From the NCBI RefSeq assembly GCF_016792905.1, contig NZ_JAEULP010000002.1:1-48596 (forward strand): a stretch of 48,596 nucleotides of DNA, read 5' to 3'. Source of the stretch: Tabrizicola sp. (GTDB taxonomy: Bacteria > Pseudomonadota > Alphaproteobacteria > Rhodobacterales > Rhodobacteraceae). A program made the position numbers and the translations under genes. The notes beneath the pieces were generated by a model. It saw nothing but the letters and a program-made list of their open reading frames with translations, was not told the DNA's origin and did no database searches. Positions 1 to 48,596 of the stretch are shown here, in pieces. Within the stretch, counting starts at the first letter, position 1; every line of letters begins with the position of its first letter.

Positions 1-660
1 CATGTCTTCCTGCTGAAGGACTGGATGACCTGCCGCAAGCCGGGCCGGGTGTCGACCTACGAGATCACCTCGGCGGGCCGGGCCGCCTTGAAACGGTTGG
101 TCGACGAGGAAGACCGCCGCCGCCACGGCATGGCCGAGGCCGCGACCCCCTTCGGCGACCAACATCGGGTCTGGGGCGAGCGCGAGGTGATGGACGATGC
201 CGGCCCCCGCCGTGTCCGCTACAACCTGGCGGAAAGCCCGGTGGCGCTTCTGGGGCGGCGCAAGGACCGCGACGGCAAGCCCTTCCTGGAGCCGGAACTG
301 GCGGCCGCCGCCGAACGCCTGCGCGAGGATTTCGAACTGGCGCAGATGGGACCGCGTGTCGCGCAGAACTGGGACCGCTTCCTGACGGGCGGCGACCGGG
401 GCGGTTTCCAGCCCGACAGTGGCCTCGGCGAAGGGCCGTCCACGGCGCGGTCGCGGGTTGCAGCCGCCCTGCGCGACCTCGGGCCGGGACTGGGCGACGT
501 GGCCTTGCGCTGCTGCTGCTTCCTCGAAGGACTGGAGGTCGCCGAAAAGCGCATGGGCTGGGCGGCGCGCTCGGGCAAGATCGTGCTGCGCATCGCGCTG
601 ATGCGGCTCAAGCGGCACTATGAGGAGACCTACGGAAAGTCCGGCCCGCTGATCGGCTAG
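1..660 (+). CDS. DUF6456 domain protein (5' truncated)
   Basis: The reading frame is open from the first base (His-Val-Phe-Leu-Leu...) to a TAG at 658-660, so the gene begins upstream of the window and about 220 C-terminal residues are seen. The N-terminal part reads like the end of a helix-turn-helix unit (ITSAGRAALKRL). The last ~90 residues, with the cysteine-rich LRCCCFLEGLEVAEKRMGW and a basic tail, match the DUF6456 domain of conserved rhodobacterial proteins. A DNA-binding role is inference. It converges on the LysE gene and the two stop codons share one CTAG. Confidence 0.75.
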   Translation, partial: HVFLLKDWMTCRKPGRVSTYEITSAGRAALKRLVDEEDRRRHGMAEAATPFGDQHRVWGEREVMDDAGPRRVRYNLAESPVALLGRRKDRDGKPFLEPELAAAAERLREDFELAQMGPRVAQNWDRFLTGGDRGGFQPDSGLGEGPSTARSRVAAALRDLGPGLGDVALRCCCFLEGLEVAEKRMGWAARSGKIVLRIALMRLKRHYEETYGKSGPLIG

Positions 661-1235
661 GCTGCGATCCCGCGCGCGATCAGCACTAGCGAGACCGCTG
701 CCAGCCAGATCGAGGCCAGTCGCCGCAAGACGAAGACCGCGCGCGGCTGGCCCGACCCGCCCGCACGCAGGACCGCGCCAAGCCCCGCCCAGATGGCTGC
801 AACCAGCACCACCAGCCCGGCGAAGATCGCCAGATTGGCACCAAGCCGGTCGGGCGAGGGCAGAAGCACCAACCCGAAGATCAGCGCCTTGGGGTTCAGC
901 GCGGTGGTCACGAACAAGGCGCGGCCTCCGACCGACCTTCCGCCGTCCGCCGCCTCCGGCACCCGCCACAGCTTCGCCGCCAGCACCGCCACCCAGGCCC
1001 CCGCCGCCAGTGTCACTGCCGTGCGCAGCGCGTGGTGATCAGCCAGCAGCGTCGTTCCCATCAGCGCCAGCGGCAGGACGGTCAGCAGATAGCCCGACAG
1101 TTCGGCCGGGATCAGCCGCAGCGCGCCCGGCCAGCCTCGTTCGGCCCCGGCGAGGAGCACCAGAGAATTCGTCGGGCCCGGCGTCAGCAGCAGGACCAGC
1201 ACGGCAAGGGTCAGTTCAACGGGAGACATCATCAC
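657..1235 (-). CDS. LysE/RhtB-family amino acid exporter
   Basis: A 192-residue integral membrane protein with about six hydrophobic segments. The N-terminal LLTPGPTNSLVLLAGAERG is the LysE/RhtB signature around the conserved PGP. Family members export amino acids such as lysine, threonine or homoserine across the inner membrane; the substrate here cannot be assigned. Length is close to the usual ~200 residues. Three Met codons lie at the start (MMMSPVEL), so the exact first residue is uncertain by one or two codons. Its stop overlaps the convergent DUF6456 gene in the palindrome CTAG. Confidence 0.85.
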   Translation of the reverse strand: MMMSPVELTLAVLVLLLTPGPTNSLVLLAGAERGWPGALRLIPAELSGYLLTVLPLALMGTTLLADHHALRTAVTLAAGAWVAVLAAKLWRVPEAADGGRSVGGRALFVTTALNPKALIFGLVLLPSPDRLGANLAIFAGLVVLVAAIWAGLGAVLRAGGSGQPRAVFVLRRLASIWLAAVSLVLIARGIAA

Positions 1236-1310
1236 CTCGGTTTCTGGCGGCCTGATGTCAGCTTGGCAAGGCTGCTGCCTTGATCCCTGTCAAACACGCT
1301 CGGACAAGCG

Positions 1311-1340
1311 AAAAGGGGGATGCCGCGACTGGCACCCCCC
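1311..1340 (-). terminator. Intrinsic terminator downstream of aqpZ
   Basis: On the minus strand a GGGGGGTGCC / GGCATCCCCC stem (10 positions, one mismatch, 6-nt loop) is followed directly by TTTT. It lies about 50 nt past the aqpZ stop and before the LysE start, as expected for a terminator of aqpZ. Confidence 0.6.
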
Positions 1341-1388
1341 CTTCCTCCGGGGCTTCCCCGTCCCCGGGTCGCGCACCAGCCTCCTTGA

Positions 1389-2072
1389 TCAGGCGGCGCG
1401 CGTAACTCCCATCCGGTGCAACAGGCCTGCGACTGCCCCACCGGCCAGCGGCGCCACGATGAAGACCCAGAGGTCGGCCATCGCCTTGCCACCGACGAAG
1501 AGCGCCGGCCCGAAGGACCGCGCCGGGTTGACCGAGACCCCGGTCACGTTGATCCCGACAAGGTGGATACCGGTCAGCGTCAGGCCGATCGCCAGCCCCG
1601 CCATCGCCGAAGGCGAACCCTCCTGCGTCACACCCAGGATCACGGTCACGAAGACGAAGGTCATCACCGTCTCGAACACCAGCGCCGCGCCAAGCGAGTA
1701 TTCCCCAAGATACCCCGGGCCATAGCCGTTCTGGCCAAGGCCGTTGACCGCGATGTCATAGCCCGCCTGCCCCGAGGCGATGGCATAGACGATCGCCGCG
1801 CCCAGCACCGCGCCCACCACTTGCGCGGCGACATAAGCCGCAAGGGCGCCGCCCGTCATCCTCCCGGCCATGAAGGCGCCGAGGCTGACCGCCGGGTTCA
1901 GATGCGCGCCCGAGATCGGGCCGATGCCATAGGCGGCGGCCACGATGGACAGGCCGAAGGCAAGGGCGATGCCCATCATCCCGATCTGCGCGCCCATCAG
2001 CACCGCAGCACCGCAGCCAAACAGCACAAGGATCGCCGTGCCGATCACTTCGGCAATGAATATCTTCGACAT
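1389..2072 (-). CDS. aqpZ: Aquaporin Z
   Basis: A 227-residue major intrinsic protein that forms a water channel in the inner membrane. Both NPA boxes are present (HLNPAVS, residues 57-63; VNPARSF, residues 181-187). The selectivity-filter residues of water-specific AqpZ can be recognised: Phe39, His170, Thr177 region and Arg185. The start is placed at [11 protein letters not shown] rather than the longer upstream frame because AqpZ proteins begin there and GGAG lies just before it. It is divergent from lipA. The narrow filter argues for water rather than glycerol. Confidence 0.93.
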
Positions 2073-2199
2073 GGAAAGCTCCGTTCCGGATTGCACCAGA
2101 CGCAAGGGGCCACGGCGGTGTGTCACAGCCCTGTCGCGTTGCCTTGCGCGCAAAACCTGCTTATCTGGGGGACAGCCACGCGGTCAGGGGGAATTTTCC

Positions 2200-3144
2200 G
2201 TGCGCGACCTCAAGCTTCCCGAAGAACGCCACCCCGAAAAGGCGCATCGCCCGGACAACGCCCAGCCGAAGAAGCCAGCGTGGATCCGGGTCAAGGCGCC
2301 GACCTCGGAAGGCTACAAGAAGACCCGCGACATCCTGCGCGAGAAGAAGCTTGTCACCGTCTGCGAGGAGGCCGGTTGTCCGAACGTCGGCGAATGCTGG
2401 GGCCAGGGCCACGCCACCATGATGATCATGGGCGAGATCTGCACCCGCGGCTGCACCTTCTGCAACGTCGCGACCGGCAAGCCGCAGACGCTCGATGCCT
2501 TCGAACCCGGTCGCGTTGCCCATGCGGTTTCCGAACTTGGCCTTGCCCATGTCGTCGTCACCTCGGTCGACCGCGACGATCTTGACGATGGCGGGGCCGA
2601 ACATTTCGCCCAGACCATCCGCGCGATCCGCCATCGTAGTCCGGAGACAACGATCGAGGTCCTGACCCCGGATTTCCTGAAATGCCCGCCCTCGGCGCTG
2701 GAAAAGGTGGTCGAGGCGCGGCCGGACGTCTTCAACCACAACCTCGAAACCGTGCCCGGCCTCTATCACGAGGTCCGCCCCGGCGCCCGCTACTTCCACA
2801 GTCTGCGGCTTCTCCAACGGGTCAAGGAACTGGACCCGACCATGTTCACCAAGTCCGGCATCATGGTGGGCCTTGGGGAAGAACGGCCCGCCGTACTTCA
2901 GGTGATGGACGACATGCGCAGCGCCGATGTCGATTTCCTGACCATCGGCCAATACCTGCAACCGACGCCCAAGCACCATCGAGTCGCCCGCTTCGTCACG
3001 CCCGAGGAATTCAAGGCCTACGAGTCGGCGGCCTGGAGCAAGCGGTTCCTGATGGTTTCGGCCACGCCGCTGACGCGGTCAAGCTACCACGCGGGCGACG
3101 ATTTCGCCCGGATGCGCGCCGCACGGCAGGCGGGCAGGGGGTAG
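2200..3144 (+). CDS. lipA: Lipoyl synthase
   Basis: A radical-SAM enzyme that inserts two sulfurs into protein-bound octanoyl groups to make the lipoyl cofactor. Both iron-sulfur sites are intact: the auxiliary cluster cysteines Cys55, Cys60 and Cys66 ([14 protein letters not shown]) and the SAM cluster CTRGCTFC (Cys81, 85, 88). The C-terminal RSSYHAGD that supplies the conserved serine ligand is present. The start is taken as GTG at 2200, giving 314 residues beginning [14 protein letters not shown], because a CAGGGGGAA ribosome site precedes it and family proteins begin this way; the longer open frame upstream overlaps the divergent aqpZ gene. Confidence 0.95.
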
Positions 3145-3154
3145 GCAAACGAAA

Positions 3155-3176
3155 GGGCCACCCGGAAAGGTGGCCC
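3155..3176. terminator. Bidirectional hairpin between lipA and the barrel gene
   Basis: GGGCCACC and GGTGGCCC form a perfect 8-bp stem around CGGAAA. It sits 10 nt after the lipA stop and 23 nt before the end of the convergent gene. No strong T-run follows on either strand, so it is a likely but weak terminator. Confidence 0.55.
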
Positions 3177-3199
3177 CGTTGTGCCGACCTGGGGTCGGA

Positions 3200-4078
3200 T
3201 CAGAACTTGTACCCGACGCCGATGTCGTAGATCTCGTCCGAACCATTGGCCTTGGTGCCACCACCTTCGACGAACAGTCCGTTGCTCATGCTGTAGGTCG
3301 CCGACAGCGAATAGATGTCCGAGGCATCCTGCACCAGCAGCGCGTCGCCGCGCAGCGTCAATGACGGCATGACATCGAAGCTGCCGTACAGCCGAAGCGA
3401 GTTGGTCTTGTCCGACGTATCGAGCTGGGCCAGCGCCGCGCCGAGGTCGTAGCGATCAGCATCGTGGAAGGCCCCGATCTGCATCAGCGAAAAGTTGGTT
3501 CCCGGAGCGTTTGCATATTCGCCCGAGATGAAGAAGGTGGTCGCGCCGCTTTCATAGCGCATGATGCCTTCCACGATATCGGTATTCCCGCCGTCGTTCA
3601 GGTGATGGTAGCCCGCGCCGAACGTCAGGTTGCCCTGGGTCTGCTTCCAGGTGACGCCCGGCGTCACGCCGTTGTCGTTCCCGCTGGCGATCGAGGTGAT
3701 CGGGCCGCGCAGAAAGCCGGTTTCCAGGTCCAGCACCCGTGAGGTCGAGAACCGCGGCATCACGCGCATCGTCTCGACCAGCGGGCGCGGGGCACCCACC
3801 GAGAACTCGCCCGCGCCGGTGGACAGGACCAGTGCCGCCCAGAGGTTGGTGAAGTCGTCGCCGCTATCAAGATAGGTCGTGTCGAGCGCGGCGTCGAAGC
3901 CCAGAAGCCCACCCGACCGCCAGCTCATCCCGACGTCTCCGTCGAAGGCCCAAAAGCCGGAATCGGCGTCAAGATATTCCAGCTTCACCTCGCCGCCAAA
4001 GGAAAGGCCATTGCCATCCTGGGCGGCGGCGGGAAGCGCAGTCAGCGCGAGAATCGCGGGAAGAAGAATTCTGGTCAT
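3200..4078 (-). CDS. Outer-membrane beta-barrel (porin-like) protein
   Basis: A 292-residue protein with a clear signal peptide (MTRILLPAILALTALPAAAQ) followed by alternating amphipathic strands rich in Gly, Tyr and Asp, ending in GVGYKF. A terminal aromatic Phe is the usual barrel-assembly signal of outer-membrane proteins. It resembles the small porins of Rhodobacterales; pore function and substrate are not shown. A start 11 codons upstream (MKKHEQ) is possible, but would put charged residues before the signal peptide. The upstream region holds an 8-bp inverted repeat (4124-4149). Confidence 0.7.
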   Translation of the reverse strand: MTRILLPAILALTALPAAAQDGNGLSFGGEVKLEYLDADSGFWAFDGDVGMSWRSGGLLGFDAALDTTYLDSGDDFTNLWAALVLSTGAGEFSVGAPRPLVETMRVMPRFSTSRVLDLETGFLRGPITSIASGNDNGVTPGVTWKQTQGNLTFGAGYHHLNDGGNTDIVEGIMRYESGATTFFISGEYANAPGTNFSLMQIGAFHDADRYDLGAALAQLDTSDKTNSLRLYGSFDVMPSLTLRGDALLVQDASDIYSLSATYSMSNGLFVEGGGTKANGSDEIYDIGVGYKF

Positions 4079-4123
4079 TTCAAGGTTTCCGTGCTGCTCG
4101 TGTTTTTTCATAACTTACTTCAA

Positions 4124-4149
4124 AATTGCGGGTCCGAAAAGCCGCAATT
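4124..4149. promoter_or_regulatory. Inverted repeat upstream of the barrel gene
   Basis: AATTGCGG and CCGCAATT form perfect 8-nt arms separated by 10 nt, centred about 58 nt upstream of the ATG of the barrel gene in an AT-rich stretch. The spacing suits a dimeric repressor or activator site, but no known consensus was matched. Confidence 0.3.
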
Positions 4150-4225
4150 ATCAATATCTTGTATCAATCCGCAACAGCGCAGACAGCGGGCATACCCGGA
4201 AGCATTGCCAGGCTGCATAGGGAAA

Positions 4226-4247
4226 CGGGCGGGGAAAACCCCGCCCG
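4226..4247 (-). terminator. Terminator of the cytochrome c' gene
   Basis: CGGGCGGGG and CCCCGCCCG pair perfectly (9 bp) around a 4-nt loop; on the minus strand the stem is followed by TTTCCC. It lies about 25 nt past the cytochrome stop codon. Confidence 0.6.
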
Positions 4248-4273
4248 CCACCGAATGTCACTCGCTAAGAACC

Positions 4274-4738
4274 CTATTCCTCGGGCTGGCGATAGACCTT
4301 GTGGCAGGCCGCGCAGGCTCCGCCGATTCCGGCCATGCCGGCTTTGAGGCTGTCGAGGTCGGTGCCCGCCGCAGTCTGGAACGTCGCCGCCGCGGTGTTC
4401 AGGTCGGCGACCTTCTTCAGGAAGTCGTCCTGCGCCGTCCAGATCGCCGGAAGGGCGAAGCTGTCGGTCGCCTTCTGGTATTCCGACCCGGCAGGGAACT
4501 GGTCCATGCTCAGGACCGAGGCGATGGCCGCGATGTTTGCCGCCGCCTTGCTGGCTACCGCTGCATCATACGGGGCCTCGTCCTTGGACATGGCGCCGAC
4601 CTTGCCCATCTCGGTCGCCATCTGCAACATCAGGCCGTGCCGTGTCTCGACGGCATCGGCGAAGTGGTCTTCCTCTTCGGCAATCGCGACTGTTGCGCAT
4701 ACGGCGCTGGCCGCCGCGACCATCAGCATGAATCTCAT
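4274..4738 (-). CDS. Cytochrome c' / c556 family protein
   Basis: A 154-residue periplasmic monoheme cytochrome. The signal peptide is MRFMLMVAAASAVCATVAIA. The single heme site CAACHKVYR is at the extreme C-terminus (Cys142, Cys145, His146), the arrangement diagnostic of the four-helix cytochrome c' family. Members bind NO or act in electron transfer; which applies is unknown. The start is chosen at MRFML because GGGAG lies just upstream. It is followed on the same strand by a hairpin terminator and preceded by a diheme cytochrome on the same strand, separated by about 145 nt. Confidence 0.88.
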   Translation of the reverse strand: MRFMLMVAAASAVCATVAIAEEEDHFADAVETRHGLMLQMATEMGKVGAMSKDEAPYDAAVASKAAANIAAIASVLSMDQFPAGSEYQKATDSFALPAIWTAQDDFLKKVADLNTAAATFQTAAGTDLDSLKAGMAGIGGACAACHKVYRQPEE

Positions 4739-4882
4739 CTGCGTCTCCCTGTTTGAGGTGGCATCAGGCAATCCGATGATCCAAAGGGCGGCAATACATC
4801 GAAGGTGTATTGAGCCGCTTTACGCCTTTGGTTTATGGCAGTTCCTTGCCGACCGCGGCTTCCGTGCAAGCCGCGGCCGCGC

Positions 4883-5770
4883 TCATTCCACGCTCGGCAC
4901 GGCCAGCAGATATTCTGCCACGGCCTGCCGGTCGGTTTCCGGCAGGCGCGCCATGTTCTCCACCACATGCGCCATATGGCCGCCCACGCTGTCGAACTCG
5001 GGCGTGAAGCCGGTGGTCAGGTACTGCACGATGTCTGCCGCGCTCCACTTGAGCTTGCCGGGCGTGATGTTCGGGATCTTGCCGTCGCCCGAGGGGTTCG
5101 GCGCCCCGCCGAGCCAGCGCGCGGTGTCGAGCCCGCCCAGAAGGTTGCGCGGCGTGTGGCATTCGCCGCAATGCGCCAGCGCTTCGGCGATATAGCGCCC
5201 GCGGGTGGCCGTGGGGGTTAGGTTGCCGGGAAGCGCCCAGCTATCGGTCAGGAACATCAGTTTCCACAGCCCGAGCGACTCGCGGAGGTTGAAGGGAAAG
5301 CCCAGCTCATGCGGCTGGCTCGGGGTCGGATCGGCAGGAAGCGTCTTCAGGAAGGCGTAAAGGTCCGCCACATCCTGCATCTGCATCTTGGCATAGGAGG
5401 CATAGGGCAGGGCGGGGTAAAGGTGTTCCCCCTCGGGGTTGACCCCCCGGGTAATGGCATTGGCAAGGTCCAGAAGCGTCCAGTTTCCGATGCCGTGTTC
5501 CGGGTCCTGGCTGATGTTCGGCGCGATGAAGGTGCCGAAGTCTGACGGAAAACGCTGCCCGCCCGACAGGACCAGCTGCGCCGCGCCCTCGGCCTTGTCG
5601 GCCATGTGGCACGAGGCGCAACCGGCGGCCCAGAACACCTGCTCGCCATGGACCGGATCGCCGGTCAGATCCGCCACCGCGGCGGCGGACAGCGGTTTCG
5701 GCCGGGCCATCACATAAAGCCCCCCCGCCGCGACCAATCCCAGGACGATCAGCCAGCGCATGATCCGCAT
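4883..5770 (-). CDS. Membrane-anchored diheme cytochrome c
   Basis: A 295-residue protein with an uncleaved N-terminal membrane anchor (residues 4-21) and two cytochrome c domains, each with a heme motif: CASCH (51-55) and CGECH (200-204). Candidate axial methionines lie in the KMQM and GGHMAH stretches. The architecture is like the diheme electron-acceptor subunits of membrane dehydrogenases, but no dehydrogenase gene is adjacent, so the partner is unknown. The first ATG is preceded by GGAGAA at good spacing. An inner-membrane attachment facing the periplasm is inferred from the heme sites. Confidence 0.85.
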   Translation of the reverse strand: MRIMRWLIVLGLVAAGGLYVMARPKPLSAAAVADLTGDPVHGEQVFWAAGCASCHMADKAEGAAQLVLSGGQRFPSDFGTFIAPNISQDPEHGIGNWTLLDLANAITRGVNPEGEHLYPALPYASYAKMQMQDVADLYAFLKTLPADPTPSQPHELGFPFNLRESLGLWKLMFLTDSWALPGNLTPTATRGRYIAEALAHCGECHTPRNLLGGLDTARWLGGAPNPSGDGKIPNITPGKLKWSAADIVQYLTTGFTPEFDSVGGHMAHVVENMARLPETDRQAVAEYLLAVPSVE

Positions 5771-5828
5771 CGCACTTCTCCGTGTTCAACCTTTCGGCGA
5801 ACCTAAACGAGAGAAGGCCCGCGTCCAA

Positions 5829-6005
5829 TCACGGTTTCTGGCGTAGGCTGTTCACCGTCATCCAGTCCGGCCAGCCGATGAAATGCTCGATCCCAATGAT
5901 CACAAGGCAGATCGCGATGACCCCGAACACCAGCTTCACCCGCCCGGCCGAGGGCGGGTTCTGCACCCAGCGCTTCGCGCGCAGAAGCCAGTGGAGCTGG
6001 TTCAT
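5829..6005 (-). CDS. Small single-pass membrane protein (58 aa)
   Basis: A short gene read from the minus strand: it begins MNQLHWLLRAKRWVQNPPS, followed by a hydrophobic segment (VKLVFGVIAICLVIIGIEHF, residues 23-42) and the tail WPDWMTVNSLRQKP. AGGGG lies 8-12 nt before the ATG. A basic N-terminus and one membrane span predict a cytoplasmic N-terminus. It lies 58 nt from the diheme cytochrome start and just downstream of the cysteine-rich protein gene, so it may be co-transcribed with either. The function is not recognised. A different-frame ORF over the same bases lacks these features and was rejected. Confidence 0.65.
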   Translation of the reverse strand: MNQLHWLLRAKRWVQNPPSAGRVKLVFGVIAICLVIIGIEHFIGWPDWMTVNSLRQKP

Positions 6006-6023
6006 CGACGACCCCTCGCGAAT

Positions 6024-6431
6024 TCACTCAGCGCAGGCGCGGGCATCTTCTGCGGTCCGGGCCTGGTAGACGCAGTCCTGCATGTCCCGCAATGTTTCAT
6101 CCATCTTCAGCGACGCATCCCGGATCGAGTTGAAGTCCCTGATCAGTTCGTTGTGCTTGTCGACAAGCGCATTGTATTCGTTCTGAAGACTGTCGTAGTT
6201 CGAAGCACAGTCCGTCAGGTGTGACTTGCAGGTGAAGCCTTCGTAGTTGCATTGGTAGGTGTCGAAGCAGGCTGCCGAACTGTCCACCACCCGGTCTCCG
6301 TAATCAAGACAGGCGGGCTCTCGTCCAATGGGGCAGGAGAACGATTGCGCGTTGGCGGCGGGGGATAGCCCCAACAGCGCGAAGGCAAGGGCGGCGAGGC
6401 GCCAGCCGCGCGTTTGACAAAGGCCCATCAT
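6024..6431 (-). CDS. Exported cysteine-rich coiled-coil protein
   Basis: A 135-residue protein of unknown function. After a signal peptide (cleavage likely near SPAANAQS) comes a region with repeated cysteines ([29 protein letters not shown]), then a heptad-like segment ([19 protein letters not shown]) and a final Cys pair near the C-terminus. The even spacing of cysteines suggests periplasmic disulfides. Its ATG overlaps the hpt stop as ATGA, so the two genes are probably translationally coupled, although no functional link with purine salvage is obvious. Confidence 0.65.
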
Positions 6432-6973
6432 GCGCCCTCAGTGAACCGCACCTTGCCGATGAAGGGCAGGTTGCGGTTCCGTTGGGCGAAATCGATGCCG
6501 TAGCCCACGACGAACTCGTCCGGAATCTCGAACCCGGTCCAGTCTGCCTTGACCGCCACCTCCCGGCGCGAGGGCTTGTCGAGAAGCGCGCAGGTCTTCA
6601 GACGCTTCGGTTCCCGCGCCTTCAGAAGATGCAGCACATGGGAAAGCGTGAACCCGGTGTCGATGATATCCTCCACCACCAGCACGTCGCGCCCCGCGAT
6701 CTCGCCCCGCAGGTCCTTCAGGATGCGGACCTCGCGGCTGGAATGCATGGAATCGCCGTAGCTGGAGGCTTCCAGGAAATCCACCTCGACCGGCAGGTCG
6801 ATCTCGCGCACGAGGTCGGCGATGAAGACGAAGGATCCGCGCAAGAGCCCCACCACCACCAGCTTGTCGCAGCCCTGGAAATGCGTGGTGATCTCGCGTG
6901 CCAGCGCCTCGACCCGCGCCGCGATGGCCTTGGCGCTGATCATCTGGTCGATCACATATGGGCGGTCTGGCAT
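6428..6973 (-). CDS. hpt: Hypoxanthine phosphoribosyltransferase
   Basis: A 181-residue type I phosphoribosyltransferase that converts hypoxanthine (and often guanine) plus PRPP to the nucleotide in purine salvage. The PRPP-binding motif [14 protein letters not shown] is intact, as are the flexible-loop region [13 protein letters not shown] and the base-specificity segment [18 protein letters not shown] with its conserved Phe/Val-Gly-Tyr-Gly. Length matches bacterial Hpt. It is the first gene of a pair with the cysteine-rich protein through a 4-nt ATGA overlap. Confidence 0.93.
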
Positions 6974-7097
6974 GGGGCGCGGTATCCGGTTGTTGCGCCC
7001 CCTTCCTAGCGTCCAAAGTCACAGTTGGCGAGGCGTGACATGTGAGCCGCTTGATCTTGGCCACGACCCGGGCCACATCTCGGCAAAAGAGACGCCG

Positions 7098-7553
7098 ATG
7101 CCCAGCCATTCCGAGACCAAGCGCCTGCCCTATACCGCCCGCCAGATGTACGATCTGGTGGCCGATGTGGCGTCCTATCCGAAGTTCCTGCCCTGGAATT
7201 CCGCCGCCCGCATCCGCTCGCGCCAGCCCATCCCGGGCGGCGAGGTGATGGAGGCGGAGCTGGTGATCAGCTTCAAGGTCTTCCGCGAACGCTTCGGCAG
7301 CCGGGTCACGCTCTGGCCCGAGGCGCAGAAGATCGACACCGAATACCTGGACGGCCCCTTCCGCCACATGCGCTCCACCTGGGCCTTCCGCGACATTCCG
7401 GGCGGATGCGAGGTCGATTTCCACGTCGACTTCGAGTTCCGCAACGCCATCCTGCAAGGGATCATCGGCGTGGTCTTCAACGACGCCATGCACCGCGTCG
7501 TCCGCGCCTTCGAACGCCGCGCGGCGGAATTGTACGGACCTGCCCCTCTCTGA
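7098..7553 (+). CDS. COQ10/RatA-like SRPBCC (START) protein
   Basis: A 151-residue START/polyketide-cyclase-fold protein. The opening SETKRLPYTARQMYDLVADVASYPKFLPWN is typical of the COQ10/RatA family, and the C-terminal helix AMHRVVRAFERRAAELYG closes the fold. Alphaproteobacterial members are usually placed with the coenzyme Q-binding COQ10 group, giving a likely role in ubiquinone handling; the RatA toxin name used for enterobacterial relatives is less likely. The start is placed at MPSHSETK after AAAAGAGA. An upstream extension overlaps the divergent hpt promoter. Confidence 0.85.
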   Translation: MPSHSETKRLPYTARQMYDLVADVASYPKFLPWNSAARIRSRQPIPGGEVMEAELVISFKVFRERFGSRVTLWPEAQKIDTEYLDGPFRHMRSTWAFRDIPGGCEVDFHVDFEFRNAILQGIIGVVFNDAMHRVVRAFERRAAELYGPAPL

Positions 7554-7559
7554 AGCGAC

Positions 7560-7610
7560 GGAAACCCCTCACACCGGCGTGAAGGCTTCACGTCCAACCG
7601 GAGGGTTTCC
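7560..7610 (+). promoter_or_regulatory. Structured leader masking the esterase ribosome site
   Basis: The bases just before the esterase ATG form an inverted repeat. GGAAACCC(C)TC at 7560-7570 pairs with GAGGGTTTCC at 7601-7610 over 10 bp with one bulged C. An inner CGTGA/TCACG hairpin lies at 7578-7592. The right arm contains the GGAGGG ribosome-binding sequence, so the fold would hide it. A regulatory role is inference; the structure could also serve as a read-through barrier after the preceding gene. Confidence 0.4.
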
Positions 7611-7611
7611 C

Positions 7612-8478
7612 ATGCGCAAGTTCTTCCTCGTTCTGGCCCTGCTTGGTCTCTCGCTTCCCGCCGCCGCCGAGACCGTCCGCCTTGGCGAGCGCTGGTATGA
7701 CATAGCGCTGCCCGCCCGCCCGAAAGGCGCCCCCCTGATCCTGGCCCTGCACGGCGGGGGCGGCGACCCGCAGCAGTTCGCTTCCTCCTCGGGTCTTGCC
7801 CGCGCCGCGACCCGCGCGGGATTTGCCGTGGCCTTCCCCGCAGGCACCGGCAGGTGGGACAAGCGGCTCCTGACCTGGAACGGCGGCTATTGCTGTGGCT
7901 CCGCCGCGAAGAACGGGGTCGACGACACCAGCTTCCTGAAACAGGTGATCGCGGATGCCGCCCAACGCTTTGGCGTCGATGGCAGCGGCGTCTACCTGAC
8001 CGGCATGTCGAACGGCTCGATCATGTCGGAAACCTTCGCCGCCCGGAACCCCGGCATGGTCCGCGCCGTCGCTGGCGTTTCGGGCACGATGGACACCGCA
8101 CGCACCCACGTCGAAGGCCGCGTTCCCCTGCTGATCATCCACGGCACCGCCGACACCAAAGTGCCCTATGACGGCGGGCGGGGCGATACCAGCAACACGC
8201 AGGTCGATTTCGCCTCCGTCGCCTCGGTCGTGCAGGCCTTTCTTGCGCCCTGGGGCCGCGTGTCCGAAAGCAGCCGCACCATCGACCGGCATAATGACGG
8301 CACCTCGATCACCGTGACCGACTATCGCAAGCGCGGTGGCGTGGCCCTGCGGCTGATGACGATCGAGGGCGGTGCGCACCATTGGCCCGGTGGCCGCAAT
8401 CTCCGGCTCGACCACGGCAAGACGCAGGAGATCGACGCCAATGCCGAAATCATAAAGTTCTTCAATGTGTTCCGGTAG
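7612..8478 (+). CDS. Secreted LpqC/PHB-depolymerase-family esterase
   Basis: A 288-residue alpha/beta hydrolase with a signal peptide (MRKFFLVLALLGLSLPAAA). The catalytic triad is visible: Ser133 in GMSNGS, Asp181 in HGTADTKVPYDG and His256 in EGGAHHWPG; HGGGG at 48-52 supplies the oxyanion hole. This is the LpqC family, which includes feruloyl and acetyl-xylan esterases and extracellular polyhydroxybutyrate depolymerase-like enzymes. The natural substrate is unknown. The start is chosen at MRKFF because GGAGGG precedes it; that ribosome site lies in a predicted hairpin. Confidence 0.85.
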   Translation: MRKFFLVLALLGLSLPAAAETVRLGERWYDIALPARPKGAPLILALHGGGGDPQQFASSSGLARAATRAGFAVAFPAGTGRWDKRLLTWNGGYCCGSAAKNGVDDTSFLKQVIADAAQRFGVDGSGVYLTGMSNGSIMSETFAARNPGMVRAVAGVSGTMDTARTHVEGRVPLLIIHGTADTKVPYDGGRGDTSNTQVDFASVASVVQAFLAPWGRVSESSRTIDRHNDGTSITVTDYRKRGGVALRLMTIEGGAHHWPGGRNLRLDHGKTQEIDANAEIIKFFNVFR

Positions 8479-8535
8479 GAACTTGCGGCCTCAATAGGGA
8501 ACGGCCCGGTGCGTGCGTGCAGAGATCATCCAGCC

Positions 8536-9012
8536 TCACCCGATTGCCCGCGCCAAAAGCCCCAGCGCATGTTCCGTGGCAGCCTTGCGTACCTCCGCCC
8601 GGCCCCGCGCGCCGAACTCCACCGTCTCGACCCGCGTCGCGCGACCTCTCCGCGCCAGGCCAAAGCAGACCCGGCCCTCGGGCTTGTGCTCGGACCCGCC
8701 GGGCCCTGCGATCCCGGTGATCGATACGGCCAGATCGGCCGCCGAATGCGCCAGCGCCCCCTCGGCCATCTCGCGCGCGACCGCCTCGGACACCGCCCCA
8801 TGCGCCTCCAGTGTTTCGGGCAGGACGCCCAGCATCTCCACCTTCGCATCGTTGGAATAGGTAACAAAGCCGCGCTCGAACACGTCCGATGAGCCCGCCA
8901 CATCGGTCAGGGCGGCGGCGACCATGCCCCCGGTGCAGCTTTCCGCCGTGGCGACCTTGACGCCCCAGTAGCGGGCCTCGGCCAGAAGCTTCGCCACGTC
9001 TATCCCAGTCAT
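8536..9012 (-). CDS. pncC: CinA C-terminal domain protein (NMN deamidase PncC)
   Basis: A 158-residue stand-alone CinA C-terminal domain. [22 protein letters not shown] and [10 protein letters not shown] are the family's signature blocks. Such proteins deamidate nicotinamide mononucleotide in pyridine nucleotide recycling. The N-terminal MoCF domain of full CinA is absent, as usual in alphaproteobacteria. The ATG overlaps the pgpA stop as ATGA, making it the third gene of an ispDF-pgpA-cinA operon. Confidence 0.9.
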
Positions 9013-9506
9013 GGCTGCACCACCCCGTGATAGAGCCCCGCCAGCGCGACCGAGCCGATCCCGGCGAAAAGCCCGGCCCAGAGATCGTCCAGCATCACCC
9101 CCGTCGCATCGCCCCGCCGGTCGGCCCGGCCCACCAGCCAGGGCTTCCAGATGTCGAACAGGCGGAAGAGGAGGAACGGCACCACCCAGCCCGGCCAGGC
9201 GCCGGTCAGAAGGTCGGGAATGCCGTGCCGCCAGAGCGGGATCACCGTGAACGACAGCGCCAGAAGCTGTCCCGCAACTTCGTCGATCACCACTTCCGAG
9301 GGGTCCTCGCCACCCGTCGCCCGCAGATAGCGCGGCACTGCCCAGAATCCGGCGAGCGTTGCGACGACGAACCCCACGGGCACCGCCAGCGCCAAGCCCA
9401 TCTGATAGGCCGCGACCGCCAGCGCCACCGTGATCGCGCTGGCCCAGGTGCCACTCGCGGGTTTCAGGAACCCGGCACCGAAGTAGGTGGCAATCAACCT
9501 GCTCAT
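9009..9506 (-). CDS. pgpA: Phosphatidylglycerophosphatase A
   Basis: A 165-residue inner-membrane phosphatase that makes phosphatidylglycerol from phosphatidylglycerophosphate. Conserved elements are [18 protein letters not shown] at the N-terminus, the acidic VVIDEVAGQ (72-80), RLFDIWKPW, and the C-terminal [10 protein letters not shown] metal site. About four membrane segments are visible. The open frame extends far upstream inside ispDF, but [12 protein letters not shown] is the family start and overlaps the ispDF stop as ATGA. Confidence 0.92.
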
Positions 9507-10621
9507 GCCTTCACCAGCGTTGCCGTAGCCAATGCCGCGATGCCTTCCTCGCGGCCGGTGAAACCGAGCCGTTCGGACGTGGTGGCCTTGACCGAAACGC
9601 GGCCCGCCTCGACCCCCATGATCCGCGCCAACTCCGCCTGCATCGCAAGGGCATGCGGGCCGATCTTCGGGCGCTCGCAAACCAGCGTCACGTCGCAGTT
9701 CCCCAGCCGGTATCCGCGCTCCGCTGCCAGCCCGACGGCATGGGACAGGAAGATATGGCTCGCCGCGCCCTTCCATTGCGGGTCACTCGGCGGGAAATGC
9801 CGCCCGATGTCGCCTTCGGCCAGCGCACCGTAGATCGCATCGGTCAGCGCGTGCATGCCCACGTCGGCATCGGAATGCCCCAGAAGCCCGCGCGAGTGAG
9901 GCACCTTCACCCCGCACAGCCAGACATGGTCGCCCTCGCAAAAGGCATGCACGTCATAGCCGTTGCCCATGCGCACATCCATGTTCCGTCCCTTCAGGAT
10001 CGCCTCGGCCCGGGCAAAATCGCCGGGAAAGGTCAGCTTCAGGTTGGTTTCCTCGCCCTCGACGATGGCCACGTCAAGCCCCGCCGCCCGCGCGACCGCG
10101 ACATCGTCCAGCGCCCCGCCCGGATGCCCCAGATGCGCGGCAAGGATCGGCGCGAAGCGAAATGCCTGCGGCGTCTGCGCCCGGTAAAGTCCCGTCCGGT
10201 CCACCGTGCCCGCGACCAGCCCGGCCTCGCCCCGCCACAGCGCATCCGTTACCGCCAGCGCCGGGGCCGCACCCTCATGATGGTCCAGCGCCGCGACCAG
10301 CCTCCCGATCAGGCCGCGCGAGACCAGTGGCCGCGCCCCGTCATGGATCAGCACCTTCGTCACGCCGGACCCTTCCAACGCCCTGAGCCCCGCCAGCACC
10401 GAGGCATCCCGCGTCGCGCCTCCCTCGACCAGCCGCACCCCCAGACCTTCGGCCCGGGCCCGGTCGTCGGGGTGGATGACCAGCACCACGCGCATCCCCG
10501 CAAAGGCCGCCAGTGTGTGGGCAATCACCGGCCTTCCCGCCAGAAGCTGCCATTGCTTCGGCACCTCGCCGCCCATGCGGCTGCCGCGACCCGCGGCGAC
10601 GATGATGACGGCAGTATCCAT
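9503..10621 (-). CDS. ispDF: Bifunctional IspD/IspF of the MEP isoprenoid pathway
   Basis: A 372-residue fusion of two non-consecutive MEP-pathway enzymes. Residues 1-~215 are the IspD cytidylyltransferase, with the nucleotide loop [18 protein letters not shown] and IHDGARPLV. Residues ~216-372 are the IspF cyclodiphosphate synthase, with metal ligands in GNGYDVHAF and the blocks [18 protein letters not shown] and [17 protein letters not shown]. The start is [13 protein letters not shown]; the longer frame runs into the divergent dusB promoter. Fused IspDF is common in alphaproteobacteria. It heads the operon with pgpA and cinA through 4-nt overlaps. Confidence 0.95.
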
Positions 10622-10800
10622 GGCACCAGCCTTTCGTCCCCTGCCTAATCCAGCCCGACCTGCATGACAATCTGGCGCTTGCTGCCCGTGATTGCCCAAT
10701 ATTTGTGCATCGCATGTTTTTCAGTCATTATCCTTCCGCGCTGCCTTGGTCGTGTTACCGGATCGGGCTAGCAGGGTCGCAACTGCACAAGGAAAAGGCT

Positions 10801-11778
10801 TTGTCCCTCGCCCTCGGCCGCCTGACGCTCGACCCGCCGGTGTTCCTCGCCCCGCTGGCCGGAATCACCGACCTGCCGTTCCGCAGGCTGGTCGCCCGGT
10901 TCGGCGCGGGCCTCGTCGTCAGCGAGATGGTGGCTTCGGCCGAAGTGGTGCGCGCCCAGCCGGAAGCGCGGGCACGGGCGGAACTCGGGTTCGGCGAGCA
11001 GGCGACCTCGGTCCAGCTTGCGGGCCGTGATCCCTACTGGATGGCCGAAGGCGCGCGTTTCGTCGAAGGGCAGGGCGCGAAGATCATCGACATCAACATG
11101 GGCTGCCCCTCGAAACGGGTGACGACCGGCCTCTGCGGCTCGGCCCTCCTGCGCGACCTGGGCCTGGCGCTCACCCTGATCGAGGCGGTGGTGAAGGCGG
11201 TCAAGGTCCCGGTCACCCTGAAGACCCGCCTGGGCTGGGATGACACCCTCCACAACGCGCCCGAGCTTGCGAAGCGCGCCGAAGGTGCAGGCGTCCAGAT
11301 GATCACCATCCACGGCCGCACCCGCTGCCAGTTCTACAAGGGCCACGCCAACTGGGCCGCGATCCGCGCCGTGAAAGAGGCCGTGACCATCCCGGTCATC
11401 GCCAACGGCGACATCACCGACACCGCCACCGCCCACGAGGCCCTCCGCCGCTCGGGCGCCGATGGCGTCATGATCGGCCGCGGCGCCCAGGGCGCCCCCT
11501 GGCGGCTGGCGGACGTGGCGCATGACATCTACGGCACGCCCGCCCCGCAAATCCCCGAAGGCGGCGCGCTTGGCCGGATGATCCTCGACCACTACGACGA
11601 CATGCTCACCTTCTACGGTCGCGACCTCGGCCTGCGCATGGCCCGCAAGCACCTCGGCTGGTATCTGGACGAGGCGGGCCTTCCCCACGCCCGCGAGCCG
11701 ATCCTCACCTCCACCGACCCCGCCGAGGTGATCCAGCTTCTCGAACAGGCCTTCGCCGAGCTGGAGCTTGCCGCATGA
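10801..11778 (+). CDS. dusB: tRNA-dihydrouridine synthase B (NifR3)
   Basis: An FMN enzyme that reduces uridine in the tRNA D-loop. Visible features are FLAPLAGITDLPFRR at the N-terminus, the catalytic cysteine in DINMGCPSKRV (Cys102), HGRTRCQFYKG, IANGDI and the phosphate-binding GRGAQGAPW. The start is set at TTG 10801 (325 residues), where AAGGAAAAGG precedes it and the homologous proteins begin; GTG 10705 or ATG 10714 upstream are alternatives with no clear ribosome site. As nifR3 it is the usual first gene of the rhodobacterial ntrBC operon; its stop overlaps ntrB as ATGA. Confidence 0.9.
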   Translation: MSLALGRLTLDPPVFLAPLAGITDLPFRRLVARFGAGLVVSEMVASAEVVRAQPEARARAELGFGEQATSVQLAGRDPYWMAEGARFVEGQGAKIIDINMGCPSKRVTTGLCGSALLRDLGLALTLIEAVVKAVKVPVTLKTRLGWDDTLHNAPELAKRAEGAGVQMITIHGRTRCQFYKGHANWAAIRAVKEAVTIPVIANGDITDTATAHEALRRSGADGVMIGRGAQGAPWRLADVAHDIYGTPAPQIPEGGALGRMILDHYDDMLTFYGRDLGLRMARKHLGWYLDEAGLPHAREPILTSTDPAEVIQLLEQAFAELELAA

Positions 11779-12869
11779 CCCCCTACCGCGCGCCCTATCC
11801 AGTGCCCGGCGTCATCTGGGCCTCGCTTCCGTTTCCGACGCTCCTGATCGACCAGGGGGCCACGATCCTTGAAGTCAACCCTGCGGCCGAGACCTTCCTC
11901 AACACCTCGCAGAAGAGCCTGATCGGCCAGCCCGTCTTCGACCGCCTGTCGATCGAGGCGCCGATGGAAGAGGCGCTGACCCGCGTCCGCGCCAACCAGT
12001 CGCCCTTGAACATCAACGACGTCGACGTGACCACCGGCGAGAAGCCCCCGGTGCAATGCACGATCCACCTCGCGCCGATGCACGACAACCCCGACATCGT
12101 GATGCTGATCCTCTCGCCCCGCGAACTGGCCGACCGGCTGGGCCGCTCGATGGGCGCCAAGACCGCCGCCCGCTCGGCCATCGGCATGGCGGAAATGCTG
12201 GCGCACGAGATCAAGAACCCCCTCGCCGGTATTTCCGGCGCGGCCCAGCTCCTCAGCATGAACCTCACCCCCGAGGATCAGGAGCTGACCGACCTCATCG
12301 TCGAGGAAACCCGCCGCATCGTAAAGCTGCTGGAACAGGTCGAGCAGTTCGGCAACCTCAGGCCCCCCGACCGCAAGCCGGTGAACATTCACGACGCGCT
12401 CGACCGGGCCCGGAAGTCGGCCCTCGTCGGTTTCGCTGCCCACATGACCATCACCGAGGACTACGACCCCTCGCTTCCCCCCACCTTCGCCGACAGCGGC
12501 CAGCTGATGCAGGTCTTCCTGAACCTGATCAAGAACGCCGCCGAAGCCTGCAAGACCGGCGGCACGATCCGGCTCCACACCTTCTACGACCTCTCGCTGC
12601 GCCTGCGCCGCAAGGATGGCCCCTCCGCCGCCCTGCCGCTCAACGTCGAGATCATCGACGACGGTCCCGGCATCAAGCCCGAGATCGCCGCCAACATCTT
12701 CGAGCCCTTCGTCTCGGGCCGCGAGAACGGCACCGGCCTCGGCCTGGCACTCGTCTCGAAGATCATCACCGACCACGAGGGCTGGATCACCGTCGATTCC
12801 ACCCCCGGTCGCACCGCATTCCGCGTGTCGCTGCCCATGGCGCCCCGCGAGAAGAAGGAGTCCCACTAG
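11775..12869 (+). CDS. ntrB: Nitrogen sensor kinase NtrB
   Basis: A 364-residue cytoplasmic histidine kinase (GlnL) that phosphorylates NtrC under nitrogen limitation and is normally held in check by PII proteins. An N-terminal PAS domain (to ~residue 120) precedes the HisKA domain with the phosphorylated His144 in MLAHEIKNPLAGISGA. The ATPase domain has the N box NLIKNAAEA, the G1 box DDGPGI and the G2 box GTGLGLAL. It overlaps dusB by 4 nt and its TAG directly abuts the ntrC ATG. Confidence 0.95.
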   Translation: MTPYRAPYPVPGVIWASLPFPTLLIDQGATILEVNPAAETFLNTSQKSLIGQPVFDRLSIEAPMEEALTRVRANQSPLNINDVDVTTGEKPPVQCTIHLAPMHDNPDIVMLILSPRELADRLGRSMGAKTAARSAIGMAEMLAHEIKNPLAGISGAAQLLSMNLTPEDQELTDLIVEETRRIVKLLEQVEQFGNLRPPDRKPVNIHDALDRARKSALVGFAAHMTITEDYDPSLPPTFADSGQLMQVFLNLIKNAAEACKTGGTIRLHTFYDLSLRLRRKDGPSAALPLNVEIIDDGPGIKPEIAANIFEPFVSGRENGTGLGLALVSKIITDHEGWITVDSTPGRTAFRVSLPMAPREKKESH

Positions 12870-14234
12870 ATGGACGGCACCATCCTTGTCGCCGACGACG
12901 ACCGCACGATCCGCACGGTCCTGACCCAGGCGCTGACCCGCGCAGGCTGCAAGGTCCACGCGACCTCATCCCTCATGACGCTGATGCGCTGGGTCGAGGA
13001 AGGGAAGGGCGACCTCGTCATCTCGGACGTGATCATGCCCGACGGCAACGGGCTGGACGCGCTGCCCCGCATCGCCAAAATGCGCCCCGGCCTGCCGGTG
13101 ATCGTGATTTCCGCCCAGAATACCATCATGACCGCGATCCAGGCGGCCGAGGCGGAAGCCTTCGACTACCTGCCGAAACCCTTCGACCTGCCGGACCTGA
13201 TGAAGCGCTCCGCCAAGGCGCTGGACCAGAAGCGCCGCGCACCCAAAGTCGTGGCCCCGGCGCGCGAGGCCGGGGATGACCTTCCCCTCGTCGGCCGCAC
13301 CCCGGCCATGCAGGCGCTCTACCGCCTCGTCGCCCGCGTGATGAACACCGAGCTTGCCGTCCTCATCACCGGGGAAAGCGGCACCGGCAAGTCGCTCATC
13401 GCCCGCGCGATCCATGATTTCTCCGACCGCCGGACGCTGCCCTTCGTCGTCGCGCAGGCCGCCGACCTGGCGGGTATCGACGGGCCTGCGACGCTCCTGT
13501 CGCGGGCGCGCGGCGGCTCCGTCGTCTTTGACGAGGTTGCCGACTTCGATGCCGACACCCAGGCCCGCGTCGTCCGCATGCTTGACATGCTGGGCGACAA
13601 GGCCCCCCGCGTGATGGCCACCAGCCAGTCCGACCTCGCCGGACGGATGGAAGCGGGGAAGTTCCGCCAGGATCTCTACTACCGTCTCGGCGGCGTCACC
13701 CTGCATGTCCCTTCCCTGCGCGAACGGGTCGAGGACATCCCGCTGCTCGCCGAGCACTTCCTGATCAGGGGCGAACGCGAGCTTGGCACGATCCGTCGGC
13801 TGTCCCAGGGTGCGACCGACCTGATCCGCGCCTATTCCTGGCCGGGCAACGTGCGGCAACTGGAAAACACCATCCGCCGCCTGCTCGTCACCGCGACGGA
13901 AACCGACATCGCGAGGGGAGAGGTGGAGCAGGTTCTGGGCCAGCAGCCCAGCCCCGAGCCGCTCACCGGCGTGGGCGAGGGCGACAAGCTCTCCGCCTCG
14001 GTCGCCCGCCACCTGAAGCGCTACTTCGACCTGCACGGCGGCCAGCTGCCGCCCCCCGGTGTCTACCAGCGCATCCTGCGCGAGGTGGAGCTGCCGCTGA
14101 TAGAGATTGCTCTCGATGCGACTGCCGGGAACCAGGCGAAATGTGCCGATCTTCTGGGCATTAACCGCAACACGCTGCGCAAGAAGATCACCGATCTAGA
14201 CATCCGCGTGACCCGTCGCCGAAAGTTGATGTAG
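12870..14234 (+). CDS. ntrC: Nitrogen response regulator NtrC (no GAFTGA loop)
   Basis: A 454-residue regulator with a receiver domain (acidic pair Asp10/11, phospho-acceptor Asp53, Lys103), a central AAA+ domain and a C-terminal Fis-type helix-turn-helix ([20 protein letters not shown]). Walker A is GESGTGKS and Walker B VVFDEVAD. Between them the GAFTGA loop that contacts sigma-54, and the following loop, are simply missing: [18 protein letters not shown] joins directly. The frame is continuous, so this is not a lesion. Rhodobacter capsulatus NtrC also lacks GAFTGA and activates the sigma-70 holoenzyme; the same is inferred here. Confidence 0.94.
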
Positions 14235-14300
14235 CAAAGCAACGCCCACCTGTGTCTTTTGGGTTTCACCCCGGCGATCAGCTAGATATAGTGGCCCGGG

Positions 14301-16613
14301 GTGGGCAAACCACCGGCTGACGGGCAGGGCAGGGTGGAGCGGGCGGTTCGAAGGGATATCTGGCTGAGGTTTTCCCGCCTGCGTCGGCAACGCCGGGTGC
14401 AGACGGCCCTGACGCTCGGGCTTGTATTTCTCGGGCCGGTGCTTGCCGTTGCCACCTTCCTGGCCCTCGGCCCTTTCAACCAGGATTCCGGAGCGCCCGC
14501 TCTGCGGCTGATCCTGCTGGCCGACCTGATCTATGTCCTGGTCATCGCGGCCCTCGTCCTGGCCCGCGTCATTCGCCTCGTCGCCGACCGCCGCTCCCGC
14601 TCCGCCGGGTCTCGGCTGCACCTTCGGCTCTCTGGCGTCTTCATGTTGATCGCGCTGATCCCGACCGTGCTGGTCGCGGTCTTCGCCGTCCTTTCCATCA
14701 ACATCGGCCTCGAAGGCTGGTTCTCCGACCGCGTCCGGTCGGTCGTCGGCTCCTCGCTCTCGGCCGCGCAGGCCTATGAGGCGGTGCAACGCGACGATCT
14801 GGCCGCCGATGTGGTCACGCTCGCCGGCTACCTGAACAATGCCAAGCGCCGGACCGCCTTCCTGCGCGACGACCAGCTGCGCCCGCTTCTTTCCCAGGCG
14901 CAGGCCGTCATCCAGCGCGGACTGAAGGAGGCCTATCTCGTCGATGGTACCGGCGCGCTGAAGACCCGGGGCGAACGCTCCTACCTCTTCGGCTTCGAAG
15001 ACCCGACGGAAGAACAGCTGAAGCTTGCGCGCGAAGGCAACACCGTCCTGATCCCCGACTGGTCGAACAACGAATTCCGCGCGCTGGTCCTGCTCGACGC
15101 CTACACCGACCGCTACCTCTATGTCACCCGCACCGTCGACGGCTCGATCCTGTCGCTGCTCGATGAAACCCAGGAAACCGTGCAGCTTTACAACCAGCTG
15201 GAGTCCGAACGCGGGCGGCTTCTGTTCAACTTCGGCCTGATCTACCTTGGCTTCGCGCTGATCCTGATCCTCGCCGCCATCTGGCTCGGCCTCTGGTTCG
15301 CCGAGCGCCTGTCGCGTCCCGTGGGCCGCCTGGCGGGCGCGGCCGAAAGGGTAGGGGGCGGCGACCTTGACGTGCAGGTCACGGAAGAAGAGGGCGACGA
15401 CGAAATCGCCTCGCTCGGCCGTCTCTTCAACCAGATGACCCGCCAGCTGAAAGGCCAGCGCGAGGCCCTGGTCGAAAGCCATGCCCAGACCGAAACCCGG
15501 CGACGGCTTTTCGATTCCGTGCTGTCGAACGTCACTGCAGGGGTGATCGGCCTCGACAGCGATGGCGACATCGACTTCGTCAACCGCGCCGCCGAGCGCC
15601 TGCTCGATCTTGCCGACGGCCAGGTCGACACCCCCCTTGCTGCCGCTGTCCCGGAGTTCGCCGCGCTCTTCGACCGCTTGCGCCACGGCACCGGCAGCGC
15701 CGTGCAGGAAGAGATCCGTCTCACCCGCAAGGGTAAGCTCGAAAGCCTCCTCGTCCGCATGTCCACCCGCCAGAGCGAGGCGGGCGACCTCGAAGGCTTC
15801 GTCGTCGCCTTCGACGACGTGACCGACCTCGTCTCCGCGCAGCGCATGGCCGCCTGGGGCGATGTCGCCCGCCGCATCGCGCATGAGATCAAGAACCCGC
15901 TCACGCCCATCCAGCTTTCCGCCGAACGCATCAAGCGCAAGTTCGCCACCCAGGTCCGCGACCATGAAGACCTCGAGCAATACACCGACGTCATCGTCCG
16001 CCAGACGAACGACCTGCGCCGGATCGTCGACGAATTCTCCAAGTTCGCCCGCATGCCCGAACCCGACCGCCGCGACTGCGACCTTGCGGCCCTGCTGAAG
16101 GGTGCGGTCCTCCTGCAGGAAAACGGCCAGCCCGGCGTCCGCTTCGTCAAGGCCGTTCCCGAGGGCGAGCTGCACCTCGACCTCGACGCCACCATGATCG
16201 GCCAGGCCTTCACCAACCTGATTAAGAACGCCGGTGAGGCGATTGAATCGTATCAGGAAAAGGCCAAACCCGAAACCTTCGTCCCGGAGATCCGCATCGC
16301 GCTGACAGCCGACGACAGCGAGGCGGTGATCCGCATCATGGACAACGGCACCGGCCTGCCGCCGGACCGCGCGCGCCTGTTCGAACCTTATGTCACCACC
16401 CGCGAAAAGGGCACCGGCCTTGGCCTGCCCATCGTCAAGAAGATCATCGAGGAACACGGCGGCACGCTCGCACTCCTCGACGCGCCCGTCTTCGACGGCT
16501 GCGATCACCCCGGCGCCATGGCAGAGATCCGCCTGCCGCGCGCCATCCGCAAGCGCCAGCGCACGCATATCCCATTGAAAGCCGCCCCGCCCACGAAGGA
16601 GGCCAACACATGA
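14301..16613 (+). CDS. ntrY: Nitrogen regulation sensor kinase NtrY
   Basis: A membrane histidine kinase of about 770 residues. Several hydrophobic segments in the first ~120 residues and one near 310-335 flank a periplasmic region. A HAMP domain (LSRPVGRLAGAAERV), a PAS domain (~395-505), HisKA with ARRIAHEIKNPLTPIQLS (His near 527), and an ATPase domain with NLIKNAGEA, DNGTGLPP and GTGLGLPIVKKI follow. NtrY works with NtrX in nitrogen, redox and envelope responses in alphaproteobacteria. The GTG at 14301 has a poor ribosome site; GTG 14334 is an alternative. Its stop overlaps ntrX as ATGA. Confidence 0.93.
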   Translation: MGKPPADGQGRVERAVRRDIWLRFSRLRRQRRVQTALTLGLVFLGPVLAVATFLALGPFNQDSGAPALRLILLADLIYVLVIAALVLARVIRLVADRRSRSAGSRLHLRLSGVFMLIALIPTVLVAVFAVLSINIGLEGWFSDRVRSVVGSSLSAAQAYEAVQRDDLAADVVTLAGYLNNAKRRTAFLRDDQLRPLLSQAQAVIQRGLKEAYLVDGTGALKTRGERSYLFGFEDPTEEQLKLAREGNTVLIPDWSNNEFRALVLLDAYTDRYLYVTRTVDGSILSLLDETQETVQLYNQLESERGRLLFNFGLIYLGFALILILAAIWLGLWFAERLSRPVGRLAGAAERVGGGDLDVQVTEEEGDDEIASLGRLFNQMTRQLKGQREALVESHAQTETRRRLFDSVLSNVTAGVIGLDSDGDIDFVNRAAERLLDLADGQVDTPLAAAVPEFAALFDRLRHGTGSAVQEEIRLTRKGKLESLLVRMSTRQSEAGDLEGFVVAFDDVTDLVSAQRMAAWGDVARRIAHEIKNPLTPIQLSAERIKRKFATQVRDHEDLEQYTDVIVRQTNDLRRIVDEFSKFARMPEPDRRDCDLAALLKGAVLLQENGQPGVRFVKAVPEGELHLDLDATMIGQAFTNLIKNAGEAIESYQEKAKPETFVPEIRIALTADDSEAVIRIMDNGTGLPPDRARLFEPYVTTREKGTGLGLPIVKKIIEEHGGTLALLDAPVFDGCDHPGAMAEIRLPRAIRKRQRTHIPLKAAPPTKEANT

Positions 16614-18001
16614 GCATTCTCATCGTCGACGACGAACAGGACATCCGCGAACTGATCGGCGACATCCTGCGCGACGAAGGCTACACCACCCGCCTTGCCG
16701 CGAACTCCGACGACTGCATGGCCGAGATCAACGCCGAGCCCCCGGCGCTGATGATCCTCGACATCTGGCTCAAGGACAGCCGCATGGACGGGATCGACAT
16801 CCTGAAGACGGTGAAACGCGACAACCCCGACATTCCGGTGGTGATTATCTCGGGTCACGGCAACATCGAGATCGCCGTCGCCGCCATCAAGCAGGGCGCC
16901 TACGACTTCATCGAGAAGCCCTTCAATATCGACCAGCTGATGGTCGTCGTCGCCCGCGCGATGGAAACCAGCCGCCTGCGGCGCGAGAACCAGGAGTTGC
17001 GCCGCCGCGACGTGACCTCCTCCGACATGGTCGGCTCCTCGCTGGCCTTCAAGACGCTGAAGGCCAACCTCGACAAGGTCACGAAGTCGAACGCCCGGGT
17101 CATGCTGACCGGCGAGCCCGGCACCGGCAAGGAAATGGCCGCCCGCTACATCCACATGCATTCCAGCCGCGCGAGCGCCCCCTTCGTCACCGTCTCCTCG
17201 GCGTCCATCGAGCCCGAGCGGATGGAAGAGGTGCTCTTCGGCCGCGAAACCCCCGAACGGGGGGTCGAACCCGGCCTTCTGGAACAGGCGCATGGCGGCA
17301 TCGTCTATTTCGACGAGGTCGCCGACATGCCGCTTGGAACGCAAGGCAAGATCCTGCGCGTGCTGACCGAACAGCAGTTCACCCGTGCCGGCGGGACCGA
17401 CAAGGTCCGCGTCGACCTCCGCGTCATTTCCTCCACCTGTCGCGACCTGCGCAACGAGATCGGCCTCGGCCGCTTCCGGCAGGAACTTTACGACCGCCTG
17501 AACGTCGTCCCCATCGCGGTGCCCTCGCTTTCCTCGCGCCGCGAGGACGTGCCGGAACTGACGCAGCATTTCATCGACTGGTTCCACAGGACGCAAGGGT
17601 TGCCGAACCGCGCATTGTCCGAGGAAGCCAACACCGTCCTGCAGACCATGCCCTGGCCCGGCAACATCCGCCAGTTGCGCAACGTGATCGAACGTATCCT
17701 GATCCTCGGGGACGGGACCGGCCCGATCGAGACCAGCGAGATCCCGGGCAACGAGCCGAAGCCCGAAGCCGAAACCACCCTGTCCTTCACCGGAACGATC
17801 GCAACCCTCCCGCTGCGCGAGGCACGCGAGCTTTTCGAGCGTGAGTATCTCCTGACCCAGATCAACCGCTTTGGCGGCAACATCAGCCGGACGGCGAGCT
17901 TCGTCGGCATGGAACGTTCGGCCTTGCACCGCAAGCTGAAGTCGCTGGGCGTCGTCGGCTCCACCCGCGGGGGCAGGGGGTTCGGCGAGTTCGAGGAGTA
18001 G
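16610..18001 (+). CDS. ntrX: Response regulator NtrX
   Basis: A 463-residue partner of NtrY. The receiver domain has the Asp7/8 pair, phospho-acceptor Asp51 (LMILDIWL) and Lys102 region (IEKPF). The AAA+ domain has Walker A GEPGTGKE and Walker B IVYFDEVADM. The C-terminal helix-turn-helix reads GGNISRTASFVGMERSALHRKLKSLG. The segment normally holding GAFTGA reads VLFGRETPERGVEPGLLEQA, so, as known for NtrX proteins, classical sigma-54 activation is unlikely. ATGA overlap with ntrY indicates coupled synthesis. Confidence 0.94.
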   Translation: MSILIVDDEQDIRELIGDILRDEGYTTRLAANSDDCMAEINAEPPALMILDIWLKDSRMDGIDILKTVKRDNPDIPVVIISGHGNIEIAVAAIKQGAYDFIEKPFNIDQLMVVVARAMETSRLRRENQELRRRDVTSSDMVGSSLAFKTLKANLDKVTKSNARVMLTGEPGTGKEMAARYIHMHSSRASAPFVTVSSASIEPERMEEVLFGRETPERGVEPGLLEQAHGGIVYFDEVADMPLGTQGKILRVLTEQQFTRAGGTDKVRVDLRVISSTCRDLRNEIGLGRFRQELYDRLNVVPIAVPSLSSRREDVPELTQHFIDWFHRTQGLPNRALSEEANTVLQTMPWPGNIRQLRNVIERILILGDGTGPIETSEIPGNEPKPEAETTLSFTGTIATLPLREARELFEREYLLTQINRFGGNISRTASFVGMERSALHRKLKSLGVVGSTRGGRGFGEFEE

Positions 18002-18020
18002 TCGCGGCTTCCCCGCATCC

Positions 18021-18252
18021 TAACCCTCTCCCCCAAGGGGAGAGCGGACCTTTCGCGCCATTCTCGAACCACTCCGCATCGCTTCCGAGTGGTACGACGA
18101 AGACCCATAGCCCCGAAGCACCCACCTGTCCCCTCTCCTCCGAAAAGGCAAACGTTGGGGAGCGGTTCTCCGATCGGACTGAAGGGCATACCTTTCGCCT
18201 CTCGCACCACTTGTCCCCTCTCCCCTCGGGGGAGAGGGTTAGGGTGAGGGGG
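18021..18252. repeat. REP-like palindromic repeats downstream of ntrX
   Basis: Two inverted copies of a short palindromic element bracket this stretch. The left is CTCTCCCC-CAA-GGGGAGAG (18026-18044) led by TAAC. The right is CCCTCTCCCC-TCG-GGGGAGAGGG (18216-18238) followed by TTAGGGTGAGGGGG. The left copy is the reverse complement of the right over AACCCTCTCCCC. A weaker C/G-rich copy lies near 18129-18165. No gene was found from 18002 to 18349; this repeat tract is its content and leads into the damaged DUF559 gene. Confidence 0.7.
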
Positions 18253-18349
18253 AGGCAACCGCTTAACCAGTTCTTTACCGAACTCGAACAACGATGGGCT
18301 CAAGCGTTCCGCTCAGATTGGGGAGAAGGGCCGACGCGAGGGGGCATGA

Positions 18350-18690
18350 ATGCAGCAGACCGACCTGTCCAAGGCTCGTGCCCGCCGAATGCGCAAGGAG
18401 ATGACCCCTGCCGAACGTGCCCTTGGTATGCCCTCCGCGACCGCCGCTTCATGGGCCTGAAAGTCCGCCGCCAAGTGCCCATCGGTCCCTATATCGCCGA
18501 CTTCTATTGCGCCGACCACCGCCTGATCATCGAGGCCGACGGCTCCGGCCACGGCTCCCTGCGCGACCTCCGCCGCGACCAATGGCTCGCCGCCCAGGGT
18601 TTCCGCATCCTCCGCCTCTGGAACCGCGACATCCTGATGAACCTCCCCGGTTGCCTCGACGCCATCGCCGCCCAACTCCCGCAACATTGA
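18350..18690 (+). pseudogene. DUF559 (endonuclease-fold) protein, frameshifted
   Basis: Translation from ATG 18350 gives MQQTDLSKARARRMRKEMTP then AERAL, a normal DUF559 start. The expected next residues WYALRDRRFMGLKVRRQ continue in another frame from about 18424 to the TGA at 18690. The bases CCCTTGGTATG lack one T compared with CCCTTTGGTATG, and the unshifted frame ends at a TGA shortly after. The C-terminal half keeps the Vsr-like nuclease-fold motifs DFYCADHRLIIEADG and QGFRILRLWN. It could be a one-base sequencing error. Repeats upstream suggest it moved with them. Confidence 0.75.
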
Positions 18691-18744
18691 CCCCTCCGGC
18701 CCGATCTGACATTCAGGCGCAGACGGCGGAACGCGGGGGCACCG

Positions 18745-20121
18745 ATGAAGGTCATCATCTGCGGGGCGGGACAGGTCGGCTGGCAGATCGCCCGCCACCT
18801 TTCCGGCGAGAAGAACGACGTCACCCTCGTCGACGTGAATGCCGACCTTGTCCGCCGCGCGACCGACACGCTTGATGTCCAGGGCGTCGTCGGCTTTGCG
18901 AGCCACCCGGACGTGCTGGCCAAGGCGGGCGCGCGCGATGCCGACATGCTGATCGCCGCCACCCATTCGGACGAGGTGAACATGGTGACGTGCCAGGTGG
19001 CGCACAGCGTCTTCAACATCACGCGGAAGATCGCCCGCATCCGGGCTCAGAACTACCTGGATCCCCTCTACGGCAACCTGACGAACGAGGTCGGCCTTGC
19101 CATCGACGTGGTGATCTCGCCCGAGCGCGAGGTTGCCGAAGCCGCGCTGCAACGCCTTGCGGCCCCCGCGACCTTCGATACCGAAAGCTTCATGAACGGG
19201 CGTGCGCAGCTCCTCGGCATCCAGCTGGATGAGGACTGCCCGGTCCTGAACACGCCGCTGCGCCAGCTGAACGAGCTGTTCTCAACCCTCCGCGCCATCG
19301 TCGTCGGCGTCCGCCGCGAGGACCGGCTTTTCGCCCCCGATCCCGCCGACCAGCTTTACGCTGACGATCAGGTTTACGTCTTCACCCATTTCGAGGACGT
19401 GAACCGCACTTTGGAAATCTTCGGCAAGAAAACCAAGAAGCAGGAGCGCGTGGTCATCGTCGGCGGCGGCAATGTCGGCCTTGCCGTCGCGCGGGCGCTG
19501 GAAGCCCGTACCGACCGCATCCGCGCCAAGATCATCGAGAAGAACCGCGCCACCGCCGAGCACGCCGCCGACGCATTGGAGCGCACCATCGTGCTGAACG
19601 GCGATGGCATGGACAGCGATCTCCTGATGGAGGCCTCGGTCGACCGGGCCGACGCGATCCTCGCGGTGACGGATGACGACAAGACCAACCTCCTCGTCGC
19701 CGTGCGCGCCAAGCAGGCCGGCTGCCCGATGACTGTCGCGCTGGTGAACGACCCGACGCTTGCCCCGCTGATGGCGCCCCTCGACATCGACGCCTACATC
19801 AACCCCCGCGCCACCACCGTCTCGTCGATCCTGCGCCACATCCGGCATGGCCGCGTCCGCGCGGTCTATTCCATCGGCGACGCCGAAGCCGAGATGATCG
19901 AGGCCCAGGTCCTTTCGACCTCGCCCCTTGCAGGTCGCCTGGTCCGCGACATCGAGTTTCCCGAAGGCGTTCTCGTCGGCGCGGTGATGAAGGGCGAGAA
20001 GGTCATGAAGCCGACGGGCGACCTTCGGATCGAACCGGGCGATGTCATCGCGCTCTTCGCCATGGCCAAGGACGTGCCGGAAGTCGAACGCCTCCTGCAA
20101 GTCTCGATCGACTTCTTCTGA
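18745..20121 (+). CDS. trkA: Trk potassium uptake regulatory subunit TrkA
   Basis: A 458-residue cytoplasmic protein with two RCK repeats. Each begins with a dinucleotide-binding loop (IICGAGQVGWQIA near residue 4 and VIVGGGNVGLAVA near 236) followed by a TrkA-C domain (residues ~140-225 and ~370-458). It binds NAD(H) and gates the TrkH channel. The stop and the trkH start share an A (TGATG), typical of a stoichiometric complex made from one message. It follows the ntrYX cluster, a common rhodobacterial order. Confidence 0.95.
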   Translation: MKVIICGAGQVGWQIARHLSGEKNDVTLVDVNADLVRRATDTLDVQGVVGFASHPDVLAKAGARDADMLIAATHSDEVNMVTCQVAHSVFNITRKIARIRAQNYLDPLYGNLTNEVGLAIDVVISPEREVAEAALQRLAAPATFDTESFMNGRAQLLGIQLDEDCPVLNTPLRQLNELFSTLRAIVVGVRREDRLFAPDPADQLYADDQVYVFTHFEDVNRTLEIFGKKTKKQERVVIVGGGNVGLAVARALEARTDRIRAKIIEKNRATAEHAADALERTIVLNGDGMDSDLLMEASVDRADAILAVTDDDKTNLLVAVRAKQAGCPMTVALVNDPTLAPLMAPLDIDAYINPRATTVSSILRHIRHGRVRAVYSIGDAEAEMIEAQVLSTSPLAGRLVRDIEFPEGVLVGAVMKGEKVMKPTGDLRIEPGDVIALFAMAKDVPEVERLLQVSIDFF

Positions 20122-21635
20122 TGCTGGCCCGGCTGGCAGAACTGCCGCTCCTGGTCGTCCTCCTCGGCCTCTGCGGCATCCTGGGCCTGGTGCCCGCCCT
20201 CTACGCCTTTGGCGTCAGCAACCATGAACTCGCCCGCGATTTCCTCTATTCCGCGCTGATCCTCACGGTGATCAGCGTGATGCTCGGCATCGCCACCGCC
20301 GCCTATGCCCCGCGCGATCCGGCCCGCAGCCACCTCGCCGCCCTCGTCCTCGCCTATGCCGTCCTGCCCTTTGCCCTGGCCCTCCCCCTGGCCGAGGCCT
20401 TGCCCGACACCACGCTGACCAACGCCTGGTTCGAGATGATCTCGGCCTTCACCACCACCGGCGCCTCGGTCTATGCCCCCGACCGGCTCGCCGATCCCGT
20501 CCACCTCTGGCGCGCAACCGTGGGCTGGTTCGGCGGTTTCCTCACGCTGCTGGCCGCCTATGCCATTCTTGCCCCCCTGAACCTGGGCGGGACCGAGGTT
20601 TCCTCGGGCCGCGTGCCCGGGCGCGGCGGGATCGGCAGCGCGCTCATCGCCCGCACCGCCGACCCCGCGCTGCGGCTGACCCGTTTTGCCTTCATGCTTT
20701 TCCCGGTCTACCTCTCGCTGACCGTGCTGCTCTGGTGCGCGCTCCTCATCCTGGGCGAGACCGGCATTTCCGCCCTGATCCATGCCATGGGCACGCTCTC
20801 GACCTCCGGCATCACCGGGCAGACCCCCTTTTCCGCCTCCGCAGCCGGCTTCCCGGGCGAGGTCCTCGTCTTCATCTGCTTCGTCTTCGCAATCACCAGA
20901 CGCGCGCTGCCGGGAGTCCGCCTGGCAGAGAACCGCCGCCCCCTCCTGCAGGATCCCGAACTTCGGCTTGCCGCGCTGATCCTCCTGATCGTCACCCTCC
21001 TTCTGTTCCTGCGGCACTGGTCCATCGCCGCCCAGTCCGACACGACCGGTCCGCAATCGGCCCTGGCCTCGATTTGGGGCTTTCTCTTCACTGCCGCCTC
21101 GTTTCTCACCACGACCGGCTATGCTTCGGCCAACTGGCAGACGGCGGTGGGCTGGTCGGGGATCGACACGCCCGGCTTCGTTCTCCTCGGGCTCGCGATC
21201 ATCGGCGGCGGAACCGCCACGGCGGCGGGGGGTGTCAAGCTTCTCCGGGTCTACGCGCTCTTGCGACATGGCGAGCGCGAGCTGGAAAAGATCATCCACC
21301 CGAACTCCATCGGTCGCGGCGGGGCCGAAGCGCGCCAGCTCCGGCGCCAGGGCGCCCAGTTCGCCTGGGTGTTCTTCATGCTCTTCGCCACGACGATCGC
21401 GGCGGTTTCCGCACTCCTGCTGATCGCTGGTGTCGGGTTCGAACAGACCATCGTCCTGGCGATCGGCGCGCTCACCACCACGGGTCAGCTCGCCGAGCTT
21501 GGCGCCGCCGAACCCGTCCTCTACGGCGATCTCTCCGATCCGGTGAAAGTGATCCTCGGCATCGCCATGGTGGTCGGCCGGCTGGAGACGCTCGCGCTCC
21601 TCGCCCTCATCCTGCCCGGCCGCGGCCGCCGCTGA
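20121..21635 (+). CDS. trkH: Trk potassium channel subunit TrkH
   Basis: A 504-residue inner-membrane protein with many hydrophobic spans. The four pore-loop filters of the Trk/Ktr superfamily are visible: AFTTTGASVYA, TLSTSGITGQ, FLTTTGYASAN and ALTTTGQLAEL, each with its central glycine that lines the K+ path. It partners TrkA, with which it overlaps by one base. Length is near the usual ~480-510. Confidence 0.95.
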   Translation: MLARLAELPLLVVLLGLCGILGLVPALYAFGVSNHELARDFLYSALILTVISVMLGIATAAYAPRDPARSHLAALVLAYAVLPFALALPLAEALPDTTLTNAWFEMISAFTTTGASVYAPDRLADPVHLWRATVGWFGGFLTLLAAYAILAPLNLGGTEVSSGRVPGRGGIGSALIARTADPALRLTRFAFMLFPVYLSLTVLLWCALLILGETGISALIHAMGTLSTSGITGQTPFSASAAGFPGEVLVFICFVFAITRRALPGVRLAENRRPLLQDPELRLAALILLIVTLLLFLRHWSIAAQSDTTGPQSALASIWGFLFTAASFLTTTGYASANWQTAVGWSGIDTPGFVLLGLAIIGGGTATAAGGVKLLRVYALLRHGERELEKIIHPNSIGRGGAEARQLRRQGAQFAWVFFMLFATTIAAVSALLLIAGVGFEQTIVLAIGALTTTGQLAELGAAEPVLYGDLSDPVKVILGIAMVVGRLETLALLALILPGRGRR

Positions 21636-21642
21636 ACCCGCC

Positions 21643-21674
21643 TCAAGGCCTCCGCCTAACAGGCTGATTTTTTT
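21643..21674 (+). terminator. Possible terminator after trkH
   Basis: A short GCCT/AGGC stem-loop followed by a run of seven T (21668-21674) begins soon after the trkH stop. The stem is only 4-5 bp, so confidence is low, but the T-run is unusual for this GC-rich sequence. Confidence 0.35.
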
Positions 21675-21799
21675 GCGCTGGAAACTCCCGCGCCGTCCCT
21701 TCATACTTATGAAAACCGTCAAGGGCGGTGAAGACAGGGCTCAATGAAGAACGACCACGACGCGACAGTGAAGCGATAGAAAAACAAGGCAAAGCAACG

Positions 21800-22033
21800 A
21801 TGGCCGCTGACAAGCAAAACCTGCAGGACGCCTTTCTCAACCACGTCCGCAAAGCCAAGGTTCCGGTGACGATCTTCCTGATCAACGGCGTCAAGCTGCA
21901 GGGCGTGATCACCTGGTTTGACAATTTCTGCGTGCTCCTGCGCCGCGATGGCCAGTCGCAACTCGTCTACAAGCACGCGATTTCCACCATCATGCCGGGC
22001 GCGCCGATCAGCCTCTACGAAGGGGAAGACTGA
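21800..22033 (+). CDS. hfq: RNA chaperone Hfq
   Basis: A 77-residue Sm-like hexameric RNA chaperone that pairs small RNAs with messages. Sm1 ([21 protein letters not shown]) and Sm2 ([10 protein letters not shown]) are intact, with [13 protein letters not shown] as the N-terminal helix. The conserved Lys-His of the proximal U-binding site (YKHAI) is present. The start is placed at [12 protein letters not shown]; the frame opens further upstream without homology. The region 21636-21799 before it holds no other gene. hfq overlaps or abuts hflX, as in many proteobacteria. Confidence 0.95.
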
Positions 22034-23364
22034 TCTCACAGACGCCGCAGGACGATGACGATCTCCTGTCGGACCGGGCGGGCCAGCGCCTGCGTGACAC
22101 GGCTGCGGCGGCGACGCGGGCCTATGTCCTGCATCCGGCGCTGAAATCGGCCCATGCGCGCCGCCTGCCCGAACACGGACTTGCCGAGGCCGTGGCCCTT
22201 GCTGCCGCTCTGCCCGAGCTTGACGTGCAAGGCTCCGAGGTCGTCCGCCTGTCCCGCGTAAATCCCGGCACGCTTCTCGGCTCCGGCAAGGTGGCCGAGC
22301 TGAAGGACCGCTTCCACGACCTGAAGATCGATCTCGTGCTGATCGACGGTTCGGTCTCGCCGGTCCAGCAGCGCAACCTGGAAAAGGAATGGGGGGTCAA
22401 GCTTCTCGACCGGACCTCGCTGATCCTGGAAATCTTCGCCGACCGGGCCCGCACCAACGAAGGCGTCCTCCAGGTCGAACTCGCGGCGCTTTCCTACCAG
22501 CGCACAAGGCTGGTCCGCGCCTGGACCCACCTCGAACGCCAGAGGGGCGGCTTCGGCTTTGTCGGCGGTCCGGGGGAAACCCAGATCGAAAGCGACCGCC
22601 GCGCCATCGACGACCAGGTCGTCCGCCTGAAGCGCCAGCTTGAGCGGGTGGTGAAAACCCGCGAACTTCACCGCGCCGCCCGCCGCAAGGTGCCGTTCCC
22701 GCTGGTCGCGCTGGTCGGCTACACCAACGCCGGCAAGTCCACTCTCTTCAACCGGATGACCGGGGCCGAGGTGCTGGCCAAGGACATGCTCTTCGCCACG
22801 CTTGATCCGACGATGCGCGGCATCGTCCTTCCCTCTGGCCGCAAGATCATCGCCTCCGACACGGTGGGCTTCATCTCCGACCTGCCGACCCAGCTCGTCG
22901 CCGCCTTCCGCGCCACGCTGGAGGAAGTGCTGGAAGCGGACCTGATCCTCCATGTCCGCGACATCAGCCACCCCGAAAGCGCCGAACAGGCGCAGGACGT
23001 GGCCGACATCCTCACCTCGCTGGGCGTGAAAGCCTCGGTCCCGGTCTATGAGGTCTGGAACAAGCTCGACCTCGTCGACCCGGCAGCCCGCGTGGCGCTG
23101 GCCGCGAATGCCGAGGGGCGAACGAACGTCTTCCCGATCTCCGCCGTGACCGGCGAGGGCATCAACGACCTCCTCACCGCGATCAGCCAGGCCTTCGACG
23201 AAGAGAAGTCCGAGCGAACCCTCACCTTGCCCTTCGCCGAAGGCCGCAAACGCGCCTGGCTGCACCAGGAAGGCATCGTCGCGTCTGAGGAGGACACCGA
23301 GGACGGCCACCGCATCACCGTCCGCTGGACCGCCCGCCAGGAAAAGCGCTACCGCGATCTGTGA
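22030..23364 (+). CDS. hflX: Ribosome-associated GTPase HflX (non-canonical start)
   Basis: A GTPase that binds and splits ribosomes. GTPase motifs are [12 protein letters not shown] (G1), [10 protein letters not shown] (G3) and NKLD (G4); the HflX N-terminal domain has [10 protein letters not shown] and [21 protein letters not shown]-like blocks. The family's N-terminal strand ([11 protein letters not shown]) lies near 22120, well before the first GTG at 22192, and no ATG, GTG or TTG occurs in frame between the preceding stop (21919) and 22192. Initiation is therefore inferred at CTG 22030 (overlapping the hfq TGA) or ATC 22033, with AGGGGAAG just upstream. The 390-residue form from 22192 would lack part of the fold. 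Confidence 0.85.
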
Positions 23365-23390
23365 CTCTCACCTCGCCTCCCGCCTTTCGT

Positions 23391-23607
23391 CTTTGCCAAA
23401 TATCCCCGCCGGAGGCGCAAATGAGCCGTTGCGCCTTCCTCACCAGTCATCGCAAGTAGGCCGCTACCGCGAGCTGTAACCCTGCAGCGCAACCCGGCGA
23501 CAAGCCCTTTCAGACTGGCCCAAATATCCCCGCCGGAGGCATCCCCTGCCTGCCACCCGCGCGCACCGTCGCCCTTTCATCTTTGCCCAAATACCCCCGC
23601 CGGAGGC
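23391..23607 (+). repeat. Three direct copies of an AAATATCCCCGCCGGAGGC repeat
   Basis: Copies lie at 23391-23416, 23516-23540 and 23581-23607. All share CCAAATA(T/C)CCCCGCCGGAGGC; the first and third are also preceded by CTTTGCC. They occupy most of the 334-nt gap between hflX and the convergent GNAT gene (23365-23698), which shows no gene. The second copy is preceded by a degenerate duplicate of the end of hflX (23463-23480). Similar elements recur between genes of Rhodobacteraceae, from recollection; their role is unknown. Confidence 0.65.
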
Positions 23608-23615
23608 AAACCCGA

Positions 23616-23644
23616 GCGCTTTTGCGTCCTTCACGCAAAAGCGC
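23616..23644. terminator. Strong hairpin between convergent hflX and GNAT genes
   Basis: GCGCTTTTGCGT and ACGCAAAAGCGC form a perfect 12-bp stem with loop CCTTC. It lies 55 nt beyond the minus-strand GNAT stop and could end transcription from either side, though no long T-run follows. Confidence 0.5.
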
Positions 23645-23698
23645 GAGACAAGGAATCTTCGCGCGTCAGCGCTCAATTCAAGAACCGCCCCGACCCGC

Positions 23699-24202
23699 TC
23701 AGGCCGCCGGTCCTCCACGCATCCGCGCCAGATACACGCTGTCGCACCACTCGTCCTTCCAGAGGAGCGTCCGCTCCGCCCGGTGCGTCTCGCGAAACCC
23801 CAGCCGGTCCAAGAGCCGGAGAGAGGCCGCATTGCGCGGGTCGACCTCGGCGGTGAGGTCCGGCAGGGCAGGGAACTCCGCCTCGACATGGGCGATCACC
23901 GCCGTCATCGCCTCGAAGGCCAGCCCCTTGCCCCAATGATCCGGGTGCAGCAGGAACCCCACTTCCGGCAACTGCCAGGCCCCGGCCTTGCCGATCACCT
24001 CGCCCTCCTTCTCGATCAGGAAATCCCGGCTGTCGGCCGCGGGCTCGACCAGAAAGCGCAGCCAGTGGCGGGTTTCCTCCAGCGTCTCGTGCTCGGGCCG
24101 CGACCAGTAGCGCATGGCGCGCGGGTCCGACATCAGCAGATGCACCGCCTCAAGGTCATCCCAGGTCGCCCGTCGCAGCACCAGCCGTTCGGTGCGGATC
24201 AT
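23699..24202 (-). CDS. GNAT-family N-acetyltransferase (RimJ/RimL-like)
   Basis: A 167-residue protein beginning MIRTERLVLRRATWDDLEAV, the typical opening of the RimJ/RimL type of acetyltransferase. The acetyl-CoA loop is in HPDHWGKGLAFEAM, and the C-terminal DPRNAASLRLLDRLGFRET is the usual asparagine-containing motif. The substrate is unknown; amino groups of proteins, antibiotics or small amines are all possible. The start overlaps the stop of the upstream penicillin-acylase-family gene as ATGA, so the two are coupled. Confidence 0.85.
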   Translation of the reverse strand: MIRTERLVLRRATWDDLEAVHLLMSDPRAMRYWSRPEHETLEETRHWLRFLVEPAADSRDFLIEKEGEVIGKAGAWQLPEVGFLLHPDHWGKGLAFEAMTAVIAHVEAEFPALPDLTAEVDPRNAASLRLLDRLGFRETHRAERTLLWKDEWCDSVYLARMRGGPAA

Positions 24203-26664
24203 TGCCCCTCCGGCGTCAGCACCATCACCCCGGTCGCCGCCGCCCGTGCAAGCTCGGGGTCCAGAGACATCGGGATATACTCCCCCCGCCGCCACAACTC
24301 GCCCAAGTCGTCATAGTGGCGGCTGAGCGGATGCCCGGACTGCCCGGTCGCGATGATGAAGACCGATGAATCCGGGTCGGCAAAGTCGTAGACCCCGCGA
24401 TACCCGGCCGAGTGCACGTTCTGATAGGGCTCCGGCCCCTCGCCCCGCGTGACGCCGCGCATCAGCGTGTCATCGCCGCCGCTGGTCGACTGCCGGATGT
24501 TCACGAAATACTTGATGAACGGCACATCCCCCAGCACCGGATGGTCATGCGTCGCCTGGTGCGCATCGCCCCAGCGCCAGCTTTCGAGGTTCGGCCCGTA
24601 TGTCTCGGTCAGCTCCAGAAGCGCCTCGTCCAGCGCGATCCGGGCGATGTCGGTGCAGCTTTCCACCGCCGCCGACTGGATCACGTCGCACCAGACCGAT
24701 GCGCCATCCACGTTGCGATAGACCCGCTCGATGAAGACCGGCGAGATATGGGTGAAGCTTTCCGCCATCGCGCCCAGTTCGTCCTGGATCAGCCGCTTCT
24801 GCACCGCGCGCAGCCAGGCCTCGGCGATCAGCGGCTCCGGCAGATGCTCGTTCATCTCGCCGTTCCACTCTGCCAGCAGGACCAGCGCCCGCTGGCGCAG
24901 ATGCTCCGGCGTGCCCTCCGGCGCCGCTTCCCCGGTGAACCACAGGTCCGCCCCGATCAAGGGCAGCAGCGACCGTGCCGTCGGATTCACCGTGTCGAGC
25001 TGCGCCTCGATGAAGCTTTCCCGCGTATGGACCTCGCGCGCCTTCATCAGCGTCAGCCAGCGCTGGATCCGCTGCGTGTCGCCCCAGTCGAAGCTGACAT
25101 GGCTGGGGAACGGCCGGTCCACCGTCTTGTTGTTGGTATTGCCCAGAAGCCCCGAGGTCGGATCACGGAAACTCGGGTTCTCCTCATAGGGCAGCACCCC
25201 CTTGAACCCCACCCGCGCATCCGACCCCAAGGCGGGCAGCCGCCCCTGCGACGGATGACCCGGATCGCGCGCCGGAAGCACCCCCATCACTTGCAGGGCA
25301 ATGCCAGACCCGTCCGCCAGCATCACGTTCTGTGCCGGCGCCACCACCTTGCGTCCGGCCTCGATCGCCTGATCCACGTCTCCCGCCCGCATCAGCGCCA
25401 TTGCTCCGCTCAAGCTGGTGTCCGCCCCCGACAGCGCCGTCCAGCTGATCGCCGCGACATGCCCGGCAGGCGTGATCGACCCCAGGTCATAATGCCCCCC
25501 GGGCAGGATCGGCCCGTTCTTCGACCAGCGCAGCGTCAGCGTCACGGGTTCCGCATCCTTGACCTTGATGATCGACTGACGGCTCTCGAACTTCGCCCAG
25601 CCCTCCGGCGTCTGGTACTCTTCCTTGTTCTCCGGGTTCAGCGCTTCGATCACCACGTCCTGGTCGTCGACATAGGCCGTGGTCAGCCCCCAGCCCAGCT
25701 TCTCCGACCGCCCGACCAGCACCAGCGGCACGCCGGGGATCGTCCCCCCGATCACCCCGCCGGAGGACAGCTCCAGCCGCGCCAGATACCAGATCGTCGG
25801 CGCGGTCAGCCCCAGGTGCGGGTCGTTCGCCAGCAGGCTGCCCCCCGCCGCCGACCGGGCCGGGCTTGCCGCCCAGGAATTCGACGCCCCCGCCATCGCG
25901 GGATCCGCCACGGGCGAGAACGGCCCCTCGGCGAACTCGACCGGCTTCGAGGATGGCACGACGCCCGGCACCAGGCTCGCATAGTCCGGCAGGGCCGCAA
26001 TCGCCTGGCCCGGATCGTCCGGCAGGATGTCCGCCAGCCGCTCGGGCGACAAAAGCAGCGACACCCGCGCCCGCAGCACCTCGGTCTGCAGGGCGCTCGA
26101 CAGCTGCAAGGCCATCAGCTTCAGGATGGCGATCGAATCCGCCGGGGCCCAGGCCGAAATCTCCGGCTCGAACAGGAAGAACTCCGGCGCCCCACGGCCC
26201 CGCGCCCCCTTGTTCACCTCCCCGATCCAGGCGTTCACCCCGGCCGAATAGGCCTCCAGCGCCGCCAGCGTTTCCGGGTCCTGCGCCTTGACCGATGTCA
26301 GCGCCAGCCCATAGAGGTCATAGCGCCGCATCAGCTCGTCGACCTTCACCGTCGAGGGCCCGAAGATCTCGGACAGCCGCCCCTGCGCCGTGCGCCGCAG
26401 CATCGTCATCTGCCACAGCCGGTCCTGCGCATGGGCAAACCCAAGCGCGTAGAACACATCCGCATCGGTCTTGCCGAAGATATGCGGCACGTTGTCGTTG
26501 TTGCGCACGATCTCGACCGGGGCCGAGATGCCCGCCACGGTGAAATCCTCGTCATAGTCGATCAGCGACCGCGACAGGATGTAATATGCCAGAAGGGCGG
26601 CAATCACCCCCAGCCCGGTAAGACCGGCGACAATCCGGATCAACCAGCGAAAGGCGGTCAGCAT
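24199..26664 (-). CDS. Penicillin acylase-family Ntn hydrolase
   Basis: An 821-residue protein of the penicillin G / acyl-homoserine-lactone acylase family. These enter the periplasm as a precursor and self-cleave before a serine nucleophile; here that is Ser261 in MAGASNSWAASP. An N-terminal membrane segment (residues 8-30) is followed by the alpha-chain (VPHIFGKTDADVFYALGFAHAQDRLWQM) and the beta-chain with ANDPHLGL and the conserved NTNNKTV region. The substrate may be beta-lactam-like amides, N-acyl amino acids or quorum signals and cannot be told from sequence. It is coupled to the GNAT gene downstream. Confidence 0.9.
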   Translation of the reverse strand: MLTAFRWLIRIVAGLTGLGVIAALLAYYILSRSLIDYDEDFTVAGISAPVEIVRNNDNVPHIFGKTDADVFYALGFAHAQDRLWQMTMLRRTAQGRLSEIFGPSTVKVDELMRRYDLYGLALTSVKAQDPETLAALEAYSAGVNAWIGEVNKGARGRGAPEFFLFEPEISAWAPADSIAILKLMALQLSSALQTEVLRARVSLLLSPERLADILPDDPGQAIAALPDYASLVPGVVPSSKPVEFAEGPFSPVADPAMAGASNSWAASPARSAAGGSLLANDPHLGLTAPTIWYLARLELSSGGVIGGTIPGVPLVLVGRSEKLGWGLTTAYVDDQDVVIEALNPENKEEYQTPEGWAKFESRQSIIKVKDAEPVTLTLRWSKNGPILPGGHYDLGSITPAGHVAAISWTALSGADTSLSGAMALMRAGDVDQAIEAGRKVVAPAQNVMLADGSGIALQVMGVLPARDPGHPSQGRLPALGSDARVGFKGVLPYEENPSFRDPTSGLLGNTNNKTVDRPFPSHVSFDWGDTQRIQRWLTLMKAREVHTRESFIEAQLDTVNPTARSLLPLIGADLWFTGEAAPEGTPEHLRQRALVLLAEWNGEMNEHLPEPLIAEAWLRAVQKRLIQDELGAMAESFTHISPVFIERVYRNVDGASVWCDVIQSAAVESCTDIARIALDEALLELTETYGPNLESWRWGDAHQATHDHPVLGDVPFIKYFVNIRQSTSGGDDTLMRGVTRGEGPEPYQNVHSAGYRGVYDFADPDSSVFIIATGQSGHPLSRHYDDLGELWRRGEYIPMSLDPELARAAATGVMVLTPEGQ

Positions 26665-26757
26665 GTGGGCCTGTGCATCGGGGCCTGTCCTTGACGGCGG
26701 GAACGGGATCGGTTCCTAGTCGATGCGCTGGTGAAGGGCAATGACAAGGGGAAGCAG

Positions 26758-27621
26758 ATGGCGAAAGTGGCATTTCTTGGCTTGGGAGTCATGGGTTTCC
26801 CGATGGCCGGCCATCTTGCCGCCAAGGGGCATGAGGTCACGGTCTACAACCGCTCGCCTGCCAAGGCTGCGGCCTGGGCGGCGAAGCACAAGGGCAGGAC
26901 CGCCGCCACCCCGCGCGAGGCCGCGAAGGGGGCCGAGTTCGTGATGGCCTGCGTCGGCAATGACGACGACCTGCGCCACGTCTGCATCGGTCCCGACGGC
27001 GCCTTCTCCGGCATGTCGCCCGGCGCCGTCTTCGTCGATCACACCACGGTCTCGGCCAATGTCACCCGCAAGCTCGGCGTGCAGGCGGCGGGGGCAGGCC
27101 TTGCCTTCCTCGACGCGCCGGTCTCGGGGGGCCAGGCAGGGGCGGAAAACGGCCAGCTCTCGATCATGTGCGGCGGCGACCCGGCAGACTATGCCCGGGC
27201 CGAGCCGGTGATGGCCGCCTATGCCCGCATCTGCCGCCTGATCGGCCCGCAGGGCGCGGGGCAGCTGGCCAAGATGATGAACCAGATCTGCATCGCGGGC
27301 CTGATGCAGGGCCTCTCCGAGGCGCTGGCCTTCGGCCAGAAGGCGGGCCTCGACGGCGAAAAGGTGGTCGAGGTCATCGCGCAGGGCGCGGCAGGCAGCT
27401 GGCAGATGGTCAACCGCCACAAGACCATGCTGGCCGATCAGTTCGACTTCGGCTTCGCCGTCGACTGGATGCGCAAGGACCTCGGCATCTGCCTTGATAC
27501 CGCCGACGAGATCGGCGCGCGGCTCCCGGTGACGGCGCTGGTCGACCAGTTCTACAAGGACGTGCAGCTGATGGGTGGCGGTCGTAACGACACGTCGAGC
27601 CTGATCAGACGGTTGAAGTGA
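26758..27621 (+). CDS. 3-hydroxyisobutyrate dehydrogenase-family oxidoreductase
   Basis: A 287-residue NAD(P)-dependent beta-hydroxyacid dehydrogenase. The Rossmann loop FLGLGVMGFPMAGHL starts at residue 6, the substrate-binding DAPVSGGQAGAENG at 119-132, and the catalytic Lys172 lies in GQLAKMMNQ. Paralogues act on 3-hydroxyisobutyrate, tartronate semialdehyde, glyoxylate or 6-phosphogluconate; no neighbouring pathway genes settle which. The start follows AAGGGGAAG. It is divergent from the penicillin-acylase-family gene. Confidence 0.9.
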   Translation: MAKVAFLGLGVMGFPMAGHLAAKGHEVTVYNRSPAKAAAWAAKHKGRTAATPREAAKGAEFVMACVGNDDDLRHVCIGPDGAFSGMSPGAVFVDHTTVSANVTRKLGVQAAGAGLAFLDAPVSGGQAGAENGQLSIMCGGDPADYARAEPVMAAYARICRLIGPQGAGQLAKMMNQICIAGLMQGLSEALAFGQKAGLDGEKVVEVIAQGAAGSWQMVNRHKTMLADQFDFGFAVDWMRKDLGICLDTADEIGARLPVTALVDQFYKDVQLMGGGRNDTSSLIRRLK

Positions 27622-27649
27622 CAGCTGGCACCCCGCGCACCATCCGTAG

Positions 27650-27667
27650 GTCGGGGCTTGCCCCGAC
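27650..27667. terminator. REP-like hairpin between convergent genes
   Basis: GTCGGGG and CCCCGAC pair around CTTG, 28 nt after the dehydrogenase stop and 16 nt before the end of the minus-strand gene. The GTAGGTCGGGGCTTGCCCCG form is a common dispersed intergenic hairpin in proteobacteria and probably acts as a bidirectional terminator. Confidence 0.5.
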
Positions 27668-27682
27668 TCCTTCCGCTTCCCC

Positions 27683-28600
27683 CTAACTCAACGGCGGAAA
27701 GCTCGCCTGCGCCACCGCATAAAGGTTGTCGAGGTCCACCCAGCCTTTCAACCGGGCCTTGTTTCCAAACTCACCCGTAATCACCCCGTCTGACTGGAAC
27801 TGTCGCTTCACAGCCCCCGATTGCCAGCCATTCCCCTGGCCTCCGTCGCAGGTCGACCATTCGCTGCCCGAGGCGTCAAGAACCACGCCGACATGCTGGA
27901 ACTGCGCCGGCTTGTCATATTGCGCCAGAAGGTAGATGTCCCCCGGCAGGGGCCGGTTGCCGCCCGCGAACGGCACCCAGCATTTCTTCGCGGGCGAATA
28001 TTGCGTGTCCACGGCCTGCGCCAACTGTTCCCACCAGGTCGTGGGCGAGGTCAGGTACATGTTTCCCGCCCCCGACACATGCACCTTGAACGCCCCCGGC
28101 TGCCCGGGCGGGATCACCGGCAGCCTGGTGAAGACCCGGCCCGGGAACTCGCCGCAGCCGGTCGCGCCCGCCGGTCCGCTGCCGCCACTGGTCAGCCCGG
28201 TGGGTGGCACCAGCATCCGCGCCGTCTGCACATACTTGCGCCGCACCGGCGAATTCGGCCCTGCCACGCTCGGCCCGCTCGGTGCCTTGGGCGCCGTGGC
28301 CGCGCCGCCCAGCACTGCCGCCAACTTGCCGAGCTGGTCCAGAAGCTCCAGCAGCACCTTTTCGGTCTTGCCGCCAGCGTCGACCCGGCTGTCGGGATAG
28401 CACTGGTTCGTCGCCTGGAACCGCTTGATCGCGCTCATGGTCATTCCGCCGCAGATGCCGTCGCTGGCAAGTGCCGGGGCCGCCCCGCCTTTGCCCATCG
28501 GCACCGCATTCAGCATCGACTGCACAAGCCGGACGTCGGGCCCCTGGTTCTTGCCGCCGAACCCAACCGAGCCCTTCAAGACGGATGACGGAACTGCCAT
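27683..28600 (-). CDS. Peptidoglycan-binding protein with putative Cys/His amidase domain
   Basis: A 305-residue protein. Residues ~18-90 form a peptidoglycan-binding unit (GPDVRLVQSMLN ... SDGICGGMTMSAIKRFQ). A Pro/Ala/Gly linker follows (100-145). The C-terminal ~155 residues have Cys149 in TGCGEFPGRV, then GDIYLLAQYD and His236 in QFQHVGVVLD, an order resembling papain-like CHAP or NlpC/P60 amidases. The catalytic dyad is inference. No signal peptide or membrane segment is present, odd for a cell-wall enzyme; secretion by a type VI or phage-like apparatus is one possibility but no such genes are here. Confidence 0.6.
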   Translation of the reverse strand: MAVPSSVLKGSVGFGGKNQGPDVRLVQSMLNAVPMGKGGAAPALASDGICGGMTMSAIKRFQATNQCYPDSRVDAGGKTEKVLLELLDQLGKLAAVLGGAATAPKAPSGPSVAGPNSPVRRKYVQTARMLVPPTGLTSGGSGPAGATGCGEFPGRVFTRLPVIPPGQPGAFKVHVSGAGNMYLTSPTTWWEQLAQAVDTQYSPAKKCWVPFAGGNRPLPGDIYLLAQYDKPAQFQHVGVVLDASGSEWSTCDGGQGNGWQSGAVKRQFQSDGVITGEFGNKARLKGWVDLDNLYAVAQASFPPLS

Positions 28601-28691
28601 CGCAAGACTCCCTTCTGAAAATGACTTGAAGGCGCAGGATACCCTCCCTGCGCCCGTCCGTCACGTCCGGAAGCCGCTACCCCGCCCTGCC

Positions 28692-28772
28692 GGGCAAAGG
28701 TTAAAATTGTCTGAACCTCCGCGCCCAACCCATTGAAATCATTGGGTCGAAAAATCTGTCCACCGTGGACAG
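28692..28772 (+). repeat. Dispersed ~80-bp palindrome-bearing repeat, copy A
   Basis: This stretch aligns without gaps to the reverse complement of 37282-37362 at roughly 80% identity. Shared blocks include GTTAA, TCTGAAC, TCCGCG, CAACCC and the perfect 17-nt palindrome CTGTCCACCGTGGACAG (28756-28772). On the minus strand the palindrome comes 2 nt after the SYLF stop codon and is followed by ATTTTTC, so here it may also serve as a terminator. Confidence 0.7.
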
Positions 28773-28774
28773 GC

Positions 28775-29329
28775 TCAGGGGATGATCCGGGTATACTTGA
28801 TCCCCGACAGCGTCGCCCCGGCGATCAGGCCCTGCTGGCCGAAGACCAGCGCGATCACCTCGTTCAGCTCGGTGGATTCCTTGCCGATCGAGGCGCCTTC
28901 CTCCGGGCTCGCATAGCGGATGTCCCCGCCCACCGCCCAGCCCGATCCGCGCCGGAACTTCTCCAGCGCATCGGGGGTCATGAAGAACAGGGCATGAGCA
29001 TACTGCTGCGCCCCGATCTGCAACCCGAACGAGCCCTTCGCCGCGGCATAATAGTCGACCGTGACCCCCTGGATCCGCAACGCCCCGCGCCCGAATGCCC
29101 CGCCAAAGCCAAGCCCCGCCTCGGTCATCAGCGGCATGTAGAGCACGCCCGCCGCGCGGGAAGCCAGGTCGCGGGTGCCGGGATACTGGTTGAACAGGTA
29201 CTCCTGCGTCGCGCTGACCCGCGCCTCGATCTGGCTTGCCCCGTTCGACCCGATTCCGTTGTTGCAGGCCGCCAAGGCAAAGGCCCCCGCGCCGAAGGCC
29301 AGCCCGCGCCGTGTGATCATGTCGGTCAT
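28775..29329 (-). CDS. SYLF/YSC84-domain lipoprotein
   Basis: A 184-residue predicted lipoprotein: a signal ending in the lipobox ALAAC (Cys22) precedes a SYLF (YSC84) lipid-binding domain, recognisable in GVLYMPLMTEAGLGFGGAFGRG, GSFGLQIGAQQYAHALFFMT and the C-terminal AGATLSGIKYTRI. The domain binds phosphoinositides in eukaryotes; its bacterial role is unclear. It should be anchored on the periplasmic side of a membrane. The start MTDMITRRG is chosen over MITRRG; both keep the signal. The end touches repeat copy A. Confidence 0.85.
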   Translation of the reverse strand: MTDMITRRGLAFGAGAFALAACNNGIGSNGASQIEARVSATQEYLFNQYPGTRDLASRAAGVLYMPLMTEAGLGFGGAFGRGALRIQGVTVDYYAAAKGSFGLQIGAQQYAHALFFMTPDALEKFRRGSGWAVGGDIRYASPEEGASIGKESTELNEVIALVFGQQGLIAGATLSGIKYTRIIP

Positions 29330-29439
29330 TCTGTCCGCCCTTTCATGCCTCATGGGGTCTCGCTCGCCCCTTGGCGCGAAAGGTAGCCGCTTTCCGCCCG
29401 CCTGTCATGCCCCGAAACCCGGGGCCGGCAAGCCCGCGC

Positions 29440-30030
29440 CTAACCTGTCAGCGTCCGGTACAAAGCGAAATCTTCCGCCGCCACCTCGCGCAAAAGGGTT
29501 TCCGTCTCCGCCGACAGTTCCAGCGCCCCCGGTGGCGAGACGTTCAGCCTGGGCAGGATGATCTCGCACCCCAGCCGCTCCTCCAGGAAATGCACGAAGC
29601 TCCCGATCGCCTCATAGCGGAAGAGGCGATCCACCCCCGCGCCCTGCCGCGGCCGCAGGAACTTGCCCTGGCTGCCCACATCCGCGAAATCGGGCCGCTG
29701 GTCCTGGCACCAGGCCCGGACGAAGTCATCGAAGCTCATCCCCCTGGTCGACTTCCCCGCCTCCGTCTCCTCGCGCTGGCGGAAGCGATACCAGGACCCC
29801 AGCCAATCCCTCGGTTCGCGCATCAGGGCGACCACGGTGAAGCTGTCCTTCGACGCGGCCTCCAGGAAGGGCCCGATGAATCGGCGATAACGATGCACCG
29901 TGGTGTGCTTCAGAAGCGGCGGACGCTGGATCGACACCGCCGCCAGCGATTCGAGCGCGGCGGCAATCGCGGTCGAGCCGGTCTTCGGCGTGGCCAGAAA
30001 TGCCAGCCTCTGCTCAAAGAACACCAGCAT
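29440..30030 (-). CDS. Sulfotransferase-like protein
   Basis: A 196-residue protein. The N-terminal strand and loop FLATPKTGSTAIAAAL is a P-loop-like 5'-phosphosulfate-binding motif, and MREPRDWLGSWYRFR matches the 3'-phosphate-binding block of PAPS-dependent sulfotransferases, including the heparan-sulfate type. A conserved base candidate is less clear. It may sulfate a surface glycan or lipid, but no polysaccharide genes adjoin. The start MLVFFEQR follows GGAGG. It is divergent from recA. Confidence 0.75.
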   Translation of the reverse strand: MLVFFEQRLAFLATPKTGSTAIAAALESLAAVSIQRPPLLKHTTVHRYRRFIGPFLEAASKDSFTVVALMREPRDWLGSWYRFRQREETEAGKSTRGMSFDDFVRAWCQDQRPDFADVGSQGKFLRPRQGAGVDRLFRYEAIGSFVHFLEERLGCEIILPRLNVSPPGALELSAETETLLREVAAEDFALYRTLTG

Positions 30031-30169
30031 GGAAGCCCTCCGCCTCAAAAATTCCGCCTCCTGCCGGGTGCAGGGGCGGTGCCGTCAACACTCCCTTAAC
30101 CAAACCGGGAAGAAACTGCCACTGCGAGAAACAGGTTGAAATGTTCCCTTTTTGTTTGCATAAGTGCAA

Positions 30170-30184
30170 GAACACTTGGGGAAC
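30170..30184 (+). promoter_or_regulatory. LexA (SOS) box of recA
   Basis: GAAC-ACTTGGG-GAAC is an exact match to the alphaproteobacterial SOS operator GAACN7GAAC (read on the other strand GTTCN7GTTC). It lies 50 nt upstream of the recA ATG. A TTGAAA/CATAAG pair with 17-nt spacing (30136-30164) is a possible promoter whose start site would fall near the box. Confidence 0.85.
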
Positions 30185-30233
30185 ACGGGCAAGGATTGCC
30201 GCCCAGATGCGGCTATGAAATAAGGAGAACGAC

Positions 30234-31304
<1,071 letters not shown>

Positions 31305-31322
31305 CCTCCGCCGCAATCCGAC

Positions 31323-31354
31323 AAAGGCCGGAAGCCCTGCTTCCGGCCTTTTTT
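31323..31354 (+). terminator. Intrinsic terminator of recA
   Basis: AAAGGCCGGAAGC and GCTTCCGGCCTTT form a perfect 13-bp stem with a CCT loop, running into TTTTTT. It lies 19 nt beyond the recA stop and is the clearest terminator in the window. Confidence 0.92.
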
Positions 31355-31442
31355 CATTGGGCTGCGGGCGGATGGTGGACAGGCCCACTGCGGGGGGCTA
31401 CACGGGGTTCGATTTTCCGTTTCTGCCCAAGGACCGCGCCAC

Positions 31443-34097
31443 ATGGCCTCGCTGAACGACATCCGCTCCACCTACCTCGACTTCTTCCGCCGCAACGACC
31501 ACCGGGTGGTGGACAGCTCGCCCCTCGTGCCCCGGAACGACCCGACGCTGATGTTCACCAATTCGGGCATGGTGCAGTTCAAGAACCTCTTCACCGGGGT
31601 CGAGACGCGGGATTACAAGCGCGCGACCACTGCGCAGAAATGCGTGCGGGCGGGCGGCAAGCACAACGACCTCGACAATGTGGGCTACACGGCGCGGCAC
31701 CATACCTTCTTTGAAATGCTGGGGAATTTCTCGTTCGGAGACTATTTCAAGGACCAGGCCATCGCCTTCGCCTGGGAGTTGCTGACCAAGGACTTCGGCC
31801 TGGCCAAGGACAAGCTTCTGGTCACCGTCTACCACACCGACGATGAGGCCGCAGGGATCTGGAAGAAGGTCGCCGGTCTGTCTGATGACAAGATCATCCG
31901 CATCCCGACCGACGACAACTTCTGGCGCATGGGGCCGACCGGTCCCTGTGGCCCCTGCACGGAAATCTTCTACGACCATGGCGACCATATCTGGGGCGGC
32001 CCCCCCGGCAGCGCGCAAGAAGACGGCGACCGCTTCATCGAGATCTGGAACAACGTCTTCATGCAGAACGAACAGTTCGCCGACGGGCGACTGGTTCCGC
32101 TGGAGATGCAGTCCATCGACACCGGCATGGGGCTGGAGCGGATCGGGGCGCTCTTGCAAGGCAAGCACGACAACTACGACACCGACCTGATGCGCAGCCT
32201 GATCGAGGCCAGCGCGAACGCGACCTCCCAAGACCCTGATGGGCCGGGAAAAATTCACCATCGGGTCATCGCCGACCACCTGCGCTCAACCTCTTTCCTG
32301 ATCGCCGACGGAGTGATGCCGTCGAACGAAGGCCGGGGCTATGTGTTGCGCCGCATCATGCGCCGCGCCATGCGGCATGCCCACATGCTCGGTGCGCAGG
32401 ACCCGGTGATGTACCGGCTGGTTCCGGCACTGGTGCGGCAGATGGGCGGGGCCTATCCGGAGCTGACCCGCGCGCAGGCGCTGATCGAGGAAACGCTGAA
32501 GCTGGAGGAAACCAAGTTCAAGCAGACCCTCGACCGCGGGTTGCGGCTTCTGGACGACGAACTGGCCCGGCTGCCCGAGGGTGGCGCGCTCCCCGGTGCC
32601 GCGGCTTTCAAGCTGTATGACACCTACGGTTTCCCGCTTGACCTGACCCAGGACGCGCTGCGCGAAAAGGGCCGCGAGGTCGATGTGCCGGGCTTCGACG
32701 CGGCAATGTCGGAACAGAAGGCCAAGGCCCGCGCCGCCTGGGCTGGCACCGGCGCTGCGGGTGATGCGAAGATCTGGTTCGACCTGGCCGAAGAGCACGG
32801 CGTGACCGAGTTCCTCGGCTACGACACCGAAACCGCCGAGGGCGTGATCACGGCGCTCGTCCGCGACGGGGCGGCCATCGGCCAGGCTTCGGAGGGCGAG
32901 GCCGTGCAGATCGTCGTCAACCAGACCCCGTTCTACGCCGAATCCGGCGGCCAGGTCGGCGATGCCGGGTTTATCCGCACGGATACCGGAACGGTCGAGG
33001 TCAGCGATGTGAAGAAGGCGGCCGGAGTCTTCATCCACATCGGGCATGTCACGCAAGGCACTGTGATCAAAGGGCAACCGGCGAAGCTGGAAGTGTCCCA
33101 CGGCCGCCGCTCGGCGATCCGCGCCAACCATTCGGCGACCCACCTCCTGCACGAGGCGCTGCGCCGCACCCTCGGCGATCACGTCGCCCAGCGGGGCTCC
33201 CTCAACGCCGCCGACCGCCTGCGCTTCGACTTCAGTCATTCGGCGGCGATCGCGGCTGATGACCTGTCCGGCATCGAGGCCGAGGTCAACGCCTTCATCC
33301 GCCAGAATTCCCCGGTCGAGACCCGGATCATGACCCCCGACGACGCCCGCGCCATCGGGGCGCAGGCCCTGTTTGGCGAGAAATACGGCGACGAGGTGCG
33401 GGTGGTGTCGATGGGCACGCTCGACGGGTCGGGCAAGGGCGGCGACGGCAGGACCTATTCGCTTGAGCTTTGCGGCGGCACCCATGTGGCGCGCACCGGC
33501 GACATCGGGGCGATGGTGCTTCTGTCGGAAAGCGCCTCCTCTGCCGGGGTCCGCCGGATCGAGGCGCTGACCGGGCAGGCGGCGCTGGACCATCTGCGCC
33601 AGCAGGACGCGCGGCTGAACGACATCGCGGCGATCATCAAGGCCCCGGCGGGTGAACTTGCCGACCGCATCCGGGCACTTTTCGATGAACGGAAGGCGCT
33701 CGCGAACGAGGTCGCCCAACTGCGCCGCGAGGTGGCGATGGGCGGCAAGGCTGCGGGACCGTCGCCCAAGGAAATCAACGGGGTGAAGTTCATTGCTCAA
33801 GTGCTTTCCGGCGTCTCGGGCAAGGACCTTCCGGCGCTGATCGACGAGATGAAGGCCCGCCTTGGGTCCGGGGCCGTGCTTCTCATCGCCGACACCGGCG
33901 CGAAACCGGCGGTGGCTGCGGGCGTGACCCAGGACCTGACGGCGAAACTTTCCGCCGTGACGCTGGTCAAGGCCGCAGCCGAGGCGATGGGCGGCAAGGG
34001 CGGCGGCGGCCGTCCCGACATGGCGCAGGCTGGCGGCGCGGACATTTCCCAGGCCGACGCTGCCATCAAGGCGGCCGAAGCCGCGATAGGGGCCTGA
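31443..34097 (+). CDS. alaS: Alanyl-tRNA synthetase
   Basis: An 884-residue class II synthetase that charges tRNA-Ala. The catalytic domain starts [20 protein letters not shown] and contains [13 protein letters not shown] and the motif 2 region NFSFGDYFK. The editing domain carries the zinc ligands HSATHLLH (near residue 562) and [13 protein letters not shown] (near 676). The C-terminal C-Ala domain ends with a glycine-rich [16 protein letters not shown]. Full length for the family. It is followed one base later by a DUF1330 gene. Confidence 0.98.
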
Positions 34098-34098
34098 C

Positions 34099-34389
34099 AT
34101 GCCCACCGCTCTCTGGATCGCCCATGTCCATGTGACCGACGCCGAGGCCTATGGCCGCTACGCCAAGGGCGCGACCGAGGCCATCCAGGCCCATGGCGGC
34201 GTCTTCCTCGCCCGCGGCGGGCGCTATGTGCAGCTGGAAGGCAACGACCGCTCGCGCAACGTGGTCGCCCGTTTCCCGAGCCTGGAGCGCGCGGTGGAAT
34301 GCTACAACTCGCCCGCCTATCAGGCGGCGCTCGCCCATGCGAAGGGCGCGGCGGTGCGCGACCTGATGGTCGTCGAGGAGATCGAGTAG
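34099..34389 (+). CDS. DUF1330 family protein
   Basis: A 96-residue dimeric alpha-beta barrel-like protein. MPTALWIAHVHVTDAEAYGRYAKGA at the start and FPSLERAVECYNSPAYQAAL in the second half are typical of DUF1330. No catalytic role is established for the family. The gene starts two bases after the alaS stop, so it is probably co-transcribed with and coupled to alaS. Confidence 0.88.
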   Translation: MPTALWIAHVHVTDAEAYGRYAKGATEAIQAHGGVFLARGGRYVQLEGNDRSRNVVARFPSLERAVECYNSPAYQAALAHAKGAAVRDLMVVEEIE

Positions 34390-34527
34390 GGGATTCCTCC
34401 CGAAGTTTTCATTGAATTGAGGGGACTTTTCCTGCGGGCCGGCGCAATCCGTGCTAGTCTGAAAAGAAAAGAACCCGAGGCGTGTGATGCAGTTCCGTTC
34501 CCGCTCCTGCCCGTTGGGGCCCCGCTG

Positions 34528-35322
34528 ATGTGCCGCTGGGCCGCCTATACCGGCGCGCCGATCTTCCTGGAGGAGATCGTGAGCCGACCCGGTCACAGCC
34601 TGATCCACCAGAGCCATTGCGCCACGCAGTGCCACACGGCGATCAACGCGGATGGCTTCGGCATCGCCTGGTATGGTGCCAGGCCGGAGCCGGGCCTTTT
34701 CCGCGACGTGCTGCCTGCCTGGTCGGACCCGAACCTGAAAAGCCTGACCGCCCAGGTGCAGTCGCATCTCTTCCTCGCCCATGTCCGCGCCTCGACCGGC
34801 ACCGCGACCAGCCGCAACAACTGCCACCCCTTCACCCATGGCCGGTGGAGCTTCATGCACAATGGCCAGGTCGGCGGCTATGACAGCTTCCGCCGCGATG
34901 CCGACATGATGATCCCTGAAAGCCTCTATCCCCACCGCAAGGGCGCCACCGACAGCGAGGCGCTGTTCCTGGTCGCCTTGGCCGAGGGACTGGACCAAGA
35001 CCCGCGCGGAGCCTTGGAACGCGCGGCGGCCCGGTTCATCCGGCTGGCTCGGGACAAGGGGCAGGGGCCGCATCTGCGGATGACGGCGGCGCTGTCCGAT
35101 GGGCAAAGGCTTTACGCGGTGCGCTACGCGACCGACGATGCCGCACCGTCCCTCTACCACCGCTGGTCAGACACAAGGCAAGGGCGCGCTGTGGTGTCAG
35201 AGCCGCTGGAAGCGGAAGAAGGCGGCTGGGAGGAAGTCCCGCCCTACAGCTTCTGCACCTTTGATGGCGAGACGGCGATGGTCGAGGATTTCCTGCCCTG
35301 CCGCCTCGCCGCTGCCGCCTGA
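34528..35322 (+). CDS. Class II glutamine amidotransferase
   Basis: A 264-residue Ntn-type amidotransferase domain protein of the YafJ/EgtC type. After removal of Met1 the nucleophile is Cys2 (MCRWAAYTGAP); NADGFGIAWYG, HVRASTGTATSRNNCHPF and SFMHNGQVGGY are the glutaminase blocks. EgtC relatives hydrolyse gamma-glutamyl bonds in ergothioneine synthesis, but no egt genes are nearby, so the substrate is open. The start must be at ATG 34528 to expose Cys2, although the frame opens ~110 nt earlier. Confidence 0.88.
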   Translation: MCRWAAYTGAPIFLEEIVSRPGHSLIHQSHCATQCHTAINADGFGIAWYGARPEPGLFRDVLPAWSDPNLKSLTAQVQSHLFLAHVRASTGTATSRNNCHPFTHGRWSFMHNGQVGGYDSFRRDADMMIPESLYPHRKGATDSEALFLVALAEGLDQDPRGALERAAARFIRLARDKGQGPHLRMTAALSDGQRLYAVRYATDDAAPSLYHRWSDTRQGRAVVSEPLEAEEGGWEEVPPYSFCTFDGETAMVEDFLPCRLAAAA

Positions 35323-35393
35323 CCGGGGCCAAATTCCTTAGGCAAGGAGTTTGACAAAAACTTTCCTTAAAATTCTTGCCCTCGCCCCGACCG

Positions 35394-37211
<1,818 letters not shown>

Positions 37212-37281
37212 GGGGTCCGGGTCCTGAAAGGGTTGGCGGGGGCCTTACAGGGTTTTCCGGCGGCTGGCCAGAGGGGCAAGG

Positions 37282-37362
37282 CTGTCCACGGTGGACAGAT
37301 TTTCGGACGCAACGAAATCAAGGGGTTGCTCGCGGACGTTCAGAAAATCTTAACACATGCCC
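37282..37362 (-). repeat. Dispersed ~80-bp palindrome-bearing repeat, copy B
   Basis: Read on the minus strand this is the partner of 28692-28772, about 80% identical without gaps, with the palindrome CTGTCCACCGTGGACAG at 37282-37298. It fills most of the gap between the stop of the first YitT gene (37370) and the typA start (37211). Unlike copy A, its orientation does not place the T-run after the hairpin for the local minus-strand genes, so a simple terminator role does not explain both copies. Confidence 0.7.
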
Positions 37363-37369
37363 GCCGAGG

Positions 37370-37972
37370 TCAGGCGGCGATATAGCGGTCGCGGCGATGG
37401 TTGATCGCGATGACGAGGTTCACCACCACGGCGCCGAGGAAGCTGATCAGGACGGCTTTGGCCTCGACCACAAGAAAGGCCAGCGCGAACAGCACCGCGT
37501 CGAAACCCAGTTGCACCCAGCCCGCCCGCCAGCCAAGCCGGTCCTGCAGGAGAAGGGCCACGATGCCGATGCCACCAAGGCTCGCCCCGTGCCGGAACAG
37601 CGCGAGGAGCGCCGAACCGGAGAGGAAGCCGAAGAGCACCGCGCCGAGCCAGGGGTTGAGGCTGGCAAAGCTGACCTGACCCGGCATCCAGAGGCTGAGG
37701 CCGGACAGAAGCCCGACGGCCAGAAAGGTCTTGGCGGTGAAGGCCGCACCCATCCGCAGGTAGCCGAGCAGGTAGAAGGGCAGGTTGATCGCGAAGAACA
37801 CCGGCCCGAAGCCCCAGCCGGTCGCGTAGGAGACCAGCACGGCCAACCCTGCGGTTTGCCCGGTGACAAGGCCGAGATGGGTGAGGATCACGATGCCGAA
37901 GGCCGCCATCGTCGCGCCATAGACGATGCCCTGGGCATCCTCGGTCAGGCTGTGGTGGTCGGTGTCGGTCAT
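37370..37972 (-). CDS. YitT-family membrane protein 1
   Basis: A 200-residue protein with about five or six hydrophobic spans, starting MTDTDHHSLTEDAQGIVYGATMAAFG and ending AINHRRDRYIAA. THLGLVTGQTAGLAVLVSYATG and HGASLGGIGIVALLLQDRLG are YitT-type (DUF161) blocks; function is unknown, though transport has been proposed. It is paralogous to the next gene upstream, sharing the TGQT-GLAVL core and the NHRRDRY C-terminus. A longer open frame has no support. Confidence 0.85.
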   Translation of the reverse strand: MTDTDHHSLTEDAQGIVYGATMAAFGIVILTHLGLVTGQTAGLAVLVSYATGWGFGPVFFAINLPFYLLGYLRMGAAFTAKTFLAVGLLSGLSLWMPGQVSFASLNPWLGAVLFGFLSGSALLALFRHGASLGGIGIVALLLQDRLGWRAGWVQLGFDAVLFALAFLVVEAKAVLISFLGAVVVNLVIAINHRRDRYIAA

Positions 37973-38013
37973 GGCAGCGGGACTACCCCGGCTATCAGGC
38001 GGACGAAAGACCT

Positions 38014-38637
38014 TCAGACTGCGACATATCGGTCGCGGCGGTGGTTCACCGCCAGGAACAGCGAGAAGACCGCCGCGCCGAGGAAACTGTAGCCGAGGGT
38101 GTCGAATGGCAGGACCAGCGCCGCAAGGCCGAAGATCACCACATCGGACAGAAGCTGGGCGTGGCCCGCCGGAAAGCCGGTACGGTCCTGCAACTCGATC
38201 CAGAGGACGGAAAGCCCGCCGAAGCTGCCGCCGTGACGGATGGCTGCCAGGCCCGCGATGCCGAAAAGGAGGCCGAAGAGGATGGCGGCCACCGCGGGCT
38301 CGATCCGGCCTAGCTCGATCCACTGCGGCAGGACGGCGACCAGCGCCGAAAGGGCGGCCGTCGTGACCAGCGTCTTCAGTGCGAACCGCGCGCCCATCCG
38401 GCGCCAGGCAAGGCCGAGGAAGGGCAGGGTGACGGCAAAATAGACCGCCGGAAAGGGCAGCCCGGTCAGATGGGCGATCAGCACCGCAAGCCCGGTGGTC
38501 TGGCCGGTGACAAAGCCCATATGGGTCAGGATATGCATGCCAAAGGCGGCCATGACGACGCCGAAGCCGATGCCCTGCGCATCATCCACCGCGCTGTGGC
38601 GGAGGCGGTCGGTCAGTTGGTCGGGACGGTCGGGCAT
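38014..38637 (-). CDS. YitT-family membrane protein 2
   Basis: A 207-residue paralogue of the preceding entry, upstream of it on the same strand and separated by 41 nt, so the two probably form an operon created by tandem duplication. The conserved segments are DDAQGIGFGVVMAAFGMHILTH-like at the N-terminus, THMGFVTGQTTGLAVLIAHLTG, RHGGSFGGLSVLWIELQDRTG and VNHRRDRYVAV. About six membrane spans. Substrate and function are unknown. A perfect palindrome lies 24 nt before the ATG. Confidence 0.85.
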   Translation of the reverse strand: MPDRPDQLTDRLRHSAVDDAQGIGFGVVMAAFGMHILTHMGFVTGQTTGLAVLIAHLTGLPFPAVYFAVTLPFLGLAWRRMGARFALKTLVTTAALSALVAVLPQWIELGRIEPAVAAILFGLLFGIAGLAAIRHGGSFGGLSVLWIELQDRTGFPAGHAQLLSDVVIFGLAALVLPFDTLGYSFLGAAVFSLFLAVNHRRDRYVAV

Positions 38638-38660
38638 GAATCACCTCTCTGGCCAGATGG

Positions 38661-38675
38661 GTCATATATTATGAC
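38661..38675. promoter_or_regulatory. Palindromic operator candidate before the YitT pair
   Basis: GTCATA-TAT-TATGAC is a perfect palindrome with a 3-nt centre, starting 24 nt upstream of the second YitT gene's ATG, where it would overlap or adjoin the promoter. The AT-rich sequence stands out. It probably controls the YitT operon; the regulator is not identified. Confidence 0.5.
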
Positions 38676-39030
38676 GCATAACAAGTCAACATGGCTGACC
38701 TTTTATCGATCCGAGGCGCGGCGTCCGCGAGGCAGTAATCCGCAATTGGATACTGCCCGGAAACCATCCAGGATTGTGCGGATAGCTTGTTTCCCACGCA
38801 ATGATTGTTTGTGCGCAATCAAGTTGCGATTTTAATCATTGTGGCGAAATAAAGCTGAAAATCGATACCTCTTTCGCCATATTGGACGCCCATATTCAAT
38901 TACGGGTTGAATAAGACTTCCCAGGAAGACGGATCTGTTCAAACCAGACGGTCAAATTGTCGATCTGGTCGGGAACAAAGGCAAACTGGATCCGCCTTTC
39001 CCACTGGTGTTTGCCAATGGAGGCGATGAA
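38676..39030. other. AT-rich gene-free interval
   Basis: This interval is clearly richer in A and T than the rest of the window and contains short repeats of the type CGCAATCAAGTTGCGATTTTAATC-like halves (near 38811-38838). No reading frame with a ribosome site and family resemblance was found on either strand. The last 15 nt carry the GGAGG ribosome site of the next gene. Confidence 0.5.
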
Positions 39031-39627
39031 ATGACTTTTGAAATCATGCGGAAGATCAAGAAACTGCCGACGTCACGGACAGGCCTGGGCCAGACGGCCG
39101 CGCCGACCCTTCTGGTGGCGCTGATGCTCGCTGCAGCTCCGGCAGGCGCAGGCATTCTGGGGGTTGACGTTGATGTCGATGTCGACGTTGGCGGCGGCGG
39201 CGGCGGCGGCGGCGTCGGTGTTGGCGCGAGCGTCGGGGTAGGGGGTACCAATGTCGATGCCGACGTCGGACTTGGCGGTGCGGGGGTCGGTGTTGACGTC
39301 AGTATCGGCACTGGCGTTCCGGGCGGGCCGACAGTTCCGGGCATGCCGGGCGTCGTCAAGCCGGGCGTGCCGAAAGTCGCCTCCGGCGCAGGCGGCTTTG
39401 TCTGTGCCAAGGACGGCAATGAAACCGCCTACAACGGGTTCGTCGTCCGCGATCGTGACGGCGCCATGATCGGCTGGGTCCATGAAGCCACCGTTTCGAA
39501 AAGCGGAAAGCTGCTGGCGATGCGAATCCAGTCCACCGGAAACGGCTGCTACAAGCTGGCCAATGCGGGATTCCGGATCAGCAACAATGAAGTCTGGGCG
39601 AATGTCGACGGGAATTCGTTCCGCTGA
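39031..39627 (+). CDS. Exported protein with Val-Asp and Gly repeats
   Basis: A 198-residue protein not recognised as a named family. The start at ATG 39031 follows GGAGG. A signal-like hydrophobic stretch (APTLLVALMLAAAPAGAG) follows a basic 30-residue lead. Then come DVDVDVDVGGGGGGGGVGVG-type repeats (residues ~45-100), a Pro/Gly/Val stretch and a compact C-terminal domain (~120-198: FVCAKDGNETAYNGF, DGAMIGWVHEATVSKSGKLL, NGCYKLANAGFRISNNEVW) that resembles a PRC-barrel-like fold. Two cysteines may form a disulfide. The DNA repeat of GTTGAC/GTCGAT and GGC units is slippage-prone. Confidence 0.65.
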   Translation: MTFEIMRKIKKLPTSRTGLGQTAAPTLLVALMLAAAPAGAGILGVDVDVDVDVGGGGGGGGVGVGASVGVGGTNVDADVGLGGAGVGVDVSIGTGVPGGPTVPGMPGVVKPGVPKVASGAGGFVCAKDGNETAYNGFVVRDRDGAMIGWVHEATVSKSGKLLAMRIQSTGNGCYKLANAGFRISNNEVWANVDGNSFR

Positions 39628-39635
39628 AAAGAAGA

Positions 39636-39660
39636 AGGCCCGGGCCTAATTCCCGGGCCT
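39636..39660. terminator. Hairpin between convergent genes before icd end
   Basis: AGGCCCGGG and CCCGGGCCT pair perfectly (9 bp) around CCTAATT. It lies 9 nt after the exported-protein stop and 23 nt from the icd stop and likely acts in both directions. Confidence 0.65.
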
Positions 39661-39683
39661 CGATCAATTGGTCGTCGCGGCAA

Positions 39684-40898
39684 TTACCCCTTCAGGGCTT
39701 TCCCCAGGTATTCGTCGACCTTTTCCAGATAGCCCATCGTCGTCAGCCATTTCTGGTCCGGCCCCACCAGCAGCGCGAGGTCCTTGGTCATGTAGCCGTC
39801 TTCCACGGCATCGACCGTCACCTTTTCCAGCGTGGTGGCGAAGCGCATCAGCGCATCGTTGTTGTCGAGCTTGGCGCGGTGCTTCAGGCCCCCGGTCCAG
39901 GCGTAGATCGAGGCGATGGAGTTGGTCGAGGTCTGCTTGCCCTTCTGGTGCTCGCGGTAGTGGCGGGTCACGGTGCCGTGGGCGGCTTCCGCTTCCACGA
40001 TCTTGCCGTCGGGCGTCATCAGCACGCTGGTCATCAGCCCCAAGGAGCCGAAGCCCTGCGCCACGATGTCGGACTGCACGTCGCCGTCGTAGTTCTTGCA
40101 GGCCCAGACGTAGCCGCCCGACCATTTCAGCGCCGAGGCCACCATGTCGTCGATCAGCCGGTGTTCGTAGGTCAGGCCGCGCTTCTTGAATTCCTCGGCG
40201 AACTCCGCGTCGAAGACCTGCTGGAAGATGTCCTTGAAGCGGCCGTCATAGGCCTTGAGGATGGTGTTCTTGGTCGAAAGGTAGACCGGAACGTTGCGCA
40301 CCAACCCGTAGTTCAGCGAGGCGCGGGCGAAGTCGGTGATCGAGTCGTCGAGGTTGTACATCCCCATGTAGACCCCGGCCGAGGGGGCGGAATAGACGTC
40401 CTTTTCGATGGTAGTGCCGTCGTCGCCGACGAATTTCATCGTCAGCTTGCCCGCGCCCGGGAAGCGGAAGTCGGTCGCGCGGTACTGGTCGCCGAAGGCG
40501 TGGCGGCCGACGACGATGGGCTGGGTCCAGTGCGGCACGAGGCGCGGGACGTTCTTGCAGATGATCGGCTCGCGGAAGATCACGCCGCCGAGGATGTTGC
40601 GGATCGTGCCGTTCGGCGATTTCCACATCTGCTTCAGGCCGAATTCTTCCACGCGGGCTTCGTCCGGGGTGATCGTCGCGCATTTGACGCCGACGCCGTA
40701 TTTCTGGATCGCATGGGCGGCATCGACCGTGACCTTGTCCTCGGTGCGGTCGCGCTCCTCGATGCCGAGATCGTAGTAGTGCAGGTCGATGTCGAGGTAG
40801 GGCAGGATCAGCTTTTTCTTGATGAAGTCCCAGATGATCCGGGTCATCTCGTCGCCATCAAGCTCGACGACGGGGTTCAATACCTTGATCTTCGACAT
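39684..40898 (-). CDS. icd: NADP-dependent isocitrate dehydrogenase
   Basis: A 404-residue TCA-cycle enzyme that oxidises isocitrate to 2-oxoglutarate, supplying NADPH. It is of the eukaryote-like homodimeric type: [29 protein letters not shown] has Ser94 and the substrate arginines, and [14 protein letters not shown] and [16 protein letters not shown] are conserved. AGGAGG precedes the ATG. An inverted repeat lies ~65-80 nt upstream. Confidence 0.97.
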
Positions 40899-40960
40899 GC
40901 GGTCCTCCTGTCGGGATTCGTTGCGGGGTGCATAGCGGAAAAGCGCGGGCTTGGGAAGGG

Positions 40961-40980
40961 CGGTATGCGATTGTATACCG
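40961..40980. promoter_or_regulatory. Inverted repeat upstream of icd
   Basis: CGGTAT and ATACCG flank 8 nt (GCGATTGT), 63-82 nt before the icd ATG. The right half contains the small palindrome GTATAC, seen in some GntR-type operators. Regulation of icd through it is only a possibility. Confidence 0.3.
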
Positions 40981-41078
40981 AAATGTCGCGGAGCTTGGAG
41001 GGCCCTGTTGCCGATGCCTTCGTCACCCCTCCTGACGGATCGTTCCCGTCGAGACGTCGCGGTCGCACGAGGAGGAGG

Positions 41079-41663
41079 TTAGCCAAACCAGGGCCGGGAC
41101 TTTTCCTTGACCCAGGCCCACAACCCCGGTGCGCCCCTGGCGATCTTCAAACCGACGCGGGATTCCAGCTGGTCGAAGGTGACGTCATAGGTCTTCCACG
41201 TCCCCCCGCCGGACATCAGGTTCGCCATCACCGGCTGCACCCGATCGAGCGACTTGGCGAAGCGGGCGTCGGGGGACTCTGCGGTCTCGAAGTCCTCCCA
41301 GAGCGCGCGAAGATCGGTGGACAGGTCCTTGGGAAGCAAGCCGAAGATCCGGTCGGCGGCTTTCGTCTCGGCGGCCTGCGTTTCGGCGCTGGCATGGGCC
41401 TGACCGTTCTGTGAATGGATCGGCACGTCGCCGACGTCGATCTCGACCAGGTCATGGATCAAGAGCATCCGGATCACCCGGTTGATGTCCACGCCGGGCC
41501 CGGCCTGATCGGCCAGCACCAGCGCGTAAAGCGCCAGGTGCCAGGAATGTTCGCCGGAATTCTCGGGCCGCGAGCCGTCGACCAGCGTCGTCGCGCGCAG
41601 CACCGATTTCAGCCGGTCGGCCTCGTTCAGGAAGGCGAACTGGGCCTCCAGCCGGTCGCTCAA
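41079..41663 (-). CDS. HD-domain 5'-deoxynucleotidase (YfbR/HDDC2-like)
   Basis: A 194-residue metal-dependent phosphohydrolase. The metal-binding motif is split as usual: GEHSWHLALYAL (His39), LLIHDLVEIDVGDV (His70-Asp71) and a later Asp near residue 139 (SLDRVQP). Relatives remove phosphate from deoxynucleoside monophosphates. The start codon is TTG at 41663, overlapping the stop of the preceding small gene as TTGA. It is the last gene of a three-gene operon. Confidence 0.85.
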   Translation of the reverse strand: MSDRLEAQFAFLNEADRLKSVLRATTLVDGSRPENSGEHSWHLALYALVLADQAGPGVDINRVIRMLLIHDLVEIDVGDVPIHSQNGQAHASAETQAAETKAADRIFGLLPKDLSTDLRALWEDFETAESPDARFAKSLDRVQPVMANLMSGGGTWKTYDVTFDQLESRVGLKIARGAPGLWAWVKEKSRPWFG

Positions 41664-41929
41664 TGGCCCATGCCGCCGAAATCGACCGGCGCCTCGGGCT
41701 CCTCGTCGATCTCGCCACGCTTGGCGGCCAGCGCCTTTTCCAGGAAATCCCGGCCCCGGCGTTCGGCGAGGCGAACGCGGACCGAAGTGATGTAGGCCTC
41801 CTGGAAGGTGGGGGAGGCGGCCATGATCACCTTCGCGACCTTTTCGTAGAAGCGGTCGTCGCCCAGCTCCGTCTCGGCGGCAAGCACGTCCTCGGCGAGC
41901 TGGTCGGCCATTTCCTGCAGGGTCGCCAT
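41660..41929 (-). CDS. Conserved small protein (89 aa), function unknown
   Basis: An 89-residue, mostly helical, acidic protein: MATLQEMADQLAEDVLAAET, then DDRFYEKVAKVIMAASPTFQEA and a basic RVRLAERRGRDFLEKAL before a Glu/Pro tail ending GGMGH. It is not recognised as a named family. Its ATG shares one base with the stop of the alpha/beta hydrolase (TGATG) and its own stop overlaps the HD gene start, so tight coupling marks it as a real gene although the open frame runs much further upstream. Confidence 0.75.
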   Translation of the reverse strand: MATLQEMADQLAEDVLAAETELGDDRFYEKVAKVIMAASPTFQEAYITSVRVRLAERRGRDFLEKALAAKRGEIDEEPEAPVDFGGMGH

Positions 41930-42588
41930 CAGCGCGTCCCCTCGGTCATCCTCCGGCGGACATAGTCCGAAACCGTCTGGATCATCGGCTTCATATGCGC
42001 CTCTTCGTCCTTGAAGAAATGATCCGCACCCTCGACCTCGACATGGGTGATGGTGATGCCCTTCTGTTCGTGCAGCTTGTTGACCAGCGACTTGGTGTCC
42101 TTGGGCGGGGCCACCTTGTCGGCGGTGCCGTTGATGATCAGGCCGGAGGAGGGGCAGGGGGCGAGGAAGGAGAAGTCGTAGAGGTTCGCGGGCGGCGCGA
42201 CCGAGACGAAGCCGGTGATTTCCGGCCGACGCATCAGAAGCTGCATGCCGATCCAGGCGCCGAAGGAAAAGCCCGCGACCCAGCATTGCTTGGAGTTCTG
42301 GTTCATCGCCTGCAGGTAGTCGAGCGCGGAGGCCGCGTCGCTGAGTTCGCCGATGCCCTGGTCATATTCGCCCTGCGACCTTCCGACGCCGCGGAAGTTG
42401 AAGCGCAGCACGGTAAAACCCAGGTTGTAGAAGGCGTAATGCAGGTTGTAGACGACCTTGTTGTTCATCGTGCCGCCATAGGCGGGGTGCGGATGTAGCA
42501 CGATGGCAATCGGGGCGTCGCGGTCCTTTTGCGGGTGGTAGCGGCCCTCAAGGCGTCCGTCGGGGCCGGCAAAGATCACTTCGGGCAT
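41929..42588 (-). CDS. Alpha/beta hydrolase (YqiA/dienelactone hydrolase-like)
   Basis: A 219-residue cytoplasmic hydrolase. The strand-loop AIVLHPHPAYGGTMNNKVV, FNFRGVGRSQGEYDQG and the nucleophile Ser108 in AGFSFGAWIG are typical; Asp near 156 (NGTADKVAPP) and His near 190 (EGADHFF) complete the triad. This family is called alpha/beta hydrolase or serine aminopeptidase-like and its substrate is unknown. It heads a three-gene operon and is divergent from iscR, with the ICE-like box between them. Confidence 0.88.
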   Translation of the reverse strand: MPEVIFAGPDGRLEGRYHPQKDRDAPIAIVLHPHPAYGGTMNNKVVYNLHYAFYNLGFTVLRFNFRGVGRSQGEYDQGIGELSDAASALDYLQAMNQNSKQCWVAGFSFGAWIGMQLLMRRPEITGFVSVAPPANLYDFSFLAPCPSSGLIINGTADKVAPPKDTKSLVNKLHEQKGITITHVEVEGADHFFKDEEAHMKPMIQTVSDYVRRRMTEGTR

Positions 42589-42637
42589 TGCACTCTTCTC
42601 ATGCGGGAGCGATTTCTTGACGCTTTCGCTCGGCTAA

Positions 42638-42654
42638 ACTAGAACCGTTCTAAA
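42638..42654. promoter_or_regulatory. Irr/ICE-like iron-response box upstream of iscR
   Basis: ACTAGAACCGTTCTAAA matches the Irr iron-control element TTTAGAAYNRTTCTAAA in 15 of 17 positions, with the inner TAGAAC-C-GTTCTA palindrome perfect. It lies 49 nt before the divergent hydrolase ATG and 111 nt before iscR. Irr-type boxes in front of Fe-S assembly operons are established in alphaproteobacteria. A TTGACT at 42691 is a possible -35 element toward iscR. Confidence 0.65.
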
Positions 42655-42764
42655 GCGGGCCAAGGCTGCCTTGGACCGGCTTTCCGGGGCTTGACTGAGG
42701 TAATGTGTGAAGCACTTGGCGTCAATGCGGTTGCGATTCCCCGAGAGGGGGCAGGAGGCAGGGA

Positions 42765-43241
42765 ATGAAGCTTTCGACCAAGGGACGCTATGCGATGGTG
42801 GCGCTGGCCGACCTGGCGCTGGCCGAGGCTAAGTCGGGGGGCGACGACCTTGTCTCGCTGGCCGCGATCTCCAAGCGGCAGGACATCAGCCTGCCCTATC
42901 TGGAGCAGCTGTTCGTCAAGCTGCGCCGCGCGGGCCTGGTCGAGGCGGTGCGGGGGCCGGGAGGCGGCTACAAGCTCGCCCGCGCGCCCAACGACATCCG
43001 CATCTCGGAAGTGATGGAGGCGGTGGAGGAAACCGTCGATGCCATGCACACCGGCGCGGGGGCGAGCGGGGGGCTTTCCGGCAGCCGCGCCCAGTCGCTG
43101 ACCAATCGTCTCTGGGAAAGCCTGTCGGCCAACGTCTATGTCTTCCTGCATCAGGTGCGGTTGTCGGACGTGGTGAAGAACGACCTGACGCCCTGTCCCG
43201 CCGTGCCGAACCTGTTCCGCGTGGTCGATGACCATGACTAG
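42765..43241 (+). CDS. iscR: Rrf2-family regulator IscR
   Basis: A 158-residue winged-helix regulator that normally senses Fe-S status. MKLSTKGRYAMVALADLAL and LPYLEQLFVKLRRAGLVEAVRGPGGGYKL are the Rrf2 DNA-binding signature. The usual three-cysteine cluster site near residues 92-106 is missing: VDAMHTGAGASGGLSGSRAQ has none, and Cys144 (LTPCPAVP) is the only cysteine. A single-cysteine IscR is known in Rhodobacter sphaeroides. It is first in the suf operon and overlaps the desulfurase gene by 14 nt. Confidence 0.92.
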   Translation: MKLSTKGRYAMVALADLALAEAKSGGDDLVSLAAISKRQDISLPYLEQLFVKLRRAGLVEAVRGPGGGYKLARAPNDIRISEVMEAVEETVDAMHTGAGASGGLSGSRAQSLTNRLWESLSANVYVFLHQVRLSDVVKNDLTPCPAVPNLFRVVDDHD

Positions 43242-44277
43242 GCTCTATCTCGACTGGAACGCGACCGCCCCCCTCCGCCCCGAGGCGAAGGCGGCGATGG
43301 TCGCGGCGATGGAGGTGGTGGGCAACCCGTCCTCGGTCCATGCCGAGGGGCGGGCGGCCAAGTCGTTGATGGAACGGTCGCGCGCGAAGGTCGCGGCGGC
43401 CCTGGGCGCGGAGGGGGCGGACATCGTCTTCACCTCGGGTGCGACCGAGGCGGCGGCCCTCGCCTGCGCCGGGCGCGGGCTGGTCTGCGCGCCGGTCGAG
43501 CATGATGCGGTCGCCGCCTGGTGCGAGGCGGGCCTGCCGGTGGACGGGCAGGGCAGGGTGGCCGTCGCCGATCCGGCCCGGACCACCCTGCAACTGGCCA
43601 ACAGCGAGACGGGTATCCTTCAGGACCTGCCGCAGGGCCTTGCTGTCAGCGACCTGACGCAGGCTTTCGGCAAGGTGCCTTTCGCCTTCAACTGGCTGGG
43701 TTGCGACAGGGGCCTTGTGTCGGCGCACAAGCTGGGCGGGCCGAAGGGCATCGGCGCGCTGGTAGTGCGGCAGGGCATCGAGGTGCCGTCGCAGCTGAAA
43801 GGCGGCGGGCAGGAGATGGGCCGCCGCGCCGGGACCGAGAACCTGATCGGCATCGCCGGTTTTGCCGCCGCCGCCGAAGCCGCCGCGCGCGATCTGGCCG
43901 ATGGCGTCTGGGACGAGGTGGCAGAATTTAGAAATATTCTAGAATCAGAGTTGTCGGCTGCGGGAAAAGAAACTATTTCCGTCGGGAATGGTTCGCCAAG
44001 GCTGCCGAACACGCTCTGCCTGATTGCCCCCGGCTGGAAGGGCGAGACGCAGGTGATGGCGATGGACCTTGCCGGGTTTGCCATCTCGGCGGGCTCGGCC
44101 TGTTCCTCGGGCAAGGTGCGGGCCAGCCGGGTCCTGACTGCGATGGGCTTTGATCAGGCCCTTGCGGCGCAAGCGATCCGGGTCTCGCTTGGCCCGGGGG
44201 TGACAAAAGACGATGTGGGGCGGTTCGCGAAGACCTGGACCGCCGCCTATGCCAAGGCCCGCGCGCGGGCTGCCTGA
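43228..44277 (+). CDS. Cysteine desulfurase (NifS/IscS-like)
   Basis: A 349-residue PLP enzyme that releases sulfur from cysteine for cluster assembly. The substrate loop SSVHAEGRAAKS, PLP Lys168 in SAHKLGGPKG and catalytic Cys292 in SAGSACSSGKVRAS are intact; it is short for group I. The start is ATG 43228 (or 43234). Codons around 43924-43999 are AT-rich (AGA, ATT, CTA, TCA, ACT) unlike the rest of the gene, and include an ICE-like palindrome. It sits between iscR and sufB, separated from sufB by 12 nt. Confidence 0.93.
   Translation: MTMTRLYLDWNATAPLRPEAKAAMVAAMEVVGNPSSVHAEGRAAKSLMERSRAKVAAALGAEGADIVFTSGATEAAALACAGRGLVCAPVEHDAVAAWCEAGLPVDGQGRVAVADPARTTLQLANSETGILQDLPQGLAVSDLTQAFGKVPFAFNWLGCDRGLVSAHKLGGPKGIGALVVRQGIEVPSQLKGGGQEMGRRAGTENLIGIAGFAAAAEAAARDLADGVWDEVAEFRNILESELSAAGKETISVGNGSPRLPNTLCLIAPGWKGETQVMAMDLAGFAISAGSACSSGKVRASRVLTAMGFDQALAAQAIRVSLGPGVTKDDVGRFAKTWTAAYAKARARAA
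43927..43943 (+). promoter_or_regulatory. ICE-like palindrome inside the cysteine desulfurase gene
   Basis: TTTAGAA-ATA-TTCTAGA differs from the 7+3+7 Irr element TTTAGAAnnnTTCTAAA at one arm base. It spans codons 234-239 and needs rare codons (TTT AGA AAT ATT CTA GAA) in a gene otherwise rich in G/C-ending codons. It could be an internal operator acting on sufB and later genes, but chance or a horizontally derived patch is possible. Confidence 0.4.
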
Positions 44278-44289
44278 AAGGAAACGCCG

Positions 44290-45825
44290 ATGACCGCCGT
44301 TCTGGATACCACCGAGGCCGCCGCCCAAGCTGTTGAGGTTCGCGATGGTGTCGATCGCGAGACGATCGAGACCGTGCAGGCGATGGCCGGCAAGTACAAG
44401 TACGGCTGGGAAACCGAGATCGAGACGGAATACGCCCCGAAGGGCCTGTCCGAAGACATCGTCCGCCTGATCAGCGAGAAGAACGGCGAGCCGGAGTGGC
44501 TTCTGGACTGGCGTCTTGCCGCCTATCGCCGCTGGCTGAAGATGGAAGAGCCCCGCTGGGCGATGCTGAACTACCCGGAAATCGACTATCAGGACCAGTA
44601 TTACTACGCCAAGCCGAAGAGCATGGCGAAAAAGCCGAAGTCGCTGGACGAAGTCGATCCTAAACTGCTGGCGACCTATGCCAAGCTCGGGATTCCGCTG
44701 AAGGAACAGATGCTTCTGGCCGGTGTTGAAGGTGAGGCGGAACCGCGCAAGGTGGCGGTGGACGCGGTGTTTGACTCGGTGTCGGTGGGCACGACCTTCA
44801 AGGCTGAACTGGCGAAGGCCGGGGTGATCTTCTGCTCGATCTCCGAAGCCGTGCGGGAACACCCGGAGCTGGTGAAGCAGTACCTCGGCTCGGTCGTGCC
44901 GCCGACCGACAACTTCTTCGCCACGCTGAATTCGGCGGTCTTCTCGGACGGCTCCTTCGTCTACATCCCCAAGGGCACCAAATGCCCGATGGAACTGTCG
45001 ACCTATTTCCGCATCAACGCGGAAAACACCGGCCAGTTCGAGCGAACGCTGATCATCGCCGACGAGGGCGCCTATGTCAGCTACCTGGAAGGCTGCACCG
45101 CGCCGAAGCGCGACACCAACCAGTTGCACGCCGCAGTGGTCGAGATCGTGATCCTGAAGGATGCCGAGGTGAAATATTCCACGGTGCAGAACTGGTATCC
45201 GGGCGACGAGAACGGCAAGGGCGGGATCTACAACTTCGTCACCAAGCGCGCCGACTGCCGGGGCGACCGGGCCAAGGTGATGTGGACGCAGGTGGAGACG
45301 GGGTCGGCGATCACCTGGAAATACCCCTCCTGCATCCTGCGCGGCGACGATTCGCAGGGCGAGTTCTATTCGATCGCCATCGCCAACAACGCCCAGCAGG
45401 CCGATACCGGGACCAAGATGGTCCACCTTGGCAAGCGGACGAAAAGCCGGATCGTCTCGAAGGGCATCTCGGCGGGCCGGGCGCAGAACACCTATCGCGG
45501 CTTGGTGTCGATGCACCCGAAGGCCAAGGAAAGCCGCAACTACACGCAGTGCGACAGTCTCCTGATCGGCGACAAATGCGGGGCGCATACCGTGCCTTAC
45601 ATCGAAGTGCGCAACAATTCCTCGCGCGTCGAGCATGAGGCGACGACCTCGAAGGTGGATGAGGACCAGCTGTTCTACTGCCGCTCGCGCGGGATGGACG
45701 AGGAAGAGGCCGTCGCCCTGGTGGTGAACGGCTTCTGCAAGGAAGTCCTGACCGCCCTGCCGATGGAATTCGCGATGGAGGCGCAAAGCCTGGTCGCGAT
45801 CAGCCTGGAAGGCTCGGTCGGCTGA
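44290..45825 (+). CDS. sufB: Fe-S cluster scaffold subunit SufB
   Basis: A 511-residue scaffold protein of the SufBCD complex. [20 protein letters not shown] at the N-terminus, [26 protein letters not shown], the beta-helix core with [20 protein letters not shown] and [23 protein letters not shown], and the C-terminal [22 protein letters not shown] are conserved. AAGGAAA precedes the ATG. Its TGA shares an A with the ATG of the glycosyltransferase-like gene (TGATG). Confidence 0.97.
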
Positions 45826-48497
45826 TGGAAGACCGGGCGGAGACCGGGACTGCGGCCGAGGGGCCGGCGTCGGCACGTCCGGTCGGCACGGGCCGCAAGG
45901 TTCTGTTCTCGGCGATGAAGAACGAGGCGCCCTTCCTGCTGGAATGGGTCGCCTACCACAAGGCCATCGGCTTCGACGAGATCGTCATCTGTTCCAATCC
46001 CTCCAACGACGGGACCGAGGAATTGCTGGCCGCCCTGGCCGGGGCAGGCGAGATCGGGCACCTGCGCGCGACCGTTCCGCCGGGTGCCTCGCCGCAATAT
46101 CTTGCCACGCAGGCCTTCGAGCGCGAGGTGGGCTTCCGCGACGGCGACTGGTACCTGTGGCTGGACGCGGACGAGTTCCTCAATGTCCATGTCGGCGACC
46201 GGACGGTGACGGCCCTGGTGGATGCCATGGGGGGCAAGCAGGTCGCCCTGATCAAATGGCGCATCTTCGGGTCGAGCGGCCGGAAGACATTTCCCGGGCG
46301 CTTTGTGTCGGACGCATTCACCGGCGCGGCAGAGGCGAAGTTCAAGTTCAACTCGGGGCTGAAATCGTTCTTCCGGTTCGGCCCCGCCCTGCACGGATTC
46401 GCCCGCCACGGAATTCACCGTCCACGCGTTGTGCGGGATTCGGGGCTTGGTCCCGAGGATGTGCTGGTCGGAACCGGCAAGACCTCGGCGCCAGACCACA
46501 AGATCCACCGCCGCTGGCTGGCGGGTGACGATTTCGTCCGCACGAGCAGCGTCAGCCCGTTCGAATGCGGCTGGGCGCTGGCGCAAATCAACCACTACAT
46601 GGTCCGGACCGCGGATCACTTCGCGCTGAAAGCGCTGCGCGGCCGCGGATACATGCCGCGCCAGAGGGTCGGCACCAACTCCCGGCACACGCCGCAGTTC
46701 TTTGCCGAGCATGACCGCAACGAAGCGGAGGACCGCTCGATCCTGCATTGGGACGGTGCCGTGACCGAGGGGATCGCGCGACTGCGGGCGCTGCCCGCCG
46801 TGGCCGCCGCCGACCATGCCGCGCGTGACCTGGTGCGCGAGGCCCTGGCCCTCTCCGCTGCCGCGGCGGAACCGGACGCGCCCGAAACCGCCGTGGCGGC
46901 TGCGCGGCCCCGGCGGGTCTTGTTCTCGGCGATGAAGAACGAGGCGCCCTTCCTGCTGGAATGGGTCGCCTACCACAAGGCCATCGGCTTCGACCAGATC
47001 GTGATCTGTTCCAACCCTTCCAACGATGGAACCGAGGAACTGCTCGCCGCACTGGCCGGGGCGGGGGAGATCACGCATCTGAGGGCGGCTATTGTTCCGG
47101 GCAAGTCCCCGCAGCGAATCGCCTCAACCATCTTCACCCAGAAGCTCGGCTACCGGGACGGAGACTGGTATCTCTGGCTGGATGCCGACGAATTCCTGAA
47201 CGTGCATGTGGGCGATGGCACGGTCGGGGCCTTGATCCGGCACATGGGCGACAAGGCCTGCGCGCTTGTCAACTGGCGGGTCTTTGGCAGCAGCGGCAAC
47301 ACGGCCTTCGGCGGCCGGTTCATCGACGCTGCATTTTCGGGCGCCTCGCGAAGCGATTTCGCCGCAAACCGCGAGCAGAAGGCGTTCTTCAGGCAGTCCC
47401 CGGCCTTTCGCGGTTTCGCGCGCTTTGGCATCAATCGGCCGCTGGTGGCCCGGAATTCGACCCTGCGGCATGGCGATGTGCTGGCAGGGAGCGGCGCCAC
47501 GGTCTCGGAAAGCCATGTCATGCACGGCCGCTGGCTCAAGGGCGTCGACTCGGGCGGAACCGCGCGCGTCGCGGCAGAGGATTTCGGCTGGGATCATGCG
47601 CAGATCAACCATTACATGGTGCGGACGCGCGATTTCTTCGCGTTGAAACGCTTGCGCGGCCGGGGTTACAAGGCTGCCGCCACGGGCGAGGCGAACCTGC
47701 GGCATACCGACGAATTCTTCCGGGCGAACGACCGGAACGAGGCGGAGGATCGCTCGATCCTGCGCTGGCAGGATGCGGTGACGCAGGAAATCGCCCGCCT
47801 GATGGACCGGCCCGAAGTCGCAGAAGCGGCCGAGTCTGCCTCGGCCAAGGTCAAGGATGTCATGTCTCAGGTTGCACCGCCGCCCGCCGATCCGGCCCAA
47901 AGCCCCGATGTCGCGCCAAAGCCGAAGGTCCAGTTCAAGCTGACCTTCCCGCAGCAAGAGCGCGACTATATGGTCCGGGCCTATGCCGACGCGAAGGTGA
48001 TCCTGGAATACGGCAGCGGCGGGTCCACCGTCATGGCCGCGCAGGCAGGCTGCAGGGTGATAAGTGTCGAAAGCGACAAGGCCTGGGCGGAAAGCCTGGC
48101 GGGCGTGCTGAAGGGCATTTCGGACAAGGCGCATGTCCATCACGCCGACATCGGCCCGACCCGTGCCTGGGGCTACCCGAGCCAGAATGACAGGGTCCAG
48201 TCCTATCACACCTACGCCCTGTCCGTCTGGGACCGGCGCGATTTCCAGGACCCCGACCTCGTGCTGATCGACGGGCGGTTCCGTGCCGCCTGCCTGGCTG
48301 CGGTCAAGATGCGCGCAAGGCGCCCCACGACGGTGTTGTTCGACGATTATGTCGACCGCCGCTACTATCACGCGGTGGAGAAGCTGGCCGTGAAGGAAGA
48401 GGTCATTGGCCGCCTGGCCCGCTTCACCGTCACCCCCGGGCCGGTTCCGCCAGAGATGCTTACCCAGGTCATCGGCTGGTTCCACGACCCGCGCTGA
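45825..48497 (+). CDS. Twin glycosyltransferase-like domain/methyltransferase fusion
   Basis: An 890-residue protein. Residues ~25-340 and ~364-690 are two homologous GT2-type domains (Glyco_tranf_2_4 class): each has KNEAPFLLEWVAYHKAIGFD, SNPSNDGTEELL, the DXD-bearing DWYLWLDADEFLNVHVGD (Asp114/116 and Asp453/455) and INHYMVRT. Residues ~710-890 hold a methyltransferase-like Rossmann segment (VILEYGSGGSTVMAA, VISVESDKAWAESL, VLIDGRFRAACL). No signal peptide or membrane span. The domains are exactly 339 residues apart and share a 74-nt identical DNA stretch. It lies between sufB and sufC, coupled to sufB by TGATG. Donor and acceptor are unknown. Confidence 0.85.
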   Translation: MEDRAETGTAAEGPASARPVGTGRKVLFSAMKNEAPFLLEWVAYHKAIGFDEIVICSNPSNDGTEELLAALAGAGEIGHLRATVPPGASPQYLATQAFEREVGFRDGDWYLWLDADEFLNVHVGDRTVTALVDAMGGKQVALIKWRIFGSSGRKTFPGRFVSDAFTGAAEAKFKFNSGLKSFFRFGPALHGFARHGIHRPRVVRDSGLGPEDVLVGTGKTSAPDHKIHRRWLAGDDFVRTSSVSPFECGWALAQINHYMVRTADHFALKALRGRGYMPRQRVGTNSRHTPQFFAEHDRNEAEDRSILHWDGAVTEGIARLRALPAVAAADHAARDLVREALALSAAAAEPDAPETAVAAARPRRVLFSAMKNEAPFLLEWVAYHKAIGFDQIVICSNPSNDGTEELLAALAGAGEITHLRAAIVPGKSPQRIASTIFTQKLGYRDGDWYLWLDADEFLNVHVGDGTVGALIRHMGDKACALVNWRVFGSSGNTAFGGRFIDAAFSGASRSDFAANREQKAFFRQSPAFRGFARFGINRPLVARNSTLRHGDVLAGSGATVSESHVMHGRWLKGVDSGGTARVAAEDFGWDHAQINHYMVRTRDFFALKRLRGRGYKAAATGEANLRHTDEFFRANDRNEAEDRSILRWQDAVTQEIARLMDRPEVAEAAESASAKVKDVMSQVAPPPADPAQSPDVAPKPKVQFKLTFPQQERDYMVRAYADAKVILEYGSGGSTVMAAQAGCRVISVESDKAWAESLAGVLKGISDKAHVHHADIGPTRAWGYPSQNDRVQSYHTYALSVWDRRDFQDPDLVLIDGRFRAACLAAVKMRARRPTTVLFDDYVDRRYYHAVEKLAVKEEVIGRLARFTVTPGPVPPEMLTQVIGWFHDPR

Positions 48498-48517
48498 CCG
48501 ACCAAAGGAAATGAAAG

Positions 48518-48596
48518 ATGCTTGAAATCAACAACCTGCACGTCAAACTTGAAGATGAGGACAAGGTGATCCTCCGTGGTGTCGACCTGAAGGTCG
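48518..48596 (+). CDS. sufC: Fe-S assembly ATPase SufC (3' truncated)
   Basis: The window ends 26 codons into this gene: MLEINNLHVKLEDEDKVILR then GVDLKV is the characteristic SufC N-terminus of the ABC-type ATPase that powers SufBCD. GAAAG and AAAGGAA lie before the ATG. It follows the glycosyltransferase-like gene by 20 nt, so the suf operon resumes here. Confidence 0.9.
   Translation, partial: MLEINNLHVKLEDEDKVILRGVDLKV

Follow-up and report, generated by a model that had tools for sequence, protein, structure and literature searches.

Why should an operon for iron-sulfur (Fe-S) cluster assembly carry, between sufB and sufC, a gene for a large glycosyltransferase-methyltransferase fusion? 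The question arises in a draft genome of Tabrizicola sp. that consists of 91 contigs, one of which (C47, 48,596 bases) was analysed over its entire length and is referred to here as the window. The suf cluster in the window contains the following features.

42765..43241, + strand: iscR-like Rrf2 regulator in the upstream part of the suf cluster (PF02082, E 1e-32; TIGR02010 IscR, 139.7 bits, below the cut-off of 207.55)
43228..44277, + strand: cysteine desulfurase, IscS/NifS-like (PF00266; TIGR03402, 219 bits, below the cut-off of 530.75)
44290..45825, + strand: sufB (NCBIfam equivalog NF008773, 904.8 bits against a cut-off of 717)
45825..48497, + strand: slot cargo gene, a GT2-GT2-methyltransferase-like fusion of 890 aa (ORF, Pfam and 3cvo_A match) whose start overlaps the sufB stop
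45894..46860, + strand: glycosyltransferase (GT) module a (PF13704), DAD motif present (Pfam); groups with the GT modules of G016 and L039, support 81/97
45894..46073, + strand: candidate recombination or conversion tract in module a, its DNA 80-92% identical to 46911-47090
46911..47850, + strand: GT module b (PF13704), DAD motif present (Pfam); groups with L038, support 92/88, and then with L058
47931..48494, + strand: methyltransferase-like (MT) domain, 3CVO type (alignment and profile match)
48518..48596, + strand: sufC, 5' end only, translation MLEINNLHVKLEDEDKVILRGVDLKV; the contig end cuts the gene

The slot gene lies between sufB and sufC on the same strand, as the preliminary description had it. 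Its ATG at 45825 shares the A of the sufB TGA stop codon (TGATG), 20 nt separate its end from the sufC start, and only the first 79 nt of sufC lie on the contig. The three domains previously placed at residues 25-340, 364-690 and 710-890 are about right.

The first two domains are predicted GT2-type sugar transferases. PF13704 (Glyco_tranf_2_4) matches the protein in two stretches (E 1.6e-39) and exceeds its curated cut-off with 134.7 bits against 27.5, the two places scoring 72.2 and 71.6 bits separately; PF00535 and PF01697 match more weakly. The DxD-type motif of GT2 enzymes binds metal and sugar nucleotide, and it is kept as WYLWLDADEF in both modules, with D91, D93 and E94 invariant in the ten rows of alignment A2. 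By sequence, the nearest solved relative of the PF13704 modules is GmaR (22ao), with which the GT2 motif region, including the DADE residues, aligns at E 0.0002. In contrast to these glycosyltransferases, the slot protein carries two tandem modules fused to a methyltransferase-like domain.

The third domain is SAM-methyltransferase-like, with putative methyl-transfer activity. No Pfam family matches it at 1e-3, and Methyltransf_24 gives a weak match below its cut-off (E 0.018, 16.3 bits against 26.3). However, a family profile of the domain matches PDB 3cvo_A with an E-value of 4e-80 over profile positions 1-189 of 191, and the glycine-rich loop and following acidic residue are present (L25, E26, Y27, G28, G30, S32, E47 and D49 are invariant in 18 rows). 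The 3cvo_A entry is titled 'Methyltransferase-like protein of unknown function'. FkbM (PF05050), a separate cargo family described below, has no match in the slot protein at 1e-3.

The double GT arrangement might be an artefact of the draft assembly, two strain alleles having been joined into a chimera, and the true gene would then be an ordinary single-GT fusion. The contig break just inside sufC in a 91-contig assembly is consistent with such an error, as is the grouping of modules a and b with two different congeneric alleles; moreover, no other slot ORF of the MT cluster exceeds 571 aa, and no second double-GT gene is present among the slot-gene rows listed. However, a single open frame of 890 aa runs through the linker, the DAD motif is kept in both modules, and the G+C content of both fits the window, so that we regard a chimera as quite unlikely. 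A simple tandem duplication was rejected by an AU test (p 0.0015), which was run after the larger tree had been inspected and in which the groupings of both modules are unstarred. Beyond 46073 and 47090, DNA identity between the modules is 50-80% in the later 20-codon steps. We also rejected a foreign origin by composition (G+C of module a, module b and the MT domain 0.649-0.669, window 0.658).

We surveyed the same junction in relatives, locating sufC with the full SufC of L038 as query. The gap from sufB stop to sufC start is at least 300 nt in 81 of 88 sampled relatives, namely 26 of 27 congeners, L054, and 54 of 60 loci from other genera. The 27 congeners exclude four genomes (G006, G010, G014 and G016) that lack an assembled copy of at least one of the two genes. 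The 60 other-genus loci were not drawn at random, since 40 are mostly the best SufB matches among those listed and 20 were chosen further down; G244, on a short contig, is not among them. The preliminary description treated the gene as an isolated oddity and named a random recent insertion in this strain alone as an outcome that would refute its reading; the distribution found here is not of that kind. At the same loci, no gap of this size separates the desulfurase gene from sufB (0/87) or sufC from sufD (0/86), and the sufB-sufC junction is therefore the only measured junction that tolerates extra genes in the suf operons of the family. In other families of the class, sampled at one locus each (40 fetched from 71 families with a match), a gap of at least 300 nt was found in only two of 40.

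Several cargo families occupy the junction: YbjQ, FkbM methyltransferases, 3CVO-type methyltransferases, GT2-methyltransferase fusions and pyruvyltransferase, with RfbT also matched. In other genera YbjQ is the commonest (34/54 slots), and FkbM is present in 16 of 54. The 60 slot ORFs submitted to Pfam were chosen by cluster, so that their counts confirm names rather than frequencies. PADLOC, run on the same number of slot ORFs with an anti-phage defence role in mind, returned only weak mad2 matches, in seven. Recognised cargo is co-directional with sufB in all 118 locus-by-family matches from 82 slots, both strands having been searched. On the opposite strand, a scan of the longest ORF of at least 100 aa per slot, which passed over shorter and second-longest ORFs (143 in all), gave no Pfam match at 1e-3 in 59. 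Among mechanically called slot ORFs, the first overlaps the sufB stop or begins within 30 nt of it in 65 of 82 slots.

These observations bear on whether the genes are neutral passengers that land at the least constrained spot of the operon and decay without a selected function. Seven of the 88 slots are empty (19-99 nt) with sufB and sufC both in place, and remnants occur, namely a 116-aa ORF of the MT cluster in L061 and, in L074, the beginning of a YbjQ gene that lacks the remainder, as neutral landing and decay would predict. However, slot genes evolve under purifying selection between relatives, with dN/dS well below 1 (0.11-0.22 for the GT part in six pairs and 0.08-0.31 for the MT part in eight). 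The uniform orientation also argues against neutrality, as does the narrow set of families; FkbM has two matches in the whole window genome, a rough yardstick given that the other-genus slots belong to different genomes. We therefore consider neutral passengers very unlikely.

Among MT relatives of 3CVO with at least 50% identity, 28 of 30 position-checked rows place the gene no more than 3 kb from sufB. A 29th, G244, adjoins sufC and sufD where its contig ends. Below 50% identity, the count is one of 14. The position table omits G000 and G001, both of which carry the gene in the slot. Most of the 30 loci fetched have the MT gene a short distance upstream of sufC. PDB 3CVO itself, which we take to be Silicibacter pomeroyi SPO2022, is related to the C-terminal domain of the slot protein along its length but is free-standing, without GT modules, and within the family it is most closely related to genes of the suf slot. 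No link between SPO2022 and suf was found in open PMC papers. Among relatives outside suf, no glycan cluster was seen in the scanned surroundings of L040, L050 and L046, and neighbouring GT2_4 genes occur only at L206 and L210.

This association raises the alternative that the slot residents, 3CVO-type MT and YbjQ, play accessory roles in Fe-S or metal homeostasis, modifying for example a SUF protein, tRNA or a small metal ligand, with GT modules fused to the MT later and the operon place functional rather than merely permissive. By name YbjQ is a putative heavy-metal-binding family, and RNA methyltransferase models pick up some of the slot methyltransferases, FkbM-type cargo in 8 of 60 ORFs also matching TRM5/TYW2 (best E-value 4.1e-8, against 1.3e-21 for FkbM). 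However, the MT is present in only 102 of 394 genomes of the family (E 1e-30), compared to sufB in 195 of 199 (1e-150), seven of the 88 slots are empty, and MT divergence is uncoupled from that of sufB. We judge an accessory role somewhat unlikely.

Divergence of the slot MT does not follow that of sufB (rho -0.08, n 24), whereas that of sufS does (0.79, n 26). Cargo divergence is thus decoupled from the operon, although a faster rate of evolution may account for part of the low MT value. A quick sufB tree of 89 rows, with weak support, gave 14 state changes for MT, 20 for YbjQ, 21 for FkbM and 12 for GT. G007 has the start of a YbjQ gene and, behind it, a second, displaced sufB tail, which matches the tails of G026 (60/64) and G015 (58/64) better than the genome's own sufB (52/64). 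The FkbM gene behind it is nearest that of L041 and unlike those of G026 and G015, and the donor is therefore absent from our sample. In G001 and G020 the shared GT part has a dS of only 0.058, compared to 0.569 for the MT and 0.387 for sufB; several sufC-sufD steps are likewise 0.95-1.00 identical, so that this exchange is not specific to the slot. Lateral exchange is thus indicated both by the displaced sufB tail and by the mosaic make-up of operons. Long open frames in the same two genomes (1071 and 1119 aa, in G020 and G001) suggested a SufB-GT-MT fusion, which we rejected because their SufB frames are 510 and 558 aa.

With respect to expression, the + strand has a promoter-like site at 43918, inside the desulfurase gene, and none was found from there to the end of the contig; the number of terminator-like sites does not exceed chance (two found, 4.1 expected). 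The overlapping stop and start codons and the absence of a terminator excess indirectly suggest that the slot gene is co-transcribed with sufB in Tabrizicola. Control by iron or IscR may be expected as well. The isc-suf operon of R. sphaeroides has the gene order of the window, with a hypothetical gene, RSP_0439, at the sufB-sufC place that is reported to be co-transcribed (PMC6956336; PMC4618611). In an iscR mutant, log2 changes of 0.67, 0.67 and 0.68 are given for RSP_0439, sufB and sufC, an expression that the authors ascribe to an IscR-independent promoter (PMC6956336; PMC4618611).

Taken together, we favor the reading, with a probability of roughly 0.58, that the sufB-sufC junction is a cargo slot expressed with suf and that in this genome it holds a gene for a cytoplasmic enzyme that decorates glycans. 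In the sampled Rhodobacteraceae, extra genes are tolerated at this place, run in the operon direction and move between lineages; the probable route is recombination, with the conserved ends of sufB and sufC serving as homology. The most likely task of the slot protein is the addition and methylation of sugars, either on a surface glycan or on a precursor of one. Given the overlap of its ATG with the sufB stop, production together with SufB is expected, and glycan decoration would therefore rise with Fe-S demand. Of the two roles first suggested for the gene, passenger or link to surface glycans, the former has gained ground in the shape of exchangeable passengers under selection, whereas the latter is suggested by family resemblance (GT2, FkbM, pyruvyltransferase, RfbT). 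Observations that run against this reading include the tie of the 3CVO-type MT to the operon, closer than expected for a random passenger (30 of 30 fetched relatives), the lack of a glycan cluster around the scanned relatives outside suf, and the abundance in other genera of YbjQ, which does not act on glycans, as well as the RNA methyltransferase matches of FkbM-type cargo.

Operons that encode essential machinery are normally regarded as closed, yet here one junction is open while both neighbours are closed in all measured loci. Such a junction allows the entry of cargo into an essential operon to be studied in nature, and it gives PDB 3CVO, deposited without a function, a genomic home. If the reading is right, surface-glycan enzymes should respond to iron and Fe-S stress in many Rhodobacteraceae. 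More tentatively, and less likely than not, the junction may serve the family as an expression slot whose contents, glycan-modifying and otherwise, are exchanged between species by recombination at the conserved sufB end and sufC start, possibly via gene transfer agents, with surface chemistry switched by iron or redox stress and independent filling in Caulobacter and Muricauda.

In the open PMC literature we found only single cases at this junction, and judging from those papers a slot with cargo families and exchange is apparently undescribed. A 2019 paper mentions that non-annotated ORFs vary to some extent within the family (PMC6956336), and the consulted parts of the R. sphaeroides papers treat one unnamed ORF and mention neither a slot specific to this junction nor cargo families or their exchange (PMC6956336; PMC4618611). 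In Muricauda olearia Th120, far outside Rhodobacteraceae, momL sits between sufB and sufC, a single case which that paper reports as not previously observed (PMC5484670). The junction is alike in Caulobacter crescentus, where it holds a small ORF of a different protein family, a putative ADP-ribosylglycohydrolase, and the gene junctions of that operon yielded RT-PCR products (PMC11475020).

The preliminary description had proposed a gene for two GT2-like domains and a methyltransferase-like domain between sufB and sufC, its start overlapping the sufB stop, and both the position and the domain content were borne out. Genes for an IscR-like regulator, a cysteine desulfurase and SufB precede the following features:

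45825-48497, + strand: gene of 890 aa in the sufB-sufC junction (the slot); its ATG shares the A of the sufB TGA, and 20 nt separate its end from the sufC ATG
48518, + strand: sufC ATG; the contig stops 79 nt into sufC

The 890-aa ORF contains two Pfam Glyco_tranf_2_4 (PF13704) modules, a and b, both of which carry WYLWLDADEF. Its C-terminal domain matches no Pfam family at 1e-3, and the family profile of this domain matches PDB 3cvo_A along its length (E 4e-80). Elsewhere in the window, two adjacent ORFs (37370-38637, - strand) resemble YitT-type membrane proteins, PF02588 being matched by the first and the second being alike by eye, and the protein encoded at 39007-39627 (+ strand), unmatched in Pfam at 1e-3, has a long low-complexity tract of Gly, Val and Asp.

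The spacing of suf genes was determined for 88 relatives besides the window, comprising 27 congeners, locus L054, and a non-random draw of 60 loci from other genera of Rhodobacteraceae. The sufB-sufC gap is at least 300 nt in 26/27 congeners, in L054 (1/1), and in 54/60 of the other genera. Among the same loci, no gap of this size separates the desulfurase gene from sufB (0/87) or sufC from sufD (0/86), the latter pair overlapping by one base in most. Among 40 loci representing one other family each of the class (taken from 71 genomes with a match), the sufB-sufC gap has a median of 44.5 nt and reaches 300 nt in only two (469 and 356 nt), and the sufC-sufD gap in one. The open junction is thus a trait of the family, and an insertion in the window strain only, which the preliminary description had considered, is contradicted by the counts in congeners and other genera. 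Excerpts of published reports describe single genes at this junction in R. sphaeroides (PMC6956336, PMC4618611), Muricauda (PMC5484670) and Caulobacter (PMC11475020). Our searches of open PMC papers turned up no description of an exchangeable slot that is specific to one junction and spans the family.

Same-strand ORFs called mechanically from the slots (173) formed 53 clusters, including many singletons that are probably not genes. Representative queries, drawn from the sufB strand and run against both strands of 82 slots, among them those of the window and L054, matched the 3CVO-type methyltransferase (MT) at 36 loci, YbjQ at 36, FkbM at 22, GT2 at 17, pyruvyltransferase at 4 and one further family at 3; seven slots held none of these families. 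All 118 locus-by-family matches are co-directional with sufB. Because the representatives came from that strand, opposite-strand ORFs were scanned as well, and in the 59 slots having one of at least 100 aa the longest never matched Pfam at 1e-3 (0/59). Among 60 slot ORFs chosen by cluster, Pfam identified FkbM (20), pyruvyltransferase (4), RfbT (4), YbjQ (3) and GT2_4 (1), and eight also matched TRM5/TYW2. Slot GT2-MT fusions occur beyond the genus in G116, G349, G432, G511 and L054, and GT2-MT fusions away from the suf operon in L040, L050 and G248. Small, membrane-protein-like ORFs, dissimilar in sequence, often stand first in the slot ahead of YbjQ (by eye; L073, L094, L103, L120, L126 and others). 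In one congener (L059, G018) a polysaccharide pyruvyltransferase is the sole recognised cargo, and in another (L068, G023) the slot is empty (19 nt).

A 3CVO search of 394 family genomes gave matches at 1e-30 in 102, and sufB and/or sufC adjoin the MT in all 30 of the best loci fetched. Positions were tabulated for 44 match rows from genomes with a listed sufB position, apart from the window's own genome (G000) and G001, both with the MT in the slot; in further genomes, position was checked for a few rows only. At 50% identity or more, 28/30 rows lie within 3 kb of sufB; of the two exceptions, the MT of G244, at the edge of its contig, adjoins sufC and sufD, and that of G150 does not. Below 50% identity, 1/14 rows lie this close. 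This close tie to the suf operon leaves room for an Fe-S-linked role of the MT itself, which we regard as rather unlikely.

The overlap with sufB predicts co-expression, and the slot gene would be expressed together with sufB through the shared stop and start. For R. sphaeroides, two reports (PMC4618611, PMC6956336) describe the gene at this place as co-transcribed; in an iscR mutant its expression shifts as that of sufB and sufC does, an effect put down by the authors to an IscR-independent promoter, and promoter P3 is placed within iscS. A scan of both strands of the window found three promoter-like sites against 0.6 expected, the sole + strand site lying inside the desulfurase gene (43918-43945). 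Low dN/dS (MT 0.08-0.31, GT 0.11-0.22; sufB 0.035-0.098) argues that the cargo is functional. From family resemblance alone, the window gene may have a glycan role.

Identity to the window correlates between sufB and sufS (rho 0.79, n=26) and not between sufB and MT (rho -0.08, n=24), a low value that may partly come from quicker MT evolution. Over the GT part, the first ~1050 nt after the sufB stop, genomes G001 and G020 are 97-99% identical in DNA; identity beyond it is 77-80%, and that of sufB is 83-95%; dS is 0.058 for GT, 0.569 for MT and 0.387 for sufB. Several sufC-sufD steps again reach 95-100%, so this operon is a mosaic with near-identical stretches outside the slot as well. The G007 slot (L074) reads small membrane protein, YbjQ start, second sufB 3' tail (~450-510 nt past the sufB stop), FkbM, MT. 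This displaced tail matches G026 at 60/64, G015 at 58/64 and its own sufB at 52/64, and in G026 and G015 an FkbM gene lies directly 3' of sufB. The G007 FkbM is closest to that of L041 (56%), however, which places the donor outside the sample. A second, decayed tail ~320-390 nt past the sufB stop in G182 (L103) has a residue pair in common with the sufB of that genome and could have arisen by local duplication. We read these second sufB tails as footprints of cargo entering together with a piece of sufB. The mosaic in G001 and G020 and the unsampled G007 donor lower our confidence: we put the probability of an exchangeable slot expressed with suf at roughly 0.6, and consider its extension, in which exchange of cargo between species serves to switch surface chemistry with iron and redox stress, doubtful. 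The window's genome has a DUF2460 gene, presumably a gene-transfer-agent gene; delivery of cargo by such agents is a guess.

The tree places module a of the window gene beside G016 and L039 (81/97), and module b beside L038 (92/88), both groupings being unstarred; a sister relationship of a and b was rejected (p 0.0015). Their DNA identity is 80-92% over the first 60 residues and 50-80% in later steps. We read the double GT as a probable product of recombination between two slot alleles; that it is instead an assembly chimera seems to us improbable. No MT-cluster ORF of another slot exceeds 571 aa, so two GT modules in one slot gene are seen in the window only. The genome of the window has two more strong PF13704 matches next to each other (G000:C23:565-1897), and L035 (G032:C13), outside the genus, has a tandem pair of GT2-like stretches, with no sufB match in the fetched stretch. 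In G439, a 571-aa fusion of GT2_4 and Methyltransf_24 (L206:1512-3227) adjoins the distant GT-MT relative and repeats its pairing with a methyltransferase of a different family. The non-suf GT-MT fusion of G248 (L210) has as neighbours an RTX-repeat sulfatase, a methyltransferase and a further GT2_4 gene.
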